Shown: in pieces, positions 1 to 64,000 of the stretch
Layout: every line of letters begins with the position of its first letter
Numbering within the stretch: the stretch's first letter is position 1
Assembly: GCF_020405205.1 (NCBI RefSeq)
Contig: NZ_CP084469.1
Location: 1,550,001-1,614,000 of the forward strand
Source of the DNA: Natrinema salinisoli
GTDB taxonomy: Archaea > Halobacteriota > Halobacteria > Halobacteriales > Natrialbaceae
Length of the DNA stretch: 64,000 nucleotides
Reading direction: 5' to 3'
Notes under the pieces: generated by a model
What the model saw: only the letters and a program-made list of their open reading frames with translations
Told to the model about the DNA's origin: nothing
Database searches by the model: none
Position numbers and translations under genes: made by a program

Positions 1-158
1 GGGTCGACGAGGCCGGCGAGACCGTCGCGGAGCGCGATTTTGCCCGAGCCGTAGTACGTGTACGTGCTGTCCGGAGCGTGCCGCTCGACGAACGAGCCGA
101 TTCCGTCCCCTGATTTCGAACGCGACGCGTCGAACACCGAAGGAGTTGCGCGGATCAT
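1..158 (-). CDS. Partial DegT/StrS-like PLP-dependent aminotransferase (N-terminal 52 codons)
   Basis: An open frame starts at ATG 156-158 and leaves the window at its left edge, so only the first 52 residues are visible. The text TYYGSGKIALRDGLAGL resembles the N-terminal segment of DegT/DnrJ/EryC1/StrS sugar aminotransferases, where a Y-x-x-G-S/T-G-K-x-A-L pattern precedes the PLP-binding fold. These enzymes transfer an amino group to keto-sugar nucleotides for surface glycans. It diverges from the phosphodiesterase-like gene at 403 across a 244-base gap, which fits a polysaccharide neighbourhood. The catalytic lysine is outside the window, so the family call is inference; a class-V type aminotransferase is an alternative. 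Confidence 0.45.
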   Translation of the reverse strand, partial: MIRATPSVFDASRSKSGDGIGSFVERHAPDSTYTYYGSGKIALRDGLAGLVD

Positions 159-402
159 ATGGAGAAACGGTGCGTCGGGGCACCAGTAGAGCGAATCATC
201 GACGTAATACAGTACTGACCGTGCCCTTAGTGATAGGGTCGATACAGGCCGGGGACGCAGGGACAAGAGCTACTTACTCGTCTCGGCCGCGATCGACAGT
301 CTCGGCGTCTGAACTGGTATTCCGAGCGTACAGTCACCAGTACGAGCCTACAACACCCCAGCACATTGCATAACAAAGCACCGGCGAACGGATATCCCCG
401 CT

Positions 403-2031
403 ATGGCAGGTTCGACGGACGAAGAGGACCTTCGTCTGCTCGTCGTCGGGTTGGACGCCGGTTGTCGACCAATACTCGAACCCCTTTTCGAGTCGGGAGA
501 CCTTCCGACCCTCCGGGGACTCTTCGAGCGCGGAACGTCGGGACCGCTCGAGTCCCAGATTCCGCCGTGGACCGCGAGCGCCTGGCCGTCACTGTACACC
601 GGGAAGAATCCGGGCAAGCACGGCGTCTACGACTTCCTTTCCTTCGACGGTTACGACTGGGACGTCGTCAACGCGACCCACGTCAGGGCGCGGCCGATCT
701 GGGAACTGCTGAGCGACCACGGGCTCTCGAGCGTCGTCGTCAACGTCCCCGTGACCCATCCCGCTCGTCCGTTCGACGGCGCGTTGATTCCGGGACTGAC
801 CGCTCCCGAGGATCCGGACTGCCACCCGGAGGGGATCCTCGAAGACGTTAAGCTGGCGTGTGGCGGCGAGTACTGGCTCTACCCGCAGAGCGGGCCACAC
901 CCGGACCGATCGATCGAGGGGTACGAACGCGCGATCGAACTCAGAGGGAAGGCGTTTCGATACCTCGCCCGGCGGTTCGACCCCGACTTCGGCTTCCTTC
1001 AGTTCCAACAGACCGACTCGGTGTTTCACGAGCGACCCGGCGACAAACGAGCGATCGAGGCGGTCTACCGCGAGGTCGACCGACAGCTCGCGGAGACGCT
1101 CGAGCGAACCGACCCCGAGAACGTGCTGGTCGTCAGCGACCACGGCATGGGCCGAGTGACCGGCGACGAGTTCCGGGTCAACGAGTTCCTTCGAGACCGC
1201 GGGTACGTGAGTGTTCGGAGCGACGGCGGTGGCATGCCCAACTGGTCAAAGTCGTGGGAGAACGACCTGCTCGAGGGGTCGGAGGCCAGTGATCGCGAAC
1301 CGACGCCGCTCGAGCGGGCGATGAACGTCGCGGCGACGGTCGGACTGACGACCCAGCGCGTCGCGAGCGCACTCGACCGAGTGGGGCTCAAGGAAGCGGT
1401 CGGTACGCGGGTGCCCAACGACGCGATTCGGGCGGCGAGCGAACAGGTCGATTTCCCCGAGTCGGAAGCGTACGTCCGTTCGAAGAGCGAACTCGGCGTC
1501 CGGATCAACCTCGCCGGTCGCGAGCCGAACGGCCGGGTTCCCGAGTCGGCGTACGAAGCCGTCCGCGAGGATCTCATCGAGGCGCTGTCGGCAGTTCGAA
1601 CGCCCGATGGCGAGCCGATGTTCGACGCCGTCGAACCGAGGGAAACCCATTTCGACGGACCACACGTCGAGGCGGCACCTGACATCGTAACGGTTCCGCG
1701 CGGATTCGATACCGCAATCGCAGCCGACCTCGGGAAAGGGCAGTTCGGCGAGCCGATGGAACCGTGGAATCACAAGCGAACCGGTATCGTCGCGGCCGCC
1801 GGCTCGACGTTCGACGAGTCCGCCTCGCTCGAGGGGGCGACGATCTTCGATATCACGCCGACGATCTGTTCGCTCTTCGACGTCCCGGTCGACGCGGCGA
1901 TGGACGGCGAATCGCTTCCGATCATCGAGGGGAGTGCGGAACAACCGTACCCGGCGTACGATCCGGCCCCGCGTCGAACGACCGACGGCAGGGCCGTCGA
2001 AGAACGGCTGTCCGAATTGGGGTACCTATGA
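403..2031 (+). CDS. Alkaline-phosphatase-superfamily phosphodiesterase/nucleotide pyrophosphatase
   Basis: This 542-residue protein has the layout of type I phosphodiesterases. VVGLDAG carries metal ligand D18, PPWTASAWPS carries the probable nucleophile T58, FQQTDSVFHE supplies D205 and H209, VVSDHGMG supplies D246 and H247, and a late histidine lies in EPWNHKRTG. No signal peptide or membrane helix is seen, so a cytoplasmic enzyme acting on a nucleotide sugar or lipid-linked phosphate is likely. Haloarchaea often place such proteins in polysaccharide and N-glycan clusters. Its TGA overlaps the next gene's ATG (ATGA), implying translational coupling. The start at 403 is followed at once by acidic sequence and then by the conserved fold. 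The substrate is unknown. Confidence 0.85.
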   Translation: MAGSTDEEDLRLLVVGLDAGCRPILEPLFESGDLPTLRGLFERGTSGPLESQIPPWTASAWPSLYTGKNPGKHGVYDFLSFDGYDWDVVNATHVRARPIWELLSDHGLSSVVVNVPVTHPARPFDGALIPGLTAPEDPDCHPEGILEDVKLACGGEYWLYPQSGPHPDRSIEGYERAIELRGKAFRYLARRFDPDFGFLQFQQTDSVFHERPGDKRAIEAVYREVDRQLAETLERTDPENVLVVSDHGMGRVTGDEFRVNEFLRDRGYVSVRSDGGGMPNWSKSWENDLLEGSEASDREPTPLERAMNVAATVGLTTQRVASALDRVGLKEAVGTRVPNDAIRAASEQVDFPESEAYVRSKSELGVRINLAGREPNGRVPESAYEAVREDLIEALSAVRTPDGEPMFDAVEPRETHFDGPHVEAAPDIVTVPRGFDTAIAADLGKGQFGEPMEPWNHKRTGIVAAAGSTFDESASLEGATIFDITPTICSLFDVPVDAAMDGESLPIIEGSAEQPYPAYDPAPRRTTDGRAVEERLSELGYL

Positions 2032-3038
2032 GCGTCGAGATACGCGTCTGTGACCCGCGAGCCGACGGGGACGAGTGGAACCGCTACGTCGACCGCTCCG
2101 ACGGGACGAACCCGTTTTTCCGGGCCGAGGCGCTCGAATTGCAGGCGGAGGATACCGGGTCGACGCCGCACCTACTCGCCGGATTCAAGGGACAGGAACC
2201 GGTCGGACTCTTTCCCGTCTTCGAGTACGCCAGGGGTCCCGTCACCGGGGCCTTTTCTCCGGCCCCCCACTCGTGGACGGCGTACCTCGGGCCCGCGCTC
2301 CTGAACGTCGACAAACTCAAACAGCGTAAGGCCGATCGTCGGATCAAACGCTTCCTCGAGGGCTGTCTCGAGTGGATCGGCGAGGAGATATCGCCGCTGT
2401 ACAGCAAATTCGTCACGGGCGAGTTCGACGACGTCCGGCCGTTCGTCTGGAACGGGTACGACATCGAACCCGGCTACACCTACGTCGTCGACCTCGACGG
2501 CACCGAGGACGAGCTACTGGACGGGTTCAGCAGCGACGCGCGGAGCAACATCCGGAACGCGGACGACGACCGGTACGTGATCGAGGAAAGCGACGCCGAC
2601 GACGTCGAGCGCATCGTCGAACGGGTCAGGGAACGCTACGAGAGCCAGGGGCAGCCGTTCGGTCTGAGTACTGATTTCGCGCGATCCCTGTACGAAACGC
2701 TCCCTGACGGGTCGATTCGGCCCTACGTCTGTCGCGTCGACGGCGAGTTCCTCGGGGGCATCCTGGTCGTCGAGTCCGACCGGACGCGCTACCGCTGGCA
2801 GGGGGGCGTCAAACCGGACGCCGACGTCGACGTCGCGATCAACGACCTGCTGGACTGGCACGTCATGCGCGACGGGCTCAGCGAGGGGATCGACGAGTAC
2901 GACCTGGTCGGTGCCGGGGTGCCCAGCATCAACCGGTACAAGGCGAAGTTCAACCCGCGGCTGGTGACGACGTACGAGATCACGGCCGGCGCGTTCGGGA
3001 TCGACCTCCTGGTCGACCGGTATCAGAAACACCGGTAG
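2028..3038 (+). CDS. FemAB/GNAT-fold acyltransferase (BioF2-like Acetyltransf_6)
   Basis: This 336-residue protein begins at the ATG overlapping the upstream stop codon. Its centre (about residues 150-300) looks like the Acetyltransf_6/FemAB half of the GNAT fold: VDLDGTEDELLDGFSSDAR, then RERYESQG, then RPYVCRVDGEFLGGILVV, then NDLLDWHVMRDGLSEG, ending in YDLVGAG with a conserved NRYKAKFNP tail. Proteins of this type move aminoacyl or acyl groups onto cell-surface or glycolipid substrates. Translational coupling to the phosphodiesterase-like gene suggests they act in one glycan-modifying pathway. The substrate cannot be read from the sequence. Confidence 0.8.
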   Translation: MSVEIRVCDPRADGDEWNRYVDRSDGTNPFFRAEALELQAEDTGSTPHLLAGFKGQEPVGLFPVFEYARGPVTGAFSPAPHSWTAYLGPALLNVDKLKQRKADRRIKRFLEGCLEWIGEEISPLYSKFVTGEFDDVRPFVWNGYDIEPGYTYVVDLDGTEDELLDGFSSDARSNIRNADDDRYVIEESDADDVERIVERVRERYESQGQPFGLSTDFARSLYETLPDGSIRPYVCRVDGEFLGGILVVESDRTRYRWQGGVKPDADVDVAINDLLDWHVMRDGLSEGIDEYDLVGAGVPSINRYKAKFNPRLVTTYEITAGAFGIDLLVDRYQKHR

Positions 3039-3095
3039 CGAGCCGCTCCGTGGTGTCGTGTCGTCGTTCGTCCGTAGGCTATACGCTGCCCCTCT

Positions 3096-4055
3096 CTAGA
3101 GACACTCCTCGAGCGCCCGTCGGTGGAACGCGATCGAATCGTCGACCGCGAGTTCCGGATACCGCGGGTTGGTCACGTCGCCGGTCGAATCGACGGCGCT
3201 GTCGGCGATCGCGGCTGCGCGCTCTGCACTCGACACTGTCGGGTACCGTCTGACCCGCGTGTAGCCGGCTCGAAAGGCATCCCGGAGGGGATCCGGGTCC
3301 GAAACGTACCAGTCCGCCACGAGGTACTCGGCTTTCGCAACGGCCAGCGACGCCGGGGCGGCTAGCGGTGCCTCCCAGTCCAGCAGTGCGGTCACGTTCC
3401 CGTCAGCGACGAGCGCGTTTCCGGGCCGGAAATCCCACGGGTAGAGCCGGGTTGGGGGCGCGGATTTCCGTGGGGGGTCAGTAACCAGTTCCCGCAACGC
3501 GGTTCGAATCGGGTCGAAGGGCTGCGGCAGTCGCCCGACGGCCCGATCCGCATAGTCACCGAACCATGCATCCCACTCCTCTCGATCAGCGGTGAGCGTG
3601 TCGCCCGTCGGAACGAGCGCGCCGCAGCCCGCGAACTGGAAGGCCTCGTGGAGCCGGGCGAGAGACGAGCCGAACGACTCGACGACCGTCCGTCTCGTCT
3701 CCGACGTCAGTTCGGGGAAGCGCTCGTGGAGATTCTCGCCCGGGACGTACTCCGTGAGCAGATACGCGACGTCGTCGTGACGGCCGAATGCGAGCACGGG
3801 TGGGACCGGAACGTCGGTTCGTTCCGAGATTTCGGTCACCAGCGTCGCTTCGGTTCGCAACCGCACCTGCTCGTCGCACACCTGCACTACGACCGGGGGG
3901 CGCTCGCGGAACCAGACGACCGCCGTCTCCTTTCGGTTGCCGCGGCGTATCGGTTCTACTGCTCGGGGTCGATCGTCGATGCACTCGAGTGCGACCGCAG
4001 CGCCGGCCCGCAGTTCGTCGTCGTCGAACGCCTCTCCCCACGGCTCGCCGGTCAT
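3096..4055 (-). CDS. Aminoglycoside-phosphotransferase-family (APH/choline-kinase-like) protein
   Basis: The chosen start gives 319 residues and puts the ATG inside the TGATG junction with the HAD gene upstream on the same strand; a longer reading would run through that gene. Visible kinase-like features are the hinge LTEYVPGENL, the catalytic-loop variant YPWDFRPGNAL (D208, N213, with Trp before Asp in place of the usual His-Gly) and the metal-binding LLDWE (D226). The family phosphorylates small molecules such as aminoglycosides, choline, homoserine or sugars. Coupling to a HAD phosphatase suggests a paired small-molecule phosphate metabolism. The substrate is unknown; antibiotic resistance is not implied. 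Confidence 0.8.
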   Translation of the reverse strand: MTGEPWGEAFDDDELRAGAAVALECIDDRPRAVEPIRRGNRKETAVVWFRERPPVVVQVCDEQVRLRTEATLVTEISERTDVPVPPVLAFGRHDDVAYLLTEYVPGENLHERFPELTSETRRTVVESFGSSLARLHEAFQFAGCGALVPTGDTLTADREEWDAWFGDYADRAVGRLPQPFDPIRTALRELVTDPPRKSAPPTRLYPWDFRPGNALVADGNVTALLDWEAPLAAPASLAVAKAEYLVADWYVSDPDPLRDAFRAGYTRVRRYPTVSSAERAAAIADSAVDSTGDVTNPRYPELAVDDSIAFHRRALEECL

Positions 4056-4729
4056 CAGCGCTCCACCAGGATGTCGGGGAGGTCGGCCAACGAGTCGATC
4101 ACGTACTCCGGATCGTAGGGTCCGGGATCGCCGTCCGGCCCGCGAAGCCACGCGACCGGGAGGCCCGCGTTCTGTGCGCCCGCGACGTCGTATTTGGGCG
4201 AATTCCCGACGTACAGGGCTCGCTCGGGTGAGGTGTCGAGATCAGTGAGCGCGCGCTCGAACGGCGCTGCGTGGGGCTTCTTTCGTGGGAGGTCCGCGGC
4301 GTAGACGACGGCGTCGAACCGGTGTGCAACGTCGAGCGCCTCGAGTTTCGCCCGCTGGCGCGTTTCCGGGCCGTTCGTGACGAGCCCGACCGGTCCGAGG
4401 TCGGCCGCGCTGTCGAGGGCACGCGCCGCACCGGCGGCCAGCGATACCGCCGTATCGTCGACGCCCGCCTCGAGCGCTTCGGCGAGCGCGATCGGATCGA
4501 CGTCCGTCCGACCGTATTGGGCGGCCAGCCGGGCGAACCCGGCGCCGATATAGCCGGGCCAGTCGTCGTGGTCCGGCGGGCCCTCGAGCGCCGCCCAGAG
4601 CGACGGGGGATCGCCGAACGGCTCCACGCCGGCGCGCTCGAACGCGGCGGCGTACAGCGCCTCGGTATCCCGGTCGGGATGGCACAGCGTTCCGTCGAGG
4701 TCGAAGAGAACGGCATCGAATGCTGCCAC
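4055..4729 (-). CDS. HAD-superfamily hydrolase (phosphoglycolate-phosphatase-like)
   Basis: This 224-residue protein has all HAD motifs. FDLDGT holds nucleophile D10 and acid D12; VTNGP holds the motif II Thr; RKKPHAAPF holds the motif III Lys; GNSPKYDVAGAQNAG holds the motif IV acidic site. A helical cap lies between motifs I and II, giving a subfamily I enzyme like Gph or PPase-type nucleotidases. It is cytoplasmic and hydrolyses small phosphomonoesters. It overlaps the downstream phosphotransferase gene (TGATG), so the two are probably one operon. The exact substrate is not predictable. Confidence 0.9.
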   Translation of the reverse strand: MAAFDAVLFDLDGTLCHPDRDTEALYAAAFERAGVEPFGDPPSLWAALEGPPDHDDWPGYIGAGFARLAAQYGRTDVDPIALAEALEAGVDDTAVSLAAGAARALDSAADLGPVGLVTNGPETRQRAKLEALDVAHRFDAVVYAADLPRKKPHAAPFERALTDLDTSPERALYVGNSPKYDVAGAQNAGLPVAWLRGPDGDPGPYDPEYVIDSLADLPDILVER

Positions 4730-4847
4730 GCGGACTAGTTCGCCGGATGGCGCAAAAACTTCGCGGTGCTCCGGAATCGGTTATCCAGCGAATTCGGTCG
4801 GTGGTGAGGTCGAATACGGCGGCCACCGTCGTACCCCGATCTTCCCC

Positions 4848-5066
4848 CTAGTCGTCGCCGTCTTCGATCCCCTCGAGGACGGCAGCGGAGACCGGACAGC
4901 CACAGGGAGCGGCCTCGTGGGTGATCGGACCGTAACTGACGACCAGCGCGATCGGTGTGTCACAGCGGGGACACCGAGGTGGTACGCGCCCCGCCGGTGA
5001 GTTCCTCGCAGGGGTCGAGGAGGCGTCGGCGCTCAGGTCGCCGGTTTCCTCGGGTTCGTCACTCAT
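4848..5066 (-). CDS. Small zinc-ribbon protein of unknown function
   Basis: This 72-residue protein has an acidic N-terminal third and then CPRCDTPIALVVSYGPI followed by PCGCP. The four cysteines could bind one zinc ion. It starts at ATG 5064-5066, shortly upstream of the HAD/kinase pair and in the same direction, but a 118-base gap argues against tight coupling. Haloarchaea encode many such microproteins, mostly uncharacterised, thought to act in protein or nucleic-acid contacts. No function can be assigned. Confidence 0.75.
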   Translation of the reverse strand: MSDEPEETGDLSADASSTPARNSPAGRVPPRCPRCDTPIALVVSYGPITHEAAPCGCPVSAAVLEGIEDGDD

Positions 5067-5349
5067 CGGTCCCTCCCGACGTTGTGCCGCAGTCGTCGGA
5101 GTCGGGACTCGAGCGTGACCGGTATTCGAATGTGATTCTGTCGTCGTTCGAGGAGTTTATATTTCGGTGGAGGTAAGTGGAACATGGCTTGCAAACGGCT
5201 CACGTTTGGAAGCCAGCTCTCGGGTGTCCCATCACCCGGGGCATTTCACTGCATGCCCGCCGCTTCGTTGGAACTGCCTTCCGGATAAAAATTCTACAGG
5301 TGTGAACTTATATCTAGTGAAAGATTTGAATGATTAGTTTCTCGAAGGC

Positions 5350-5506
5350 AACACTGTCGTGTTCCCGGCTGTAGTTTTACACGGGACACTCGAGTACCGA
5401 CGCGGGAACCCGGAGCCGCCTCGTGGTGGACTCCCGGAACCGCGGTCCAGGTTTCGGCCGTTCTACAGGCGGAACAGGTCGAGTGCCTCGGGGCTTGACC
5501 CCGAGG
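5350..5506 (+). ncRNA. Putative solitary TnpB right-end/omega-RNA-like relic
   Basis: No protein is supported here. The segment ends in a hairpin (5485-5506, GCCTCGGGG-loop-CCCCGAGG) that matches, in the same direct orientation, the hairpin at the right end of the TnpB element (7039-7061). Both read GCCTCG.GGCTT.ACCC..GAGG. In IS605-type systems the end-proximal hairpin forms the 3' part of the omega-RNA and is followed by the guide. A second copy upstream of DUF2080-tnpB may be the right end of a lost element or a stand-alone guide RNA. This is inference from structure and orientation. Confidence 0.35.
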
Positions 5507-5558
5507 GTGAAGGCCGTAAGCCCTGCTGAACAACCCACTCCTCGGACACGCTATCAAC

Positions 5559-5588
5559 CAATACGCTTAAGTATATCCAAAGGATATA
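5559..5588 (+). promoter_or_regulatory. IS promoter with overlapping palindromic operator candidate
   Basis: CGCTTAAGTATATCC supplies a TATA-like box about 25 bases before the DUF2080 ATG. It overlaps a perfect inverted repeat, TATATCC-AAA-GGATATA (5572-5588). A dimeric AbrB-like protein encoded just downstream could bind it and repress the operon. A similar CAAT(A)CGCTTAA text occurs in the origin-located IS relic near 22546. Confidence 0.5.
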
Positions 5589-5595
5589 CACAGGT

Positions 5596-5751
5596 ATGGC
5601 GGATCGCTTTGAAATCGACGGCGAAGAAGTTCTCGACGGTGAGGTCAAACCATTCGGGAACAGTGCCCACGTCACCGTCCCGAAACGGTGGCGTGGAGCC
5701 GACGTGAAAGTCGTCCGAACATCAGAGCCCACCGAACCAGACGAAGGATGA
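5596..5751 (+). CDS. DUF2080-family transposase-associated protein (AbrB-like)
   Basis: A 51-residue protein with a short acidic start, the core VKPFGNSAHVTVPKRWRG, and a charged tail. The core resembles the swapped-hairpin AbrB/SpoVT strand-turn-strand (G-N-S-x-x-V-T-V/I-P-K). The family is found in haloarchaeal genomes directly before tnpB. Its TGA overlaps the tnpB ATG (ATGA), so the two are translated together. An inverted repeat in its own promoter suggests autoregulation of the element; that role is inference. Confidence 0.85.
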   Translation: MADRFEIDGEEVLDGEVKPFGNSAHVTVPKRWRGADVKVVRTSEPTEPDEG

Positions 5752-7028
5752 CCGACTCACAGGCTCTCGTCAAGACTCTCGACTTCCAACTCGACATCCG
5801 GAGTGACAACAAGAGCCTGCTGCACGACGCCTGCCTCGAAGCACGGTCGGCGTACAACGAAACCATCCGACTCGCCAAAGAAGGCGTGGACTGGGGCGCG
5901 ATTCCTGACCGCGTGGCCGACGACGCCACCCTCGTGAAGAACACGACACAACGTGTCGTCGCCAAAGCACTCGGGGCGATGGAGAACTACTACGAGTATG
6001 ACGACTTCGGCCAGCCGAGCCACATCAAGGACGGCGCGTACCCACTTCGTTCGAACTACGAGGAAGGGTACAACCTGTCGCTCACCGACGACGGCGACGT
6101 GACCTTCCGCATCAGCGCGAAACCCTACAAGCACATCAAAGGCGTCCTCAAAGGTGACGACACCCACCTCGATATTCTCAAGACGGCGCTCACGAGCGAC
6201 GAGTGGAAGATTGGGACGGCGGAAGCCTTGTTCCACAACGACAACCCTGAGTTGCACGTCAACGTCACCAACACCGAGCAGACCGTTCGAGACAAGCAGG
6301 ACTCGCGGACGGTCGTCGGTGTGGATGTGAACGAGGACAACGTGGCTCTGACTGCGCTCTCAGAGGATGGCGTTGAGGACTCGTTGGTTATCGACTTCCC
6401 CGAAATCAAGTTCGAGCGTCACCGCTACTTCACGATGCGGAAGCGCGTGCAAAACGCGGGGAAGGATAGCATCCACGACACACTCGAAGGGCGCGAAGAA
6501 CGGTTCGTCCGCGACCGACTCCACAAGGTGAGCCGTCACATCATGGAGTGGAGTCGTCAGTTCGAGAAGCCGTGCATCGTCTTTGAAGATCTCAAAGAGA
6601 TGCGCGACAGTATCGACTACGGCACGCGGATGAATCGACGCTTGCACCACCTCCCGTTCCGCACCCTCCAATACTACACGTCATACAAGGCGTCGTTCGA
6701 GGGGATTCCGACCGCGTGGATAAATCCCGAATACACGAGCCAAGCGTGTGCGCTCACCGACTGTGAGCATACCGAACGGGCGAACCGCCACAAGAAGCGG
6801 TTCAAGTGTCGCTCGTGCGGGCATCAAGACCACGCGGACAGAAACGCCAGCGTGAATGTTGCCAAGAAGGGGGCAAAGAAACTCAACTGGAATGTGCCTG
6901 CTCTCAACAGCCTCCCACAGGTACGGAAGGTGCGACGGCAGGCATCGGGGGTCGTGGACGCCCCGACCGTGACCCACGATACCGTTCGAGGTTATCAGAC
7001 CGATGGTGTCGTGGGAGTGTCCAACTAA
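5748..7028 (+). CDS. tnpB: TnpB RNA-guided endonuclease of an IS605-family element
   Basis: This 426-residue protein keeps the complete RuvC-like site: D193 in VVGVDVNED, E280 in IVFEDLKEMRD and D364 in DHADRNAS. A zinc-ribbon is formed by C334, C339, C354 and C357, inserted before the last aspartate as in active TnpB proteins. The N-terminal half has the usual wedge/REC-like region. Start 5748 is supported by the ATGA overlap with DUF2080. TnpB cuts DNA matched by an omega-RNA guide encoded at the element's right end and promotes retention of the element. No frameshift or missing catalytic residue is seen, so it may be functional. Confidence 0.95.
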   Translation: MTDSQALVKTLDFQLDIRSDNKSLLHDACLEARSAYNETIRLAKEGVDWGAIPDRVADDATLVKNTTQRVVAKALGAMENYYEYDDFGQPSHIKDGAYPLRSNYEEGYNLSLTDDGDVTFRISAKPYKHIKGVLKGDDTHLDILKTALTSDEWKIGTAEALFHNDNPELHVNVTNTEQTVRDKQDSRTVVGVDVNEDNVALTALSEDGVEDSLVIDFPEIKFERHRYFTMRKRVQNAGKDSIHDTLEGREERFVRDRLHKVSRHIMEWSRQFEKPCIVFEDLKEMRDSIDYGTRMNRRLHHLPFRTLQYYTSYKASFEGIPTAWINPEYTSQACALTDCEHTERANRHKKRFKCRSCGHQDHADRNASVNVAKKGAKKLNWNVPALNSLPQVRKVRRQASGVVDAPTVTHDTVRGYQTDGVVGVSN

Positions 7029-7038
7029 TCCACGGGAA

Positions 7039-7061
7039 GCCTCGAGGCTTAACCCAGAGGC
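7039..7061 (+). ncRNA. Right-end hairpin, predicted 3' scaffold of the omega-RNA
   Basis: GCCTC-GAGGCTTAACCCA-GAGGC forms a stem-loop eleven bases after the tnpB stop. By analogy with ISDra2-type systems the omega-RNA would run from within the 3' end of tnpB to this hairpin, with the following bases of flanking DNA (from about 7062) acting as guide. Ends are not experimentally defined. Confidence 0.45.
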
Positions 7062-7064
7062 GGT

Positions 7065-7355
7065 TCACTCCGCGATCCGGTACTTCGACTGGCGAGCGTC
7101 TTCGAGACACGCGCGACTGGTCACGAGCCCCTGGTCCTCGAGCTTCCCGAGCGCGTACCGGACGGTCCGGGGACAGAGCCGGGATTCGGCCGCGATCCCC
7201 TCCTGGGTTAGCGGAGCCTCGTACTCGAGGACTTTGTAGACCAGTTTCGCGCTGGGCGGGAGTTCAGAGACCGAGCCGTCGGGAGTCCCATCAGCGCCGT
7301 TCTCGTCGGATTCGGCAGCTTCGTCGACATCAGTATTCGGTCCGGTCGCGCTCAT
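7065..7355 (-). CDS. Winged-helix transcriptional regulator (MarR/ArsR-like)
   Basis: This 96-residue protein has a disordered acidic N-terminus (about 30 residues) and then a winged-helix domain: LPPSAKLVYKVLEYEAPLT, QEGIAAESRLCPRTVRYAL (recognition helix), and KLEDQGLVTSRACL leading to the wing. Start ATG 7353-7355 was chosen because upstream codons read into the glmM-side intergenic region. Its stop codon is three bases from the IS right end. It probably binds DNA; the target is unknown. Confidence 0.85.
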   Translation of the reverse strand: MSATGPNTDVDEAAESDENGADGTPDGSVSELPPSAKLVYKVLEYEAPLTQEGIAAESRLCPRTVRYALGKLEDQGLVTSRACLEDARQSKYRIAE

Positions 7356-7766
7356 AGGCGGTGATCGGTCCGGTCGATCCGGGGTGGTCCGGACGGCAGT
7401 ACTCGAGGTGGCGATCCGTCGGTACTCGTCGCGCCGGGCGGCCGGGCCCGTCTCGTCGTTCCGTCGACCGCTGGGGGCCGCCGAGAGGTGGCAGGATGCG
7501 TCGGTACCATACTCGCTCGAGCGTACCGGCGTGAGACGTATATACGGCACCGACAGTTCAGAACGACAGGGAGGAACTAACGGTCGGTCGGCGCGGCTGA
7601 GAGCCACATCGGACGCCCGTTCGATGCCGTGTGCCGTCCGGAGCGGTCGTCGACCATCGGGGCTCGATCCGCGCCACAGTGGCGATCCCGTGAACGATAG
7701 CCGACCGCATCGGGCGACCGCAGTAACCCGTGCATAGTAAGGCGATCGCCACACTGAGAGGATGAT
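7356..7766. other. Intergenic region between HTH gene and glmM
   Basis: No gene is supported. It serves as the divergent upstream region of the HTH gene and glmM. A 10-bp palindrome CGTATATACG lies at 7537-7546 and may be a TATA element. A GAGG purine stretch 7 bases before the glmM ATG may act as a ribosome binding site. Confidence 0.5.
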
Positions 7767-9092
7767 ATGTTCGGAACCAGCGGCATTCGCGGGCGGGTGG
7801 GCGACGAGGTGACGGCAGCGCTGGCGCTGTCCGTCGGCCGAGCAGTCGCCTCGGAGGGGTACGAGCGGGTCGTCGTCGGCCGCGACGTCCGCGAAAGCGG
7901 GTCGATGCTCGTCGACGCGATCACCGCGGGTCTGTGCGAGTGCGGCGCGGACGTCGTGACGGTCGGCGTCGAAGCCACGCCGACGATCGCCCGAGCGATC
8001 GCCCACCTCGATGCCGACGCGGGGATCGTGGTGACGGCCTCGCACAACCCGCCCGAAGACAACGGTATCAAGCTCTGGAACCCCTCGGGGAAGGCGTTCG
8101 GTCCCGACCAGCGGGCGGCGATCGAGCGACGAGTATCCGAGGACGGCTACGACCTGGCAACGTGGGACGGCGTCGGCCACCGAACCCACCGCGAGGGCGT
8201 CCGGGAACACCACGCCGACGCGCTCCGGAAGGCCGTCGCCCTCGAGCGGTCCCCCAGCATCGTCGTCGATCTCGGGAACGGAGCCGGCGGAGTGACGGCG
8301 TCGGTACTCGACGAGCTGGGCTGTCGCGTCCGTACCCTCAACGGACAGGAAGACGGCTCCTTCCCCGGTCGACCGAGCGAACCGACCGCGGAGACGCTCG
8401 AAACCCTCTCGACGCTGGTCGCGGAAACCGATGCGGAACTCGGCGTCGCACACGACGGCGACGCCGATCGGATGGTGGCCGTCGACGAGACCGGGACGTT
8501 CGTCCCGAAAGACGCGTTGCTCGCCCTGTTCGCTCGAGAGGCGGCAGCGGAGGGTGATCGCGTGGCCGCACCGGTCGATACCAGTCTCGCCGTCGACGAC
8601 ACGCTGGCCGGCGTCGGCGCGTCGCTAACCCGGACCCAGGTCGGGGACGTCTACGTCGCGGAACGGACGACCGAACCCGACGTCGTCTTCGGCGGCGAAC
8701 CAAGCGGTGCCTGGATCTGGCCGGAGGAAACCCGTTGTCCGGACGGCCCGCTGGCCGCATGCAAGCTGGTCGAACTGGTCGCGGAGCAGGGATCACTGTC
8801 CGAACTGGTCGACGAAATCGAGGCGTATCCGATTCGGCGGACGTCGATCGAGGTCGCGGACAAGGCGGCAGTGATGGGCGACGTCAGCGAACTAGTGTGT
8901 AGCCGGTACGAGACCGTCGATACGCTCGACGGCGTTCGCGTCGAGACCGAAGACGGCTGGTTCCTGCTTCGCGCGAGCGGCACGCAGCCGCTGATCCGGG
9001 TCACCGCGGAGGCGCGATCGCCGTCCGACGCCGAGACTCTCTTCGAGACTGCACGGGACGTCGTGGCGGGGGCTGCTACGATGGAAACCTGA
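7767..9092 (+). CDS. glmM: Phosphoglucosamine mutase (phosphohexomutase family)
   Basis: This 441-residue alpha-D-phosphohexomutase has all four signature loops: the phosphoserine loop TASHNP (S92), the metal loop DGDADR (230-235), the sugar loop GGEPSG (309-314) and the phosphate-binding loop RASGTQP (402-408). GlmM converts glucosamine-6-phosphate to glucosamine-1-phosphate for UDP-GlcNAc. Archaeal members can also act on mannose or glucose phosphates, so the exact substrate is inferred. The support for GlmM is the nearby glmS gene (9708-11519), whose product makes the substrate. It is cytoplasmic. Confidence 0.85.
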   Translation: MFGTSGIRGRVGDEVTAALALSVGRAVASEGYERVVVGRDVRESGSMLVDAITAGLCECGADVVTVGVEATPTIARAIAHLDADAGIVVTASHNPPEDNGIKLWNPSGKAFGPDQRAAIERRVSEDGYDLATWDGVGHRTHREGVREHHADALRKAVALERSPSIVVDLGNGAGGVTASVLDELGCRVRTLNGQEDGSFPGRPSEPTAETLETLSTLVAETDAELGVAHDGDADRMVAVDETGTFVPKDALLALFAREAAAEGDRVAAPVDTSLAVDDTLAGVGASLTRTQVGDVYVAERTTEPDVVFGGEPSGAWIWPEETRCPDGPLAACKLVELVAEQGSLSELVDEIEAYPIRRTSIEVADKAAVMGDVSELVCSRYETVDTLDGVRVETEDGWFLLRASGTQPLIRVTAEARSPSDAETLFETARDVVAGAATMET

Positions 9093-9191
9093 GAGAAAGA
9101 GAGAGGCGAAACTGATACCATCGGACCGGTTTCGCGTAGAATACGGGTCACGGCGGTGCGCACGGAACGGCCGTCGGTCGGTGCGATCGGG

Positions 9192-9365
9192 TTATCTGGC
9201 TTCCTCGGGGATGAAATCGGACGTCTTCATTTCACGGTACGTCGCGCAGTCGGGGCAGGCGTGGACGACGTCGCGATTGTCGCCGAACACGCGGGCGAAC
9301 TGGCGCGTCACCTGGTTGCCACAGTTGACACAGCGCGGCGCAGTCGTGTGCTGTTCGGACGTCAT
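9192..9365 (-). CDS. Small zinc-finger protein (DUF7563-like)
   Basis: This 57-residue protein starts at ATG 9363-9365 (two upstream in-frame Met codons are less likely). It contains CVNCGNQVTRQFARVFGD and CPDCATYREM, a CxxC...CxxC pair that can hold one zinc. The segment QFARVFGDN with H/D near the second pair is typical of a short haloarchaeal family. It sits between convergent glmM and glmS ends. Function is unknown. Confidence 0.8.
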   Translation of the reverse strand: MTSEQHTTAPRCVNCGNQVTRQFARVFGDNRDVVHACPDCATYREMKTSDFIPEEAR

Positions 9366-9707
9366 TGGCGTCCACTTCGCGGATGGGTCCGTCGACATCA
9401 ACAGGCCATAGCGATAGAACGGTATTTACTATAGACAGCATAATAGACGAGCCCCGCGTTAGTCCGATATTTCAGGCGATAGCAATTGGCATGGAAGACA
9501 GTCCGGGTATCGGGACTTTCAGCGGCTCATTCGGAAGAAATGGGATATTTCGGCGGAGTAATACAGTATTTTGTGACCGGAAATCCGTTCGGCCGACTCC
9601 ACGATCGACCTCGGAACGCGTTCGGCTCTCCGGTCCGACCGTCGCAGTGATTTCCGCTGAAATACGAAATCCCTCACGGCCGGTCCGTCACCGGTAGCCT
9701 CTGTTCC
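9366..9707. other. Intergenic region downstream of glmS
   Basis: No gene is supported. It contains the upstream region of the small zinc-finger gene, including AT-rich bases near 9420-9445 that may hold its promoter, and the end of the glmS transcript. Confidence 0.45.
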
Positions 9708-11519
9708 TCACTCGACGGTAACGCTCTTCGCGAGGTTTCGCGGCTTGTCGATCGGCCGACCGAGGAGGTCCGCAGCGTAGTAGGAGACGAGCTGGAGCTG
9801 GACGTTCGCGAGCAATCCGGCGAGATCCGGAACGGTCTCGGGAATCGCGAGGTGCTCGTCGGCGGCGTCGACGGCCGGATGCCCGTCGGGACAGACCGCG
9901 ATCACGGGTGCGCCGCGAGTCTGTGCTTCCTCGGCGTTTTTCAGCGTCTTCTCGTCTTCCTGACCGGTGAATATCGCGAACACCGGTGTCTCGGGCGTGA
10001 CGAGCGCCAGCGGGCCGTGTTTGAGCTCGCCGGAGGCGAAGCCCTCGGCGTGTTCGTACGTGATCTCCTTGAACTTCAACGCGCCCTCGAGTGCCACCGG
10101 GAAACCGAGGCCGCGGCCGATGAAGAAGTACGACTCGCTGTCACTGTACCGCTCGGCGATTTTTCGAGCGGTCGACTCGTCGAGCAATCGCTCGATTCGA
10201 CCGGGCATCGCTTCGAGTTCCGCGAGGTGGGCCTCGAGATCGGCTGGTGGATCGCCCAGTCGGTCCGCGGCGATGCGCTGGGCGAGCAGCGTGAGCATGA
10301 CGGCCTGGGAGGAGAACGTCTTCGTCGCGGCGACGCCGATCTCCGGTCCGGCGCGGATGAAGAGCGCGTCGTCGGCCTCGCGAGCGGCCGTCGACCCGAC
10401 GACGTTCGTCACCGTCAGGGTGTCCGCGCCCGCGGCCGTGGCCTGCCGGAGCGCGGCGAGCGTGTCGGCGGTTTCCCCGCTCTGGCTGACCGCGATCACG
10501 AGGGTGTCGTCGTCGACCGGCGGGGCCGAGACGCTGTACTCGTTCGCCAACAGGGCGGTCGACCGGATGCCCGCTTGATTCAACACGAGCGAGCCGTACA
10601 GCGCCGCGTGATAGGACGTGCCACAGGCGACGAACTGGACGCTATCCACGTCGGCGAACGTTCCCGACTCGAAATCGGCCAGGGCGATTCGGCCGTTCGT
10701 CGGATCGATCCGCCCCTCGAGCGCCTGGGCCAGCGACGTCGGCTGCTCGGTGATCTCCTTGAGCATGAAGTGATCGTACTCCCCTTTCCCCGCTTGCTCG
10801 GGGTCCCACTCGACCGTCTCGGGCGTGCGCGTGATCGGGTTCCCCTCGCAGTCGGTGAACTCGACGCCGTCCTCGTCGACGATGACGACGTCGCCGTCCT
10901 CGAGGTAGACCACGTTGTCGGTGTACTCGAGGAAGGCCGGCACGTCGCTCGCGAGGAAGTACTCGCCGTCTTCCATCCCGACCACGAGCGGCGACCCCTG
11001 CCGGGCTCCGTAGAGGACGTGCTCGCCCGAGACCATCACGGTGACGGCGTAGCTGCCCTCGAGTTCGTCGATCGCCTGCCGGAAGGCCGTTTCGCTGTCG
11101 AATCCGGCATCGAGGTAGTACTGGACGAGATGCGGGATGACTTCGGTGTCGGTGTCGCTCGTGAACTCGTAGCCGGTCGCCGCCAGTCGCTCCCGCAGTT
11201 CGGCGTAGTTCTCGATGATCCCGTTGTGGACGACCGCGACGTCCTCGCTCTCGTCGGTATGCGGATGAGCGTTCGCGTCGGTCGGCGGCCCGTGGGTGCT
11301 CCAGCGGGTGTGACCGATACCGACCTCGCCCTGGAGGGGGTCGCGGATCGATTCTTTCAGCTCTTGGACCTTGCCGGAGCGTTTTTCGACGTTGATTCCG
11401 GATCCGTTCTGGACGGCGATACCGGCCGAATCGTACCCGCGGTACTCGAGATTTTCCAGTCCGGTCAGCAACGGCTCGATCGCGTTGCCGTCGCCGACAC
11501 GTCCGATGATTCCACACAT
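9708..11519 (-). CDS. glmS: Glutamine--fructose-6-phosphate aminotransferase (isomerizing)
   Basis: This 603-residue protein begins MCGIIGRVG; the Cys after Met is the amidotransferase nucleophile, which fixes the start at 11517-11519. Residues 1-220 form the class II glutaminase domain (HTRWSTHG, NGIIENY). Two SIS sugar-isomerase domains follow (CGTSYHA and SQSGETADT in the first). The C-terminus DKPRNLAKSVTVE is the usual GlmS ending. It makes glucosamine-6-phosphate from fructose-6-phosphate and glutamine, the committed step to UDP-GlcNAc. With glmM nearby this forms a local amino-sugar pathway for the S-layer and glycoproteins. Confidence 0.97.
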   Translation of the reverse strand: MCGIIGRVGDGNAIEPLLTGLENLEYRGYDSAGIAVQNGSGINVEKRSGKVQELKESIRDPLQGEVGIGHTRWSTHGPPTDANAHPHTDESEDVAVVHNGIIENYAELRERLAATGYEFTSDTDTEVIPHLVQYYLDAGFDSETAFRQAIDELEGSYAVTVMVSGEHVLYGARQGSPLVVGMEDGEYFLASDVPAFLEYTDNVVYLEDGDVVIVDEDGVEFTDCEGNPITRTPETVEWDPEQAGKGEYDHFMLKEITEQPTSLAQALEGRIDPTNGRIALADFESGTFADVDSVQFVACGTSYHAALYGSLVLNQAGIRSTALLANEYSVSAPPVDDDTLVIAVSQSGETADTLAALRQATAAGADTLTVTNVVGSTAAREADDALFIRAGPEIGVAATKTFSSQAVMLTLLAQRIAADRLGDPPADLEAHLAELEAMPGRIERLLDESTARKIAERYSDSESYFFIGRGLGFPVALEGALKFKEITYEHAEGFASGELKHGPLALVTPETPVFAIFTGQEDEKTLKNAEEAQTRGAPVIAVCPDGHPAVDAADEHLAIPETVPDLAGLLANVQLQLVSYYAADLLGRPIDKPRNLAKSVTVE

Positions 11520-12114
11520 CGGCTGATCACCGACCGCCGGTGCGGTCGAGACGGTCGTTTCGCCCGGGGATCGTATCGATTTTCGCGGACGGTACGTCGT
11601 CGAATCGACCGTGTCCCGGGGTGGTCGAGAGACAGCGTGAGGTGTCGTGCTGATCGGTGGCCGGTCGTCGAACGGGGAGACGGTACGCAACCATAAGCGG
11701 AATTCAAACGATGCGAACCCATTACTATAGACGGACTACTGAATCCCGTAGTCACCAGGTACTCCGCCGCTGATTCGCGGTGGTGACGCTTTCGAGTCCG
11801 ACGACGGACGGCGTATCACACCGCTGTGTTCGACAGTCGTTGGATTAGCGCCGCTCTTTTGGGTCGTTTCCAGTGATCGAGGCGTTCATTTGAAAAGTAC
11901 GATAAACGAACGGCCGATCAGCGTTCGGGAACGGTGTCCCGAACGGTCGGTACGAACCCCCAACTATCGGTAGGGACAGGAAACAGCGGACACCGATCGC
12001 GGCGGTGGGGACCGGAGCGGCGATCGTCCAGTTCGCCGTCTGCTCACGACGCACCGACCGAGTCGAAATAGACCGAACCGGCACACCTTTTGCGGTGGCG
12101 ACGAAGGGTTACGT
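11520..12114. other. Long intergenic region between glmS and DUF5786 gene
   Basis: About 595 bases with no convincing gene. Open frames here are basic and proline/arginine-rich, unlike the acidic proteome, and look like chance frames. The region must hold the divergent promoters of glmS and of the DUF5786 gene. No strong repeat is seen. Confidence 0.5.
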
Positions 12115-12300
12115 ATGGGCTTTGGTAGCTACGACGAATCCGAACAAAAAGAGCAGACGACCGACGAGGAAGAGGTAGATGCCGTCAACGTTCACGAAAA
12201 CGACCATCACGGGGAGATGTCGTTCGAGTCCGACGTGTCGACGGACGAACTGGTCGACCAGCTCGGCTCGATGAAAGACGACGACGATTCCGAGGAGTAA
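12115..12300 (+). CDS. DUF5786-family small acidic protein
   Basis: A 61-residue, very acidic protein starting MGFGSYDESEQKEQ, the signature of the haloarchaeal DUF5786 family. The second half (GEMSFESDVSTDELVDQL) may form a short strand and helix. It is broadly conserved among haloarchaea but uncharacterised. It stands alone between intergenic regions. Confidence 0.85.
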   Translation: MGFGSYDESEQKEQTTDEEEVDAVNVHENDHHGEMSFESDVSTDELVDQLGSMKDDDDSEE

Positions 12301-12460
12301 GCCGCCAATCGGGGTCGATACGAGTCCCCGCACTCGAGCGCCAGTGCCCCGAAACGGTCCGATTCCGACCCGGTCGCGACATCGATTTTTCGCCCAGCTC
12401 GGCCGACGGGAGATTGCGTATCGTCGCTTGGAGAACGGAAGTACTGACTGAATCGCGGGT

Positions 12461-13216
12461 TCAGGAAAGGGTCGCGTCGCAGAGTTCACCGATCGCCCGT
12501 CGTAATCGCTGGGAAACGGCCGACTTCGAGACGCCGAGTCGATCCGCGAGTTCGTTCTGGGTGATCCCGCGGGGGACGTCGAAGTACCCTTCGTCGTGGG
12601 CGACGGTGAGCAACTCCTGTTGTTTGTCGGTCAGCGCGACGACCCCGTCGTTCTCGTCGTCGGACACGCGGAGGTGATCGACCGTGACTGAAATATCCAG
12701 GTCGCGACAGTACTCGTTGAACGCGACGAGTCGGTCGCGATCGGGGAACCGAAGCTGGACGAGCCACCCGTCCCGAGAGCTCGAGAGCTCGAGCAGGCGG
12801 CCGCCGAGGTCGGCAGTCTTGGCGGTGAAGGTAATCGCACGGTCGGTACGGGTGACGCGATAGACCCGCCTGTCAGGGTAGCGATCGACGAGCACCGGGT
12901 CGGCGACCGTCGAGTCCGACTCGAGAGCGGTTTCGAACCCGTCGAACTCGTCCCCGTAGACGGTGACGAACACGAGCGTCCGCCCCGGTTCGACGGTGGT
13001 CCAGTACTCCGGTTCGACGGTGACGGTCGACGCGCGTCGAAGCGTCGATCGCATGAACAGGTCCGAATGATCGAGTCGAAGCTGAGCGACGATTCCGCCC
13101 TCGGCCTGCGATCGGACCGAGGTCCGATCGTCGCCGGTTTCGGCAGTCCTCGTACCCTCGGTTTCGACCGCGTCCTCGGTATCGGCGATATCGATGCTCA
13201 CAGACCGATCCGCCAT
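12461..13216 (-). CDS. HTH_10 (bacterio-opsin-activator-type) transcriptional regulator
   Basis: This 251-residue protein has a short charged N-terminus, a central Bat-like sensing region (about 40-185), and a C-terminal HTH_10 domain: LTDKQQELLTVAHDEGYFDVPRG, then NELADRLGVSKSAVSQRLR. The GYFDxPR motif is diagnostic for the archaeal bacterio-opsin activator HTH. It has no PAS or GAF domain, so it is the small form of the family. The target genes cannot be told. The gene lies just downstream of a large member of the same family (13506-16736), read in the same direction. Confidence 0.9.
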   Translation of the reverse strand: MADRSVSIDIADTEDAVETEGTRTAETGDDRTSVRSQAEGGIVAQLRLDHSDLFMRSTLRRASTVTVEPEYWTTVEPGRTLVFVTVYGDEFDGFETALESDSTVADPVLVDRYPDRRVYRVTRTDRAITFTAKTADLGGRLLELSSSRDGWLVQLRFPDRDRLVAFNEYCRDLDISVTVDHLRVSDDENDGVVALTDKQQELLTVAHDEGYFDVPRGITQNELADRLGVSKSAVSQRLRRAIGELCDATLS

Positions 13217-13505
13217 CCGGAGGGATGACCGCCGTAATCGTAACTTACCTCGAACGCACTCATTAACTGTCCCATTAGGAGCCGGCTACATGATCGTAGA
13301 CGCTATACACCAAATCCGATTCCGTTTCGCACTCAATACTGATTCACATGTTATCAGTCTAATTATATTTTCCCGAACAGTCGGATCGTCCTTCTCGGGG
13401 CGGAAAGATCGAATTACCTGCCGAGAACGGCCGAGTAATACGGTACTACCGACCGAATGGACCAGCGCGAGCGGTCGAAGAAACCGAACGACCGGTGGTC
13501 CCGGG

Positions 13506-16500
13506 TCACTCGTCGCGGGACTCGTCGAACAACAGCGCGAACAGTTTCCGCTGGGCGATCCTGAGGTGACGGCTGAACGTGGGCTGTGAGATCCCGAGGG
13601 ATTCGGCGACTTCCTCGCCGGTGTGCTCGCGGGGCCAGTCGAAGAAGCCGCTGTAGTAGGCCGCCTCGAGCGTCCGCCGTTGTCGCTCGGACAGGTGCTC
13701 GGCCAGCGTATCGAACGGCCGGACCGAACGCGGTGATCGATCGCGCTCCCGGCGCGCGACCAACTCCGGGTCCGGATGGGACTGCTCGAGCGCTCGAAGG
13801 AACGGCCGGACGCCGACCGACTGTCCCAGTTCGATCGTGAGCCTGGTTCGGTCGTCGACCGGCGTGAGCGACCGAAGAACGCCACCGTTCTCCGCAACCG
13901 ACCGGGCGATGTGCGGGTCGGCGGATTCGCTCAGTCCGATCTCGAGAACCGTCTCTCCGTTCCTGCCCTCGGCGACCGAGATCCGATCGACGGCCGGCAG
14001 CGATTCGATCGCGTCCCGAATCGCACCCGAATCGGCGTCTTCGACGGAACAGAACACCGTCGATCCGCCCGAGGATCGCGGAATCACGGCCTGCACGTCG
14101 ATCCGTCGGTCGATACGGTGCGCGATCGACGATAGCGCGTCCGAGTCGTCCCGGAGGGCGACCTCGAGTTCCGTGATCCGATCTGCAAGTAGCGCGCGCT
14201 TCGTCTCGATCGCGCCGATCACTGCGCCCGCGATCGTCGTGAGGTGTTCGCAGGCCCGTCGAGTGGTGTCGTCGAACGCCGCCGAGCCGGTCGCGTACGC
14301 AGTACACGTTCCGTAGCAGAACTCGCCGGACTCGAGCGGGAGACTCAGTGACGACCGAAAGCCGCGTTCGAGGAGGTGCTGCCGCCATTGCTCCCCCTCT
14401 CCGTCGTCTCCCCGACTGGCAACACCGGTTTCGAGATCCTCGCGTAGGACCGATTCGCGGGTGGCCGCCGCGGTGGCCGTCGGCGACTCCGCGGACGAAT
14501 CCAGCGAGAGCGGCGTCTCCTCGAGGAACTCGCCGTCGCGACCGGCCCACGTCTCCGGGACGACCGTCTCTCGAGCCGAATCCAGGCGGCCGACCCAGGC
14601 GAGTTCGATCCCATCGGCCGACTCGAACGGGGGCAGCGAGACGATCGCCTCGCAAAGCTGCCGTTCGACGGCCTCGCGCGTGTCGGCGTCCAGCATCGAT
14701 CGTGCTGCGTCCCACACCTGTTCGACTCCGGTCACAGTGGTCTGCAATCGATCCCGATCGTGCCGACAGGTTCGAAGGCCGTCGGCGTATTCGAGCCGCT
14801 CGAGTGCCACGACGGCGGTCGCGGAGAGCGTTTCGAGCGGTCCCGTATCGACCCCGTCGAACGCCATCGGCTCCGTACTGGTCGCGAGGACGATCCCGCG
14901 ATCCGCGATCGGCACCGCCAGAACCCGTTCGGCCCGGAGGCCGATCCGCTCGAGGGCGTCGTCGAAGCTCGGACGATCGTGGACGCTCGGCTCCTCGCCG
15001 TCGAGGAGATCGGCCAGCGGAATCGCGTCCGGACGGAGCGACGGCGGTTCGATTCCCGACTGATCGCTACCGGAGACCGGCGCCGCCGTCGTCACTGCCG
15101 CCGGACGGAGGCGGTCGTCGACCCGGTACCAGATCGCGACGTCGGCGTCGGCGTACTCGCGGATCGCACCGGTGATCGACTCCCTGACGCCGGACGGCGT
15201 CTCCGCGTTACGGAGGTCGATTGCGGTCCGCTGGATCGTCGATAGCGCGGCGCCGCGAGAGCCTCGCCTGTCGCGGACAATACAGAGCGTTCGGTCCGGA
15301 TCGGGGAGCGGCGCGACGAAAACGTCGACCGGGCGCGGCCGGCTCGCGTCGGTCGCGAGCTCGCCCGTACAGGGATCCATCCACCTGACGACCGGCGATT
15401 CGGCTCGCTCTCGAACCGTCTCCGCGAGCTCGTCGTCGAACAACTCCTCGAGGGGCCGGCCGACCAGCGCGTCCGTCTCGGCGAGTTCCAACAGGGCACG
15501 GTTCGCCAGCTCGACCGTCGATCCCTCGAGGACGGCGATGCCGTCGTCCAGCCCGTCGACGACCGCCTCGAGGAGCTCGATCCGGTCGCGGTCCGCGGCG
15601 GTTGCGGACGTCCCGGTCGCGGGTGAGCGATCTTTCGCGTAGACGGAAACGCCATCGTCGCCGGGATACACGGCGACGTCGAGCCGCGTCTCGAGAGGGG
15701 GAACGGGCGTTTCGAACTCGACGAGCGACTCCGTCGTCTCGGCCTCGCGGATCCGGTCGGCTACCGTCGCGCCGATGTCGTCGGGGAACAACTCCCAGAC
15801 GATCGTTCCCGTCGGGATCTCGTCGCCGACCTCTCGGCCGCTGATGGCTGCGAAGAACCGTCTTGCTGCCCGATTGGCGTACCGGATTTCGCCCTGCGGA
15901 CCGAGCGTGAAAAACGGATCCGTGAGCCGGTCGATCCCCGTTCGGGCGGCGTCTGCGGCCGCGCCGGTCGGCGCTCCCGCGTCCGTCCGGGTAACGACGA
16001 TCCCGTCGACGGTCGGATCCTCGAGCCGGTTCACGACGGTCAGTTCCGCGACGTGCCACGTGCCGTCGGCGTGGCCGAGCCGGAGGGAGACTCGCTCCGT
16101 CGTTCCGACCGGGGCTGCGGCGACGGCTGCGAGCGTGTCTCGGGCGGCCGCGCGATCGTCCGGATGGACGAGCCTGGAGAGTCCCGTTCGCTCGAGTTCG
16201 GTCGGCGTGTACCCCATCCGCGATTCGACTGCGGGACTCGCGTACTCGATTTCCCCGGTCGGATCGAGGACCCAGACGACCGCCGCGGCGTGTTCGAGGA
16301 TCGATCGGTACCGTCGGTCCGATTTCTCGGCGGCCAGTCGGTACCGCTCCCGCTCGGCAGCGTTCCTGATGCGAGCGGTCAGCAGGTCGGGGGAGTCGTC
16401 CGGATCGACGATATCGCTCGCACCGGCCTCGAGCGCCCGCGAAGCGTGTTCGTCGTCCGTGAGCGCGATGATCGGCCGTTCGTCGGCTCCCTCCGCAAGT

Positions 16501-16736
16501 CGATCGAACGTCTGCTCCGGCGTCGCCCCGTCGCCGACGGCGAACGGACAGACGAGACAGTGAACGTCGCGGTCGAGGAGTCGCTCACGTGCGCCCTCGA
16601 GGGTCCGTTCCCTGAGCAACAAAACGCCCTCGAGGCGAGCGGCGAGTGCGCTCATCGCCTCGTCCGCGGGCTCGGAATCGCCGACGACCAGCACGCAGAT
16701 GGAATCGCCGACGACGGTTTGGGTGACGTCGCTCAT
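13506..16736 (-). CDS. Multi-domain PAS/GAF sensor-regulator with HTH_10 output
   Basis: This 1076-residue, soluble protein starts with a receiver-like domain (about 1-120) whose usual phospho-acceptor position reads HCLVCPF instead of Asp, so it is degenerate. A PAS domain follows (about 135-250, with VWVLDPTGEIEYASPA), then further PAS-like segments (about 270-500), GAF-like regions (about 510-850), a Bat region (about 860-1010) and a terminal HTH_10 (LSERQRRTLEAAYYSGFFDWPRE). Relatives sense redox or light and activate transcription directly, without a kinase domain. Its targets are unknown. A frameshifted paralogue lies at 30748-32866. Confidence 0.9.
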   Translation of the reverse strand: MSDVTQTVVGDSICVLVVGDSEPADEAMSALAARLEGVLLLRERTLEGARERLLDRDVHCLVCPFAVGDGATPEQTFDRLAEGADERPIIALTDDEHASRALEAGASDIVDPDDSPDLLTARIRNAAERERYRLAAEKSDRRYRSILEHAAAVVWVLDPTGEIEYASPAVESRMGYTPTELERTGLSRLVHPDDRAAARDTLAAVAAAPVGTTERVSLRLGHADGTWHVAELTVVNRLEDPTVDGIVVTRTDAGAPTGAAADAARTGIDRLTDPFFTLGPQGEIRYANRAARRFFAAISGREVGDEIPTGTIVWELFPDDIGATVADRIREAETTESLVEFETPVPPLETRLDVAVYPGDDGVSVYAKDRSPATGTSATAADRDRIELLEAVVDGLDDGIAVLEGSTVELANRALLELAETDALVGRPLEELFDDELAETVRERAESPVVRWMDPCTGELATDASRPRPVDVFVAPLPDPDRTLCIVRDRRGSRGAALSTIQRTAIDLRNAETPSGVRESITGAIREYADADVAIWYRVDDRLRPAAVTTAAPVSGSDQSGIEPPSLRPDAIPLADLLDGEEPSVHDRPSFDDALERIGLRAERVLAVPIADRGIVLATSTEPMAFDGVDTGPLETLSATAVVALERLEYADGLRTCRHDRDRLQTTVTGVEQVWDAARSMLDADTREAVERQLCEAIVSLPPFESADGIELAWVGRLDSARETVVPETWAGRDGEFLEETPLSLDSSAESPTATAAATRESVLREDLETGVASRGDDGEGEQWRQHLLERGFRSSLSLPLESGEFCYGTCTAYATGSAAFDDTTRRACEHLTTIAGAVIGAIETKRALLADRITELEVALRDDSDALSSIAHRIDRRIDVQAVIPRSSGGSTVFCSVEDADSGAIRDAIESLPAVDRISVAEGRNGETVLEIGLSESADPHIARSVAENGGVLRSLTPVDDRTRLTIELGQSVGVRPFLRALEQSHPDPELVARRERDRSPRSVRPFDTLAEHLSERQRRTLEAAYYSGFFDWPREHTGEEVAESLGISQPTFSRHLRIAQRKLFALLFDESRDE

Positions 16737-17050
16737 CGGTCGGATGTTCCGAGGGGAGACGTGCGTTCGGCCGGTGCTACTCGGAACGGATACCGGTCCG
16801 CCGGACCATCCTCCTCCGGATCGGTTGCAACCCCGACGAATGCGCGACCGAGACGACCGACCACGATAGGAGTCGGATCACCGCCCTGAACTATAGGTAT
16901 CAGTCTCGTACTCGCGCGTCGCAGGGAGGTCGGGATTCGAGGTCGCACGGCGGGATGAATCCACCGTCGTACGGACGTATAGGTCCAGGCTACCAAAGGG
17001 AGAGTCCGGACCACTGTCTCAGGAGTCCGTGCTACTGAAACGGGAGCCCA
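16737..17050. other. Intergenic region between sensor-regulator and universal stress gene
   Basis: No gene is supported. It holds the upstream region of the sensor-regulator and the 3' flank of the stress-protein gene. A weak TATA-like ACTATAGG occurs near 16890-16897. Confidence 0.4.
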
Positions 17051-17473
17051 TCAGGAATCGTCCCGGACCGTGAGCACTGGAACCGGTGCGTTTCGGACGA
17101 TTTCCTCGGCGACGCTGCCCGAGATCAGGTGGTCGAGGCCGGATCGGCCGGCAGTCCCGACGATGATCATATCGACGTCGTTGGTCTCCGCGTAGTCGAC
17201 GATCTGCTCCTGCGGGACTCCGTGGCGGACGTCGGTCGTCGCCTCGACTCCCTCGCGATCCGCCGACTCTTTGGCGTGTTCTGCCGCCGCCACGGCCTCG
17301 TCCTCCGGATCCGATCGTAATCTGTCCTGTTTCTCCGCGGCCTGCGGACCGTCCTCCGATACCGACAGGACGTGCAGGTCAGCCTCGAGCCCCCTCGCGA
17401 GTTCGATTCCGTGCTCGGTCGCGCGGTGGGCGGCGTCGCTCCCGTCTGTCGCGAGCAGCAAGTCCTGGTACAT
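17051..17473 (-). CDS. Universal stress protein (UspA family)
   Basis: With the start at 17473 the protein has 140 residues and begins MYQDLLLATDGSDAA, the normal UspA first strand; longer in-frame starts add non-conserved residues. The ATP-binding motif is visible as VGTAGRSGLDHLISGSVAE (G-x2-G-x9-G-S), and the end is PVPVLTV. It is a cytoplasmic, probably ATP-binding dimer linked to stress survival. It is read toward the large sensor-regulator gene but separated by 314 bases. Confidence 0.95.
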   Translation of the reverse strand: MYQDLLLATDGSDAAHRATEHGIELARGLEADLHVLSVSEDGPQAAEKQDRLRSDPEDEAVAAAEHAKESADREGVEATTDVRHGVPQEQIVDYAETNDVDMIIVGTAGRSGLDHLISGSVAEEIVRNAPVPVLTVRDDS

Positions 17474-17554
17474 TGCGTGACTTCCCATTCGAGAGACGGC
17501 GGGATACATCCCGGACCTGCCGTTGCCTGCCAGAAGCCGTCGAATCGGTCGCCG

Positions 17555-17686
17555 TCAAAAGATCACGTCCCACTCGTGCCCGCAGTCCCGACACTCGAAC
17601 CGTCGCCGTAACCCGGCATCAGTCACCGATCGATCGATCTCCGCTGCCGACTCCTCGAGGCAGTTCGGACACTGGTGTCGGCTCAC
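17555..17686 (-). CDS. 43-residue zinc-ribbon microprotein
   Basis: A GTG-initiated frame encodes HQCPNCLEESA, then FECRDCGHEWDVIF at the C-terminus. The CxxC pairs spaced by about 25 residues form a classic zinc ribbon, like RPB9/TFIIS-type or small CPxCG proteins. A TATA-like element 30 bases upstream (17712-17719) fits a leaderless transcript and supports the GTG. It lies between ccdA and the stress protein gene, same strand. Role unknown. Confidence 0.75.
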   Translation of the reverse strand: MSRHQCPNCLEESAAEIDRSVTDAGLRRRFECRDCGHEWDVIF

Positions 17687-17711
17687 GATACGGAAGCAAC
17701 ACGCTCTCGTC

Positions 17712-17719
17712 GATAAAAC
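17712..17719 (-). promoter_or_regulatory. TATA-like box for the zinc-ribbon microprotein
   Basis: GTTTTATC on the minus strand lies about 30 bases before the GTG at 17686, the spacing of a leaderless haloarchaeal promoter. Confidence 0.45.
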
Positions 17720-17833
17720 TTACCCCACAACAATTTGGATTGAAACTAATTAGTATTAGGAATATATGTCGTTCAGGGGACGTCCGCAGGCAGGTCAGGA
17801 GAGAGGGAGCAACGGAGGGATCGCAGGCCAGTC

Positions 17834-18508
17834 TTACAGCACGTCGAGAACGACGATTGCGAGGTACAGCTGGCCGACACCGGCGACGATCATGACCGCA
17901 CCTGCGAGCCGCTTCAGGGTCCCGGAGTACGCGCTGAATCGCCCAGCGTTCGCGACGAGGCCCATTCCCGTCGCGACGGTCAACGAGACCATGAGGACGA
18001 CGAAACTTCCGACGTACGTTCCGAGGAGGATCGCCGCCGATGTCGTCGGTAGCGAGAGCGCACGGGCGACCACGCCGAAGAATATCGCCGCGACACAGCC
18101 CGCCGCCGCCAGCGCGTAGCCGACGCCGAAGATGGCGAATCCGAGCACGCTCGAGCGTCGTTTGGGGAGGGCGACCGACGGAGACGGGGCACGGTCGAAG
18201 ACGATCAAGAGGCCGAAGACGATCAACAGGACGCCGGCAACCACTTCGAACAACGTGATACGTGACAGCGTCTCGTTGCCGACCCAGAACGTCGCCCCGA
18301 GCAAGGCGGCGAGGGTGACGAGCGCCCCGATACCCGCGACGAGTCCGCGGCTCAGTGCGCCGCCGAGCGACGCCTGATCGCCGTCGGTCTGACTGACGTA
18401 AAAGCCGACGTAGCCCGGCAGAAGTGGGTACGAACACGGCGAAAAGAAGGTCCCTACTCCCGAGAGGAGTCCGAAGGTGATCGTCGCGGCGAGCCCCGCG
18501 TCGACCAT
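17834..18508 (-). CDS. ccdA: CcdA-type cytochrome c biogenesis/disulfide relay membrane protein
   Basis: This 224-residue protein has about six hydrophobic helices and no large soluble domain. FFSPCSYPLLPGYVGFY in helix 1 and AAGCVAAIFFG in helix 4 carry the redox-active cysteines of the CcdA/DsbD family; the P-C-x-x-P context is typical. It carries electrons from cytoplasmic thioredoxin to extracytoplasmic thiol proteins. The gene begins one base after the TlpA-like gene ends, and that gene directly follows a Sco1 gene, so the three form a cytochrome/cuproprotein maturation operon. Confidence 0.92.
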   Translation of the reverse strand: MVDAGLAATITFGLLSGVGTFFSPCSYPLLPGYVGFYVSQTDGDQASLGGALSRGLVAGIGALVTLAALLGATFWVGNETLSRITLFEVVAGVLLIVFGLLIVFDRAPSPSVALPKRRSSVLGFAIFGVGYALAAAGCVAAIFFGVVARALSLPTTSAAILLGTYVGSFVVLMVSLTVATGMGLVANAGRFSAYSGTLKRLAGAVMIVAGVGQLYLAIVVLDVL

Positions 18509-18509
18509 C

Positions 18510-19082
18510 CTACTGGTCCCCGCTTTCGCCGGTATCGGTCTCGAGGGCGCGTTCGATGCCGGCGACGAGTTCGTCCGCGGACTTCCTGCCCGCTTCCGAC
18601 CACTGAACGCGCCCCGACGAGTCGATCGCCACGGCGTAGGGAACCCCGCCGATGGAGTACTCGGCGCTCAGTTCCGCGGTCGGATCGATCCCCAAGAGCC
18701 AGTCTCCGTCGTGTTTTCGCCACCAGTCGGCGAGTTCCTCCCTCGTCACCGAGCGTCCGACCGCTTCGTTCGTAACCGAGATGAAACGCACCTCGTCACC
18801 GAGTCGGTCGTTCGCCTCGGCGAGCGCGGGCATCTGTTCGATACAGGGACCACACCACGTTCCGAAGAAATCGATGAACGTCGCCCGGTCGGAAGCCGGG
18901 ATTCGGACTTCCCCGGCCTCGCTTCCCGGTGCGTCGACCGTCTCGATCACGAGCGGGTCGGCGGTCGGGTTCGCCTCCTCGGCACCGTCGTCAAACGACG
19001 GCGGGCCGTGTATCGCCAGGGCTCCCGCGCCTCCGATGATACCTAGGCTTCCGATTCCAGCGAGCACGTCCCGCCTGCGCAT
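18510..19082 (-). CDS. TlpA/ResA-like extracytoplasmic thioredoxin
   Basis: A 190-residue protein. Residues 1-30 (MRRRDVLAGIG, then hydrophobic) form a Tat-type signal or anchor. The thioredoxin core follows with FFGTWCGPCIEQMPAL (active-site CGPC) and cis-Pro in GGVPYAVAI. It probably reduces disulfides in apocytochrome c or in copper centres outside the cell membrane, with electrons from the CcdA encoded next. It abuts both neighbours (stop of sco at 19083, start of ccdA at 18508). Confidence 0.92.
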   Translation of the reverse strand: MRRRDVLAGIGSLGIIGGAGALAIHGPPSFDDGAEEANPTADPLVIETVDAPGSEAGEVRIPASDRATFIDFFGTWCGPCIEQMPALAEANDRLGDEVRFISVTNEAVGRSVTREELADWWRKHDGDWLLGIDPTAELSAEYSIGGVPYAVAIDSSGRVQWSEAGRKSADELVAGIERALETDTGESGDQ

Positions 19083-19772
19083 CTATCCCGTCACCACCGT
19101 TTCGAAGTCGTCGACCAGCCGTGAAATCTCCATGGTCGATCCCTTCGGGTACGTTCGCTCGACGAACCCCCCCTCGTTTACGAGGAAGATATAGGGGAAG
19201 TGCGGGAAGGTGTACTCGAGTTCCTCGTACTCGTTGCCGAACTCTTTCTTGAACGGAAGGCCCAAATCTTCGCTGACGATCTCTTTCCCCGTCTCGTACT
19301 CCGTCGGTCGCAGAAAGTGCCAGTTCCCGGCATCGAGATCGACTCCCTGTTGATCGGCGAACGTTCGCAGTTCGTCTTCACCGTCCCGCTCCGGATCGAA
19401 CGTCATCGCGAGGAATGCGGCGTCGTCGCCGTACCCCTCTTCGGCCGCCACCGCCTGTGCGCGCCGTAATCGGAGAATCAACTGCGGACAGACGCCATCC
19501 GGGCACATCGTGTAGAAGAGGGTCATCAGAACGGTCCGATCCCCTTCGAACTGATCAGTCGAGACCGTTTCACCGGTCAAGGGATCGGGTAGACTGATCG
19601 CGGGGAACTCCTCGCCGTAACTCGGATGGGTCGCCTCACTCAGGTCTTGCTCCGGAGGTCCGAGCACGGTATCGGGGTTGCCCGTGTTCCCCGTGAGGGC
19701 CCCACCGAGACAGCCGGCACCACTCGAGAGTCCTGCGATTCCGACTGTGCCGAGATATGTCCGCCGGTCCAT
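19083..19772 (-). CDS. SCO1/SenC-family copper-binding lipoprotein
   Basis: The start at ATG 19770-19772 gives 229 residues. It begins with a Tat-like and lipobox signal (MDRRTYLGTVG ... GAGC), indicating export and lipid anchoring. The Sco motif CPDGVC (C-P-x-x-x-C) lies in TLFYTMCPDGVCPQL, and the distal histidine is in the thioredoxin-like fold around FPHFPY. Sco proteins deliver copper to the CuA site of cytochrome oxidase or reduce its thiols. It is the first gene of the sco-tlpA-ccdA operon. Confidence 0.9.
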   Translation of the reverse strand: MDRRTYLGTVGIAGLSSGAGCLGGALTGNTGNPDTVLGPPEQDLSEATHPSYGEEFPAISLPDPLTGETVSTDQFEGDRTVLMTLFYTMCPDGVCPQLILRLRRAQAVAAEEGYGDDAAFLAMTFDPERDGEDELRTFADQQGVDLDAGNWHFLRPTEYETGKEIVSEDLGLPFKKEFGNEYEELEYTFPHFPYIFLVNEGGFVERTYPKGSTMEISRLVDDFETVVTG

Positions 19773-20079
19773 ATACGAACCGTGGGAACGCCGGATCAAA
19801 GGTTCATTGGTTCGGTTCACGAAGAGCGGTGAGGTCGAGACGCGTATGCGACGGGACCGACCGAACGGACGGACGCTTCTCGCGGACGCGTCGCCGCAGT
19901 TCTCGAAGGGGTGGCTACTCGACTCGAACAGGGCCATTGGTCTCGAGGGGAGACTATCGTTCGCTCGCGGATACGGCCATCGTTCACTCGTGGATGAGGG
20001 GGCGTTCACTCGGAGATACGGCGGGCGTTCGATCGACGAACCAACAGGTGTTTTGTCGCCGGACCCCAACCGCTGTCCA
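19773..20079. other. Divergent intergenic region between sco operon and lipoprotein gene
   Basis: No gene is supported in these 307 bases. They hold the divergent promoters of the sco operon and the DUF7350/P19-like gene. No clear operator was seen. Confidence 0.4.
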
Positions 20080-21213
20080 ATGAATCGCCGGCGTTTCCTC
20101 CGCGGGACAGCAGCGATCGGAGCCGTCGGGACCGCCGGTATCGCCGGCTGTCTCGAACGACTCGGGTTCGAAGAGGAGTCCGCATTGGCGAACCCGCCGC
20201 TCGTCGAAAACCGCCCAGATGCCGTCTACCTCCCGGCCTCGAGCGAGGAGATGGGGATGTACGGCTCGGCGACCGACGGCGACTACGCCGTCGCGCTCTC
20301 GTATACCTTTCCCCACCGGTTCTGGACCGTCGAGGCCACCAGCGACGGGAAACAGCTCGTCGAGGTCGAGGCCGACGACAGCCTCCATCTCATGGCCACC
20401 CTCTGGGATCGGGAAACGGGCACCGTCCTTCCGGTGGACATGCGAATCGAGATCCGCCAGGACGGATCGCCGATCGACGGCGGGACCCTCTCACCCTGGC
20501 CCATGATTTCCCAGCGGATGGGCTTTCACTACGGCGACAACGTCCGGCTCCCCGGGGAAGGCGAGTACACCATCCACGTTCGAGCCGGCCCGGTTACGCT
20601 CGATCGGGTCGGCGCGTTCGAAGACCGATTGGATTCCGCGGCCTCGCTCGCGATCGACTTCGAGTACGTCCGATCGGACATCAACGGCCTCTCGTTCGAC
20701 TCGATCGAACCGGACCGGCGAGGAAGCCCCGATGCGCTCCCGCTGATGAACCACGGCGAGGGAGGGCACAGCGGAAACGAGTCCGGGAACGGTGACGGTG
20801 GCTCCGGTCACGTACCGACGGGACAGGCACCGAAGATCGAGAACCTTCCCGGCGACCACCTCGGGACCGAACGGAGCGGCGACGCGAAGATCCCCCTGAT
20901 CGCGACCGACGCCGATCGATTCACCGACGACGGCACCTATCTGGCCGTCTCTCCCAGAACGCCGTACAACGACATTATCCTTCCATTTACGTCCCTCTCC
21001 GCGAGCGTCGAACGCGACGGTTCGACCCTCCGCAAGGGTTCACTCACCGAAACGCTGGACGGCGAGTTCGGCCATCACTACGGGCTCGAGGTCGACGAGC
21101 TCACCGACGGTGATCGCGTGACGGTTTTGATCGACTCGCCGCCGCAGGTATCACGTCACGACGGCTACGAGACGGCCTTTTTCGAGTTCGAAGCGCTGAC
21201 GTACACTGTATGA
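20080..21213 (+). CDS. Exported lipoprotein with DUF7350/P19-like iron-copper transport fold
   Basis: This 377-residue protein starts MNRRRFLRGTAAIGAVG and ends its signal in IAGC, a Tat lipobox; the start is fixed by the signal. The first half (about 40-220) reads like the P19/Tp34 iron-transport beta-sandwich, with YLPASSEEMGMYG and SYTFPHRFW (Met/His residues that could bind Cu or Fe). A Gly/Ser/His-rich linker follows near residues 225-250 (GEGGHSGNESGNG), then a second beta domain. It is divergent from the Sco operon. A metal-handling role outside the membrane is inferred. Confidence 0.75.
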   Translation: MNRRRFLRGTAAIGAVGTAGIAGCLERLGFEEESALANPPLVENRPDAVYLPASSEEMGMYGSATDGDYAVALSYTFPHRFWTVEATSDGKQLVEVEADDSLHLMATLWDRETGTVLPVDMRIEIRQDGSPIDGGTLSPWPMISQRMGFHYGDNVRLPGEGEYTIHVRAGPVTLDRVGAFEDRLDSAASLAIDFEYVRSDINGLSFDSIEPDRRGSPDALPLMNHGEGGHSGNESGNGDGGSGHVPTGQAPKIENLPGDHLGTERSGDAKIPLIATDADRFTDDGTYLAVSPRTPYNDIILPFTSLSASVERDGSTLRKGSLTETLDGEFGHHYGLEVDELTDGDRVTVLIDSPPQVSRHDGYETAFFEFEALTYTV

Positions 21214-21462
21214 GAGGGGAGATCGCAGCCGCCTCGGAGAGACCGACTCGAGCAGCGAGGCCGGCCCGCTCGAAACGTCGCCTGCGTCAGTCACAGGCTC
21301 GGGCCGATGGAACCCGTCGTTCGGACCGGCCGTTTCCGGCGTAAATCCGACTCTATACCGAGCGAACGGACCGAAACGATTGCCAGCAGTTCCGTATGAC
21401 TTCGATAACTATCAGGGACCGACGATCACGTTCGAGTGATGTCTCGGACAGGTTTCGCGGAT

Positions 21463-21615
21463 ATGCATATCGGCTGCCCGGAGTGTGACACGACCGTCAC
21501 AACCTCCGTTCCCCCCGGACCGGGGATCCACGCGGAGAGCGACTCGAACCGACTACTGGGAAAGGAAACCCAGTGTCGAAACTGCGGTCACGAACTCGAG
21601 CTCTACTACTACTGA
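21463..21615 (+). CDS. 50-residue CPxCG-type zinc-finger protein
   Basis: The frame reads MHIGCPECDTTVTTSVPPGPG, then TQCRNCGHELELYYY. Two C-x2-C knuckles form one zinc site. The VPPGPG turn and aromatic C-terminus recur in related haloarchaeal microproteins. An in-frame ATG at 21439 would add eight residues; 21463 was preferred because family-like N-termini begin just before the first CxxC. It sits at the edge of the replication origin region. Function unknown. Confidence 0.75.
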   Translation: MHIGCPECDTTVTTSVPPGPGIHAESDSNRLLGKETQCRNCGHELELYYY

Positions 21616-21793
21616 CTCCGATCGGATCGACTGCCATTATGACTCTGCCCGTTCTATTATCGGTGAGGTAACCAGAGATAACTGAACGTACCGTCTCGAT
21701 CGGTCTGAAAAGCGCTACTGCCGTCGATCGGTTGGCTTTCGTTCCCAAACAACGATGTACGCGTCCTCGAGTATCGTCCAGGACCGAACCACG

Positions 21794-22293
21794 CACACCG
21801 TGTTTCCGGTGAATCACGTTCGGAGCAGCGGAGCCGTTCCGGAGAGATCACGATCGTGTGACACACCGGATTTCCGGTGAACGGGATAGCACACAGGGGA
21901 CCGACCCGACGGCCAAGTGTCGTGGACACCGGGTTTCCGGTGAAATTGCCACTCGACGATTCACTATAGAATTTTTCGAACCGAGAGAATATATCGACCG
22001 AATCGATCGAAAGAAGGAATCGTGATCGATCTCACACACACCGTGTTTCCGGTGAAATGACATCGAGAGGGTCGTACACTGCAATCGAATGGGTTGCGTA
22101 CTGCACACTACCGAGCGGAGTCGACAGACAGTAGGGTTTACAGAGACGCAACGTTCTCTCGATTCAGATGCTCTGTCGGGAGCTAGCGGGCGTGACGACG
22201 AGTAGCGAAGGTTCGCAGTAGAACCCGAGAACCCACCGCGTACAGCGTGCTCGAGGCGACTGCTTAAGTTACACACACCGGGTTTCCGGTGAA
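21794..22293 (+). repeat. Forward ORB cluster (five origin recognition boxes)
   Basis: Boxes at 21794-21813, 21862-21881, 21925-21944, 22037-22056 and 22274-22293 share a CACC-G-(T/G)-TTTCCGGTGAA core, all in the same direction. The dyad CACCG...CGGTG is the Orc1 wing contact. Between the third and fourth boxes, 21961-21995 is AT-rich and may be an extra melting site. Confidence 0.9.
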
Positions 22294-22300
22294 AGAAGCA

Positions 22301-22646
22301 TTGACCTCCTCCACGCCCTGAAGGACATGGAATCCCACCATGGGATATCGGCCGGGTGTGGCCTTCGAGGTTTCAGCCCGCACTTCCAAGGGAACCAGCA
22401 GCATACTGGAGGAACCTCTCGGTTTGACTCCCTCGGGAGGGCTGTGGCCCGGTCAAACAGGCCCCATCTCCAGCCGAGTCATCGGCACGCGTGTGTTTTC
22501 TGACGCGACTCTCTCCGCTGGAGTAGCAGATGTGAATACGCAGTACAATCGCTTAAACGTACCGACAATAGGTATCTAGCCCGGCCATCGACTGCGGTTA
22601 GTCGGCCGATCCTCTCGCTTGACCTCCGCCTGAAGACGGGGGTATG
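22301..22646 (+). mobile_element. Coding-dead IS leader relic or MITE inside oriC
   Basis: No protein is supported. TTGACCTCC...CCTGAAG occurs at both ends (22301-22323 and 22619-22635). The left copy is followed by a hairpin typical of haloarchaeal IS605/tnpB leaders, and CAATCGCTTAA at 22546 matches the promoter leader of the DUF2080-tnpB element at 5559-5573. It starts eight bases after the fifth ORB ends. Confidence 0.5.
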
Positions 22647-22800
22647 CGCTATTGGTCTGTATCACTTGCTGCCGTGATCGATACACCATCGCCTCGACAG
22701 AGTGCAGCAACCATCTCGCCTCGAGAGAATGTAGCAACCACCACTCCTCGCTTCGAGAGAGTAAAGCATCGGCCGAAACGTGTCTCCGTATTCCGGACAG

Positions 22801-22848
22801 ATCTCTGTATGTTATAGAAATATATAAATAGGTATTGTGAGTAAAGTT
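22801..22848. other. Candidate DNA unwinding element
   Basis: A strongly AT-rich stretch (GTTATAGAAATATATAAATA and flanks) lies between the forward and reverse ORB clusters, the expected place for origin melting. Confidence 0.65.
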
Positions 22849-22964
22849 CGCCAAGTGAATCGGACTCGATTCGCTTGCGGATCGAAACGGGGCCGTTTAC
22901 CTCACCCGCTCGTTCCGACGTCGTTCGTTCTGATCGTCGCCAACTGACGAGGGAGAGCACCCCG

Positions 22965-23221
22965 CACACCGTATTTCCGGTGAATCGCTCCAATTTCTCT
23001 CCCCTCTCACACCCTCCATTCTCTATTTCACCGGAAACACGGTGTGTGTGTTCGCCCCCGATCGTTTCCCGAAACGGCCCACCGAGGAAAACAGTCCGTG
23101 ACTGTATCGGGACGGGTACTGCGCGGAATTCCCATTTGTACCGTCAATAACGGTCCTCTCCGTTTCAGGACCGAATCCCCAGGCCCAAACGGAAACACTA
23201 TTTCACCGGAAACACGGTGTT
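22965..23221. repeat. Origin recognition boxes facing each other upstream of orc1
   Basis: A forward box at 22965-22984 and reverse boxes at 23027-23046 and 23202-23221 surround a pyrimidine-rich segment. The last box ends five bases before the orc1 ATG, so Orc1 binding there could repress its own promoter. Confidence 0.88.
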
Positions 23222-23226
23222 CGAGC

Positions 23227-24432
23227 ATGTCCAGTTCCGGCGACGATCTGTTCACTCGCGACGACCCGATCTTCGAGAACAAGGAACTCCTCGAGATCAA
23301 CCACCTGCCCGCGGAAGGGCGAATCGTCGGTCGGGACGACGAGATTTCGGAGCTCGCGAACGCGGTCAATCCGGCGATCTTCGGACAGAGTCCGAGCAAC
23401 CTCCTCATTTACGGCAAGACGGGAACGGGAAAGTCCCTCTGTGCGAAGTACATCTCGGAACGGGCCGTCCGCGTTGCGGGGGACGAAGACGTCACGTCGG
23501 CTTTCGCCTACGTCGACTGCGCTCAGGATAACACGGAAACGCAGGCCGTCCAGACCATCGCCCACTCGTTGAACGAACCGGCGGTCACCGACGTCCGAAT
23601 CCCGGACAAGGGGCTCAGCACCTCGACGTACTACAAGCGTCTCTGGACGGTACTGGATTCCCAGTACGACGTCGTCCTCGTCATCCTGGACGAGGTCGAC
23701 AAGCTCGACGACGACGACATCCTGATGCAACTCTCGCGCGCGGGCGAGGCCGGCAAGCTCGAGTCGTGCAAGATCGGCGTGATCGGGATCAGTAACAAGA
23801 TCAAGTACAAGGACCGGCTGGACGAGCGGGTCAAGTCCAGCCTCTGTGAGCGCGAGTTCGTCTTCCCGCCGTACGACGCAAACCAGCTCCGAACCATCAT
23901 GGAAGCCCGCAGCGACGCGTTCAAGGACGGCGTGCTCGAGCCGTCGGTCATCCCTCGAGCCGCGGCGCTGGCCGCCCGTGAGCACGGCGATGCGCGGAAG
24001 GCGATCGACATCCTCCGGTACGCCGGCGAGATCGCCCAGTCGAAGGGGAGCGATACCGTTCGAGAGGAATTCGTCGTCCAGGCTCGCGAACGCGCCGAAA
24101 CCGATCGCTTTCGGGAGCTCATCCGCGGCTCGACGCCCCATTCCAGGCACGTCCTGCAGGCGCTGGCGGTCCTCTCGCTCAACAGCGCCGACGAGGACGG
24201 GTTCCGGACGACGAAAATTTACGACGTCTACGAGGAGATCTGTCGACAGGAGCGGTCCGAGCCCCTCTCCCTGCGACGGGTGCGGGATCTGCTGAAAGAA
24301 CACGCGTTCCTCGATATCCTCGAGCAGGCCCGCCGGAGCGGCGGGAGTGCGGAGGGGAGTTACACCGAACACCAGTTGCTCGAGGACCCGGACGTCGTGC
24401 GGAAGGTTCTCGTCGAAACGGACGGCGCGTAG
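23227..24432 (+). CDS. orc1: Orc1/Cdc6 family replication initiator
   Basis: This 401-residue AAA+ protein has IVGRDDEI at the N-terminal lid, Walker A YGKTGTGKS, Walker B LVILDEVDKLDD, a sensor-1 region (IGVIGISNK) and a C-terminal winged-helix domain. The start MSSSGDDLFTRDDPIF was chosen because longer frames run through the ORBs. It binds the surrounding boxes and recruits MCM for replication initiation. Position beside the boxes indicates that it is the cognate initiator. Haloarchaea carry several orc paralogues, so the paralogue number is not assigned. Confidence 0.96.
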   Translation: MSSSGDDLFTRDDPIFENKELLEINHLPAEGRIVGRDDEISELANAVNPAIFGQSPSNLLIYGKTGTGKSLCAKYISERAVRVAGDEDVTSAFAYVDCAQDNTETQAVQTIAHSLNEPAVTDVRIPDKGLSTSTYYKRLWTVLDSQYDVVLVILDEVDKLDDDDILMQLSRAGEAGKLESCKIGVIGISNKIKYKDRLDERVKSSLCEREFVFPPYDANQLRTIMEARSDAFKDGVLEPSVIPRAAALAAREHGDARKAIDILRYAGEIAQSKGSDTVREEFVVQARERAETDRFRELIRGSTPHSRHVLQALAVLSLNSADEDGFRTTKIYDVYEEICRQERSEPLSLRRVRDLLKEHAFLDILEQARRSGGSAEGSYTEHQLLEDPDVVRKVLVETDGA

Positions 24433-24514
24433 CCGTCAAGCACCGAGACAGTTCCAACACCGTCACTCACCCAACGTGTCAATTCTGCCGCTTCAACGGG
24501 CAACGAGACGACAT

Positions 24515-24534
24515 TTCACCGGAAACCCGGTGTC
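24515..24534 (-). repeat. Outlying ORB downstream of orc1
   Basis: TTCACCGGAAACCCGGTGTC, reverse orientation, 82 bases after the orc1 stop. It places a box on each side of the initiator gene. Confidence 0.85.
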
Positions 24535-24679
24535 CCCGTCCCCCGCTCTTCTGACGATACTATCCAGATACTGCTGTTCTGACGACACTGTCCAGACAAT
24601 ACCAGCCTGACGATACCGCCGTCACACCACCTGTTCCGACGCATCGGTCGACTCCCTGCTCGTGGTGATTCGATCCGCC

Positions 24680-25837
24680 TCACTCGATACCAGTCTCCCA
24701 CCCGCGCGGCGTCTCGTTCAGTCGCTCGGCCCCGTTCTCGGTCACGACGACGAGATCCTCGATCCTGACGCCGAACTCGCCCTCGAGGTAGATTCCCGGT
24801 TCGACGCTGAAGACCATTCCCGGTTCGAGTTCGCGGTCGTTGCCCGCGACGATGTACGGCGGCTCGTGGACCTCGAGGCCGACCCCGTGTCCGGTTCGGT
24901 GGACGAACGCATCGCCGTAGCCGGCTTCCTCGATGACCGAGCGGGCGGCGCGATCGATCGAGCCGGCCGTGACGCCCGGTTCGACGGCGTCGACCGCCGC
25001 CTGCTGTGCCTCCATGACCGTCTCGTGGACCCGCTCGTACTCGGCGGGCGGCTCGCCGACGACGATCGTCCGCGTCTGATCGCCCGGATATTGGCCCGTC
25101 CCCGACTCGAGCGCGGCCGGGACGAACGCGCCGAAGTCCAGCACGATCGGGTCGCCGGCGGTGATCGCTCGCGAGCCGCTGTGGTGGTGTGGCCGCGCCC
25201 CGTTCGGGCCGGCGGCGACGATCGTTTCGAACGCCGGTTCCTCGCCGCCCTCCGCGGCGAGCGACCGTTCGATTTCGGTCGCCAGTTCCGACTCGGTCTT
25301 GCCGATGAGCCCGTCCCCGCGCTCGCGAATCGCGAGCGAGACGCGATCCGCGACCGCGCCCGCCCGCCGGAGCGCCTCGAGTTCGACGTCGTCCTTTCGA
25401 ACCCGGAGCGGCTCGAGGACGGTACTCGCGAGCCCGAAGTCGGCGTCGGGGAGTAGTTCCCGGAGGTCCTGCGTGAACGTCGCCCACAGACGATCGTCGA
25501 CGAGGACGGTCGCTGATTCGGAATTCGGCCTACCGATCGAGTACTCCTCGAGCACGCTTTCGACAGCCTCGATCGGATCGTCGGCGTCGTTCCACGGGTG
25601 CAATTGCAGGGACGGGACCGGAAGCGCGGCCAATTGGTCCTCGTACATCGTCGGCGCGACGAGCGCGGGATCGCCCTGTTTGGGAACGAACAGCAACAGG
25701 TGTCGTTCGGACGGGGACTCCTCGAAGCCGGTCAGATAGGTCAGATTCGGACTCGGAAAGCAGACGAGCAGGTCCGCGTTCCCGTCCGCGAGTCGTCGCT
25801 GGCAGGCGGCGATCCGGCGTTCGAACGGCGATTTCAT
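24680..25837 (-). CDS. M24-family metallopeptidase (Xaa-Pro aminopeptidase-like)
   Basis: A 385-residue protein starting [13 protein letters not shown] (ATG 25835-25837). Residues 1-140 form the creatinase/prolidase N-terminal domain ([15 protein letters not shown]). The pita-bread catalytic domain carries metal ligands in [35 protein letters not shown] and RIEDLVVV, all present. It removes N-terminal residues before proline or hydrolyses X-Pro dipeptides in the cytoplasm. It converges with orc1. Confidence 0.93.
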
Positions 25838-26103
25838 ACGACCAGGTTCGATCGAACGAGAAATCAACGTTTGGTTGCAGGTATCGCCTCGGTCGCGCCC
25901 CATCCCTCGCTGCGATACATCGCCCAATCAGCACGATACGGCGCGCAATGAGCAGCCGAGTCGTCCGAATGCGTCCCTATCAGGCGGCGACTGTCCCAGC
26001 AATCGAATAGTCACGATTTCGTGACTGATGGTGGGAACCTATTAACGCCCCGGCGATCGCAAGCGGCGAAGCAACCCGTGGGGACGCTGTGGTTTCTCAG
26101 CGA

Positions 26104-27795
26104 ATGCGAGTTACCGAGCGGTTGTCGTCGACGACTGTCCGTGATCGACAGCGACGGGCTGACGGCCGCGGACGAACGGCCGACGGATCCGCGTCCGACG
26201 GTCCCAGCTGTCCCGGTTCGTTGATTGTCGTCTCGAACCGGGAACCGTATCGTCACGAGTACGAAGACGAGGCTCCGGAGCCGGCGGCCGGCTCAGCGGG
26301 CCCCGATGGGAGTCCACCGACAGGAACGGACGGCGGCTCCCGTTCGATGACCGAGGGACGATCCATCACGGTCGACGAGCCGACCGGCGGGTTGACCGCG
26401 GGTCTCGATCCCGTCGTCCAGCGAACTGACGGCACCTGGATCGCTTGGGGCGACGGCGACGCGGACTTCGACGTCACGGACGACCGGAATTGCGTCGCCG
26501 TCCCGCCCGACGAGGAGGCGTACACCCTTCGCCGGCTTGAGCTCTCCGACGAGGCGGTCGACTCTTACTATTACGGGTTCAGCAACCGCGTCCTCTGGCC
26601 GCTCTGCCACGGTTTCCCCGACCTGATCGAGAACCGATCGAACGACTTCGAGTGGTACCGAACGGTCAACGAACAGTTCGCCGAGGCAGTCGCCGATCAC
26701 GCCACGGCCGACTCCGTGATCTGGATTCAGGATTACCACCTCGCGCTCGCGCCCCGGATAATCCGTCAGTCGGTCCCCACCGGCGCGACCGTCGCCCACT
26801 TCTGGCACATCCCGTGGCCGACGCCGGGAACCTTCCGGCACTGTCCGGTCGGCGATCAGATTCTCGAGGGGCTGCTCGGCAACGATCTGGTCGGATTCCA
26901 CGTGGGCCGGTACGCGGATCGATTCCTCGAGTGCGTCGATCGGTTCCTCCCGGACGCGACCGTCAACCGGGCTCGTCGAACGATCCGCTACGACGGACGA
27001 ACGATTCGTGTCGTCGCGACGCCGATGGGCGTCGACGCCGAGTCGTACGACCGAGACGCGCGGTCGGCCGATCCGGGTCGGCTCTCCGCACTGTTCGAGG
27101 AGTACGGGATCGCGCAGGAAACGACTCTCGGCCTGGGCCTCGACCGACTCGATTACTCGAAGGGGATTCCCGAACGGCTGGCGGCACTCGAGCGGTTCTT
27201 CGAGCAAAATCCGGGCTGGCGCGGCGAGTTTACGTTCCTCCAGAAGGCAACCCCCTCGCGGACGGAGATCGAAACCTACCAGCAGTACGGCGAACTCGTC
27301 CGGAGCGAAGTCGAGCGGATCAACCGTCGCTTCGGGACGGGAGACTGGCAGCCGATCGTGTACACGGAGGACGTGCTCCCTCGAGCGGACATCTGTGCAC
27401 TCTATCGCCGCGCGGACGTGATGGTCGTAAGCCCGCTCGTCGACGGGATGAATCTGGTCGCACAGGAGTACGTGGCCGCGAGCGTCGACGGCAACAGTGT
27501 GTTACTATTGAGCGATCGAACTGGCGCACACGAGCGACTCGGCTCCCACGCCCTGACGATCGATCCGACCGACTCCGACGGGGTCGCGGCCCAGCTCGGG
27601 TACGCGGTATCGATGTCGCCGTACGAACGGCGACGGCGGATGAACACGCTTCGGCAGCGCGTCTTCGACGGCGATCTCGAGTCCTGGATGGCCACGCAGT
27701 TCGACTGGATCCGACGCGTTCACGACGGCTCCGAGAGCAAGGACACGAACACGGATTCCGACTCCGACTCGCGAGAACCGACACCGCCGGTGTAG
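26104..27795 (+). CDS. otsA: Trehalose-6-phosphate synthase
   Basis: A GT20 glycosyltransferase of about 563 residues. The core begins LIVVSNREPYRHEYE. Conserved text includes VIWIQDYHLAL, HIPWPTPGTFRHCP, GLDRLDYSKGIPERL and VSPLVDGMNLVAQEYVA (nucleotide-sugar binding). ATG 26104 is preferred; GTG 26089 is possible, and about 40 residues before the core are poorly conserved. It joins UDP- or GDP-glucose to glucose-6-phosphate. otsB follows three bases later, completing synthesis of the compatible solute trehalose. Confidence 0.93.
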   Translation: MRVTERLSSTTVRDRQRRADGRGRTADGSASDGPSCPGSLIVVSNREPYRHEYEDEAPEPAAGSAGPDGSPPTGTDGGSRSMTEGRSITVDEPTGGLTAGLDPVVQRTDGTWIAWGDGDADFDVTDDRNCVAVPPDEEAYTLRRLELSDEAVDSYYYGFSNRVLWPLCHGFPDLIENRSNDFEWYRTVNEQFAEAVADHATADSVIWIQDYHLALAPRIIRQSVPTGATVAHFWHIPWPTPGTFRHCPVGDQILEGLLGNDLVGFHVGRYADRFLECVDRFLPDATVNRARRTIRYDGRTIRVVATPMGVDAESYDRDARSADPGRLSALFEEYGIAQETTLGLGLDRLDYSKGIPERLAALERFFEQNPGWRGEFTFLQKATPSRTEIETYQQYGELVRSEVERINRRFGTGDWQPIVYTEDVLPRADICALYRRADVMVVSPLVDGMNLVAQEYVAASVDGNSVLLLSDRTGAHERLGSHALTIDPTDSDGVAAQLGYAVSMSPYERRRRMNTLRQRVFDGDLESWMATQFDWIRRVHDGSESKDTNTDSDSDSREPTPPV

Positions 27796-27798
27796 TCG

Positions 27799-28608
27799 AT
27801 GACGGTTACACAGTCACCGCCGCGGCCGCTCGACGACGGATTGCCACAGCTCCGGGCGACGCTCGAGGATGCCGACGGCCTGCTCCTCTGCCTGGACTTC
27901 GACGGCACGCTCGCCCCGATCGTCGACGATCCGAACGCGGCGGTGCCGACCGAGCGCAACCGGGAGGCAGTGGCTTCGCTCGCGGCCGCACCGTCGGTGA
28001 CGACGGCGGTCGTTAGCGGCCGCGCGTTGACCGACGTCCGCGAGCGCATCGACGGCCCGTCGATCTATGCCGGCAATCACGGGCTCGAACTCGCTCGGAG
28101 GGGGACAGTCGCGGTCCATCCGATCGCGCGCAAACGCGCGGCTCGAGTCGACCGAGTCTGTTCGGTCCTCGAGGACTCCCTCGCATCCATCCCGAACTGT
28201 CGGATCGAGAACAAGCGCCTGACGGGGACGGTCCACGTGAGATCGGTTCCGCCAGCCGACGAACAGACTGTCCGCCGTCTGACGCGCGAGGCTGTCGATC
28301 GGTTCGGTGGCGACGCCCTCGAGATTTCGCCCGGGAAACGAATCCTCGAGATCGGGCCGGACGTCCCCTGGGGAAAGGGACAGGCGGTCGAGCTGATCGC
28401 TGCCGATGTGTCACCCGAAACCGTCGTCGTCTATATCGGTGACGACGTCACCGACGAGTCCGCGTTTCGAGCCGTCGAACCGGATGGAATCGGCGTCCGA
28501 GTCGGTAACGACGACCCCTCGAGCGCCTCCTACCGGGTACAGGCACCCGCAGACGTTGCAGCCTTCCTCTCGTGGCTCGGAGCCACCGGTACCGGACTGG
28601 TCGAATGA
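27799..28608 (+). CDS. otsB: Trehalose-6-phosphate phosphatase
   Basis: A 269-residue HAD enzyme. CLDFDGTLAPI holds nucleophile D33 and acid D35; VVSGRAL, GNHGLEL, LEISPGKRILEIGP and YIGDDVTDESAF are OtsB signatures. It removes phosphate from trehalose-6-phosphate to give trehalose, which protects against salt and drying. The 3-base spacing after otsA indicates an otsAB operon. Confidence 0.95.
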   Translation: MTVTQSPPRPLDDGLPQLRATLEDADGLLLCLDFDGTLAPIVDDPNAAVPTERNREAVASLAAAPSVTTAVVSGRALTDVRERIDGPSIYAGNHGLELARRGTVAVHPIARKRAARVDRVCSVLEDSLASIPNCRIENKRLTGTVHVRSVPPADEQTVRRLTREAVDRFGGDALEISPGKRILEIGPDVPWGKGQAVELIAADVSPETVVVYIGDDVTDESAFRAVEPDGIGVRVGNDDPSSASYRVQAPADVAAFLSWLGATGTGLVE

Positions 28609-28834
28609 GTCCTCAGATCGTAGCGAGCCCGTGAGTGACGGAATACGAACGGCCGTACCGGCTCGATCCAGCAGGGACGAGCCGAATACGGCGACAGGTA
28701 CTCGTTCGCGCCACCAGTGCTTGGTCAGTTGACACGATATACAGATAATAGCAATAACCATAACAAACATCCTGTCTCGAGCCGAAAGTATTAGTTACCA
28801 CTGGAAATATAGTCCGGTACGAGAGTGAACGAGA

Positions 28835-29185
28835 GTGAAACTCCGACAACCAACTGACTTCCTGATCCTCGAGGCGCTCGAGGACAAGGGCCGAAACGTC
28901 GCAACGAACCTGGCTGCACACACCGGAAAGAGCCGGAAGAACATCAATACCAGACTGCCGGTACTCGAGGACTACGGTCTCGTTAACAAGATCGGGCCCG
29001 CCGAACGGTCCGGCCTCTACGAGATCTCCTCCACGGGGAAGGCAGCGCTGGTGTACCAAGATCAGTACGACGAGGTCGACGACTTCGAGGCGCTGATCGA
29101 AGGACCGAACGCGGCTGCGGAGCAGGAGGGCGACGCCCAGACCAGTTTCGCCCGCGGCGAGAACGACGACGAAGACGACGAGTAA
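28835..29185 (+). CDS. PhiH1-repressor-like winged-helix protein
   Basis: A 116-residue protein with GTG start. It reads MKLRQPTDFLILEAL, then NVATNLAAHTGKSRKNINTR (HTH), LPVLEDYGLV, NKIGPAERSGLYEIS (wing) and an acidic tail of about 40 residues. The plan matches haloarchaeal regulators related to the phage PhiH1 repressor. A TATA-like GAAATATAG at 28804-28812, 26 bases upstream, fits a leaderless transcript and supports the GTG. Target unknown. Confidence 0.85.
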   Translation: MKLRQPTDFLILEALEDKGRNVATNLAAHTGKSRKNINTRLPVLEDYGLVNKIGPAERSGLYEISSTGKAALVYQDQYDEVDDFEALIEGPNAAAEQEGDAQTSFARGENDDEDDE

Positions 29186-29347
29186 CGACGCGCGTCGACC
29201 ACCTCGTCTCGACAGACGCGAGACGAGCCACCGTCGACCGCCGTTCGGCCGCAGCTGTGGCCGTCTGGTAGTGACTACTGTAGCTCTCTTCCTAGAGCCA
29301 TCAGTGTGACCGCGAAGCGACCACCCGCCGCTCGGCGGCGAGCGGTC

Positions 29348-30100
29348 TCAGTATCGCAGGAGTCCGCCGTCGTACGCTTCGAGCGCGCGGCGCGCACACG
29401 AGGAAAAGGCGAGACTGAGTTTACGGTCCCGGTCCTCCGACGTCGGAAGCGTCGTCCCGCAGCGAGAGCTGTCCGCATCGTACGCTGGATCCCAGGCGTA
29501 GCTACTCAGCATCGGCGTTGCGATCACGGCTCCGCCGTGGTGGAACGCGACGCCGTGACCGTGATCCAACCCGAGCGCGTGACCGATTTCGTGGACGAGA
29601 ACCTGTATCGTCCGTGCTGGCGGCGTGTTCGGCACGATCCACCGGGTACCGGAAACCAGTTCGTCGAACGCATCGAGGGACGCGATGTGCCGAGCGCCGC
29701 CGACGGATGCAACGTGAGGGATGCCGTATCCGGTCGGTGCCTCCTCCATCCCGCCGTCCGTAACCAGCAGGTTGACGTCCGATACCGGCTCGAGCTCTCG
29801 CCGGCCGAGTTCACCCGCAGCGACGGCCATCGGCCACTCTCCGCGACTCGTCAGCCGAGCGGCGTCCTCGGTCGAGACCGAGACCGTCCCACCGACGGAG
29901 AGGTCGAGCGTCCAGTACCCGAGCGCGAGCATCTCCTCGAGGTACTCGAAAATACGGTCGGCGACCCCATCGTAGGTAGCAGCCGCCTCCGAGAACCAAA
30001 TTCGAACGGCGAGCGTCTCAGCGGACCCGCGTGTCGCGTACGCGAGCATACTGAGCGAGGCGACCGACCCGACCGCCCCGAGAAACGCGCGACGTCTCAT
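29348..30100 (-). CDS. Tat-exported metzincin-type zinc protease
   Basis: This 250-residue protein starts MRRRAFLGAVGSVASLSML, a Tat-like signal ending near residue 28. The catalytic motif is HEIGHALGLDH, a full metzincin HExxHxxGxxH with three zinc histidines and the base Glu. About 20 residues later TPMLSSY can be the Met-turn. Matrixin/astacin-like domains are normally 160-200 residues, which fits the rest. No C-terminal domain is present. It would act outside the membrane. Substrate and prodomain are not recognisable. Confidence 0.78.
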   Translation of the reverse strand: MRRRAFLGAVGSVASLSMLAYATRGSAETLAVRIWFSEAAATYDGVADRIFEYLEEMLALGYWTLDLSVGGTVSVSTEDAARLTSRGEWPMAVAAGELGRRELEPVSDVNLLVTDGGMEEAPTGYGIPHVASVGGARHIASLDAFDELVSGTRWIVPNTPPARTIQVLVHEIGHALGLDHGHGVAFHHGGAVIATPMLSSYAWDPAYDADSSRCGTTLPTSEDRDRKLSLAFSSCARRALEAYDGGLLRY

Positions 30101-30153
30101 GGGCTACCTGGTGTGGCGGGGACCCAGTTCCTGCGGGTGAACATGGACACGTA

Positions 30154-30480
30154 TTACCCTGGAGGCGATCCCGGTTCGCTCCGAGCGGCGCCGGTTCTCG
30201 AGACAGTCGGCCCCGCTCTCATCGAGTTCCCCCGCCTGTCGACGATCCGAGCGTGACTCTCGAAAGCGCGGATCTCGATCCCGGCTGGCAACTGATGCGG
30301 CTCGACCGGCACGAGCAAGAGCAGCGCGTCGTCCTCGGTTTCGACCAGCCATCTGTCCGGCCCGCGCTGTCGCAGACAGAGCGTCCACGCGCCGGTCCGA
30401 AGCCGGCGCTCGATCTGCCACTCAGTATAGTACCGATCATCCGCGCCGTGGAAGATCGCTTCGAACGGCGGCGTTACCAC
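30154..30480 (-). CDS. Hypothetical protein of about 108 residues
   Basis: The frame encodes MVTPPFEAIFHGADDRYYTEW, then RTGAWTLCLRQRGPDRWLVE and acidic, hydrophobic strands (DALLLLVPVEP). The first 85 residues look like a real small beta-rich protein, while the tail is basic and proline-rich. It lies upstream of the metzincin gene on the same strand, 53 bases apart. No family was recognised; the opposite strand frame is less likely. Confidence 0.5.
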   Translation of the reverse strand: MVTPPFEAIFHGADDRYYTEWQIERRLRTGAWTLCLRQRGPDRWLVETEDDALLLLVPVEPHQLPAGIEIRAFESHARIVDRRGNSMRAGPTVSRTGAARSEPGSPPG

Positions 30481-30747
30481 GATGTCCCCACCTGCGGTTC
30501 GGTGACGTACTGTGGTCTCCGTCTGCTCGTCATTCCTACCTGACCGGTCAGTTTTCGAGCGTATTGTCGCTGGGATTCATATAGCGTTCAGTTAAGAAAG
30601 AAGGAGAGTCACGGTATCGTGAACGACCGCTGGAAATCGACCACAGTGGTTCAACAGTCAAGGGGTACTGTCACTATCTTCGGTGCGAGCGCTCCTTGTA
30701 GTGGCGTGAGTCAGGCACGATCCCACTCCGTTCACCCTTGGCGGGAA

Positions 30748-32866
30748 TCAATTGTGTCCGCTTCCCTCGAAGAACTCCTCGAGGATCGCCCTGAGACCCT
30801 TTCGAAGGTGTTGATGCATCGTCGGCGGCGAGATATCCATCGCTTCAGCGATCTCCTCGCCGGTGCTCTCCCGTGGCCAGTCGAAGAATCCGCCGTAGTA
30901 GGCGAGTCGAAGCGTCGTCAGTTGGCGATCGGTGAGTTGATCGAGGATCCGATTTCGGCGCTGGGCCGCCGTCCGAACCGGCCGATCGACTTCCCGTCTA
31001 GCCACGAGTTCGGTGTTCTCGTAGATGACGGTCAACGCCTCCGCGATTTCCCGGACGGCAGCGTTCTGCGACACTTCGACCAGACAGGTCCCGACACCGC
31101 TGTCGACCGTGACGTCCCGAATCGTCGCGCCGTGATTCTCGAGCGTTCGAACCCCCGACTGCGCGAGACGAATCTCGATCGTACAACTCTCGTCGCCGTC
31201 GTGGATGAGCCGACACTCCTCGATAGAGTCGTGTGCTCTCGCGGCCTCCAGAACCGTGTCACCGCCCAGTCCGTCGATCGTCACGTACTGAAACGTTCGT
31301 CCGTTCGCCGTGGTACCGGCCCACTCGAGCGAGCAGGTACAGTCGTACTCCTCGGAGAGATCGAACGAGAACGTATCGCCGCCGTCGATCCGGAACTCGA
31401 GTTCGACGACGGTATCAGCGAAGAGCAGCTGCCGATTTTTCACTGCCATGATGGTGAACCCGATCGTCTCGCCGAGCAGTCTGAATCCGGCCCGTTCGCG
31501 TTCACTGAACGCGTCGTCTCGGCTCGCGAGAACGGTGAGTACACCGTAGGTCGCGTCCTCGTGAGTGATCGGGGCGGCGGATCGCGGATCTGACGTCGTC
31601 TTCGCTTGCGGCTGCCTGCAACGGCTCGGGAACCGCTTCGTCGTCCAGCAGTCGGTTCGTCGTCCGAATTTCACCGGTCCGTATCGCCTGCGTGACCGGC
31701 CCGTCGTGATCGATAGACTCGCGGACGCACTCGAGATAGGTTTCGGCCTCGCCAGCGCCGGTTCGGTAGGAGAGTTGTCCGTCACCGGTTCGTTCGGCGA
31801 TCCACGAGCCACAGTACAGCTCGGAGTCGACGAGCTGCTCGCAGACCTCGTGTTCGATAGCGTCCCGGGCCGGTGCCTCGACGAGGGTCTCGATCACCTG
31901 TCGGACGACCGCGTTGATTCGATTGAGCGTCTCGAGCTGATCCTGTCTCGATCGGAGTTCCCGCTCGCGTTGGACCCGTTCGGTGATGTCTCGAGCCAGC
32001 CAGACGACGGCGCGTCGACCCTGGATTCGCTGATCGAGCGGCACGACGCGCGCTTCGAATCGTCGGCTTCCCTCGGTCGTCTCGGCGTCGTACTCGACGG
32101 ACCGAACGCCGTCGGTCCTGATCGCCTGGTCGATGCAGTCCTGTAGCTTCGCGGCGACCGCATCGGGGAACGCGTCCTGGAGTTTGGTTCCCGGAAGGTC
32201 GTCGGGGGCCATCGAGTACAGTTCGGCCGAATCGGGTCGAACCTTCGCCTCGAGATAGGTACCGTCTTCGCCGATGACGAACGCCTCGTCCGGGAGTTCG
32301 TCGCCGAGGATCCGTTCGTTTCGACTGTCGGCGTCATCCGACGGTTCCCTCGGCTGCGATCGAACCGTCGTGATGATCCGGTCGATCGGGTCCTCGTCGC
32401 GGTTCGTCGGTACGTATTCCGTCGCGTCGGCCCGGAGCGCGACCGTCGCAAGCCGTTCGGTTCCCGTTCGGGGCGCGACGATCGTCGGAACGGCCGGCGC
32501 CGCGGCGTGGACGCGCTGGAGGACGGACTGTATGTCGCCGGGACAGTCGAGTTCGAGAACGACGGCAATCGGGGAAGCCGGGGCGTCCGTGGTGGCAGGT
32601 GCCGACTCCGCTGCGCCGGTCGATCTGGAATCACCGTTCCCCGCCGGATGCGTCTCATCACCGTTCCGATCCCCGTCGGTGGCGTCTTCGGTGTCACCGC
32701 CGCTGTTCGTGTCCGCCGCGTCGAGCAGTGACTCGAGATCGCCCGTAACCGGAACCATTCGGACATCGTGCTCGGTCGCGTTCTCGAGTCGTGCTTGGAG
32801 GTCGCTCTCCTGGTCTCGACCGTCGGTCACGACGGTAATCGGTCTCGATCGATGTGTATCGTTCAT
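30748..32866 (-). pseudogene. Frameshifted Bat-like PAS/GAF/HTH_10 regulator
   Basis: Two overlapping frames together form one regulator. The first part (from ATG 32864-32866) has a receiver-like region, a PAS domain (DEAFVIGEDGTYLEAK) and the start of a GAF domain. The GAF then continues in another frame (APITHEDATYGVLTVLA), followed by Bat and HTH_10 (YYGGFFDWPRESTGEE). The shift lies near 31571-31587 in a GC-rich run; removing one base restores a plausible GAF reading, RSAIAAPITH. It may be a real broken gene or a sequencing error. A paralogue at 13506-16736 is intact. Confidence 0.8.
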
Positions 32867-33009
32867 CCCTATCTCTCTCTGTTTCGAGTGACTGCAGCCG
32901 GATTCATACGCGACCAGACACCGTTCTATCAAGATCGGTTGTGGAATAAAAGCTTGCTGGTCAGAAATCAGATGTGTTCCGGGAGCGATCGCTCCCCTGG
33001 ATGAACTGG

Positions 33010-33261
33010 TTAGAGTTCGCCGCGGTCCCGAAGCTCCTCGAGCAGGTCGTCGACGAGCGATTCGACGTCTTCGTAGGGGAAATCACCGCCGGACGTCTTC
33101 GTGTTCAGTTCCATCGCAGTCATCGAGAAATCGCCGGACTCGAACGTCGTACTGGGCCCGTTTGGAAGCGCCGGGATGAGCTCCATCGGCCCGGAAACCG
33201 GATAGTCAGCGCCTTCGAAGGCGTCGATCAGTTGCGCTCGGAGTTCGGCTTCATCAGTCAT
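33010..33261 (-). CDS. MTH865-family protein
   Basis: An 83-residue acidic protein, MTDEAELRAQLIDAFEGADYPV then the family core GPMELIPALPNGPSTTFESGDF. This matches the archaeal MTH865 family, a small EF-hand-like helical fold of unknown function. It stands alone between the frameshifted regulator and a membrane protein gene. Confidence 0.85.
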   Translation of the reverse strand: MTDEAELRAQLIDAFEGADYPVSGPMELIPALPNGPSTTFESGDFSMTAMELNTKTSGGDFPYEDVESLVDDLLEELRDRGEL

Positions 33262-33445
33262 TACGTCTCACGATTCCTGACCATGAATAATAAATCCGCA
33301 GGTGGTTCCGGTAGCCGCGCGGATCGTGGTGAAGACGAGCAGGAGTACGTCGCTGTGATCGGAACTAGCGGGCAAACGGACGTCCGTCTGACCGAACGGC
33401 CGGACTGACGGTGCTGGACGAGGGGATTCGACGAGCTCCGGCCGC

Positions 33446-34186
33446 CTAGAGCCGCCGCATGAACTCGGGAAGAATGCCCCGTTCGCTCGAGTCGCCGGCT
33501 GCGGCCGGCTCCGCGCCGGGATGTTCGACCTCCCCGTCGTCTCGGGGCCCGTCAAACGTGTCGGGATCCGAACCACTGACGGCCTCGTCTTCGGAGTCGG
33601 GGCTGGTGGCTGTGGGAGTGGAGTCAGTTGCTGTGGTCGCAGTGGTGCTCGAATTCGATGTCTCTTCTGCGGCCGTCTCGGAGCGCGCCTCGGCCTCGAC
33701 GGCGGACTCGAACGCGGCTTCCGACTCGGGGCCAAAGTAATAGGGATCGCTGGGGGCCAGGTACGCCTGTAGCTGCACGTTCGCGTAGCCGGCCAGCGCG
33801 AGCGCGGGAACGAACAGCGGCTCGATTCCGAACAGCGTCGGGCCGGCCGTCAGGATGACCAGAAAGACCGACAGCGGCGAGTAGACGAAGAACGCGACGA
33901 GCCGAAAGGCGTTCCCGACGTAGCCGTCGATCACGTAGGAGTACAGGCCGTACGCACCGACGAACAGACCGATATCAGCGTAGAGGCCGACCAGCAGCCC
34001 GACGTCTCCGGCGACGAATCCGTGGATGTGGACCGCGATCGCCCCGGTCAACACCGTCGTTCGGTTGACGTAGGTCTCGTCGAGCGCCATCCCGAACACC
34101 AGCACTGCAAGCTGAATCAGGGGGGCCGCGACCCACCACGGGAGGGAACTGAAGAGCACGCCGGGATACACGTCGATTACACCCAC
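33446..34186 (-). CDS. Haloarchaeal membrane protein with acidic cytoplasmic tail
   Basis: About 246 residues from the chosen GTG (VGVIDVYPGVLFSSLP). Five to six hydrophobic helices lie in residues 15-140. An acidic, Ser/Thr/Asp-rich tail of about 90 residues follows, ending ERGILPEFMRRL. The start is uncertain, since upstream in-frame ATGs would add an unconserved charged leader. No family was recognised. Confidence 0.65.
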   Translation of the reverse strand: MGVIDVYPGVLFSSLPWWVAAPLIQLAVLVFGMALDETYVNRTTVLTGAIAVHIHGFVAGDVGLLVGLYADIGLFVGAYGLYSYVIDGYVGNAFRLVAFFVYSPLSVFLVILTAGPTLFGIEPLFVPALALAGYANVQLQAYLAPSDPYYFGPESEAAFESAVEAEARSETAAEETSNSSTTATTATDSTPTATSPDSEDEAVSGSDPDTFDGPRDDGEVEHPGAEPAAAGDSSERGILPEFMRRL

Positions 34187-34361
34187 ACGTCCGAGTGAAC
34201 CCAGTCCGACCCCTTTAACGTTCGTTCCGTTTCGAGACTCGATTCGACGCTCCGAACCGATTCCGCCGGTCGGGCTCGAGTCATCGTTGGTCTTCTCTTC
34301 CGACGGATCGGTGTGGAAACAGTAGAAACAATAATGAGTCAGTAGCAAGCACTGTCCCTAC

Positions 34362-34751
34362 ATGGCGAAAGATACCGTCAGGTATCCCGACGACGTGGTC
34401 GAAGAGATCGACACGCTCGTCGAAGACGGTATGTTCGAGAGCAAATCCGAGTTCTACCGGTTCTCCGCGGAGTACGTACTCACGCTGGTCGACCCGGACC
34501 ACGACGTGAAGACGTTCAACTTCGACGAGATCAAATCGGAACTCGATATCAGCGAGGAGGATCACGCGAAAGCGCTCGGGGCCGACGGCGGTACGTTCTT
34601 CCTCGACGCCGTGATCAACGTCCGCAAATACGGGTTGCGCGGCAACTACGAGGCCGCCGAACGATTCATCGACACTCACTACGACGAGACCGACCAGGAG
34701 TGTATCATCCTCGAGGAACTGCTCGGAACCTACCGCAGCGAATCGGCGTAA
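34362..34751 (+). CDS. Ribbon-helix-helix (CopG-like) DNA-binding protein
   Basis: A 129-residue protein starting MAKDTVRYPDDVVEEIDTLVEDGMFESKSE..., the normal RHH strand and two helices (residues 4-45). An acidic linker and a helical C-terminal domain of unknown type follow. RHH proteins dimerise and bind DNA with the N-terminal strand. AT-rich AACAATAATG about 30 bases upstream may be its promoter. Confidence 0.85.
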   Translation: MAKDTVRYPDDVVEEIDTLVEDGMFESKSEFYRFSAEYVLTLVDPDHDVKTFNFDEIKSELDISEEDHAKALGADGGTFFLDAVINVRKYGLRGNYEAAERFIDTHYDETDQECIILEELLGTYRSESA

Positions 34752-34823
34752 TCGCGAGTCACCAGCACTCTCGCCCAGAGGAGACGACCGCGCGTTCGCA
34801 CCCCAGAATTTCACGCCGACTTC

Positions 34824-36443
34824 CTAGTCCGATACGAACGGTTCGCCGAGCGCTGCCAGATCGACGTTCTCCTCGACGAGCCGCGCCGCCCGGTCGTACG
34901 GCGTCGGGCCAGTACCACCTGTTTCTGTCGACTGTGACGACGACGCACCCTCGTCCGTCGGTCGGTCGACGCCCGCCGTCGCCGCGACGTGATCGAGAAA
35001 CGCCGTGCGGACCGATTCGTTGTCGAACAGGCCGTGGAGGTACGTGCCCAGTATCGCTCCGCGGGCCGCACTCGAGTCCCCGAGCGGCCGACCGATGTCC
35101 TCGAGCGTCGTCGTTCGGCCCGCGTGGATCTCGTATCCCGACGCCGGACCGTCGGCACCCGAAAGCAGCGCCGATGCGGTTTCGTCGACGGGAACCGTCG
35201 TTTGCTCGAGTCGTTTGGTCCCCTCGAAGCGGGTCTCGACCGGTAACAGACCGAGCCCGTCGACGACGTCGTCCTCGCCGGTCCCCTCGAGCGCGGCGTT
35301 AGTGATGCGCTCGCCGAGCATCTGATAGCCGCCGCAGACGCCGACGACCGGTCCGTCGAAGGCCGCGAGCGCGTCGGCGAAGCCGGCCTCGTGAAGCGCC
35401 AGGAGATCGTCGACGGTGTTCTTCGTGCCCGGGATGACGACCGCATCCGCGTCGACGCCGTCGAGCGGGTCGATCGTCCCATCGCCGTCGATCGGGACGT
35501 AGACAACCGAGACGCCGGGTTCGTCCGCCAGCGCCTCGAGGTCCGTCGCGTTCGAGAGCCGCGGGAGCCGCGGCACGGCGATCCGAATTCGACGATCGGC
35601 CGCGACGCCGTCGTCGTCGCCGACGATGCCCCGCTCCTCGGTCCCGGGAAGCCCGACGCTGTCCTCCTCCGGAAGGCCGGGATCGTCGTAGGGGAGGACG
35701 CCCAGAATTGGGACCTCCGTCCGGGATTCGATCTCTTCGATGCCGGGCTCGAGCAGCGACGGATCGCCGCGGAACTTCGTGATCACTGCACCCACGATGC
35801 GATCGCGGATCTCGTCGGGGACGAGCTCGATGGTGCCGTAGAGGCTGGCGAAGGCCCCGCCACGTTCGATATCGACCAGGAGGAGGATGTCGGCGTCCGC
35901 AAATCCAGCGGTTTCGACGTTCGCGAGGTCCCGGTCGTGCAGATTGATCTCGCCGATACTGCCCGCGCCCTCGGCGACGATCACGTCGTTGTCGGCCGCC
36001 AGTCTGCGGTAGGACTCCTCGGCGGCCTCGAGCGCTCGCTCCCAGTACTCATCGTAGTAGGTGCCGGCGGGCACGTGATCGTTGGCGTCCCCCTGTAGCA
36101 CGAGTTGGCTCTCACCGTCGCCCCGGGGCTTGAGCAGGACCGGGTTGCAGTCCGTCGTCGGGGTGGTTCGAGCGGCTCGAGCCTGCACGAACTGGGAGAC
36201 GCCGATCTCGCCCCACTGGTCGTCGGTGCCGACGTCCTCGTCGGCGTCGTCTCCTCCCGGGTCGCCATCCTGCCGGTCGTCCGCGTCCGGCCGAACGACG
36301 ACGCGAGCGTTGTTGCTCATGTTCTGGCCCTTGAACGGCGCGACCGAGACGCCTCGATCCGACAGGAGCCGACAGAGCCCAGCCGCGACCGTCGACTTGC
36401 CGACGTGACTCGCAGTTCCGGCGACGAGAAGGGTTCTTGTCAT
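34824..36443 (-). CDS. cobQ: Cobyric acid synthase (adenosylcobyric acid synthase)
   Basis: A 539-residue protein starting [21 protein letters not shown], a P-loop (GTASHVGKS) of the CobQ/CbiP dethiobiotin-synthase-like ATPase. Family text [11 protein letters not shown] and [10 protein letters not shown] is present. The C-terminal class I glutamine amidotransferase domain has [12 protein letters not shown] (Cys) and [10 protein letters not shown] (His). It amidates four side chains of adenosylcobyrinic diamide. An acidic insert (about 50-75) is unusual but common in halophile enzymes. cobA lies at 40068. Confidence 0.95.
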
Positions 36444-36553
36444 CCGCGTTGGGGGTAGTCGTGAGGCCGGGAGTATCGTCCTATCGGTTCCGGTCGTACT
36501 CGGGTTTCGGCGGGACTCGAGGCTGTTTAAATCCGTCCGAAGCGATCCGATGG

Positions 36554-37132
36554 TTACGGGAGGGAGTTCGCACACTCGTGCAATTCCGTCTCAGTTTCCC
36601 AGTCGCAGAGCCGGTCTGCATCCGATAGCATGTCAAAAATCGCCGTCTGCATCCCGCTGTACGGGTTCTCGAGGTCGACGCCCGTGTCGACGTCCGCCGG
36701 CGCCAGGTTCTCATATGTCCGCTTGAAGACGTGCGTCTTCTCGAAGTACTCCTCGATGGCAGTGAAATAGCCCTGCTCGACAAGGAATCCGCCGCCGTCG
36801 TGTTCGGTCACTCCGACGATGAAAACGGCGTAATCAGCGAGGAGACGGAACTTGAGGTAGGTGTTCGTCCACTCGCTTCGGATATCGACCATCAGAAACG
36901 CATAGCTATCCGCCCGACGATTGAGTCGGTCCTTGACGAGTTGGAGGCGGTGGATCTCCGGGCGTCCGTAGCTGCCGAGAACAAAGTACGTCCTGTCGGT
37001 CGTGAGAAGCGGCGATAGTTCCGCGACGCTATGTTTGAGTGCCTCGTACTCCTCCGGCGTCAACGACGACTCGTGGAGATACGATTCGGCTTTGTCGGCG
37101 AGCTCGTCGACGGTCACCGGCTCCTCGGTCAT
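36554..37132 (-). CDS. Hypothetical protein with a possible nucleotide-processing (deoxyribosyltransferase-like) core
   Basis: A 192-residue soluble protein. The N-terminal 45 residues are helical ([20 protein letters not shown]). A probable alpha/beta core follows: [52 protein letters not shown]. The order strand with G-S-Y-G, strand with D, then E in a helix vaguely recalls nucleoside 2-deoxyribosyltransferase-like or TIR-like folds, but catalytic residues cannot be assigned. It is divergent from the winged-helix gene at 37252, which may regulate it. Confidence 0.6.
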
Positions 37133-37251
37133 CAGCCGAGCGGACGCAGCTTCGCCCCTTCAATTTACCGACTGGATCCCCGAAGAGATCGTGCACGACC
37201 GATTCGTATTTGAGCGAAACGCTTTTGAGCGTATCGGTCGAATTGACGAAT

Positions 37252-37662
37252 ATGAGCACGCCGGATCGGACGCCGACCGACCTCGAAACCGTCCGCGAGC
37301 GCTTGAACGTCGTCACCCAGGAGACGCGGTTCGCTCTCGTGCAGGACCTCCTCGGACATCCCGAGGGACTGCCGACGCTGAAGGAACTGGATTACGTCAA
37401 TCCCAGCAAGAGTCGGACGACGATCCGACAGCACCTCCAGCAACTCATCGATGCGGGGATCGTCGAGGAAGTAACGCTCCCGACGGGTCGCCGCCGGAAC
37501 GATCTGCCGTACAAGTTCTACGGCATCAGCGACGACGGACGCCAGTTCCTCGAGGCACACGACCTCCTGCGAGCGAAAGAGACGCTCCGTGAAATCTACG
37601 CACGAGTGGAGAAGACCGACGAAATCGAACGGTACGAGACCGCGCCGCGACCCGACCGATAG
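37252..37662 (+). CDS. ArsR-like winged-helix transcriptional regulator
   Basis: 136 residues: TPTDLETVRERLNVVTQETRF, LVQDLLGHPEGLPTLKELDYV (with NPSKSRTTIRQHL as recognition helix), AGIVEEVTL, then YGISDDGRQFLEAHDLLRAK (wing and dimer helix). This winged-helix type recurs across haloarchaea. The shared divergent region with 36554-37132 suggests local control of that gene. Confidence 0.88.
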   Translation: MSTPDRTPTDLETVRERLNVVTQETRFALVQDLLGHPEGLPTLKELDYVNPSKSRTTIRQHLQQLIDAGIVEEVTLPTGRRRNDLPYKFYGISDDGRQFLEAHDLLRAKETLREIYARVEKTDEIERYETAPRPDR

Positions 37663-37695
37663 GGTCGAACCGAGATCGCAGCACCTCGAGACCGG

Positions 37696-39213
37696 TTATT
37701 CTGTCCGATATCGCGCGTCCCATCGGGGCCCCGCACGACTCGAGAGGACGAGCCCTACGAGACCGAGCCCAATCCCGGCGAGTCCGAGTCCGACGGCGAG
37801 CTCCGCCGACGGTGGGACGACGACGAAGCCGGCGACCAGCGTCGGGACGAGCGCGACGGCCACGCCGAGGGTAAACGTCGCGAATCGGACGGCGTCGAAG
37901 AGGAATTCGTTGGGATCGAAGCCGGCGATGTAGACCGTGAGGCCGTAGTAGTACAGCCCGTAGCCGGCCAGCAGGACGGCCCCGACGGCGGCGTCGACGA
38001 GCGTCGCCTCGAACCAGAGCACGGCCGCGAGGTAGGGCACGGCGACCGTCGGCGCGCCGACCAGCACGAACGCGATCCGCTTGGCCCGGAAGACGTCCTC
38101 GATCGAGACGGGGTACGTGAGATAGGCCTCGAGCGAGTCGAACTGGGTTAACCAGTTATAGGTCGTAAACGCGGAGAGGCCGAGGATGCCGCCGAAGAAG
38201 ATCCCCGGCGCTGGCGCGATGCCGGTGATCGTGTCGACGACGCCGACGAGTGCGGCCACGAGCACGAGGAGGATGCTGACCGAGACGAACGGCTTCCAGA
38301 CGCCCCCCGAGGAGCGAGCGAGGTCGAGTAAGGACTTCGTGACGAGGGGAGCGTCGTCGATGGGAAGCGCGTCACTGATCCGAGCGAACCGATCGGTTGC
38401 GGTCCGCGAGGGTCGTCCGTACGTCGGATCGTACAGCAGGAGCGACCCCCCTGCGACGACGAGGGTCCCGACTGCCAGCCCGCTGACGGTAATCACGGAC
38501 CCGCTGATCGGCACGAGGACTCGCTGGAGCGGCTCGAGGCTCCCGGTCGCCCAGCCGCCGACGATAGCGAGTCCGACCGCCAGCCCGATGGCCCACGGCG
38601 GCGTGCCGCGCGTGCGGACGGCGATCAGCGCGACGGTGACCGCCATTCCGAACCCGAAGACGAGACAGAGCGAGAGCCAGAACAGGCCGACCGAGGCCGG
38701 CGTCGTGGCCGACAGGCCGTCGACCGCGACGCTTCCCAGCGCCATCGGCAACACGAACGCGACCGCGTAGAACAGGCCGTCTTTCAGTAAGAACGCGCCC
38801 AGCAAGCGCCGCCGCGAGAGCGGTAACGTCGTCGACGAGGACAGCAGCAGGGACAGCCGTCCGAACACGTTCTCGAGCATGTCCGACCCCGCAAAACCCG
38901 CAGTGCCGCTGTAGAGCCCGAAGCCGAACGCGAGGACGTGCAACCCGCCGGCGACCGTCGCCGGTGCGGTGCCGGTTTCGACGAGCGCGACCGTCCCGCT
39001 CACGCTCAGCAAGGCGATGACGAACGGAAAGAGCGCGAACCGCCAGCCGCCGAAGAGCTGCGTGTGGAGCCGCCACTCCTCGCGGAAGAGCACTGCGAGC
39101 AGCCGGCGGGTCGAGAGCCCGGAGCCCGATCGGGTCGCGTCCGCCGCGTTCGCTCCGTCCGCGGTCCCTGTCTCAGTCGTATTCGCTCCGTCAGTGGGAC
39201 CCGCCCGGGTCAT
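37696..39213 (-). CDS. ABC-2-type transporter permease
   Basis: A 505-residue protein with about ten to twelve hydrophobic segments and a charged N-terminal 30 residues. It overlaps the ATPase gene at ATGA (39210-39213). Paired with a CcmA-like ATPase it would export a substrate such as lipid, drug, bacteriocin or sugar; the substrate is unknown. Confidence 0.9.
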   Translation of the reverse strand: MTRAGPTDGANTTETGTADGANAADATRSGSGLSTRRLLAVLFREEWRLHTQLFGGWRFALFPFVIALLSVSGTVALVETGTAPATVAGGLHVLAFGFGLYSGTAGFAGSDMLENVFGRLSLLLSSSTTLPLSRRRLLGAFLLKDGLFYAVAFVLPMALGSVAVDGLSATTPASVGLFWLSLCLVFGFGMAVTVALIAVRTRGTPPWAIGLAVGLAIVGGWATGSLEPLQRVLVPISGSVITVSGLAVGTLVVAGGSLLLYDPTYGRPSRTATDRFARISDALPIDDAPLVTKSLLDLARSSGGVWKPFVSVSILLVLVAALVGVVDTITGIAPAPGIFFGGILGLSAFTTYNWLTQFDSLEAYLTYPVSIEDVFRAKRIAFVLVGAPTVAVPYLAAVLWFEATLVDAAVGAVLLAGYGLYYYGLTVYIAGFDPNEFLFDAVRFATFTLGVAVALVPTLVAGFVVVPPSAELAVGLGLAGIGLGLVGLVLSSRAGPRWDARYRTE

Positions 39214-39965
39214 GTCCCCATCCGCTCGAGCGTCGGCGTGTCTCGCGTCTCCTCGCGCTCGACGCGATCGAGGAACACCTCGAGCAGCGACTCGTCGTCA
39301 CCGCCGTCCTCGAGCGACCGTTCGGTGACGAGCCGGCCGTCGGCGACGATGCCGACGCGGGTGCAGATCTCCTCGGCGACGTCGATGTTGTGCGTCGAGA
39401 CGAAGACGGCGTTGTCCCCGGCCGCGTAGGAGACGAGGAACCGCTTGACCTGCTCCTGGACGAGCGGGTCGAGGTTCGCCAGCGGCTCGTCGATGAAGAC
39501 CACGTCGGGTTCGTGGACGAACGCCTGCGCGATCATCACCTTCTGCTGTTGCCCCCGCGAGAGATCGGTGTGGAGCGTATCAAGCTTGCTCTCGAACCCG
39601 AGCCGGTCGGCCCACGCTGCCGTCTGCTCGGCGACCCGCTCCGGCTCGAGGTCCCGCACTTCGCCGACGAACTCGAGGTATTCACGGGGGGTGAGAAAGC
39701 TCGGCGGCGATTCTTGTTCGGGCAGGATGCCGACCCGTCGTCGCGTCTCGATCGGGTCGGCGACCGGATCGGTCTCGAGGACGCTCACGTCGCCCGCGTC
39801 CGGCTCGATCTGGCCGGTCAACACGCGAATCGTCGTCGTCTTGCCGGCGCCGTTCGGCCCGAGAAAGCCGTACAGCTCACCCCGATCGACGGAGAATTCC
39901 ATTCCGTCCACGGCGTCGACGGATCCGTACGACTTTCGCAGTCCGTCTACCTGAATCGCTCCCAT
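39210..39965 (-). CDS. ABC transporter ATP-binding protein (CcmA/DrrA-like)
   Basis: A 251-residue ATPase with Walker A GPNGAGKTT, Q-loop region GILPEQESPPSFLT, signature LSRGQQQKV (C-loop), Walker B DVVFIDEPLANLD and the switch His in STHNIDVAE. It energises the permease encoded directly after it, the two being translationally coupled. The pair probably works as an exporter. Confidence 0.95.
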   Translation of the reverse strand: MGAIQVDGLRKSYGSVDAVDGMEFSVDRGELYGFLGPNGAGKTTTIRVLTGQIEPDAGDVSVLETDPVADPIETRRRVGILPEQESPPSFLTPREYLEFVGEVRDLEPERVAEQTAAWADRLGFESKLDTLHTDLSRGQQQKVMIAQAFVHEPDVVFIDEPLANLDPLVQEQVKRFLVSYAAGDNAVFVSTHNIDVAEEICTRVGIVADGRLVTERSLEDGGDDESLLEVFLDRVEREETRDTPTLERMGT

Positions 39966-40067
39966 TGAATATCGAATCGTTCTCAGGATTTGATAATAAC
40001 TGTGTTGGTAGGGAAATAGTGACAGATCGATCGATCGCTCGAGACGGACGCCGGTCGCGCCGCCACC

Positions 40068-40757
40068 TCAGAACTCGGTCCCGCGCCGCGCCCGCTGGCC
40101 GTCGTCGATCGGATGTTTCATTTTGCGGACGTTCGTGATCAGGTCGGCCCGGTCCTCGAGATACGCGGGTTCGGTGTGACTCCCCGACAGCACCAGCTCG
40201 AGGTCGTCCGGCTTCGCGTCGATGAGATCGTGGACGTCCCCCTCCGAGAGCAGGTCGCGATCCGCGGCGTACAGTATCTCGTCGAGGATCAACATGTGCA
40301 TTCCCGCCTCGGGCTCCGCGTCGAGATCGATCGGCTCAGCGAGGTCGGCTTCGTCCGCCGCCTCGAGCAACTCGCGGGCGCGCTCGAGGCCGGCCTGGGC
40401 TTCGGCCTCGTGGTCGGCCTCCTCGCTGCCGTCTTCCATCCCGTGCCAGCCGTAGTGGCCGAGGTTCTCGTAGCTGATTCCCGGCAGCGCGGCGATGGCG
40501 TTGTACTCGCCGCGAACGGCGTCGACGCTCGAGGCACCGCCCTTCATGAACTGGAGCATGTGGACGCGGTAGCCGTGGCCGGCGGCGCGCATCCCCATCC
40601 CGAGGGCGGCCGTCGTCTTCCCCTTTCCGTCGCCCCACCAGACCTGTACGAGGCCGAATTCCTCGGGAGCGGCGGGTTCGATCCGTTCGGCTTCGGGCGT
40701 CCGTCCCTGCCCGGGCGTGTTCTCGACCGTGGACTCGGGCGTCCGATCGTCGCTCAT
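40068..40757 (-). CDS. cobA: Cob(I)yrinic acid a,c-diamide adenosyltransferase
   Basis: A 229-residue CobA/CobO/BtuR enzyme. The start at 40757 (MSDDRTPEST) precedes an acidic leader. VWWGDGKGKTTAALGMGMRAAG is a P-loop, FMKGG and LDEILYAADRDLL follow, and VLSGSHTEPAYLEDRADLIT is the family's second half. It adds adenosyl to the corrin cobalt, the step near cobQ in the B12 pathway. The two B12 genes are separated by unrelated genes, so they are not one operon. Confidence 0.94.
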   Translation of the reverse strand: MSDDRTPESTVENTPGQGRTPEAERIEPAAPEEFGLVQVWWGDGKGKTTAALGMGMRAAGHGYRVHMLQFMKGGASSVDAVRGEYNAIAALPGISYENLGHYGWHGMEDGSEEADHEAEAQAGLERARELLEAADEADLAEPIDLDAEPEAGMHMLILDEILYAADRDLLSEGDVHDLIDAKPDDLELVLSGSHTEPAYLEDRADLITNVRKMKHPIDDGQRARRGTEF

Positions 40758-40870
40758 ACGCGTGCCGTCGGACCGATCGCACATGTAACTGCCCCATCCG
40801 TCCGTGTTCGGTCAGTGACACTCTTAACCAAACGTGTCTTGAGGCCTCGCTCCTAACGTGGCTGCACCCA

Positions 40871-41218
40871 ATGTCCCTCGAGTTCTCCTCGTCCGACGAT
40901 ACTCTCTCCGTCAAGCGCGTCGTCGGCGCGCTCGACGACGAGGCCTGCCGGGAAATCGTCGCCGTTCTCGAGGAGCCGATGACGGTCGAGGCGGTCGCCG
41001 AGGCCACGGACCGTCCGCTCTCGACCACCTATCGCAAACTCGACTGCCTGACCGACGCCGGACTCGTGGAGGAAGCCGTCGGGGTTCGCGAGGGTCGCCA
41101 CCAGAAATCGCGATACGTCGCCACTCTCGGTCGGATCTCGATCGCGCTCGACGGCGACAACGAGTTGCGCGCCGATATCGACCGCGCGAGGGGACACGGT
41201 ATCTGGTCGGATCGCTAG
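40871..41218 (+). CDS. Small HTH regulator (ArsR-like)
   Basis: 115 residues: VKRVVGALDDEACREIVAVL, then MTVEAVAEATDRPLSTTYRKL (HTH with recognition helix), CLTDAGLVEEAV, and a wing QKSRYVATL. It is divergent from cobA and converges with the FAD oxidoreductase gene. Ligand and targets are unknown. Confidence 0.85.
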   Translation: MSLEFSSSDDTLSVKRVVGALDDEACREIVAVLEEPMTVEAVAEATDRPLSTTYRKLDCLTDAGLVEEAVGVREGRHQKSRYVATLGRISIALDGDNELRADIDRARGHGIWSDR

Positions 41219-41359
41219 CGAGGTCGCTGGACCGACTCGGTATCGGCCGTTCGGCTCGAGGCCGACGAGTCGAGCTGCGAGTTCCGCTCGCTTCGCGTCC
41301 ACCATCCTTCGACAGCCGTCGCTCGGGCAGCGCGCTCGCACCGAACCGCACGCCGGGGA

Positions 41360-42580
41360 CTAGCGGCCGACGAGATCGGTATCGGTGGGTCCCTGTCCGT
41401 CGAAGCGCCGGACGAACTCGTCGAGTCGCGTTGGTTCAGACGCGCCCGGTAGTCGCTCGTCAGCAGTGGAACACTCGACCTCCACTCCGAGTCGGTCGCA
41501 GACGAGATCCGCGGTCGCCTCGGCCATCCGGCGGTAGGTCGTCAACTTGCCGCCGACGATGCTACAGCAGTTCGCGACGCCCTCGTCGGCGTGATCGAGC
41601 AGGTGGAATCCCCTCGAGATCCCCCGCCCGCCGCGGGTCGCTTCGTCGGGTTCGTACAGCGGGCGGACGCCCCACCACGTCCGAGCGCGCTCGGCGTCGG
41701 CCACCGCCGGGAGCATCGCCGCACACTCTCGAATCGTCTTCTCGATCTCCCAGTCGGCCCGCTCGTAGTCGTCCGGGTCGTCGACCGCCACGCTCGTCGT
41801 CCCGAGGACGACCTCGCCGTCGTGTGGCACGATGATATCGCCGTCGTCGGGGTCGCGACATCGGTTCAAGACCGGCTCGAGGTCGTCGTATTCGACCGAC
41901 ACCATGACGCCGCGGGTCGGCCGCATCTCGACGGAAACGCCCGTCATGTCGCCGATCCGTCCGGCGTGCGGACCGGTCGCGTTCACGACGAACTCCGGCC
42001 GAACGGTGTCGTCGACGTCGCCACCGAGCGCGACCGACGCAACCCGTCCGCTATCGACGGTCATCGACGTGACGGGCGCGTGGGTCAGTATTCGCGATCC
42101 GTGATCCAGGGCGTCGGCCGCATTGGCCGCGACGAGTCGGGACGGAACGAGTACGCCGTCCGGGACTCGCATCGCGCGGTCGACGTCGGCGGCGAGGTCC
42201 GGAACCGTCTCACGAGCCGTCTCCCCGTCGACGGCCTCGGTCGGAATTCCCACCTCCTCACAGGCGTCGCGCTTCGCCTCGAAGTAAGCCGGATCGTCGT
42301 CGGTCAGTTGGACGAACAGTCCTCCCGTCTCTCGGATGCAGGCACCCCCGATTCGGCGCAGGATTCGGTTCTCCTCGAGACAGGCTCGCGCCTCCGGGCC
42401 GTCGGCTTCGGCGTACCGCGCGCCGCTGTGGAGGAGCCCGTGCGAGCGGCCTGACGTCCCGGCGGAGAGTCCGTCTCGTTCGGCGAGCGTGACGTCGACG
42501 CCCCTGAGCGCGAGGTCCCTGGCGATTCCCGTCCCGGTCGCACCGCCGCCGATCACGAGGACGTCCGTTCGGCTGTCCAT
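41360..42580 (-). CDS. GlpA-like FAD-dependent oxidoreductase (short glycerol-3-phosphate dehydrogenase)
   Basis: 406 residues. The N-terminus TDVLVIGGGATGTGIARDLAL is the FAD-binding GxGxxG, then SGRSHGLLHSGARYAE matches the GlpA/D family. The C-terminal half reads WWGVRPLYEPDE and IVGGKLTTYRRMAE, the GlpD-type substrate end. Canonical haloarchaeal GlpA is near 580 residues and has a BFD-type C-terminal part, which is missing here, so this is a short paralogue. No GlpB or GlpC genes are adjacent. It probably oxidises glycerol-3-phosphate or a related hydroxy acid. Confidence 0.85.
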   Translation of the reverse strand: MDSRTDVLVIGGGATGTGIARDLALRGVDVTLAERDGLSAGTSGRSHGLLHSGARYAEADGPEARACLEENRILRRIGGACIRETGGLFVQLTDDDPAYFEAKRDACEEVGIPTEAVDGETARETVPDLAADVDRAMRVPDGVLVPSRLVAANAADALDHGSRILTHAPVTSMTVDSGRVASVALGGDVDDTVRPEFVVNATGPHAGRIGDMTGVSVEMRPTRGVMVSVEYDDLEPVLNRCRDPDDGDIIVPHDGEVVLGTTSVAVDDPDDYERADWEIEKTIRECAAMLPAVADAERARTWWGVRPLYEPDEATRGGRGISRGFHLLDHADEGVANCCSIVGGKLTTYRRMAEATADLVCDRLGVEVECSTADERLPGASEPTRLDEFVRRFDGQGPTDTDLVGR

Positions 42581-42653
42581 AGTCGAAATACGGAGTCCGG
42601 ACGGACGTACCTTTCACCACACGGGGACGACCAGCGAGGTGTCGGGCTGGACG

Positions 42654-43673
42654 CTACCGATATCCCAGGACGCGGAGCTTCTCGGTCACCTCCTCCTCGT
42701 CCATTCGAACCGACTCGATCGGCGCGTCTTCGACGATCCGTCGTCGATCGCTCGAATCGACGACGTGCCAGGGAACCCGTCGCAACGACTCCGTCGCCAG
42801 ATACTCGAAGTGTCCGTACTTTCGGCTCGTGTACGGCAGCAGTCGCTCGCCGAGTAATTCCCCGTGATCGGCGGAGATAACAGATCTTCCGTCCAGTTCC
42901 CGGATCAACCGATCGGCGTAGGGGAGGACGACCTCGAGGTTCTCCGCGTAGGCCTGTCGCAGATCGGTGACATCGATATCGAACGCGTCGTCCTCGACGA
43001 TTTCGTAGAGCTGTACGTTCAGCGCGCCGAAGCGATCGCCCCGGCCGCCGCGCGAAAGCGACGAGAGATCGCTCCGAGTTGCGATTCGCTGGTAAATTTC
43101 GAGCCCGGTCTCTCCCACGAGCGGAACGTGGGGTTGCAGGAAGTGGACGATCAGCCGCTTGTGCGGGTGTCGCTCGTGGGCCTCGAGTGCCGTCTCGACG
43201 ACGGTCTCCGGATCGATCACGTAGCTGTCTTCCAGGAGACTGGGATCCAGGATGTCGTCCGCGTCGACGGCCGCCGACTCCGCGACCGGCTCCGGCGGCA
43301 CCGGATAGATCGCGTGAAACACGTCGTCGCCGATATCGGCCGTGAAGGCGTTCCCGCTGACGTAGACGGTGTCGTGGTGTTCTCTCCCCGCGAAGTTCGC
43401 GTCGATCCACCCCGGGCTGCTCGAGCCGGCGGACAGCCGGGACTCGAGCGTCCCGTCGATCCAGTTCATATCGGCGAAGAAATCGTATCGACAGGCGTCG
43501 AGCACGACGAGCGTGTCCCACTCCTCGTCCATGACGTCGATGCCGCTACCGTGGCGCAACTCGAAGACCTCGCGGTGGGCCGACCAGAGGTACTTGCAGA
43601 TTTCCGTCCAGACGAGCCCTGGATCCCGGATCCCGTTTCGAACGCTCTCCAGCGAGTACTTCGTGAACGGCAT
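42654..43673 (-). CDS. Alkaline-phosphatase-fold (sulfatase-like) protein
   Basis: 339 residues from MPFTKYSLESVR. Features of the phosphatase fold are LVVLDACRYDFFADM (first metal Asp), HFLQPHVPLVG, and VISADHGELLGER (Asp-His). The nucleophile region is AGSSSPGWI, with Ser rather than Thr or Cys. Such proteins occur beside haloarchaeal glycosylation genes, often with unknown phosphate or sulfate substrates. A second member of this superfamily is at 403-2031. Confidence 0.85.
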   Translation of the reverse strand: MPFTKYSLESVRNGIRDPGLVWTEICKYLWSAHREVFELRHGSGIDVMDEEWDTLVVLDACRYDFFADMNWIDGTLESRLSAGSSSPGWIDANFAGREHHDTVYVSGNAFTADIGDDVFHAIYPVPPEPVAESAAVDADDILDPSLLEDSYVIDPETVVETALEAHERHPHKRLIVHFLQPHVPLVGETGLEIYQRIATRSDLSSLSRGGRGDRFGALNVQLYEIVEDDAFDIDVTDLRQAYAENLEVVLPYADRLIRELDGRSVISADHGELLGERLLPYTSRKYGHFEYLATESLRRVPWHVVDSSDRRRIVEDAPIESVRMDEEEVTEKLRVLGYR

Positions 43674-43872
43674 TCCCACGCTAGAATGCGGCGGGAGAGC
43701 CACATATAAAACGGGGGCGGGCTGCTGCTGGCGAGAATCGCGCTCGAGTGTGCTCGACGGGATCGATCTCGTCCGTCGAAGCTCTCCCTCGGCGTGGTGG
43801 TCCGCGCCGCTTCGTCGCGGGGCGTCCCATCGAACGATCTGAAACCGGTGATCGCGATGACTGACTTGCTAC

Positions 43873-44403
43873 CTACTGCTTCGCCGCGACGATCTCGCCG
43901 AACTTCTCACGGACCTTCTCGACTTTCGGGGCCGCGTGCATGGTGCAGTACGCGTCGTTGGGGTTCTTCTCGAAGTAGTCCTGATGCTTCTCCTCGGCGC
44001 GATAGAACGTCTCGAGGGCCTCCAGTTCGGTCACCACGTCGTCGTCGTACTCGCTGTCGAGAGCTTCGATGTAGGCCTCGGCCTGTGTTCGTTGCTCGTC
44101 GTCGTGGTACAGCACGATAGAGCGATACTGCGTGCCGACGTCGGGTCCCTGTCTGTTCAGCTGGGTCGGATCGTGAGTCGCGAAGAACACCTCGAGCAGT
44201 TCGTCGTACCCGATCGCGTCCGGGTCGTACTCGACCTGCACGACCTCCGCGTGGCCGGTGCTCCCGGAGCAGACTTCGCGGTAGGAGGGGTCCTCGGTGT
44301 GCCCGCCGGCGTAGCCGGAGGTCACCGACGCCACGCCCTCGAGTTCCTTCATCGCCGCTTCCGTACACCAGAAACAACCGCCGCCGAACGTGGCTCGTTC
44401 CAT
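43873..44403 (-). CDS. msrA: Peptide-methionine (S)-S-oxide reductase
   Basis: 176 residues. Start MERATFGGGCFWCTE puts the catalytic Cys of GCFWC at residue 10 and the typical second Cys near it; SGYAGGHTEDPSYREVCSG and HDPTQLNRQGPDVGTQYRS are MsrA signatures. It repairs oxidised methionine using thioredoxin. It is divergent from the enoyl-CoA hydratase gene. Confidence 0.97.
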   Translation of the reverse strand: MERATFGGGCFWCTEAAMKELEGVASVTSGYAGGHTEDPSYREVCSGSTGHAEVVQVEYDPDAIGYDELLEVFFATHDPTQLNRQGPDVGTQYRSIVLYHDDEQRTQAEAYIEALDSEYDDDVVTELEALETFYRAEEKHQDYFEKNPNDAYCTMHAAPKVEKVREKFGEIVAAKQ

Positions 44404-44520
44404 ACCCCTCTGTAGGATGCGACCGAGGAAAGGTGTGACGGGTGCTCGCGGTCGGCGACCTCGCCCAGAGGGCCGAATCCCGTGCGAAACGATATGGCGA
44501 TGGCTGACAAACGCCGGTGC

Positions 44521-45291
44521 ATGTCCTGGGACACAGTCCGACTCGAGTGGGACGACGACGTTGCAACGCTGACCGTCGACCGACCGGACGCGCTCAACGC
44601 GTTGAACGTCGAGACGCTGGAAGCGATGGGCGAAGCCATCGAGGAAGCCGCCGAGGAGGAGGCTCGCACGCTCGTCCTGACGGGGGCCGGCGACGCGTTC
44701 ATCGCCGGCGCGGACATCAAGTACATGCAGGATCTCTCCCCCGAAGACGCTCAGGCGTGGGGCGAACTCGGCCACGACGTGGCCGACGCGCTCGAGGCGT
44801 TCCCCTCGCCGACGATCGCGGCGGTCAACGGCTACGCCTTCGGCGGCGGCTGCGAGATGGCGATAGCCTGCGACCTTCGCGTCGCGAGCGAGTCGGCCCT
44901 GATCGGTAACACCGAGATCGATCTCGGAATCATTCCCGGCTGGGGTGCCACCCAGCGGCTGCCGCGACTGGTTGGCGACGAGACCGCCCGCAGGATGATC
45001 TTCCTCGGCGAGCGCCTCGACGCCGATTCCGCCGCGGAGGCGGGCCTGTTCGGCGAGGTCGTCCCCGACGACGACCTCGAGGACGTCGTCACCGAGCTGG
45101 CCGATCGGCTGGCCGCGAAGCCGGCCTTCGCGATGCAGACCGCGAAGCAGGCGATCAACCAGGGACACGCCGGATCGCAGGAGAGCGGTCTCGCGTACGA
45201 GAAACGCGCCTTCGCGAGCCTCTTCGGGACGCACGACCAGCGCGAGGGGATGGAAGCGTTCGTCGAGGACCGAGAGCCGGAGTTCGAGTAA
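44521..45291 (+). CDS. Enoyl-CoA hydratase/isomerase
   Basis: 256 residues from MSWDTVRLEWDDDVATL. The crotonase fold shows TVDRPDALNALN, AGADIKYMQ (oxyanion hole), AAVNGYAFGGGCEMAIACDLR and the catalytic Glu region FAGNTEIDLGIIPGWGATQRL (seen as NTEIDLGIIPGWG). It adds water to enoyl-CoA in fatty-acid or amino-acid breakdown. A start at 44482 is possible but adds 13 basic residues. Confidence 0.93.
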   Translation: MSWDTVRLEWDDDVATLTVDRPDALNALNVETLEAMGEAIEEAAEEEARTLVLTGAGDAFIAGADIKYMQDLSPEDAQAWGELGHDVADALEAFPSPTIAAVNGYAFGGGCEMAIACDLRVASESALIGNTEIDLGIIPGWGATQRLPRLVGDETARRMIFLGERLDADSAAEAGLFGEVVPDDDLEDVVTELADRLAAKPAFAMQTAKQAINQGHAGSQESGLAYEKRAFASLFGTHDQREGMEAFVEDREPEFE

Positions 45292-45315
45292 CGCGGGTAG
45301 CGAGTTGCGTCCCGG

Positions 45316-45981
45316 CTACCGCTCGTCGACGGCCCACGTGAGCAAGACGCCGTCGTCGAGGCGGTCGACGTCCTCGAGTTCGAGCCGCGGAAAATCCGCG
45401 AGGAACCCCTCGCCGTCGGCGAGCGTCGGGGCGTCACGACCGCCGATGATTTTCGGACCGACGAAGACCCGTAGCTCGTCGACCAGTCCGGCCTCGAACA
45501 GCGAGAAGATGAGTTCGCCTCCGCCCTCGACCATGAGTCGCTCGAGGCCCGCGTCCTGCAGCGCCGCGAACGCGCGCAGGAGGTCGACCCTGTCGTCGCC
45601 CGCGGTAACCAACTCGGCGTGATCGGCGAGCGCCATCCGTCGGTCGACGGGCGCGGCCTCGCTCAGACAGACGTAGGTCGTCGCCGCGTCGTCGAGGATC
45701 GCCGCGTCCGTCGGCGTCCGCCCGCTCGAGTCGACGACGACCCGTGCGGGGTTCGCGGACCGGCCGTCCGCACGACGCTGGTCCTGCAGATCGTCGTCCT
45801 TGACCGTCAGATGCGGATCGTCCGCGAGGACGGTTCCGACGCCGACCACGACGGCGTCGCTGGCCGCCCGAAGTCGATCGACGCGCGCGAAGTCCGCTTC
45901 GCCGCTGATCGCGATCTGTTCGCGGCGGTGCGACGAGAGCTTCCCGTCCCCGCTCATCGCGGCGTTGACGACGACGTGCAT
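45316..45981 (-). CDS. 2,5-diamino-6-(ribosylamino)pyrimidinone 5'-phosphate reductase (RibD-C)
   Basis: 221 residues. MHVVVNAAMSGDGKLSS and AISGEADFARVDRLRAASDAVVVGVGTVLADDPHLTV are the RibD C-terminal (ArfC/Rib7-like) NADPH reductase; MVEGGGELIFSLFEAGLVDELRVFVGPKIIGG closes the fold. It reduces the ribose in riboflavin and F420 precursor synthesis. It converges with the enoyl-CoA hydratase gene. Confidence 0.95.
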   Translation of the reverse strand: MHVVVNAAMSGDGKLSSHRREQIAISGEADFARVDRLRAASDAVVVGVGTVLADDPHLTVKDDDLQDQRRADGRSANPARVVVDSSGRTPTDAAILDDAATTYVCLSEAAPVDRRMALADHAELVTAGDDRVDLLRAFAALQDAGLERLMVEGGGELIFSLFEAGLVDELRVFVGPKIIGGRDAPTLADGEGFLADFPRLELEDVDRLDDGVLLTWAVDER

Positions 45982-46101
45982 ACCCGTGCTCTCGTGGCGC
46001 TGGTAAAGAAATCCCCGTGTCTCGGTGTCAGGCGTGTTCGGTATTCAGCCTGGCAGCAGAATCAACACCGTGAGTGTCGATATCAACTCACGGGTACCGA
46101 A

Positions 46102-46287
46102 ATGCACCAGCAATGGGAATACAAGACGCTCGAACCGCCAAAGGGGTTGACCAAGCGAGAGACGGTCGATCCAACGGACGAACTCAACCGCCTCGGTGCG
46201 GAGGGCTGGGAACTCGCAGAGACGATCAGCTACGACGGTGGCGGCACGAAACTACTGCTGTTCAAGCGCCCAGTCACTCATGAGTGA
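46102..46287 (+). CDS. DUF4177-family small protein
   Basis: 61 residues, MHQQWEYKTLEPPKGLTKRE, with LNRLGAEGWELAETIS and KLLLFKR. This is the DUF4177 pattern (W-E-Y-K ... L-N-x-L-G-x-E-G-W-E-L). Its last codons overlap the start of the membrane protein gene at 46280. A small inverted repeat GTGAGT...ACTCAC lies at 46070-46091 before it. Confidence 0.85.
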   Translation: MHQQWEYKTLEPPKGLTKRETVDPTDELNRLGAEGWELAETISYDGGGTKLLLFKRPVTHE

Positions 46288-47275
46288 CCTCTCGACGGAC
46301 AACACGCTCCGTGAGCGCACGGACGTTAACAAGTACTGGTTCTGGTTGCTCCTCGACGCCAACCGGTGGGTCGTCGCCGTCGGCCTCGCTTTCCTGATCT
46401 TCCTCGTGTTCATGATCTGGGGCGTGATGAAGCCGGTGTCGCTGCGCTCAGCCATGCACTCGAGCGACATGGTCGAAACGGTATTCGCCGGTCTCGTCGG
46501 CGCGATCATCACCGGAACGACGCTCGTCGTCACGATCAATCAGCTCGTCCTCTCCCAGGAAATCGGCTCGCTCGGGAACCAGCGTAGTCGGATGGACGTG
46601 ACGATGGATTTCCGCCAGAACACCGACAGTCTCCTCGGGATGACGACGCCCGGCGACCCAGCGGCCTACCTCCATGCGCTTATCGAAACGAGCGAACAGC
46701 GAGCAAAGACACTGCGAGACACGCTCTCCGAGACTGAAAACCAGGAGGTCTACGAGAAAGTGGACGAGTACGTAACCGATCTGTTGGAGAACGCCGACAA
46801 CGCACGTAACCACCTCGAAGACACGGATTTCGGCACCTTCGGCGTCTTATCGCCCGCGCTCGATTACAACTACGATCGGAAGATGCACGACGTTCGCCGG
46901 CTCGGGATGGCGTACGAAGACTCCCTCACCGACGAGGAACGAAGCGCGTTCAGAAATTTGCTCGAGGCACTCACGATGTACGGGGTGGTCCGCGAGTACG
47001 TCAAGGACCTCTACATCCAGTGGGCGCTGGTGAAGCTCTCACGAGCCATCCTGTACGCCGCAGTGATTGCGCTCACCGTCGCTGGCGGGATGGTCGTCTT
47101 CGTCGACCCGACGTCGTTCCCCGGTACGTTCCTCGGCATCGAGAGCATTCTCTGGGTTGTTAGCGCCGCGTTCGCCATCTCAGCGCTGCCATTTCTCCTG
47201 TTCACATCCTACATCCTGCGGCTCGCGACGCTCGCCAAACAGACTCTCTCGATGGGACCACTCATGCTTAGCTAA
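46280..47275 (+). CDS. Haloarchaeal membrane protein, unknown function
   Basis: 331 residues. Hydrophobic helices lie at about 27-50, 68-90 and two near 260-315, with a soluble helical domain of about 150 residues between them (QRAKTLRDTLSETENQEVYEK and a glutamate-rich coiled-coil region). Translation is probably coupled with the DUF4177 gene (8-base overlap). Function is not recognised; a regulator of ion flow is one guess but unsupported. Confidence 0.8.
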   Translation: MSDLSTDNTLRERTDVNKYWFWLLLDANRWVVAVGLAFLIFLVFMIWGVMKPVSLRSAMHSSDMVETVFAGLVGAIITGTTLVVTINQLVLSQEIGSLGNQRSRMDVTMDFRQNTDSLLGMTTPGDPAAYLHALIETSEQRAKTLRDTLSETENQEVYEKVDEYVTDLLENADNARNHLEDTDFGTFGVLSPALDYNYDRKMHDVRRLGMAYEDSLTDEERSAFRNLLEALTMYGVVREYVKDLYIQWALVKLSRAILYAAVIALTVAGGMVVFVDPTSFPGTFLGIESILWVVSAAFAISALPFLLFTSYILRLATLAKQTLSMGPLMLS

Positions 47276-47417
47276 CCTCCTACCAGACTCAATATATTAC
47301 TATATAGTGCAACCGTTATCGACGTATAGATACCAAGACATTGGTAGCTCAAATACCGCAAAATCACCTCATAGGCGGATGAAAGCGCTAATTCTCGACA
47401 CTCTATAGACTAGTGTA

Positions 47418-47425
47418 TTTATATT
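47418..47425 (+). promoter_or_regulatory. TATA box of the phoU-like gene
   Basis: TTTATATT lies about 27 bases before ATG 47448, the spacing of a leaderless haloarchaeal transcript. Confidence 0.6.
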
Positions 47426-47447
47426 GTTGCGGTCAAAATCGGTTCGT

Positions 47448-48443
47448 ATGGAGACGCGAAAAGTGCAGGTCACTGGTGGGTCCACGTTCACCGTCTCGTT
47501 GCCGAAGACCTGGGCGATCGACAACGACGTCAGCAGCGGCACCACGGTCGAATTCTATCCCGACGGGGACGAACTCCTTCTGACGCCCGAGCGCGAAAGC
47601 CGACGTCAGGAAGGGACCCTGGACGTCTCCGGACTCGAGGATGAGGAACTGATGCGGGCGGTCATGACGATGTACGTCAGCGGCTTCGACGTCATTTCGC
47701 TCGAGGCGGGCCGCATCACGACCGAGCAGCGGAGCGCGATCCGGGACGCCACCCAGCGACTCGTCGGCGTCGAAGTGCTCGAGGAGACGGGCGACAGCGT
47801 CGTCATTCAGGACCTGCTGGACTCCTCGGAGCTGTCGATCGTCAACGCGGTCACGCGGATGCGCCTGATCGCCCGATCGATGCTCGAGGACGCGGTCACC
47901 GCGCTGATCGAGAACGACGACGCGATCGCTCACGACGTGGTCGAGCGCGACGACGACGTCGACCGGCTCTGGCTGGTCGTCTCGCGCATCTTCCGCGCAA
48001 CGCTGCGGTCGCCTCGCGCGGTCGAGGAGCTCGGCGTCTCCCGCGAGGACTGCTTCGACTACCACTCCAGCGCCCGACAGCTCGAGCGGATCGCCGACCA
48101 CGCCGTCAAGATCAGTAACATCGCCCTCAAACTGGACGAATTGCCAGCTGACGTCGCCGACGCCCTCCACGGGCTCCACGGCGAGGCCGCGACGGTCTTC
48201 GAGGGGTCGATGGACGCCCTGCTCGCCGAGGACCCCGAGGAGGCGACCCGGCTCGGTCACGACGCGATCGAAGCCGTCCTCGAGATCGACGAACACACCA
48301 GACGGATAGACGACATGCTCCGCGACCTCGAGCCCGCGCAGGCGCAGTCGCTGGGGCTGATCGTCGACTCGCTGTCCAGAAGCGCCGACTACGGCGGGAA
48401 CATCGCCGAAACGGCATTACAGAAGGCGGCACCGCGTCCCTGA
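47448..48443 (+). CDS. phoU: Phosphate uptake regulator with AbrB and PhoU domains
   Basis: 331 residues. An N-terminal AbrB/SpoVT fold (METRKVQVTGGSTFTVSLPK) is followed by two PhoU three-helix bundles (about 85-210 and 220-325, with AVTRMRLIARSMLED, SSARQLERIADHAVKIS). The fusion is common in haloarchaea and takes part in phosphate-starvation control or DNA binding. A TATA box 27 bases upstream sets this start rather than the longer 47424 frame. Confidence 0.92.
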   Translation: METRKVQVTGGSTFTVSLPKTWAIDNDVSSGTTVEFYPDGDELLLTPERESRRQEGTLDVSGLEDEELMRAVMTMYVSGFDVISLEAGRITTEQRSAIRDATQRLVGVEVLEETGDSVVIQDLLDSSELSIVNAVTRMRLIARSMLEDAVTALIENDDAIAHDVVERDDDVDRLWLVVSRIFRATLRSPRAVEELGVSREDCFDYHSSARQLERIADHAVKISNIALKLDELPADVADALHGLHGEAATVFEGSMDALLAEDPEEATRLGHDAIEAVLEIDEHTRRIDDMLRDLEPAQAQSLGLIVDSLSRSADYGGNIAETALQKAAPRP

Positions 48444-48544
48444 CCTGGGACTGGAATTCGACGGATCCGCGCGCTCCTTTTTTCGTATCAACACTCGAAG
48501 GCATCGGAGCAGCTTTAATTCGGATCGAGACGGAAGGCAACGAC

Positions 48545-49528
48545 ATGGAGTACACGCGACTCGGTGGGAGGGGACTCGAGGTCTCCCGTCTCTGTCTCGG
48601 CTGTATGAACTTCGGAACCGGCCAGCCCTGGATGGTCCACGACCGCGAGCAGTCCCGCGAAGTGATCGACCGCGCGCTCGATCTCGGGATCAACTTCTTC
48701 GACACGGCGAACGTCTATTCACGAGGCGAAAGCGAGGAGATCCTCGGCGACGCCCTCGCCGACGCCGACCGCGACCGATCTGAACTCGTCGTCGCGACGA
48801 AGGTCTTCGGCCCGATGCACGAGGGGCCGAACGGAGGGGGACTCTCTCGCAAGCACGTCCTCGATCAGGCCGAGGCGAGCCTCGACCGCCTCGGGACCGA
48901 CTACATCGACCTCTACCAGATCCACCGCTGGGACGACGACACCCCGATCGAGGAGACACTCTCGGCGCTCGACGCCCTCGTCGACGCGGGCAAAGTCCGC
49001 TACGTCGGTGCGAGCACGATGCCGGCCTGGAAGTTCATGAAAGCGCTCTCGAAAGCCGACGTCGACAACTACGAGCGCTTCGTCTCGATGCAGTGCGAGT
49101 ACAACCTCGTCGACCGACACGAGGAGGCGAACGTGTTGCCCCTCTGTGCCGATCAGGAGATCGGCGTCATCCCCTGGTCGCCGCTGGCCGGCGGCTTCCT
49201 CACCGGGAAGTACGAACGGGACGGAGACCGCGACTCCGGCCGGGCCGCGACGGACGAGTTCATGGAGAAACGGTTCACCGAGGAGAACTGGACCGTCCTC
49301 GAGCGAGTCCGCGAGATCGCCGACGCCCACGACGCCACGCCGACGCAGGTGGCACTCGCCTGGTTGCTCCACAAGGAGACCGTCGACGCACCGATCGTGG
49401 GTCCGCGAACGATCGAGCACCTCGAGGACCACGTCGGCGCACTCGAGGTCGACCTCAGCGACGGCGAACTCGAGCGGTTAGAAGAGCCGATCACGCCGGT
49501 CTGGAACCCCGATATCGGCGACGTGTAG
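48545..49528 (+). CDS. Aldo/keto reductase
   Basis: 327 residues with the TIM-barrel AKR motifs: MEYTRLGGRGLEVSRLCLGC, FFDTANVYSRGESEEILG (catalytic D, Y), KVFGPM (K), YIDLYQIHRWDD (H) and the NADPH-binding end IVGPRTIEHLED. It reduces aldehydes or ketones with NADPH; the substrate is unknown. A TATA-like TTTAAT lies at 48514-48519. Confidence 0.95.
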   Translation: MEYTRLGGRGLEVSRLCLGCMNFGTGQPWMVHDREQSREVIDRALDLGINFFDTANVYSRGESEEILGDALADADRDRSELVVATKVFGPMHEGPNGGGLSRKHVLDQAEASLDRLGTDYIDLYQIHRWDDDTPIEETLSALDALVDAGKVRYVGASTMPAWKFMKALSKADVDNYERFVSMQCEYNLVDRHEEANVLPLCADQEIGVIPWSPLAGGFLTGKYERDGDRDSGRAATDEFMEKRFTEENWTVLERVREIADAHDATPTQVALAWLLHKETVDAPIVGPRTIEHLEDHVGALEVDLSDGELERLEEPITPVWNPDIGDV

Positions 49529-49622
49529 TCGTGGAACTGGTGCGGTGCCAACCACGATGAGGGATACTACGCGCTCCTGAATGGCGCTGCACGGGCCGCG
49601 ACGAACTGAAACGGATGTCGCG

Positions 49623-49994
49623 TTAGTCGATGAGAACGGCGTTGACCTGACCGGTCTGGCCGGGTCGGGAGGTGACGCGGGCCTGGCCCTCGCTCGTGTC
49701 GATGACGGCACCCTTCGTGATGATGTTCCGGCGAATGTAGTTCGGGTTGGCGTCGTTCTCGACGACGTCTTCGATCTCCGCGGACACCGTTTCGTCGCCC
49801 TTGTTGACGCTCGCGACGTCCGTCGCCAGCGCTCGCGTCTTCGTGCCGTTTCCGCGGACGTCGATGGTCCGGAATCGCGGTTCGCCGACCTCCGTCTCCG
49901 TCGGCGATCGACCGAGTTCGTCCTTGCGGCGGTTTCGAACGTTCTTCAGTCGGCCACCGGTTCGCTTGCGCGTAGAGCGTCCCTGATCTTGCAT
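49623..49994 (-). CDS. rps8e: 30S ribosomal protein S8e
   Basis: 123 residues, MQDQGRSTRKRTGGRLKNVR then RKDELGRSPTETEVG and the S8e core VVENDANPNYIRRNIITKG. It binds the small ribosomal subunit and is found only in archaea and eukaryotes. It has its own strong promoter (50015-50027). It is single-gene here, with no ribosomal operon. Confidence 0.97.
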   Translation of the reverse strand: MQDQGRSTRKRTGGRLKNVRNRRKDELGRSPTETEVGEPRFRTIDVRGNGTKTRALATDVASVNKGDETVSAEIEDVVENDANPNYIRRNIITKGAVIDTSEGQARVTSRPGQTGQVNAVLID

Positions 49995-50014
49995 ACACGC
50001 AACCAGTCCCGGCG

Positions 50015-50027
50015 CATATTTATATGC
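50015..50027 (-). promoter_or_regulatory. Strong TATA box of rps8e
   Basis: CATATAAATATG on the minus strand sits about 27 bases upstream of the ATG at 49994, indicating a leaderless transcript. Confidence 0.75.
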
Positions 50028-50108
50028 AACGAGACGCGCCCCGTTCGAGAGCCGACCGGTCGCGACGTCGGTGAGCGAGAGGCCCGCTCGAGTCGCGATA
50101 CCGGTCGG

Positions 50109-51545
50109 TCAGTCGTCAGGCACCAGACAGTAGGCGTGACCGGTTTCCTCGAGCACCGTCTCTTCCTCGTCGTCGTAGTAGTTCGAGAAGACGCCTCGTT
50201 CGGCGTAGTAGATCCGGTCGCCTCGCGGGATCGCGCCGCTGGTCACGTGCCCGCGGTTTTGGACCCGCCAGCGTCGCTCGCCGGTCGCCCTGTCGAGGGC
50301 GTACAGGTGCCCGTCGTAGGAGCCGACGAGGATCGATTCGGCGGTCGCCGTGATCGAGCCGATGACGCGACCGTTGACGTTCGTCGACCACAGTTCGTCG
50401 CCCGTTTCGGCGTCGAGTGCGTAGACGAAGTGGTCGTCGCTCCCCACGTAGACGACTCCCTCCTCGGGATCGATCGCCGGGTTCGACATGATGACCCGAC
50501 CGGTCTCGAACGACCACTCCTCGGTGCCGTCCGCGAGGTCGAGCCGGTAGAATCGGCCGTCCCAGGAGCCGACGAACGCCGCCCCGTCGTAGGTCGGGAT
50601 CGTGCCCTTGATCTGCGCACCGAGATTGAATCGGCCATCCGCCTTCGACTTGCCGTCGGGTCCGCCCTCGCCGCCGGCCTGGAACGACCACGCGAACTCG
50701 AGGGAGGGGAACTCCCAGCAGTAGACCACGCCGTCGTTCGAACCGGTGACGAGCCGCCCGGTCTCGCAGTCGATCGCGGGCGAGGGATGGGGCATCCCCC
50801 AGAGGCGGTCGTCGCTCCAGGTCGGCGTCCCCGTTTCGGCGTCGAGCTCCCAGAGCGCACCGCTGTCCGGGTTCTTGTACTCCGCGAGGAGGTACAGGTT
50901 GCCGTCGACGTAGGCGGGGCTCGAGCCGATCGCGATCGCGCCGCCGAACTCGCGGGCTCCCGTTCGCCAGCGGACGTCACCGGTGTCGACGTCGATCGCG
51001 TAGCAATCGCCGTCGTAGCCGCCGATGTAGGCGGTTTCGTCGACGATCGCCGGCGTTCCGTGAAAGCCGAGGCTCCGCGAGGCTCCCGTCTCGATACCCC
51101 AGCGCTGCTCGCCGGTCGGCGTATACGCGTCTATCCGCCCGGTGTCGCTCGCGACCAGGATCGTCTCGCCGTCCGGCGTCGGTCGGGGCGTCGACTTGGC
51201 GGCAGTATGGCCGATCTCGTTGGTCGGGACCGACCAGTCGACGCGAACGGCGGCGGGAACGGTCTCCTCGGGGTAGTAGCCGTACCGGCGCAGTCCGCGA
51301 CGAAACATGGAGATTCCGTCGTCCGCCGGGAGCGGCGTGTACTCCCCTGCGGATTCCGCGGCGGCCGCGACGGGCGAACAGTCCGGTGGTGACCGGTACT
51401 GTCGCCCGGCACAGCCGGCCAGCCCGATCGTTCCCGCGGCCCCCGCGGTACAGAGCAGCTGTCGTCTGGTGACTCGAGTACCGCCGGCTGTCTCGGCGTC
51501 GCGATCGAACTCGACGGCCCGAGGATCGGCGGTTCGCTCGGTCAC
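50109..51545 (-). CDS. PQQ-binding-like beta-propeller lipoprotein
   Basis: 478 residues. VTRRQLLCTAGAAGTIGLAGCAG is a Tat signal ending in a lipobox, set after an unusual 25-residue acidic leader. About seven repeats of the type GxxxxAxDxxTGxxxW follow (YGGYDGDCYAIDVDTGD, YVGSDDHFVYALDAETG, LVGSYDGHLYALDRATG). These are PQQ-like propellers of BamB type. No PQQ or metal residues are evident, so it is likely a binding scaffold at the surface. It abuts the malic enzyme gene on the same strand, five bases apart. Confidence 0.88.
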   Translation of the reverse strand: MTERTADPRAVEFDRDAETAGGTRVTRRQLLCTAGAAGTIGLAGCAGRQYRSPPDCSPVAAAAESAGEYTPLPADDGISMFRRGLRRYGYYPEETVPAAVRVDWSVPTNEIGHTAAKSTPRPTPDGETILVASDTGRIDAYTPTGEQRWGIETGASRSLGFHGTPAIVDETAYIGGYDGDCYAIDVDTGDVRWRTGAREFGGAIAIGSSPAYVDGNLYLLAEYKNPDSGALWELDAETGTPTWSDDRLWGMPHPSPAIDCETGRLVTGSNDGVVYCWEFPSLEFAWSFQAGGEGGPDGKSKADGRFNLGAQIKGTIPTYDGAAFVGSWDGRFYRLDLADGTEEWSFETGRVIMSNPAIDPEEGVVYVGSDDHFVYALDAETGDELWSTNVNGRVIGSITATAESILVGSYDGHLYALDRATGERRWRVQNRGHVTSGAIPRGDRIYYAERGVFSNYYDDEEETVLEETGHAYCLVPDD

Positions 51546-51549
51546 GCGT

Positions 51550-53805
51550 TCACTCCTGCTGCGCGTCGACGACCGCCACGCCAGCCAGGTTCACGATGTC
51601 CTTGACCTCGTCGCCCCGCTGGAGGACGTGGACCGGCTCGTCCATCCCGACCAGCATCGGGCCGATGGCGTCCGCGCCGCCCAGTCGCTGGAGCAGCTTG
51701 TAGCCGATGTTGCCCGACTCGAGGTTCGGGAAGACCAGCACGTTGGCGGGTTCCTCGAGGTCGGAGAAGCCGTACGTTCCCTGCAGGATGTCTTCGACGA
51801 CGGCGGTGTCGGCCTGCATCTCGCCGTCGACGGGGAAGTCGACTTCGGGATCGTCCTGGAGCATCGAGGCCGCCTTGCGCGGTTTCCGCGTTCCCTCGTT
51901 GTCGACGCTGCCGAAGTTCGAGTAGGAAAGCAAGGCGGCGCGCGGTTCGATGTTGAACCGGCGTGCGAGCTTGCCCGTCTGTCTGGTGACCTCGGCGAGG
52001 ACCTCCTCGTCGGGGGCCTGGTTGACCGTCGCGTCGGCCACGAAGATCACGCGGTTCTTGAACGTCAGCATGTAGACGCCCGCGGCGTAGTCGACGTCGT
52101 CGTCGGTACCGATCACCTGCAGCGGTGGTCGGAGTGCGGACGGATAGTGGTGAGAGAGCCCGGTCAGCAAGGCGTCGGCGTCGCCCTGTTCGACCATCAC
52201 GCTGCCGAAGTAGTTCGAGTCGCGCTCGACGAGCTCGCTGGCCTCGCTGCGCGTGATCCCCTTGCGGGCGCGGAGCTCGTGGAGTCGCTCGGCGTACTCC
52301 TCGTAGTCGCCGACGGAGGGATCGGCGACGGTCGGATCGAAGTCGAGTCCGAGGTTCGCCGCCGTCCCCCTGATCTCGTCCTCGTCGCCGATCAGGATCG
52401 GCAGGGCGATCCCCTGCTCCTGAATCTGATAGGCGGCCCGGATCATCTTCTCGTTCTCGCCCTCCGCCAGCGCGACTGTCTTGGGGTCGCTTTTGGCCTT
52501 GTTGAGGACGACGCGCATCATCTCGCGGGACTTGCCCAGCCGGGCCTCGAGTTCCTCCTCGTACGCTTCGAGGTCGATCTCGGTGCGAGCGGCACCGGAC
52601 TCCATCGCGGCCTCGGCGATCGCCGGCGCGACGCGGAAGAGCACGCGCGGGTCGACGGGCTTCGGAATGATGTAGTCGGGGCCGTACTGAATCGGCTCGT
52701 CGCCGTACGCCTTGACGACCGCGTCTGGGACGTCCTGACGGGCGAGTTCGGCCAGCGCCTCGGCGCAGGCGACCTTCATGTCCTCGTTGATCTCGGTGGC
52801 GCGCACGTCGAGCGCGCCGCGGAAGATGAAGGGGAACCCGAGGACGTTGTTGACCTGATTGGGGTAGTCCGAGCGACCGGTCGCCATGATGACGGTATCG
52901 TCACGCGCTTCCTTGGCCTCCTCGTAGCCGATCTCCGGATCGGGGTTGGCCATCGCGAAGACGATCGGATCCTCGGCCATGGACTGAATCATCTCCTGGG
53001 AGACGATCCCGCCGATCGAGAGCCCGACGAAGACGTCGGCGCCCTCCATCGCGTCCGCGAGCCCGCCCTCGGGGACGTCGCGTGCGAACTGCTGTTTGTA
53101 CTCGTTGACGTCTTCGGCCTCGGCGCGTTCCTCGGTGATGATTCCCGAGGAGTCACACATCGTGATGTTCTCCTTCTTGCAGCCCAGCGAGACGTAGAAC
53201 CGCGCCGTCGCGATGGCGCTCGCGCCCGCTCCCGAGAACGCGATCTCGAGTTCCTCGAGCGATTTCCCCGCGACGTTTGCGGCGTTGATGAGCGCGGCAC
53301 CGGAGATGATGGCGGTCCCGTGCTGGTCGTCGTGGAAGACCGGAATGTCGATCTCCTCTCGGAGCCGTTCCTCGACGGTGAAACACTCGGGGGCTTTGAT
53401 GTCCTCGAGGTTGACCCCGCCGAAGGTCGGCTCCATCATCTTGACCGCCTCGACGAGCTTGTCGGGGTCCTCCTCGTCGAGCTCGATGTCGAAGACGTCG
53501 ATGTCGGCGAAGCGCTTGAACAGAACGCCTTTCCCCTCCATGACGGGTTTCGACGCCTGCGCGCCGATGTCGCCGAGGCCGAGCACGGCCGAGCCGTTCG
53601 AGACGACGCCGACGAGGTTCCCCTTCGCCGTGTAGCTGTAGGCCTCGGTTTCGTTCTCGTCGATCTCGAGACACGGCGCGGCGACGCCCGGCGAGTACGC
53701 GAGCGAGAGGTCACGCTGCGTATTCGTCGGTTTCGTGGTCGATATCTCTATTTTCCCCGGTGGATCGGTTCGGTGATACTCCAGTGCGTCCTCGTCTAAT
53801 CCCAT
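51550..53805 (-). CDS. maeB: NADP-dependent malic enzyme with C-terminal phosphotransacetylase domain
   Basis: 751 residues from [19 protein letters not shown]. The malic enzyme half (1-430) shows [40 protein letters not shown] and the Rossmann motif [10 protein letters not shown]. The C-terminal half (about 440-751) is a phosphotransacetylase-type domain ([29 protein letters not shown]). It oxidatively decarboxylates malate to pyruvate; in MaeB proteins the second domain mostly acts in allosteric control. An in-frame ATG at 53880 adds hydrophobic, unconserved residues and was rejected. Confidence 0.95.
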
Positions 53806-53924
53806 ATCGGGGACACTGCAGGGGACTACTAAAAACAATGCGAAGGGGAGTTTCGTCGACTGTCGAACAGTCGTCCGCAACGGATGCCCTGAACCACCGT
53901 GAAAAAATATGTTGATTCGACCGT

Positions 53925-53930
53925 TTTATA
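53925..53930 (+). promoter_or_regulatory. TATA box of coaD
   Basis: TTTATA lies 25-30 bases before the ATG at 53955, suggesting a leaderless message. Confidence 0.6.
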
Positions 53931-53954
53931 CGCACCGCGCAACTGAACTGCGGT

Positions 53955-54422
53955 ATGGACGTCGCGCTTGGTGGGACCTTCGACCCCGTTCACGACGGTC
54001 ACCGACGGCTGTTCGAACGGGCGTTCGAACTCGGAGACGTGACGGTCGGCTTGACCAGCGACGAACTCGCGCCGAAAACGCGAGACGTCGACCGACGGGT
54101 TCGGTCGTACGCCGAACGGAAGGCAGCACTCGAGTCCGAGCTGGAATCGATCGCGGCCGACTACGACCGCGAGTTCGAGGTTCGGATGCTCGAATCACCG
54201 ACGGGGATCGCGACAGAACCGCAGTACGACTATCTCGTCGTCTCCCCCGAAACGCGCGACGGCGGCGAGCGAATCAACGAGATCCGTGGCGAGAACGGTC
54301 ACGATCCGCTCGAGGTCGTGGTCGTGCCCCACGTCCGCGCGGACGACGGCGAGATAATCTCGAGTACGCGGATCGTCATGGGCGAGATCGACGAGCACGG
54401 AACCGTTCTGGACGGCGAGTGA
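53955..54422 (+). CDS. coaD: Phosphopantetheine adenylyltransferase (archaeal type)
   Basis: 155 residues. VALGGTFDPVHDGHRRLFERA holds the nucleotidyltransferase motif (G-x-F-D-P-x-H-x-G-H), ending in ISSTRIV. It makes dephospho-CoA from 4'-phosphopantetheine and ATP. It is divergent from the malic enzyme gene, with its own TATA box. Confidence 0.95.
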   Translation: MDVALGGTFDPVHDGHRRLFERAFELGDVTVGLTSDELAPKTRDVDRRVRSYAERKAALESELESIAADYDREFEVRMLESPTGIATEPQYDYLVVSPETRDGGERINEIRGENGHDPLEVVVVPHVRADDGEIISSTRIVMGEIDEHGTVLDGE

Positions 54423-54614
54423 TACCGGCGGAGTCCGACGCCTCGATCGCCCGAGCGGGGTCGACACGAACGGCAGAGGATCCTTCGATGAATCCGACGA
54501 CGGGTGCTGCCCGCGAATCGGCTGTCGAACAGGCCCTCGAGTTCGGTCTCGTGTCCGTCTCTTATCGGGGCGCAATCCGCCACTGGCCCCGTGAACGGTC
54601 GATGTACGACACTG

Positions 54615-54923
54615 TTACCAGCGCGGCGGCTCGAGCCCCGCCGCCTCAAGTAACTCCTTCCACCGGGACTGGATCGAGAGCCGAGAGACGTCCGCGGCGT
54701 CGGCGACCGCGCCCTGCGTGCGGCCGTCACCGGCGACGAGCGAGCCGGCGTAGATGCTCGCCGCCAGAACCGCCTGTTTCGATCGATCGGAATCGGGAAC
54801 GTCTGCGAGAAAGAGGTCCATCGCACACGACCGCGCCTCGGCGCAGAGTTCCAGCCGATCGGCCACGCTCTCGAGGGTCTCGAGCCACGGTTCGTACTCG
54901 ACTCGATCCCGGGCGCTGTGCAT
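54615..54923 (-). CDS. Single-cyclin-repeat TFIIB-like protein
   Basis: About 102 residues from MHSARDRVEYEPWLETLESVA; an in-frame ATG at 54950 would add nine. The sequence has the helix order of one TFIIB/Brf1 cyclin repeat: KQAVLAASIYAGSLVAGDG, TQGAVADAADVSRLSIQSRWKEL. The zinc ribbon, B-finger and second cyclin repeat of true TFB are missing, so it may modulate rather than replace TFB. Function is not known. Confidence 0.72.
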   Translation of the reverse strand: MHSARDRVEYEPWLETLESVADRLELCAEARSCAMDLFLADVPDSDRSKQAVLAASIYAGSLVAGDGRTQGAVADAADVSRLSIQSRWKELLEAAGLEPPRW

Positions 54924-55153
54924 ACGTGCGGATATCGGACCGGTCGACATAAACGTACGGTCCGGACGCCGTGCGGTGCCGGCGGGACTGTGCCCGATCC
55001 GATCACCAATACGATACTACGGAACGCAACGTACAGATACGAATACGTCGGAAAATCGGCCGTTCTCCCTCGTCTTCACTAGGTGACAACTACTAAACTG
55101 GTCGCCGACCGAAGCACGGAGACAGCCGTCGGTGGGGCGGTCCGACCCTCGCT

Positions 55154-55327
55154 ATGAAAGAACCAACGTGCAAACTCGTCTGTACCGGCTGCGGGCTCGA
55201 GATGCCGTACCGAGAGCGGTCACTGGCCGAACAGGCCGCAGAGCTCCACCAACTTCGCGATCCGGAGCACGTGACGTTCATCGTCCCGCCGGACTGGTCA
55301 CCGGAGGAGCCGGTAAAGCGCTGTTAG
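55154..55327 (+). CDS. 57-residue cysteine-rich microprotein
   Basis: A frame MKEPTCKLVCTGCGLEMPYRE...DPEHVTFIVPPDW ends in VKRC. Cysteines in C-x3-C-x2-C could bind zinc. It lies just upstream of the tRNA gene. Conservation cannot be tested here, so this is provisional. Confidence 0.6.
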   Translation: MKEPTCKLVCTGCGLEMPYRERSLAEQAAELHQLRDPEHVTFIVPPDWSPEEPVKRC

Positions 55328-55451
55328 TTCCCACTGGGACGTCGGCTACCGGGTCGAACCTCTCGGTGGCGGTCCGGCGGGAATTCGACCCGGGGACGAC
55401 GCTCGCCCGGACCGACAGGTACTTACTCGATTCGTGAAAACTCGAGTATGA

Positions 55452-55536
55452 GCGCGGGTAGCCAAGCTAGGCCAACGGCGCAGCGCTTAGGACGCTGTCT
55501 CGTAGGAGTCCGCCGGTTCAAATCCGGTCCCGCGCA
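55452..55536 (+). tRNA. tRNA-Leu (anticodon TAG)
   Basis: Acceptor strands GCGCGGG and CCCGCGC pair exactly, with discriminator A and no encoded CCA. The anticodon loop is CTTAGGA (anticodon TAG) on a CAGCG/CGCTG stem. The long variable arm with CTC...GAG and the T loop TTCAAAT fit a class II tRNA-Leu. The integrase gene starts 45 bases after its 3' end, making this the likely attachment site of the element on its right. Confidence 0.95.
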
Positions 55537-55581
55537 CTCCAACCCTTACGCAGTCTCGCGGTTCTGCTTGCGCCAGCAACC

Positions 55582-56604
55582 ATGACCGCGAGACAAAACG
55601 AACGCTGCGACATTCAAATCGAGAGCGGTCGCAGCATCAAAATCGTACCTGAACCGAACGAAGAACAGTTGAACGAAAAGCAACTCGTCGATTACCGCGA
55701 GCACCGATGGGGATTCATCGAGTGGCTTCGGGAGAAGGGGAAGACTCCGGAGAAGCGCGAAGGCTACAGCGATTACACAACTTACGAGACGACGTACAAG
55801 ACCGCGCGGTTCGACCGGTGGGTATGGGGTGAAGAGGACCGATACACGGTCCCGCCAACACCTGACCGCGCGACCGAGTACATAGACGACGTCGTCGCAT
55901 ACCGTGACGTCACGAACGCAACGAAAGGCAAAACGGAGGAAGCCTTGATGCGGTACTACCGCTGGGCAGAGACGACGTCTCACACGCCCCCATGGGACCG
56001 AGAGCAACGATTCCGGTCCGGAGGGAACGATGCCCCGAGGGACTACCTAACCCGCCGTGAGCGACGCCTGGTGCGCGAGACAGCGTTAGACACCGGTGAC
56101 GGGTGGCGCGTCGCATCTCTTGTGCTCACGTCACTCGATACCGGTCTCCGCCCGGTCGAAGTCGCGCGAGCCCGCCCGGCGTGGGTCGATGTGCAGAACA
56201 TGCTGATGCAAATCCCGAAAGAAGAGTCCAGCAAGAACACGGAGAACTGGCGAGTCTCACTGACATCCAGGACCGCGACCGCGCTCGAACACTGGTTAAC
56301 TGAGCGCGAGACCATCGACAAATACGGCGATCGTGACGAACTGTGGTTGACGAGGGAAGCGACGCCGTACGGGTCACGGTCACTCGCACGGTTACTGCGG
56401 CGACTGTGCGACGACGCAGGCATCGACACCGGCGGCAGGTCAATGACGTGGTACGCAATCCGTCACAGCTTAGGGACGTACATGACCGCAGAGCGAGATC
56501 TCAAAGCGGCGAAGGACCAGCTCCGTCACAAGTCGGCGAAAACGACGATGAAGTACGACCAGGTACCTGCCGAGGACCGCCGCGACGCGCTAGACAACAT
56601 GTAG
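55582..56604 (+). CDS. int: Tyrosine site-specific integrase
   Basis: A 340-residue integrase. A SAM-like N-terminal core (about 30-130) is followed by the catalytic domain with R190 (SLDTGLRPVEVAR), a Lys turn (IPKEESSKN), Y291-x2-R294-H295 in WYAIRHSLGTYM, H316 in QLRHKSAKTT and nucleophile Y325 in MKYDQVP. The usual HxxR is YxxR here. It would catalyse element entry and exit at the tRNA-Leu gene 45 bases before it. Confidence 0.93.
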   Translation: MTARQNERCDIQIESGRSIKIVPEPNEEQLNEKQLVDYREHRWGFIEWLREKGKTPEKREGYSDYTTYETTYKTARFDRWVWGEEDRYTVPPTPDRATEYIDDVVAYRDVTNATKGKTEEALMRYYRWAETTSHTPPWDREQRFRSGGNDAPRDYLTRRERRLVRETALDTGDGWRVASLVLTSLDTGLRPVEVARARPAWVDVQNMLMQIPKEESSKNTENWRVSLTSRTATALEHWLTERETIDKYGDRDELWLTREATPYGSRSLARLLRRLCDDAGIDTGGRSMTWYAIRHSLGTYMTAERDLKAAKDQLRHKSAKTTMKYDQVPAEDRRDALDNM

Positions 56605-56685
56605 TCAGTGACTGGTGCGACGGGTGGACCGTAGACCCGATGCGAGAGTATCGAGAGTTCCGGACACCCCCCGTCACCCTTCTCT

Positions 56686-56706
56686 AAAAATTTGTAGTCT
56701 CGTTGC
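56686..56706 (+). repeat. Dispersed element repeat, copy 1
   Basis: AAAAATTTGTAG... ending in CTCGTTGC, 81 bases after the integrase stop. Identical to copies 2 and 4. Confidence 0.85.
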
Positions 56707-56841
56707 AAAACCGACCCTTCCCGTGCACGCACCAACACGAGCCGCGAGCGGCGCGTGAGCCAACCCTCACACCCAACACGACCCACACGACCACCCCGAC
56801 ACGAAGCCCAGCACGGCGCATGAGAGCCCCACAATGGCTCC

Positions 56842-56909
56842 GGGTAAATCCCCACGAAACGCCTTACACACCAAACACCCTCTTCGGATGAAACGACGTG
56901 TATTTACCC
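56842..56909. repeat. Spaced inverted repeat upstream of the recombinase-like gene
   Basis: GGGTAAAT (56842-56849) and ATTTACCC (56902-56909) are exact reverse complements. Related TTACCC/GGGTAT words recur to about 57060. They may be protein-binding sites in this 479-base gap, which otherwise holds no supported gene. Confidence 0.5.
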
Positions 56910-57083
56910 AGTGACTTACCCCAAACGAAGCGACGAGACGACGCGAAAAACTTTATCGACGTCGCAGCTACCGCGGCACGCACCCGGGTATCTACACACC
57001 CAGTAAACACCCACGTGAGAAACCCGTCGCGTAATTACCCAACCCGGTATTTCCGAGCGGCACCCCGACGTACGAGTGTAACA

Positions 57084-57782
57084 ATGACAAGCACAATCCT
57101 CCTCGCACGAGGCACCACGCCCGGGGAACGCGAACGCAGCATCGACACAATCCGCAGCTGGGCACGCGAACATAACGCCGGCATCCACCCAGACACCATC
57201 ACCGACCTGTACGAGTGGACCGAGTCGAACGCCACGACCGCCACAGCGAACCGCGACGACGAGTACCTATTCATCGTTCCCGGCGACGAGACCGCCCGCG
57301 ACCGGCAAGGCCCGGACGACCCCGCCGCCGCCGCAATCAACAAAGCATCGAGCGCGGCCGCAGCGAACCTCATCGTCGATTCCCTCGCAGGCATCAACAT
57401 CGACGCCGTCGCCCGGATAGTCACGCAAGACCGCGTACGCGTGCACGACGCCACGCACGCACTCACCGTTCACCCAGTCACCCGCGACCGCGACGACCTT
57501 CCCCCATCAACGCGACGAGCGCTGGAGGTGCTGGCCGGCACAGCCGACCATGCCGACGCGTTGCTCGCCGGGATCTCGTGGAACGGCGGGAGACCACCCT
57601 TGGGTTGCACGTCGGACGGCGCGCGACTCGCACCCGCCGACAACTACGACGACGTGTGTAGAGTGTTGCAACGCGTACGAGACGATGAACTATCGCAAAC
57701 CGAAGCATCGAACCGACTCGGATGCGCGCGCAAAACCGTCGGGAACGCGCTCGACCGCCCCGAACTCTACCGACTCGACTAA
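57084..57782 (+). CDS. Diverged serine-recombinase/resolvase-like protein with C-terminal HTH
   Basis: About 232 residues from MTSTILLARGTTPGERERSI. The C-terminal 60 residues (GRPPLGCTSDGARLAPADNY, VCRVLQRVRDDELSQTEAS and RLGCARKTVGNAL) look like the linker and helix-turn-helix of haloarchaeal serine recombinases. The N-terminal half shows no clear catalytic Ser-Arg site (no YxRVS/T motif), so it may be a degenerate recombinase working as a DNA-binding protein. It precedes the iteron region. A longer ATG at 56898 adds a region of repeats rather than protein-like text. Confidence 0.6.
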   Translation: MTSTILLARGTTPGERERSIDTIRSWAREHNAGIHPDTITDLYEWTESNATTATANRDDEYLFIVPGDETARDRQGPDDPAAAAINKASSAAAANLIVDSLAGINIDAVARIVTQDRVRVHDATHALTVHPVTRDRDDLPPSTRRALEVLAGTADHADALLAGISWNGGRPPLGCTSDGARLAPADNYDDVCRVLQRVRDDELSQTEASNRLGCARKTVGNALDRPELYRLD

Positions 57783-57870
57783 CGGCGAGGCGAGAGTCGA
57801 TGACTCCCGGTCACCGCGACCGGCACAGGCACCGCGAACCGCTCCGGTCACCCCGGACACACCCCCCGCT

Positions 57871-58173
57871 AAACCCCTGTCCGGCCTGAGCAGGTGCGAG
57901 AAGGCTTGATGCGTGTGATATCAAGGGGCGGACAGGCCGGACAAGGGTTTGGCCCCATTACCCCCTTACTCTACACTCTCAACACCAGTATACACTTTAT
58001 TGCGCCGATGTATACTACTGCAGAGAAGTGTTCACCGTTTCTTACTGAATTGGCCGATAACCCTTGTCCGCTTGTCCACCCCCTGAATTCTGCACGTAGA
58101 AGACTTGTACCGTGCTGTAAGCCCGGACAAGGGTTTGAGACAGGGTGTGTCCGGGGTGTCCACCCCTGTCCGG
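57871..58173. repeat. Five iteron-like repeats in alternating orientation (candidate origin)
   Basis: The motif CCGGACA(A/G)GGGTTT occurs forward at 57937-57950 and 58123-58136. It occurs as its reverse complement, with small changes, at 57871-57884, 58059-58070 and 58162-58173. Between the second and third copies, AGTATACA (57987-57994) and TGTATACT (58009-58016) form an AT-rich inverted repeat around 14 bases. Directional iterons flanking a melting-prone palindrome fit a plasmid or viral origin. The initiator is not identified. Confidence 0.65.
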
Positions 58174-58364
58174 AACAGACTATCGATGCAATCCGTGACA
58201 GGATGCGCTCACCGGTCAATGAGTATCGACCCTGTTGCGGAGCGGTTGCCTGTGTGAGGCGACCGGAGGGAGCCGAGTCCTGTTGGTGTGCGGGTGAGCG
58301 CGCGTCGTTGGTGTCGTCGATGCAATGGTTTTTCGGGAATCGCTGCACGGCGCGCGCCCCTTCT

Positions 58365-58385
58365 AAAAATTTGTAGTCTCGTTGC
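58365..58385 (+). repeat. Dispersed element repeat, copy 2
   Basis: The same 21-base sequence as copies 1 and 4, between the iteron block and the palindrome. Confidence 0.85.
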
Positions 58386-58471
58386 GGTTGTTCACGCGCG
58401 ATTCTCCGGTATGTTGAAGTGGCCTCGATTGTCCTTGACTTAAAGGTAGGCGAGTGGTGCTCTCCGGGTTA

Positions 58472-58489
58472 TGTTTCGTGCACGAAACA
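58472..58489. promoter_or_regulatory. Perfect 18-bp palindrome (operator candidate)
   Basis: TGTTTCGTGCACGAAACA is identical to its reverse complement. It lies about 120 bases before a TATA-like box and about 280 bases before the zinc-finger/helicase pair. Confidence 0.7.
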
Positions 58490-58610
58490 CGCAGACGCAC
58501 ATCGGAACCTAAACGAGCGTTAAGAGACTTCTACTCTGGGTTTAGGCGGTTCACTCGGTGGTTGGAGTGCCAATCGTGTAGTGACATCCTGGACCCCCTG
58601 CCTACCAGCC

Positions 58611-58616
58611 TTTATA
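58611..58616 (+). promoter_or_regulatory. TATA-like box before the replication operon
   Basis: TTTATA (as CCTTTATACG) would start a transcript near 58638, giving about 125 bases of leader before the ATG at 58765. Weak single-site evidence. Confidence 0.35.
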
Positions 58617-58764
58617 CGTCTACCGTCGATATGATAATGTAACTCGGTAGCAACCGCCCGCTAACAACCGCATCCGCTCAATCCCTGGATGCTAGACCAA
58701 ATGAAAATCGGTTGCGGCGCGCCACAACGCGCCGCCCTTGCGTGTCACCGGGGGAGTCACTCCA

Positions 58765-59235
58765 ATGACACGAGAATCTAACGGTACGACGGCTGATAAA
58801 ACCGCTGGCTTCAACGCGAAGCCAGTGTCTGTAGTATTGAACGGTAACCAAATCGAAGCGCAGCACCACATTACGAGCGCGAACAACCGGTTGCTGCACC
58901 TGTACATCGAATCCCGGACCGGCGGGATTGACGTGACGGTCCCGCTGTGCAGCGATAAACCAGCGTACGCACGGTCAGACCGCGGTAAAGCGGCGCTCGG
59001 TATCGGTACTGACGATGAGGAACCTCGACTCGTGGCGGACGGCGGTCAGCGAGTTGGTCGGTACACCGACAACGGTCAGCGTTTCTGTTCCGAGTGCGGT
59101 GACCCCGTTGACGACGGGTTGTGGTGCTCGGACGAGTGCAAGGACGAGTACTGGGACAGTGAGCCGGACCTTGGAACGCGTGATGATGACGAAGAGGTAG
59201 AGCGGTACAACCACGCGACTGGGAGGTGGCACTAA
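58765..59235 (+). CDS. Element-encoded zinc-finger protein
   Basis: A 156-residue protein. The first 70 residues carry strand-rich text (PVSVVLNGNQIEAQHHITS). A zinc-finger-like block FCSECGDPVDDGLWCSDEC lies near residues 108-126 (C-x2-C and C-x3-C), followed by an acidic end. It starts at ATG 58765-58767; an in-frame 58738 start adds nine residues. Its stop overlaps the helicase ATG (TAATG), so the two are co-translated. It may guide the helicase to DNA; that is inference. Confidence 0.78.
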   Translation: MTRESNGTTADKTAGFNAKPVSVVLNGNQIEAQHHITSANNRLLHLYIESRTGGIDVTVPLCSDKPAYARSDRGKAALGIGTDDEEPRLVADGGQRVGRYTDNGQRFCSECGDPVDDGLWCSDECKDEYWDSEPDLGTRDDDEEVERYNHATGRWH

Positions 59236-62207
59236 TGCCACGAGACGAGCGGCACGATCGTGGCGATGACGAGGAGCAGTTACCGGACATGAACGCGGAC
59301 GACGCGCTGGACGGTGTGACGACCGCGGACAGCATCGACTCCAACGACGACGTTGACCTGGGTGTTGACATGGACGCCGGTGACGTGAACGAGTTAGACC
59401 CGGTGGTGAACAGTGACGGGACGGTCGTCGCCCACCCGGTCGGTCTTGAAGCGCTCGCAGACCCTGAATCAGGGAAGTACGCGTGCATCGAGTGTGACGC
59501 TCGGTCCGGAAGCGAGCACGCGGCGAAGGTTCACTTCGGGAAATCACACCCGAACCACGACCCCGACGACGACGTTGACACGGGCGCGAGTTCCGCGTCA
59601 GTGGACGTGGACATCGTCGAAGTTGCGAACGAGTACATCGATGAGCGTATTCGGGAAGCCGGACTCGCATCGGACCCGAGCGACCACGACTACGGTGACG
59701 TGCCGGACGTGGACGGCGTGACGCTTCGCGCGGCGAAGCACACGCACTCGCGGTTCACGGACGTCGTCGTTGCGGTCGAGAACGGCGTGGATACCGGTGA
59801 CGTTCTCGATGTCATCGAGGCAATGCCGCACGGGTCACAGGATGCGAAGATAGGGTCCGTGTACATAATCATCGCTGACCGCCCGCAGAACCTTCACGGA
59901 GCGTACGACGACCTGCAGGGTAGTCTCAGTGATTACGGGCACGTGACCGACGTGATGGGAGTCGAAGCTGACGGCAGTGTCGTCACCGCGGAACCACCAG
60001 TCACCCCGGACGAAACAGACGATGCGGAAGACTGGAGTGACTTAGATATCGGCACGACCGACGATGACGACGACGGTGGTGCTGTCGATGACGATGAGAT
60101 AACGTGGGGCGACGTCCGCGACGCGTACGCGAACGCTCGCGTACAAGCGTCACCGGTCACTCGGAACGACGCTCGTGACCGAGTCGTCGCCGTGCTCGAA
60201 AGTGAATGCGAGTGGATGAGTATCGTTGAACGGTCGGAACCCGGGAAGTACGACTTGTGGCATCTCACCGGCGACGGGTGGCAAGAAGACGGGTACACGC
60301 ACGTTGAAACGCAGATGCGGACCGAGCTCGGTGCAATCGCATCGGACACGGAAGTCGGTCACATCGTCGCGCAGTTGGCGACCGTGAATTACGTCGAGCA
60401 GGAGGAAACGAACGCCCGGCACCTCGATGAAACGTTCATCCCGGTCGGGAATGGTGTCATCAACGTAGACGACATCGAGTACGACCCGGCGACGATGACA
60501 ATCGACTGGGACACCGTCACCGTGCAGGACATGGACTCGGAACACCGGTTCCTGTACAGAGTTGAAACTGACTGGGATCCCGAGAACGCGGACCTGGACG
60601 GACTCGATGAATGGCTCGAAACCATTACTCGCACCGACGAAGAACGACGGTTAATCTGGGAGTTCGCCGGGCACTCGGCGCACCCAAGGTACCCAGCGGA
60701 CGGGTTCACCGTGTTCAACGGGCGCGGCGGGTCGGGTAAGTCACAGACGCTCGAAGTGATTAAAGCGATGCTCGGCGGTTCGAACGTCGCGGTTGAGACG
60801 ATGCAATCGATTCAAACCGAGCGGTTCGCCGGTCGGCGAGTTGTCGATAAGCGCGCGAACATCAACACCGAGTTAGAAGGCACGAAAATGCCGAGTATCG
60901 GGACGCTCAAGACGTTCAGTGCTGGTGAGGAAGTGAGTGTCGAGGGGAAGGGAACCGCGGCATTCGACGCGCTTAACGACGCGACGATGATGTTCGCGTC
61001 AGATTCCCCGCCGGCGTTCCCGCAGTCGAACCGCGCGGTTGGTCGCCGGGTGTACCCGGTCGAGTTCCCGTGCATCTACAAGAGCGACCCGGACCCCGAC
61101 AATCCGCTCGAACTCCAGTCACGACCGAAAGGCAAGGTGCAGGACGAGTTGCAGGCGGACGCGCGACTCAAAGCCGCGTTGATGCGTGCCGTGGAAGGGC
61201 TCGTGCGAATACTCCGTGAGGGTGATTTCACGAGCGAGCTCACCGAGAACGAGCGCTTGGAGAAGTACGAGTCGTTCGCCGACCCCATCCGCGACTCGGT
61301 ACGCGAGTGCGTGCAGCCGTGCAGTGACGGTGTCATCGAGTCCGGTGACCTTGAAAGGACGCTCGGTGCGTACATGGATATGGCTGGGCACGACGGGAAG
61401 AAGATGCAGCAAATCTGGAACGTCATGCAGGAAATGACGGACATCCCAGTCACCAAGGACCGCACGCGGACCTTCGCTGAAGATAAGGAGAAGCACACGG
61501 TTTACGAAGGCATCGGGTTCACCGACGCCGCGCTGGAGCACTGTGTCCCTGATTCGGCGTACTGGGGCGAGTACACGGACCAGGACGACGTCGAGGACGA
61601 CGAGTTCGAAGGCGTGGAACTCGGTGAAATCACTGACCCCGGTCGGTACGACGCGGTGAAAGTCACGGTCGCGTCAGTGGAAGATGAACCGGCACCGTGG
61701 CTGCACGACCAGGGTGTCCTGATGGATGACAGTCACTCGCTCCGGTACGAGGTGCAGTCTGGGATCTCGCTCGATGAAGGCGAGGTGTACGTGCTCCGTG
61801 ACGTCATCGTAGCGAAGGACGAAGCGGACCTGAAGATGCAACTCATCGACGGGATGACTGACGTGTTCCGCATCGAGGAGCGGGATGACGAGCAGGACGC
61901 CGCAGTGGAAGACCCGGAGACTGGTGACTCGCCCGGATACGCAGACGACAGTGAAGACTCAGGAACGGTTGAGGAACCCGCGTACCGTGACGGTGACGGC
62001 GACGAAGCCGATGACAGGGTGACGGTGAAGGACATCGTCAGCAACGTGGAAGACGCGCACGATGACGGTGCGCCGGTCGATAAAGTCATCGAGCTCGCAA
62101 TGCACGACGCCGGTCTCGACCGCGGTGAAGTCGAGCACAAGTTGGAGAAACTCCGGCACACGGGCGACGTGTACGAACCGTCGAAAAACCTGTTGAGGGT
62201 GGTCTAA
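59235..62207 (+). CDS. SF3 (D5/P4-type) replicative helicase with OB-like and MCM-like winged-helix ends
   Basis: 990 residues. An acidic N-terminus is followed by a C2H2-like finger (C84, C87, H100, H105 in YACIECDARSG...FGKSHPNH). A D5_N-like region (about 310-480) precedes the SF3 ATPase with Walker A GRGGSGKS (496-503), a possible Walker B around RANINTELEG, and Arg-rich NRAVGRRVYPVE. After a helical part (640-760), residues about 797-880 look like an OB fold (YDAVKVTVASVEDEPAPW). The last 60 residues (VKDIVSNVEDAHDDGAPVDKVIEL...VYEPSKNLLRVV) resemble the archaeal MCM winged helix. No AEP primase DxD was found. Confidence 0.85.
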   Translation: MPRDERHDRGDDEEQLPDMNADDALDGVTTADSIDSNDDVDLGVDMDAGDVNELDPVVNSDGTVVAHPVGLEALADPESGKYACIECDARSGSEHAAKVHFGKSHPNHDPDDDVDTGASSASVDVDIVEVANEYIDERIREAGLASDPSDHDYGDVPDVDGVTLRAAKHTHSRFTDVVVAVENGVDTGDVLDVIEAMPHGSQDAKIGSVYIIIADRPQNLHGAYDDLQGSLSDYGHVTDVMGVEADGSVVTAEPPVTPDETDDAEDWSDLDIGTTDDDDDGGAVDDDEITWGDVRDAYANARVQASPVTRNDARDRVVAVLESECEWMSIVERSEPGKYDLWHLTGDGWQEDGYTHVETQMRTELGAIASDTEVGHIVAQLATVNYVEQEETNARHLDETFIPVGNGVINVDDIEYDPATMTIDWDTVTVQDMDSEHRFLYRVETDWDPENADLDGLDEWLETITRTDEERRLIWEFAGHSAHPRYPADGFTVFNGRGGSGKSQTLEVIKAMLGGSNVAVETMQSIQTERFAGRRVVDKRANINTELEGTKMPSIGTLKTFSAGEEVSVEGKGTAAFDALNDATMMFASDSPPAFPQSNRAVGRRVYPVEFPCIYKSDPDPDNPLELQSRPKGKVQDELQADARLKAALMRAVEGLVRILREGDFTSELTENERLEKYESFADPIRDSVRECVQPCSDGVIESGDLERTLGAYMDMAGHDGKKMQQIWNVMQEMTDIPVTKDRTRTFAEDKEKHTVYEGIGFTDAALEHCVPDSAYWGEYTDQDDVEDDEFEGVELGEITDPGRYDAVKVTVASVEDEPAPWLHDQGVLMDDSHSLRYEVQSGISLDEGEVYVLRDVIVAKDEADLKMQLIDGMTDVFRIEERDDEQDAAVEDPETGDSPGYADDSEDSGTVEEPAYRDGDGDEADDRVTVKDIVSNVEDAHDDGAPVDKVIELAMHDAGLDRGEVEHKLEKLRHTGDVYEPSKNLLRVV

Positions 62208-62834
62208 ATGCCAGGAGTGACGTTCGACCGAATGGCGAAAATCCGGCACAACCGTTCGACACTGCACCGGCTCCCCGCGCCGGGCGTCAGGTGGCGGTGG
62301 GGTGACGTCGTCGATGATTACGGTGACGGTGACGATGCTAAGGTGTCGAAGAAGGATGCGTACGCCGTGAAGCCGTTGTTACGGAAGGTCGATGACGGTG
62401 TGTACGAGACGACCGAGCGACTCGCGGAGTACCTCGATGATATGTGGGGCATCGAAGTCGGTGCGAACGGCGGCGCGGGTCAGTCGCGGCTCCCGGTTGA
62501 GACGGCCGTCACGGGCGAGTCACGGACGTTGACTGACGGGTCCGGGTCACCGCCCGACTCGGGCGGTGAACGCCGGCAGGCGGCGTTGGACGGGTCTGAT
62601 GCGACCGCGGATGTGCGAGCGGTCGCAGTGCAGGAAGACCCGCGGGTCATCGGGGCGTACAAGAGGAATCCGTCGCCGAAGCACGATACCGCCGCGCAGG
62701 ATGCGGGGCAGGCGGGTCTCGATGCGTTCACCGTGACCGGCGACGCTGGCGCGGTGCCGGGTGACGTGGACGCGTTCACAGTGACTGAGTGGGTCGGCCG
62801 ATTCCGTCGGCCGACCGGGAACGTGTACGCGTAA
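62208..62834 (+). CDS. Element-encoded hypothetical protein following the helicase
   Basis: 208 residues. Start MPGVTFDRMAKIRHNRSTLHR directly follows the helicase stop (TAA-ATG), so it belongs to the same operon. Residues 30-85 have WRWGDVVDDYGDGDDAKVSK and YETTERLAEYLDDMWGIEV. A short DAFTVT text appears twice near the end. The middle is low-complexity. No family recognised. Confidence 0.65.
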   Translation: MPGVTFDRMAKIRHNRSTLHRLPAPGVRWRWGDVVDDYGDGDDAKVSKKDAYAVKPLLRKVDDGVYETTERLAEYLDDMWGIEVGANGGAGQSRLPVETAVTGESRTLTDGSGSPPDSGGERRQAALDGSDATADVRAVAVQEDPRVIGAYKRNPSPKHDTAAQDAGQAGLDAFTVTGDAGAVPGDVDAFTVTEWVGRFRRPTGNVYA

Positions 62835-62860
62835 CCCTTCGAGCACCCTTTCGAACTCGG

Positions 62861-62882
62861 AAAAATTTGTAGTTTGTCGTTG
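62861..62882 (+). repeat. Dispersed element repeat, copy 3 (variant)
   Basis: AAAAATTTGTAGT followed by TTGTCGTTG, 26 bases after the operon's last stop codon. The first 13 bases match the other copies; the rest differs slightly. Confidence 0.7.
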
Positions 62883-62990
62883 TAGTCGCGGGCGGCGTAC
62901 AAGGCTTCTACGCCGTGTTTCTAAGGGTTTCAGCCGGCCGTGTACTGTGAAGCGGTACGGTCGTGCTCACAGTACGCGACCATCCTGTCG

Positions 62991-63359
62991 TCAGTCGATG
63001 TACTCGGTTGGGTCGAGTGACCACCACGCATCGACGCGGCAGTTAACATCATCGACGTGCGACCACTTATCGCTCGATTCCCGCCCGTCGCCAGCTGTTT
63101 GTAGCCGGTCACCGTTCAGCGTTTTCACTCGATGCATGATGTCTTCCCCATCGATATTCACGGAGACGATGTCATCGACTGCGATATCGTCAGGGTGGAC
63201 GTCGGTGCAGTGAGCGACGATGGGTGCGTTCATCGTTGGTTCCATCGAATCGCCCGTGGCGGTCCGAAAGTCCGGGTGGGCGGCGATGACGGTGAGCGCG
63301 GCGAGGACAGTGCAGAGAACGGCGAGTGCGGCGATCGTGGCGACGCGGTCCGTGTTCAT
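62991..63359 (-). CDS. S26-family signal peptidase
   Basis: 122 residues. MNTDRVATIAALAVLCTVLAA is an N-terminal membrane anchor, followed by ATGDSMEPTMN with catalytic Ser38, and GEDIMHRVK with H76, the general base in archaeal/ER-type enzymes. It is shorter than the cellular enzyme (about 250 or more). It would cut signal peptides of element-encoded or surface proteins. Longer frames run into the 21-base repeat. Confidence 0.82.
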   Translation of the reverse strand: MNTDRVATIAALAVLCTVLAALTVIAAHPDFRTATGDSMEPTMNAPIVAHCTDVHPDDIAVDDIVSVNIDGEDIMHRVKTLNGDRLQTAGDGRESSDKWSHVDDVNCRVDAWWSLDPTEYID

Positions 63360-63408
63360 ACTCGATTCTACTGTGAACGCTCGGAAGTACCGGGTTCCCG
63401 GCTCTCTC

Positions 63409-63429
63409 AAAAATTTGTAGTCTCGTTGC
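63409..63429 (+). repeat. Dispersed element repeat, copy 4
   Basis: Identical to copies 1 and 2, lying about 50 bases upstream of the signal peptidase start on the other strand. Confidence 0.85.
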
Positions 63430-63535
63430 ACTCCCGTGCGCGTGACCCCGTGAACCCCGGGAACCCCTTATTTACGAGCATTGCCCCGAGCGGGCGGTAA
63501 GGCGTTCGCAAGAAATCGAGCGCTGGCTACAACAA

Positions 63536-63928
63536 ATGGCACGAAACGAACTAGACGTCATCGACTACGTACCGGTCGCACTGTACCCGGTTTTCGTCGG
63601 CATCATGCTGGCGATTTTCGAGTTCAGTGTCAGTATCTTCGGAGGCTTCGACCTCAATCAGGTCCTGTACTCCGGGAGCGGCATCGAAGTGACACTCGCA
63701 GGCGCGCTCGCACTCGCGTCAGGCGGAGCAATCGTCGCAACGAACGAAATCGACGGGAGCGATTACGAAACCTGGGAGTACGGTGCAATCCTCGCAGTGT
63801 TCCTGTTCCCGCTCGGCGTGATGCTCATCCCGGCAGTCGGGACGGCCATCATGACGTACGAGCTGGTGACGGTTGCGGTGTGGCTCATTGCGACCGTCGG
63901 GTCGGTGTGGGTCGCTTACACCGAGTAA
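63536..63928 (+). CDS. Small multi-pass membrane protein of the mobile element
   Basis: 130 residues, start MARNELDVIDYVPVALYPVF. Four hydrophobic segments (about residues 12-32, 50-70, 84-104, 107-127). No soluble domain. In pleolipoviruses a small four-helix membrane protein (VP3-like) sits next to the spike gene, but no sequence match is claimed here. Confidence 0.75.
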   Translation: MARNELDVIDYVPVALYPVFVGIMLAIFEFSVSIFGGFDLNQVLYSGSGIEVTLAGALALASGGAIVATNEIDGSDYETWEYGAILAVFLFPLGVMLIPAVGTAIMTYELVTVAVWLIATVGSVWVAYTE

Positions 63929-63971
63929 TCGGCGTTCTCGATTCACTCATCTTTCGAGGTGAACACTACTC

Positions 63972-64000
63972 ATGACACGAAACACTTCAACAGTAGACGA
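63972..64000 (+). CDS. Partial open frame at right edge
   Basis: ATG at 63972 starts MTRNTSTVD and runs off the window. Only nine codons are visible, so the product cannot be named; it lies 43 bases after the membrane protein gene. Confidence 0.35.

What the first reader, a model, noticed from the sequence alone, without database searches (positions are those of the whole stretch)
5559..5751. The tiny AbrB-like DUF2080 protein may repress its own element
A perfect TATATCC-AAA-GGATATA repeat overlaps the TATA box immediately before the DUF2080 gene. The protein's GNSAHVTVPKRW core resembles AbrB-type DNA binders. A self-limiting switch on TnpB expression would explain the constant pairing of the two genes.
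Basis: inference. Interest (0 to 1): 0.5.

Follow-up and report, generated by a model that had tools for sequence, protein, structure and literature searches.

The report
Swappable built-in repressor of TnpB elements
A tiny gene in front of an RNA-guided DNA-cutting gene in salt-loving archaea most likely makes a protein that switches both genes off by binding a mirror-image DNA site at their shared promoter, and sister elements carry other, unrelated small regulator-like genes in the same place.

Summary
The inverted repeat is real: GTATATCC-AAA-GGATATAC at 5571-5589, overlapping the TATA box of the DUF2080-tnpB operon and unique in the 4.7-Mb genome (next best: 3 mismatches, at control level). 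In 129 unique haloarchaeal DUF2080 upstreams an 8-3-8 dyad peaks at -25..-7 from the ATG; at least 6 of 8 pairs match in 88 (7.1 expected; 12 in a control window). Pairs co-vary. Dyad sequence follows DUF2080 (partial r 0.58), not TnpB (-0.04). Sister tnpB elements without DUF2080 mostly lack it (5 of 44 reach 6 of 8 pairs) and carry other tiny genes in that place: of 110 tnpB loci, 63 have DUF2080, 40 a ribbon-helix-helix-like and 4 a VapB-like gene. Promoter and regulator are replaced together; the swap recurs at least 9 times on a 74-row TnpB tree. DUF2080 resembles AbrB/MazE at profile level (score 23 against at most 14 in 100 shuffles; probability only 42%). Best reading: an AbrB/MazE-type autorepressor of its element, in a slot that takes several antitoxin-type families. 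Pairing with tnpB is not constant. No binding or expression data.

The parts
5486..5506 (+). hairpin CCTCGGGG-CTTGA-CCCCGAGG, perhaps the element's left subterminal palindrome
   Evidence: I13; 17 of 21 bases equal those at 7040-7060 by eye; role inferred
5566..5576 (+). TATA-like box CTTAAGTATAT
   Evidence: sequence; TTAAGTA or TTTATG stands at this place in many relatives; named TATA from recall
5571..5589 (.). dyad GTATATCC-AAA-GGATATAC, proposed operator
   Evidence: conservation and covariation
5596..5751 (+). DUF2080 gene, 51 aa, AbrB/MazE-like, proposed autorepressor
   Evidence: pN/pS 0.11 among 44 relatives
5748..7028 (+). tnpB, 426 aa, RNA-guided nuclease family; starts in the ATGA overlap
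   Evidence: PF07282 59.2 bits, NF040570 133.5 bits; D193, E280 and D364 invariant in the 20 rows of A1, taken as the RuvC triad from recall
6892..7015 (+). sot2652-like RNA (sotRNA, omega-RNA type) over the tnpB 3' end
   Evidence: Rfam RF02657, 40.2 bits, E 9.9e-7, below its gathering score of 61
7040..7060 (+). right-end repeat CCTCGAGGCTTAACCCAGAGG
   Evidence: sequence, (I7); role inferred

Best explanation
DUF2080 is a very small DNA-binding protein of the AbrB/MazE (swapped-hairpin) kind. As a dimer or a pair of dimers it binds the 19-bp dyad (two half-sites, 11-bp pitch) between TATA box and start codon, shuts out TFB or RNA polymerase, and so holds down the DUF2080-tnpB operon that it is part of. 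The element thus limits its own RNA-guided nuclease, and a copy entering a cell without the protein would be briefly unrepressed. Shown: the dyad, its fixed place, its pair-by-pair covariation, its tracking of the DUF2080 sequence, its rarity in sister elements with other small genes, the overlap or near-overlap of the two genes, and replacement of promoter plus small gene as one cassette. Inferred: binding, dimer state, repression and its purpose.
For: Position: mean 4.98 of 8 symmetric pairs at -25..-7 against 2.07 (sd 0.45) over all offsets within 200 nt, in 129 upstreams; at least 6 of 8 in 88/129, 7.1 expected from shuffles, 12/129 in a window 80 nt upstream. Covariation: on 56 upstreams under 80% alike, the best axis pairs 69% of cells (all axes mean 27%, sd 9%; next best 46%); 304 paired cells, largest of 2000 shuffles 284. 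G-T cells are not favoured (26, 38.4 expected), nor A-C cells (21, 28.0 expected), which fits DNA rather than an RNA stem. Specificity, in 97 loci with complete TnpB: dyad distance follows DUF2080 distance with TnpB held fixed (partial r 0.577; 0 of 300 permutations as high) and not the reverse (-0.038); a neighbouring 19 bp follows both weakly (0.297, 0.193). The residue before VP sorts with the half-site (right arm, reverse complement), with exceptions: T (50 proteins) mostly GTATATCC, I (17) GTATAGAC or GTATATAC, L (32) mostly GTTTANAC, Y (25) mostly GTAGATAC or GTATCTAC. Of two viral-contig loci L294 (I) fits exactly, L295 (L) only in its first four bases. Control: at least 6 of 8 pairs in 5/34 promoters of RHH-like and 0/10 of RHH2 and VapB-like sister elements (6/34 if the RHH-like search is widened to -45). 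Cassette: in three pairs of elements with different small genes, 60-nt windows are 78-95% alike at -360..-241 and 75-98% from the tnpB start to +900, but 52-68% at -180..-1; two pairs with the same small gene stay at 82-98% there. DUF2080 under purifying selection (pN/pS 0.11). Fold: hhalign with an AbrB/MazE profile scores 23.1, P 2.6e-4; with the RHH-like profile P 0.3; 100 column-shuffled profiles at most 14.2.
Against: 41 of 129 dyads have fewer than 6 of 8 pairs; one subfamily (QFTINGHEV...) keeps little but the GT..AC edges of each half-site (4 of 8). L075, L121 and L012 show no clear dyad. Outside the order support is weaker: 18/48 against 8.1 expected and 8/48 in the control window. 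The AlphaFold2 monomer is poor (pLDDT 64.6) with no Foldseek match, and no PDB relative was found by sequence. hhalign probability is only 42%. In Halobacterium salinarum, passages of PMC10134880 report above-average mRNA for 33 mobile-element genes with 4 detected as protein (3 of them TnpB) and argue for post-transcriptional control; whether those tnpB carry DUF2080 was not looked up. In some searches the dyad of each locus was placed with the help of its symmetry, which favours high pair counts; searches do not do so per locus. Loci are related, so counts are not independent events.
Confidence: 0.76

Rival explanations
1. DUF2080 is first of all an antitoxin-like partner that binds and restrains the TnpB protein; the dyad is only its secondary autoregulation.
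For: Many antitoxins are AbrB/MazE or RHH proteins with autoregulation (recall). PMC10440598 lists DUF2080 (SpnP2, D146) among antitoxins of ten validated pairs with nuclease toxins (one passage). The alternative genes in the slot resemble antitoxin or partition DNA-binding families.
Against: Closely related TnpBs carry unrelated small proteins. A nearly identical DUF2080 (L067) sits with a TnpB only 24% identical to the window's, and one 77% identical (L118 type) with a TnpB 20% identical. Other DUF2080s precede IS66 transposase or methylase genes. A fitted protein interface would hardly survive such swaps.
Confidence: 0.11
2. The dyad is an RNA hairpin in the 5' leader that acts on translation or stability.
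For: As RNA the stretch folds well (z -2.94), as any perfect repeat would.
Against: It starts inside the TATA-like box, so with the usual 22-27 nt from TATA to start (recall) little of it would be transcribed; G-U type cells are not tolerated more than expected.
Confidence: 0.05
3. The dyad is the site of a host regulator or a two-way TATA promoter.
For: The arms contain TATAT, and the site overlaps the TATA-like box.
Against: Symmetry holds in arms without TATAT (GTATCTAC-CTC-GTAGATAC). Genome G183 carries three DUF2080 subfamilies with different dyads (L061, L073, L117). The dyad follows DUF2080 and is rare where another small gene stands.
Confidence: 0.05
4. The dyad is a transposition site, or just promoter conservation of a young repeat family.
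For: The elements are mobile and related.
Against: Candidate end palindromes lie elsewhere (5486-5506, 7040-7060); symmetric cells exceed all 2000 shuffles, and a neighbouring stretch follows DUF2080 less.
Confidence: 0.03

Closest known systems
AbrB/MazE/SpoVT (swapped-hairpin) DNA-binding antitoxins
   Same: core VKxxGNSxxVxVPKxW ... GxxVKV; profile match in the expected register; dyad at own promoter
   Different: shorter between the PK and the last strand, no long tail for toxin binding, partner is a nuclease or transposase gene of a mobile element
DUF2080 family transposase-associated protein (NCBIfam NF033496, Pfam PF09853)
   Same: full member, over both cut-offs
   Different: the entries' names give only a transposon association, no function
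Type II toxin-antitoxin operons
   Same: tiny DNA-binding-type gene first, overlapping or touching the second gene; regulator families swap
   Different: toxicity of TnpB and its neutralisation by protein contact are not shown; swaps argue against a fitted interface
Repressors of transposons (such as IS1 InsA) and C proteins of restriction systems (recall)
   Same: self-limiting control of a DNA-cutting gene
   Different: different folds; here the guarded gene is an RNA-guided nuclease
TldR, TnpB-derived RNA-guided transcription factors (recalled; title seen only in a reference list)
   Same: TnpB-related gene control
   Different: there TnpB itself became the repressor; here a separate tiny protein is proposed

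Membership tests
DUF2080 (PF09853 / NF033496) | match over curated cut-off | tested here: met
   28.3 against 21.5 bits; 68.3 against 22 bits
AbrB/MazE swapped-hairpin superfamily | profile similarity beyond chance in the canonical register | tested here: met
   score 23.1, P 2.6e-4; reversed profile P 0.37; 100 shuffled profiles at most 14.2; but probability only 42%
AbrB/MazE swapped-hairpin superfamily | swapped-hairpin dimer fold | tested here: inconclusive
   monomer model pLDDT 64.6, no Foldseek hit
Autorepressor | conserved operator-like site at own promoter | tested here: met
Autorepressor | binds operator and lowers expression | not testable with these tools
   needs gel shift and reporter
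Type II toxin-antitoxin system | two-gene operon, small DNA-binding-type gene first | tested here: met
   of 97 loci with a complete TnpB, gaps of -4, 0 or 3 nt in 81
Type II toxin-antitoxin system | second protein toxic and neutralised by the first | not testable with these tools
   no assay; regulator swaps speak against a fitted contact
RNA-guided nuclease TnpB | TnpB profile and RuvC acidic residues | tested here: met
   NF040570 133.5 bits, cut-off 100; D193, E280, D364 invariant in 20 sequences; triad identity recalled
Ribbon-helix-helix (first alternative gene, SIRDDQEEW type) | match to an RHH family | tested here: inconclusive
   CcdA E 0.027 and 0.042 in 2 of 4 proteins, below cut-off; hhalign with an RHH_1 profile P 0.007, probability 5% (one of its 29 rows, L329, is wrongly cut), with AbrB P 0.42; AlphaFold2 poor
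Ribbon-helix-helix (second alternative, MTKRLSVDF type) | match to an RHH family | tested here: met
   ParG 25.7 and 24.9 bits, cut-off 21.4, in 2 of 2 proteins scanned of 6 loci; RHH_1 20.1 bits in one, cut-off 20.5
VapB antitoxin PF02697 (third alternative) | match over cut-off | tested here: not met
   20.8 and 21.0 bits, cut-off 27.9, E about 6e-4, in 2 of 2 proteins scanned of 4 loci; called VapB-like only

The most novel reading that the evidence does not exclude
Haloarchaeal tnpB elements carry a near-obligatory slot for an interchangeable antitoxin-type autorepressor. Operator and repressor are exchanged as one cassette among at least four small-protein types while the nuclease stays, so RNA-guided nucleases are genetically handled like toxins or restriction enzymes. 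A naive cell or new copy gets a burst of TnpB before repressor builds up (zygotic induction), which would help the element spread. Within DUF2080 one strand residue (T, I, L or Y before VP) reads the half-site, a simple recognition code.
Probability: 0.35. Interest if true: 0.8.

Novelty: new variant of a known kind. Interest (0 to 1): 0.62.

Why it matters
It gives a concrete, cheap-to-test function to a family known only as DUF2080. It suggests that transposon-borne RNA-guided nucleases come with dedicated transcriptional control, which bears on how TnpB can persist without harming its host. It also offers a set of tiny repressors with matched operators that work (if confirmed) in archaea at high salt.

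Tried and rejected
Sequence and fold searches for a solved relative gave nothing usable; the AlphaFold2 monomers of DUF2080 and of the RHH-like protein are too poor to use. An RNA-hairpin reading was tested through G-U tolerance and not favoured. A single conserved dyad for the RHH-like promoters was looked for and not found. Direct repeats there (at least 6 of 7 matched bases in 24 of 34, 15% in shuffles, 2 of 34 in a control window) do not set them apart, for DUF2080 promoters reach the same in 79 of 129. The sigma-70 scan is not suited to archaea and found nothing. Rows dropped before counts: L197, L200 and L201 had no DUF2080 hit by my profile; nine hits were skipped for lack of a usable start or 200 bases upstream, L137 with a visible dyad among them; duplicates by the last 60 bases upstream were counted once; six short TnpBs were left out of the trees; L316 was dropped from the AbrB profile and L331 from the RHH_1 profile.

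Full report
What is there. The window lies in a 4.7-Mb haloarchaeal genome (unnamed; haloarchaeal by its relatives and its proteins; size). At 5596-5751 stands a 51-aa DUF2080 gene, overlapped by tnpB (5748-7028) through ATGA. A sotRNA (omega-RNA-type) match below its gathering score covers the tnpB 3' end, and similar palindromic repeats lie at 5486-5506 and 7040-7060 (likeness by eye). Between or overlapping the TATA-like box and the ATG lies GTATATCC-AAA-GGATATAC (5571-5589). It is the only such site in window and genome below 3 mismatches. This genome has one DUF2080 match at E 0.001. Its TnpB search returned seven matches, of which I examined only the one in the window.

Is the dyad conserved? 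NF033496 matches 165 of 392 genomes of the order and 105 of 392 in a phylum-wide draw that includes the order. I fetched loci from the listed part of these matches, found the genes with a profile and kept 177 unique upstreams: 129 from the order and 48 from outside it, split by profile score. In the 129, symmetry of the 8-3-8 form peaks at -25..-7: 4.98 of 8 pairs against 2.07 on average. At least 6 of 8 pairs match in 88/129, against 7.1 expected from shuffles and 12/129 in a window 80 nt upstream. Forty-one fall short, among them a subfamily that keeps little but the GT..AC edges of each half-site.

Same symmetry, different letters. The site is GTATATCC-AAA-GGATATAC in the window's subfamily (also GTATATAC-ATT-GTATATAC, L004), GTATCTAC-NNN-GTAGATAC in two others, and elsewhere GTTGAAAC-AAA-GTTTAAAC, GTATATTC-CGC-GCATATAC (L002) or CTATATGT-ATA-GCATATAG (L193). 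On 56 upstreams under 80% alike, aligned without structure, the best axis pairs 69% of cells (all axes 27%, sd 9%). Paired cells number 304 against at most 284 in 2000 shuffles. G-T cells are not favoured, so the symmetry looks like DNA symmetry.

What does the dyad follow? In 97 loci with complete TnpB, dyad distance follows DUF2080 distance when TnpB is held fixed (0.577; 0 of 300 permutations) and not the reverse (-0.038). A neighbouring 19-bp stretch follows both weakly. A nearly identical DUF2080 (L067) sits with a TnpB 24% identical to the window's, and the L118 type (77% identical DUF2080) with one 20% identical. The residue just before VP sorts, with exceptions, with the half-site: T (50 proteins), I (17), L (32), Y (25). 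Phylogeny is not controlled in that table, so it is a lead. A viral-contig locus fits it exactly (L294) and another in part (L295).

The control that changed the picture. From 80 named tnpB loci (the best 80 matches to an alignment of DUF2080-associated TnpBs, so not a random sample), 44 have DUF2080 (L278 apparently truncated), 34 have another tiny gene ending in a stretch like SIRDDQEEWIQENHLNLSSFVQEKLDELIEERS, one has none that I recognised (L276, its tnpB short) and one starts too near a contig end (L259). That gene looks like a ribbon-helix-helix protein, on weak evidence. It matches 54 of 146 genomes, with TnpB directly behind it in 26 of 30 fetched. Of the 30 fetched loci nearest to the window's own TnpB (the window's among them), 18 have DUF2080 by motif, L393 has it before a further small ORF, six have a clear RHH protein (ParG over cut-off in the two scanned), four a VapB-like one (below cut-off), and L403 none that I recognised. 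Together, of 110 loci: 63 DUF2080, 40 RHH-type, 4 VapB-like, 2 none recognised, 1 cut off.

Swaps. On a 74-row TnpB tree (73 rows labelled) the label changes 12 times, at least 9 forced by well-supported branches; on a 196-row quick tree 20 times, at least 7 forced. Pairwise profiles show where: in three pairs with different small genes, 60-nt windows are 78-95% alike at -360..-241 and 75-98% over the first 900 nt of tnpB, but 52-68% at -180..-1, promoter plus small gene; the -240 window is mixed (42-78%). Two pairs with the same small gene stay at 82-98% there. With the small gene the dyad mostly goes too: at least 6 of 8 pairs in 5/34 and 0/10 of those promoters. RHH-like promoters have direct repeats (24/34 by one measure), but DUF2080 promoters reach the same measure in 79/129, so that is no distinguishing mark.

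The protein. DUF2080 is under purifying selection (pN/pS 0.11, 806 pairs of 44 genes). Its profile (59 sequences) matches AbrB/MazE-family domains from genomes of the same order, with VKxxGNSAHVxVPKxW on KVxxKGxVxLPKxxR. The score of 23.1 exceeds 100 column-shuffled profiles (at most 14.2), a reversed one and the RHH-like profile, but the probability is only 42%. Structure prediction did not help. PMC10440598 (one passage) names DUF2080 among antitoxins in validated pairs.

Beyond haloarchaea. None of the 48 other DUF2080 genes had a TnpB behind it by my profile in the fetched stretch, which is short in a few. Of these 48 I named the partner of six: IS66 transposases (L189-L191), a DDE transposase (L188) and DNA methylase-type proteins (L149, L159). 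Dyads are weaker there overall (18/48, 8.1 expected, 8/48 in the control window), though clear before the IS66 genes (AGATATCT-AAT-AGATATCT).

Mechanism and doubt. The simplest account is autorepression by occlusion of the TATA-to-start region. Swapping of unrelated small proteins before closely related TnpBs argues against a fitted antitoxin contact. The main contrary datum is from Halobacterium salinarum, where mobile-element mRNAs are above average, 4 of 33 proteins (3 of them TnpB) were detected, and control is argued to be post-transcriptional (PMC10134880, passages). PMC12558985 (passages) says that there tnpB and omega-RNA profiles are inverse and TnpB is scarce or undetected. Binding and repression remain to be shown.

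Literature. DUF2080 occurs in one paper of the held library. Searches pairing tnpB with AbrB, ribbon-helix-helix, antitoxin, VapB/CopG, regulators and autorepression listed nothing whose title or abstract start reports this slot or operator. I read passages of six papers only (PMC10440598, PMC8303175, PMC12558985, PMC10544981, PMC13092281, PMC10134880); the rest were seen as search listings. Only open-licence papers are held.

Noticed in passing
L189, L190, L191 (also L188, L149, L159): Outside the order, DUF2080 genes stand before IS66 or DDE transposases or DNA methylase genes, with GATATC-type dyads before the IS66 ones; the family may guard several kinds of DNA-acting enzyme.
   Followed up: partly
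window 5486-5506 and 7040-7060: Left- and right-end palindromes share 17 of 21 bases (by eye), as expected for IS200/IS605-type ends (recall); no tnpA was seen in the unit.
   Followed up: no
window 6892-7015: Match to the sot2652 sense-overlapping RNA family below its gathering score, likely the element's omega-RNA.
   Followed up: partly
L393 upstream of tnpB: A zinc-ribbon-like ORF (CYICGETSD...CPDCQKKN) sits between DUF2080 and tnpB.
   Followed up: no
G413, G491 and G700: Multiple DUF2080 matches (six, six and fourteen; some in G700 with stops), suggesting solo or decaying elements in other archaea.
   Followed up: no
promoters of RHH-like tnpB elements, such as L216, L218, L255: Direct repeats such as TGCGCATA..TGCGCATA..TGCGTAT or TTTGTGTAgTTTGTGTA near the start, perhaps operators of the RHH-like proteins.
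   Followed up: partly
window 5292-5300 and 5460-5468: TTCTACAGG occurs twice upstream of the element; possible boundary or remnant.
   Followed up: no

Follow-up and report, generated by a model that had tools for sequence, protein, structure and literature searches.

A directional repeat that probably marks operon ends in a family of pleolipovirus-like haloarchaeal proviruses

What is the role of a 21-base sequence that recurs in four gene gaps of a single mobile element, always in the same orientation? We addressed this question in a 64-kb window of Natrinema salinisoli (the window being the whole stretch of DNA analyzed), where a 12-mer, AAAAATTTGTAG, begins at 56686, 58365, 62861, and 63409, each time on the plus strand. 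Chance alone predicts 0.02 matches to this 12-mer in the window, and none of 100 shuffles reached four. A first-pass annotation had described three exact 21-mers and a variant at 62861, all equally oriented and all between genes. These observations were borne out, with the copies falling in the int–res, res–p156, p208–S26, and S26–VP3 gaps (Table 1). Copy 4 overlaps an open reading frame (ORF) only if translation of S26 is taken to start at a GTG upstream of the ATG at 63359. The proposed specificity to the element also held: with up to three mismatches allowed, the 4.70-Mb genome contains no other 21-mer site, nor does it contain a fifth match to the 12-mer, and the wider motif is confined to one provirus family. 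The flanks of the four copies share only 18–33% identity and are unrelated, which identifies the copies as discrete short sites rather than segments or remnants of a longer duplication.

Table 1. Repeat copies, promoter-like sites, and genes of the provirus within the window
Feature	Coordinates	Strand	Context or evidence
tRNA-Leu, integration target and provirus left end	55452..55537	+	
Tyrosine integrase (int)	55582..56604	+	Pfam Phage_integrase, E 3.5e-15
Copy 1, exact 21-mer	56686..56706	+	int–res gap, 82 nt past integrase stop
Promoter-like repeat GGTATTTCCGAGC	57046..57058	+	Upstream of res
res, resolvase-like (by eye) with C-terminal helix-turn-helix (weak HTH matches)	57084..57782	+	
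Copy 2, exact 21-mer	58365..58385	+	res–p156 gap, 583 nt past res stop, ~400 nt ahead of p156
p156, function not assigned	58765..59235	+	Relatives in G281, G149, G391, G321
Primase-helicase (DUF5906)	59235..62207	+	Pfam DUF5906, E 2.8e-12; PHROG DNA primase, E 1.6e-38
p208, function not assigned, last gene of primase operon	62208..62834	+	Relatives in G149, G281, G310, G391
Copy 3, variant AAAAATTTGTAGTTTGTCGTTGTAGT	62861..62886	+	p208–S26 gap, 27 nt past p208 stop, convergent with S26
S26 signal-peptidase-like, convergent with p208	62991..63359	-	Pfam Peptidase_S26, E 0.0017, below curated cut-off; relative in G149
Promoter-like repeat GGTACTTCCGAGC	63379..63391	-	Upstream of S26
Copy 4, exact 21-mer	63409..63429	+	S26–VP3 gap, between divergent S26 and VP3 promoter-like sites
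Promoter-like repeat CTTATTTACGAGC	63467..63479	+	Upstream of VP3
VP3-like membrane protein, first gene of virion module	63536..63928	+	phrog_3232; matches SNJ2, HRPV-3

Judged from its genes, the host element is a provirus of pleolipovirus-like type, integrated in a tRNA-Leu gene. It spans ~25.6 kb and extends ~17 kb past the window end, where a 60-bp copy of the 3' part of the tRNA-Leu gene near window coordinate 81076 forms its right end. Within the virion module, the VP3-like, spike-like, membrane, and NTPase proteins match phrog_3232, phrog_2231, phrog_3526, and phrog_1979, respectively; the VP3-like, spike-like, and NTPase genes stand in the order sought for a pleolipovirus, and the NTPase is ~41% identical to those of the pleolipoviruses HHPV3 and HHPV4. 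These PHROG matches, together with the NTPase identity, indicate a pleolipovirus-like provirus in which a primase module replaces the Orc1-type gene of SNJ2 and Harhisp1: the records of those two viruses annotate Orc1-type replication genes, whereas the provirus in the window has the DUF5906 primase. Among five isolated betapleolipoviruses (SNJ2, HHPV3, HHPV4, HRPV-3, and Harhisp1), NTPase relatives are present in all five, VP3-like relatives in SNJ2 and HRPV-3, and HJR-like relatives in all but HRPV-3.

Several other features of the provirus were recorded. By eye, res apparently lacks a catalytic serine; full-length relatives exist in G149 and G281, and 69 of the 391 class genomes contain relatives of its C-terminal part. 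The virion region includes a TatA-like gene (L004:15059-15307; Pfam TatA_B_E, E 3.7e-17) that is also present in G149, and the spike-like protein gave a weak TAT-signal match. Near the right end lies a second tyrosine-recombinase-like gene (L005:3870-4559); G122 contains a similar-looking 224-aa ORF with the motif directly after it. In the res–p156 gap, inverted repeats on CCGGACAAGGGTTTG / AAACCCCTGTCCGG surround an AT-rich stretch (57846-58161), and together these form a candidate replication origin.

Related proviruses, gathered through relatives of the primase, revealed that the four window copies are part of a degenerate family. The same motif occurs on the gene strand in proviruses of G281 (Halorubrum aidingense), G391 (Hrr. 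coriense), G179, G149, and G122. In an alignment of 19 copies, a C-rich tract is followed by A3-5, T3-5, and then GTRGTTG-like units at variable spacing, the typical order being C-rich tract, AAAA, TTT(T), and GTRGTTG units. We built a sequence-only motif model from most of the family copies; given this training, its independent information lies in the absence of matches elsewhere and in the extra copies found. At E <= 1e-3, the model matched 6 of the 391 class genomes, in every case at proviruses of this kind. The window's genome yielded seven such matches, all on the plus strand of the provirus. A scan at full sensitivity brought the total to nine, with two weaker copies in the same provirus and orientation. 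The count of four copies in the first-pass annotation is thus accurate for the window but describes only a subset, as at least five more related copies lie in the provirus beyond the window end.

Elsewhere in these genomes, the motif is almost absent. It is absent from the five isolated betapleolipoviruses named above, and two related primase proviruses (G310 and G321) have no clear copies. Searches of IMG/VR with the exact 21-mer and related patterns returned no haloarchaeal match; hits to some of the patterns were chance-like and fell in unrelated contigs. Scanning viral contigs at the protein level also yielded no relatives. Weak model matches in G211, G288, G095, G360, and other genomes lie partly outside recognizable proviruses and were set aside as probable chance.

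Copies lie on the gene strand, typically 5–100 nt past the final stop codon of a gene block. Of 20 copies, 15 are located 110 nt or less past a same-strand stop, compared with 14.8% of random intergenic positions; the nominal P of 3e-9 is too small and overstates the evidence because the copies partly share a common descent. A sixteenth copy (G122, 11317) follows the true p208 stop by 7 nt once p208 is read correctly. The positions are syntenic, with a copy after the integrase in five proviruses (copy 1 and its counterparts in four others), after p208 in four (copy 3 and its counterparts in G281, G122, and G149), and after an HJR-like gene in three. With a looser pattern, every intergenic match was on the gene strand; one G122 copy, at 7652, is inside an 84-aa ORF. 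On the gene strand, three matches outside the model's training set also fall at stop codons or just past them: after the spike gene of the window's provirus, after an integrase-like gene, and at the HJR end of G149. The operon-end reading predicts this position, and the test could have gone against it. Within the window, the exact copies that were noted first are the less typical ones, and the variant copy 3 is of the typical post-stop type.

We therefore interpret the repeat as a signal for operon punctuation in a family of pleolipovirus-like proviruses. Most likely it is a transcription terminator, or 3'-end-forming site, a reading to which we assign a probability of roughly 55%. Termination itself is inferred from the gene-strand orientation, provirus specificity, post-stop placement, and makeup of the motif. 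RNA polymerase carrying an operon transcript would release the RNA, or the RNA would be cut, within the U/G-rich tract. On the opposite strand, the run of A4-5 reads as T4-5, such that the convergent copy at 62861 could end both transcripts and the signal may be bidirectional. The first-pass annotation had listed partition, terminator, packaging, and regulatory RNA sites as candidates. Of these, a terminator or 3' RNA signal agrees best with the restriction to the gene strand, the mostly post-stop position, and the succession of a short A tract and a U/G-rich tract.

Stretches of T terminate transcripts in Haloferax volcanii, with T5C being very efficient (PMC7237163), and in Methanococcus maripaludis termination is brought about by aCPSF1 with a U-tract (PMC8716108). 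As in H. volcanii, the provirus copies are located after genes on the gene strand, are AT/U-rich in a GC-rich genome, and need no hairpin. The 10 nt upstream of the copies contain 44% C, and the 22 nt downstream contain 44% T and 29% G, the corresponding values for intergenic DNA being 22% and 28%. The interval between GTRGTTG units varies, which favors recognition in flexible RNA over a rigid contact with DNA. The longest sense-strand T runs are T6 at the post-spike copy and T5 at L005 509 and in G179, while most others are T3-4. In contrast to the H. volcanii terminators, T is mostly 3–4 long and followed by GTRGTTG, a C-rich tract and A4-5 come before it, and the sequence is kept only among related proviruses. 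The provirus signal falls short of T5C in most copies yet is U/G-rich, and it would thus be a variant of the T-stretch signal. The copies are conserved over at least 12 bases, more strictly than a generic U-tract terminator would require, and this points to a specific binding factor. The res-like protein as binding factor was rejected as the sole explanation, given that G122 has the motif but no detected res.

Folding of the 80 nt downstream of the copies produced no consistent or conserved hairpin, and hairpins seen by eye at several copies were not significant relative to shuffles. No stable stem of the bacterial terminator type consistently precedes the T run, terminator-like sites on L004 are at chance level (16 vs 15.7), and an Rfam covariance-model search of L004 and L005 returned no match. 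These results also bear on a possible, though rather unlikely, alternative: that the motif acts in the 3' UTR as an RNA element to protect, process, or regulate mRNA without termination, for example as a GU-rich site bound by an RNA-binding protein. Such an element would share the post-stop placement and gene strand of a terminator, and the strong base-level conservation and U/G-rich makeup with variable spacing are in keeping with it. However, the copies at 58365 and 63409 lie outside any obvious 3' UTR, and a conserved RNA structure and an Rfam match are both lacking.

A second repeat, GGTATTTACGAGC, with the fullest form CCGGGAACCCGGTATTTACGAGC, occurs eight times in the provirus with two or fewer mismatches, mostly ~25–60 nt upstream of start codons; in addition to the window sites in Table 1, further sites are present on L004 and L005 beyond the window. 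All four exact genome matches to CCGGGAACCCGGTATTTACGAGC lie inside the provirus. This repeat is likely the provirus's own promoter. Along the plus strand, the motif and GGTATTTACGAGC tend to succeed one another, with GGTATTTACGAGC located after the copies and upstream of the next genes. This succession supports the punctuation reading, short of proof.

Intergenic repeats of halovirus HF2 (classes I and II) have been shown to be promoters (PMC8707807), and like our motif they are virus-specific, directional, AT-containing, located in gene gaps, and kept in position among related viruses. An HF2-like promoter, which would lie just upstream of start codons with TATA and BRE spacing, was nevertheless a poor fit to the placement. 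The provirus motif, in contrast to the HF2 repeats, is mostly found after stop codons, and the promoter-like repeat is the separate GGTATTTACGAGC. Only copy 4 lies within ~130 nt of a start codon; the others are ~310–400 nt or more away or lie past terminal genes. The first-pass annotation likewise held that the spacing does not suit a simple promoter set. Its supporting statement that only copy 4 precedes a gene on the expected strand was incorrect, since copies 1 and 2 also lie ~400 nt before plus-strand genes.

The other main rival of the terminator reading is that the motif is an operator or insulator at which a regulator encoded by the provirus, for instance the res-like HTH protein, binds DNA. 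Copy 1 lies ~400 nt ahead of res, copies in G281, G391, G179, and G149 precede res by ~310–350 nt, and copy 4 stands between two promoter-like sites; provirus specificity and good conservation would also suit an operator. We regard this as unlikely, since placement tracks stop codons rather than promoters, the motif is not palindromic and varies in internal spacing, and no relative of res was detected in G122, which has five copies.

Within the window, copies 2 and 4 depart from the usual placement, the nearest stop on their strand lying 583 and 575 nt away, respectively. The res–p156 gap that holds copy 2 has degenerate sites in G391 and G149, and the S26–VP3 gap of G149 lacks a counterpart of copy 4. 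If the motif is a terminator, the copies at 58365 and 63409, which do not directly follow a stop codon, would have to be insulators in front of the primase and virion operons, respectively.

Two further readings treat the motif as a DNA site of the mobile element, and we consider both very improbable. In the first, it is a module-boundary recombination site for the exchange of gene blocks, comparable to the cassette-end sites of integrons. Like integron attC sites, the copies are directional, lie right past the stop codon of each unit, and adjoin a tyrosine integrase gene. There is one copy per gene-block end, in the same orientation, and gene content differs past boundary copies: restriction-modification-type genes follow the p208-end copy in G281 (L047, L172), in the place of the virion genes of the window's provirus. 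However, module boundaries naturally fall at operon ends in any case, and the motif, unlike attC, is unrelated to the tRNA-Leu att sequence of the integrase, has no conserved hairpin, and is common to proviruses with different or unrecognized integrases. In the second reading, several directional copies in one mobile element, including copy 2 near the origin-like inverted repeats, would be partition, packaging, or replication sites. Partition and packaging, both listed in the first-pass annotation, are not supported, as the sites are directional and lie at gene ends across proviruses with different integrases and virion modules. The copies track stop codons whatever module is present, the motif is missing from the isolated pleolipoviruses checked, and no partition-type gene was recognized among the searched proteins of the annotated part of the provirus (a set that leaves out several small genes at 75.5k–80k).

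Returning to the operon-end reading, the copies lie downstream of genes on the coding strand, as a terminator should. A more elaborate form, offered tentatively and judged improbable, is a virus-family-specific termination code. Here, a GU-rich 3'-end signal would be read by a provirus factor, or in an unusual manner by a host cleavage factor, and together with the private promoter GGTATTTACGAGC it would run the operons apart from those of the host.

We found no description of the motif in the open-access literature, searched to limited depth. Termination in archaeal viruses is little described, and a literature search on the topic gave only a general review. A conserved, compact, and directional end-of-operon sequence represents a directly testable signal. 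The motif is also a marker for finding this group of proviruses and a possible tool for haloarchaeal genetics. With the motif paired to the promoter-like repeat, the provirus would be an example of private operon punctuation.

Follow-up and report, generated by a model that had tools for sequence, protein, structure and literature searches.

Iteron origins of the P4/PICI type are already known in bacteria, and in PICI origins two iteron sets lie around an AT-rich region (PMC6092414). On the protein side, iterons are bound through the C-terminal domain in both SaPI Rep and SCCmec Cch2, in the latter by the isolated domain (PMC7581432), and the P4 alpha protein is stated to act on the P4 repeats through its winged helix (PMC4234260). 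Haloarchaeal Orc1/Cdc6 (ORB) origins have inverted repeats around an AT-rich element (PMC3528665), a likeness to the block described here. The origin of Sulfolobus pRN1 is a 100-nt stem-loop without iterons (PMC4234260), and in the betapleolipovirus SNJ2 a rolling-circle Rep acts on a hairpin (PMC13107129). Pleolipovirus genomes have been surveyed, with diverse replication genes and one P4-like primase noted, and the part of that survey covered here mentions neither origins nor iterons (PMC10599561).

We analyzed 64,000 nucleotides of the Natrinema salinisoli genome (hereafter the window; bases 1550001-1614000 of a 4,190,307-base contig in a genome of 4.7 Mb), in which an integrated virus-like element very probably has its replication origin in a block at 57846..58173. 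A plus-strand tRNA-Leu gene found with ARAGORN (55452..55537) serves as the left attachment site of this element. The 3' half of the tRNA gene is repeated at window-equivalent positions 81076-81135, 25.6 kb downstream and beyond the window, from which we conclude that an integrated element, about 25.6 kb long, occupies the region. The tRNA gene is followed, all on the plus strand, by a tyrosine integrase gene (55582..56604; Pfam PF00589, 3.5e-15), a 294-aa ORF with a C-terminal HTH and a distant relationship to serine recombinases (56898..57782), a 955-bp interval in which no gene is convincing, ORF165 (58738..59235), which encodes 165 aa with a weak Zn-ribbon-like segment and sits just 5' of the helicase gene, the 993-aa helicase gene itself and, immediately 3' of it, a 208-aa ORF (62208..62834). 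Integrase homologues that are 64-74% identical occupy the equivalent position in four relative loci (L096, L097, L062 and L110). In L096, L097, L098, L099 and L062 the iteron block is immediately preceded by a homologue of the 294-aa ORF, and the Halomicrobium homologue matches PF00239 at 1.5e-8. Homologues of ORF165 are 67% identical in L096 and weaker in L110, L097, L062 and L099, and those of the 208-aa ORF lie 3' of the helicase gene in L096, L097 and L098 and were also found in L050 and L062.

An earlier note, made from the sequence of the window, had called the element undescribed. We found instead a tRNA-Leu-integrated element with a pleolipovirus-like ATPase, so it is not wholly undescribed. 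The ATPase is 34-41% identical to those of the betapleolipoviruses HHPV3, HHPV4 and HRPV-3 over 97-99% of its length, with 41% identity to the HHPV3 and HHPV4 proteins. Our comparison used a Pleolipoviridae core of a VP3-like protein, a spike, ORF6/7-like proteins and an ATPase; the ATPase was present, and a VP3-like protein was not identified among the element proteins. The element also encodes a TAT-signal protein, for which tblastn gave no phage match, and a phrog_3526 protein, and further element proteins match PHROG families of unknown function from viruses of prokaryotes. Judged by its ATPase, the element is related to pleolipoviruses; full membership would go beyond what the genes read here support.

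Several other repeats were seen in the element. The right attachment region (window-equivalent 81076-81360; L012 7076-7360) holds the tRNA-Leu 3' half and, in series with it, two more partial copies; L012 4870-5559 encodes a partial integrase of 229 aa. The serial partial tRNA copies and the partial integrase are signs of nested or repeated integrations at tRNA-Leu. A repeated block, TCTAAAAATTTGTAGTCTCGTTGC, is found between genes of the element at 56683-56706, 58362-58385 and about 63406, with similar copies at 62862 and 70732 (window-equivalent), and is perhaps a common promoter or operator of the element operons. A second repeated block, AACCCsKTATTTACGAGC, is TATA-like, has a GGG-rich lead in most copies, and occurs at about 57041, 63462, 66980, 70021 and 70870 (window-equivalent).

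The candidate origin consists of two mirrored iteron half-modules flanking an AT-rich centre. Ten sites with a GGACA core fall within 57855-58171 (+57855, -57878, +57930, +57939, -58065, -58073, +58125, -58148, -58157 and -58167). In the left half, an outer iteron core on the plus strand (57855..57859), with a degenerate GGTCA at 57846, 9 bp outside it by direct reading of the sequence, is followed by a single inverted core on the minus strand within CCGGACAGGGGTTT (57878..57882) and by an inner tandem pair on the plus strand, GGACAGGCC GGACAAGGGTTT, with a 9-bp period (57930..57943). The right half begins with an inner tandem pair on the minus strand, which reads GGACAAGC GGACAAGGGTTA on that strand and has an 8-bp period (58065..58077), followed by a single inverted core on the plus strand (58125..58129; CCGGACAAGGGTTT) and an outer tandem of three minus-strand iterons at 58148, 58157 and 58167 (58148..58171). 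From start to start, with arrowheads for orientation, the layout is > 23 < 52 > 9 > [126, AT-rich] < 8 < 52 > 23 < 9 < 10 <, and four iteron pairs are mirrored within 1 bp about position 58003.5. When ten sites were placed at random 20000 times, this mirroring was equalled or bettered in 6 cases. The earlier note had named five motif copies of alternating orientation. Their positions and orientations are right, three being exact and two carrying two mismatches each, but they undercount the ten sites, and the real layout is a mirrored dyad of about ten iterons rather than an alternation.

We asked whether base composition explains the repeat cluster, as a shuffled-sequence test had been proposed, and found that it does not. 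Within the block, the top-scoring 8-mer reaches 6.00, compared with a mean of 3.25 and a maximum of 4.75 over 60 shuffles. GGACA cores are expected by chance at 0.71 per 370 bp, and the best other 370-bp stretch in the window has three. The exact 14-mer motif occurs three times in the whole 4.7-Mb genome, each time within the block. At a loose threshold of three mismatches the motif was not enriched window-wide, with 14 matches against a mean of 9.0 expected and 14 reached in 10 of 100 shuffles. The signal is the clustering of motif copies and not their abundance across the window.

The centre of the block (57966..58055), a proposed unwinding element, has an AT content of about 0.50-0.60 in 30-bp windows. 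Its overall value of 0.53 against 0.36 for the locus agrees with its description as AT-rich, but it is not the sole such patch, as AT-rich stretches are also present in the promoter region at 58360-58640. The central arms AGTATACA and TGTATACT are present as described, although shuffled spacers give stems of equal quality often enough (p = 0.17 in the window) for chance to account for it, and we rejected the central AT palindrome as a functional part. It showed no sign in the closest relative, Halorubrum aidingense, and the central-stem signal across the family is weak, with a combined p of 0.013 driven by few members. It had further been held that no gene fits the block; mechanical ORFs of up to 160 aa do run across it, and we found no ORF within it common to the relatives.

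We gathered loci with helicase relatives, using plasmids and viruses as well as whole genomes of the class. Early peptide scans found no close relatives; later ones identified them in three Halorubrum genomes and in two viral contigs. A mirrored layout beside the helicase gene, built from other iteron sequences, was found in Halorubrum, Halomicrobium, Haloterrigena, Halarchaeum and Halomarina elements, in a halovirus and in a Salinibacter plasmid, and in most of the closer relatives the strongest inverted-repeat cluster of the fetched stretch adjoins the helicase gene. We then used a motif-blind detector of tandem 8-mers at a period of 8-11 with inverted arms 40-150 bp apart, which returned 45 clusters in 573 kb compared with 5 in shuffled sequence. 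Restricted to clusters with at least three supporting pairs, the count over 44 loci was 20 in the 124 kb that lie no more than 1.5 kb from the helicase gene, compared with 6 in the other 343 kb (p = 1e-7), and 17 of the 20 helicase-adjacent clusters have a period of 9. The strict detector was passed by 19 of the 44 loci. The window and H. aidingense fail it because their arm periods are 9 and 8, and both were recognized through site mapping. Applied to the betapleolipovirus HHPV3, the motif-blind detector found no block.

The layout > 10 > 22-24 < 42-63 > 9 > [gap] plus its mirror recurs with the iterons GGTAGAGG, GGTCAAGG, ACGTCCAA, TGAGTCAA and TGGTCCGA. The Halomicrobium urmianum block, with iteron GGTAGAGG, reads > 10 > 24 < 46 > 9 > [105] plus mirror, and the Halomarina block, with iteron TGAGTCAA, reads > 9 > 10 > 24 < 42 > 9 > [66] plus mirror; the iteron is ACGTCCAA in the Halarchaeum block and GGTCAGGG in that of the Haloterrigena turkmenica plasmid pHTUR06. 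In L055, L103, L104, L107 and L120 it is mainly the inner pairs that are visible. The distance from the single site to the inner pair ranges from 42 to 73 bp among elements. Within one element, the spacings of the left and right halves agree to within 2 bp in 11 of 12 cases (r = 0.95), and the layout is therefore unlike one arising by chance. Helical phasing of the single-to-inner-pair distance gave p = 0.066 and is not claimed. When 125 genomes of the host's family were searched for the block at the DNA level, no full-length match came up outside its own genome, as expected if the letters of the iterons drift. The Halorubrum tailed virus record OP630576 (HRTV; L142 7581-7874) has a mirrored block, a candidate origin, directly 3' of a helicase gene annotated as a hypothetical protein, and in the bacterial plasmid pSR11 of Salinibacter ruber (L144 2732-2860) a mirrored iteron block lies right 3' of a P4-family primase gene.

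H. aidingense, whose helicase core is 66% identical and whose gene order is alike, has a block that can be aligned with that of the window over its entire length. Site-by-site reading of this alignment showed that GGACA in the window is GTCCA in H. aidingense at nine of the ten sites, the exception being the site at 58167. A motif search in homologous elements had been suggested as a check, and it bore the proposal out: the architecture is kept, and in the closest element the motif is kept save for this concerted two-base switch. Such a concerted change from GGAC to GTCC is expected if one sequence-specific protein reads all sites and its specificity changed.

A replication helicase had been placed downstream of the block, correctly. 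The plus-strand gene at 59226..62207, 1.05 kb from the block with ORF165 between, encodes a 993-aa SF3/D5_N-type helicase of the P4 primase family, the proposed initiator. It matches PF19263 (2.8e-12), a PHROG DNA primase (1.6e-38) and, at 1.3e-21 yet below the curated cut-off, TIGR01613; no Toprim primase domain was called in it. All helicase relatives scanned match DUF5906, nearly all match D5_N, and in many this part is followed immediately by a Pox_D5/RFX-like winged helix. Behind the SF3 core of the window protein, aa ~700-768 (61323..61529, +) align with the segment that scores as Pox_D5/RFX in relatives. This D5-type winged-helix region, the proposed iteron reader, is only weakly recognizable in the window protein, and Pfam alone gave no Pox_D5/RFX winged-helix call there. 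A winged helix related to MCM lies at the C-terminus (62022..62195, +; PF21120, 0.0034), modelled as H-H-H-E-E with a pLDDT of about 70. The model is shallow, coming from an alignment of 4 sequences with a mean pLDDT of 40.6, and its usable parts are the first ~100 residues of the fragment and this C-terminal winged helix. Most genomes of the host's family have matches to the C-terminal end with E about 1e-8 to 1e-13, and the matching C-termini are ~35-47% identical to it. The resemblance to MCM suggests that the domain was captured from a host MCM gene.

Which protein might read the iterons can be narrowed by comparing elements. The helicase is present in all 24 block-bearing elements by construction, since loci were picked by helicase homology; besides it, no gene is common to more than 6 of the 24. 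The 294-aa HTH protein was considered as a common iteron reader and rejected, as it was found in just 6 of these elements. A host protein is unlikely as the reader because the iteron differs between elements.

Taken together, the clustering of the sites, the layout kept in homologous elements, the helicase partner and the P4-like spacing support the earlier proposal of an initiator-dependent candidate origin, and we consider it likely that the block is the origin of the tRNA-Leu-integrated element and would be bound by the element's own SF3/P4-family helicase. Because initiators often autoregulate, we also considered a regulatory role, in which the iterons would serve the ORF165-helicase operon as an operator or promoter-control array instead of as an origin; in the window the block sits upstream of that operon. 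The nearest TATA-like sequence before that operon (~58612) is more than 400 bp from the block, though, and neither the AT-rich centre nor a 320-bp mirror is needed by an operator. Moreover, L055, L107, L120, L117, HRTV and pSR11 have a similar block at the helicase gene's 3' end, where it could not control that gene, which argues against a mere operator and leaves this explanation unlikely. A partition site, or centromere, of the element is scarcely credible: the iteron array itself is real and inverted-iteron arrays are also typical of parS-like sites, but no ParA/ParB was found among the element proteins searched, the constant partner of the block is a replicative helicase, and the AT-rich centre fits an origin better.

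The neighboring 294-aa gene raises a further explanation, that the block is a resolution or recombination site for this serine-recombinase-like protein, which has an HTH and equally placed homologues in the closest relatives. With the gene found in 6 of 24 block-bearing elements and absent from the neighborhood of the block in pHTUR06, Halarchaeum and Halomarina, we regard this as highly improbable. It is also very unlikely that the block acts as a DNA hairpin origin of the kind used in pRN1 or in rolling-circle Rep-Arvir elements. The long arms of the block could pair (42 nt, 79%), and pRN1, with its SF3 protein, uses a stem-loop (PMC4234260) and SNJ2 a hairpin (PMC13107129). A hairpin does not, however, call for tandem 9-bp repeats and extra same-direction copies, the 9-bp and 8-bp arm periods spoil the pairing, HHPV3 has no block by the motif-blind detector, and the proteins searched included no rolling-circle Rep.

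We return to an origin read by the element's helicase. Sequence comparison establishes that the layout is mirrored, that it is conserved next to the helicase gene and that the iterons changed in concert; from the precedents of P4, SaPI/PICI and SCCmec Cch2 we infer helicase binding, melting, two rings and replication. The helicase would bind GGACARGGG iterons through its winged-helix region, and each mirrored half-module would nucleate one helicase ring, such that two rings face each other. These rings would melt the AT-rich centre and then move apart, which would give bidirectional theta replication on the circle formed after excision of the element.

We know of no origin for many of the haloarchaeal plasmids, proviruses and viruses that carry a P4-family helicase, the literature we searched yielded none for them, and in the open-access literature we found no description of an archaeal family of mirrored iteron origins. 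For SF3 replication proteins in archaea, the precedent is the stem-loop of pRN1. As the layout can be read without knowing the iteron sequence, origins should be predictable across such elements, and the mirrored-origin family suggests a source of compatible haloarchaeal vectors. The switch from GGAC to GTCC between two close relatives would allow a direct test of how SF3 initiators change their DNA specificity. The block also points to a mode of replication other than rolling circle for pleolipovirus-like elements.

Compared with known systems, the block differs from Orc1/Cdc6 (ORB) origins in that its iterons are short and tandem and its adjoining gene encodes an SF3 helicase; no Orc1/Cdc6 domain was found in the flanking proteins searched. 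The element resembles pRN1 in having an SF3 replication protein with a C-terminal winged helix, whereas the block has ten tandem and inverted iterons in place of a pRN1-type stem-loop. It is like the betapleolipoviruses in its ATPase and differs in having a P4-family helicase and a candidate iteron origin. PICI origins lie directly 3' of rep and the block here lies upstream of the helicase gene; the element departs from PICI/SaPI islands in this distance of 1.05 kb, in a downstream gene that is pleolipovirus-like and in an archaeal host. With P4/PICI-type origins it shares an SF3 (D5_N/DUF5906, P4 family) helicase encoded near the block. The helicases of P4 and of the element belong to the same SF3 P4 family; the iteron sequence differs, and the Toprim domain is not called in the element's helicase.

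The closest likeness is in spacing. In the annotated record, the type I repeats of the P4 ori are 8-bp iterons laid out as > 10 > 11 > 22 < 43 > 10 >, which corresponds to one archaeal half-module; the spacings of the Halomarina half, > 9 > 10 > 24 < 42 > 9 >, differ from it by no more than 2 bp. The window has 23/52/9 where P4 has 22/43/10 and other members have 22-24/42-46/9, its 52 being 9 bp longer than the 43 of P4. The second P4 region, crr, is annotated as < 9 < 43 > 18 > 14 <, and its start resembles the mirrored half. P4 has one module at ori with crr more than 4 kb away, whereas the archaeal block has two facing modules and an AT-rich centre within 320 bp. We think it probable that the block belongs with the origins of phage P4 and of bacterial phage satellites, as an archaeal mirrored variant of the P4/PICI type. 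More tentatively, phage P4 and a large archaeal family may have in common one spacing grammar of SF3 origins, in which an outer tandem is followed by a single inverted copy 22-24 bp away and by an inner tandem pair a further 42-73 bp on, while the letters drift. In the archaeal block two of these modules are set facing one another, and P4 ori and crr could then be the split halves of a symmetric two-ring loading site.
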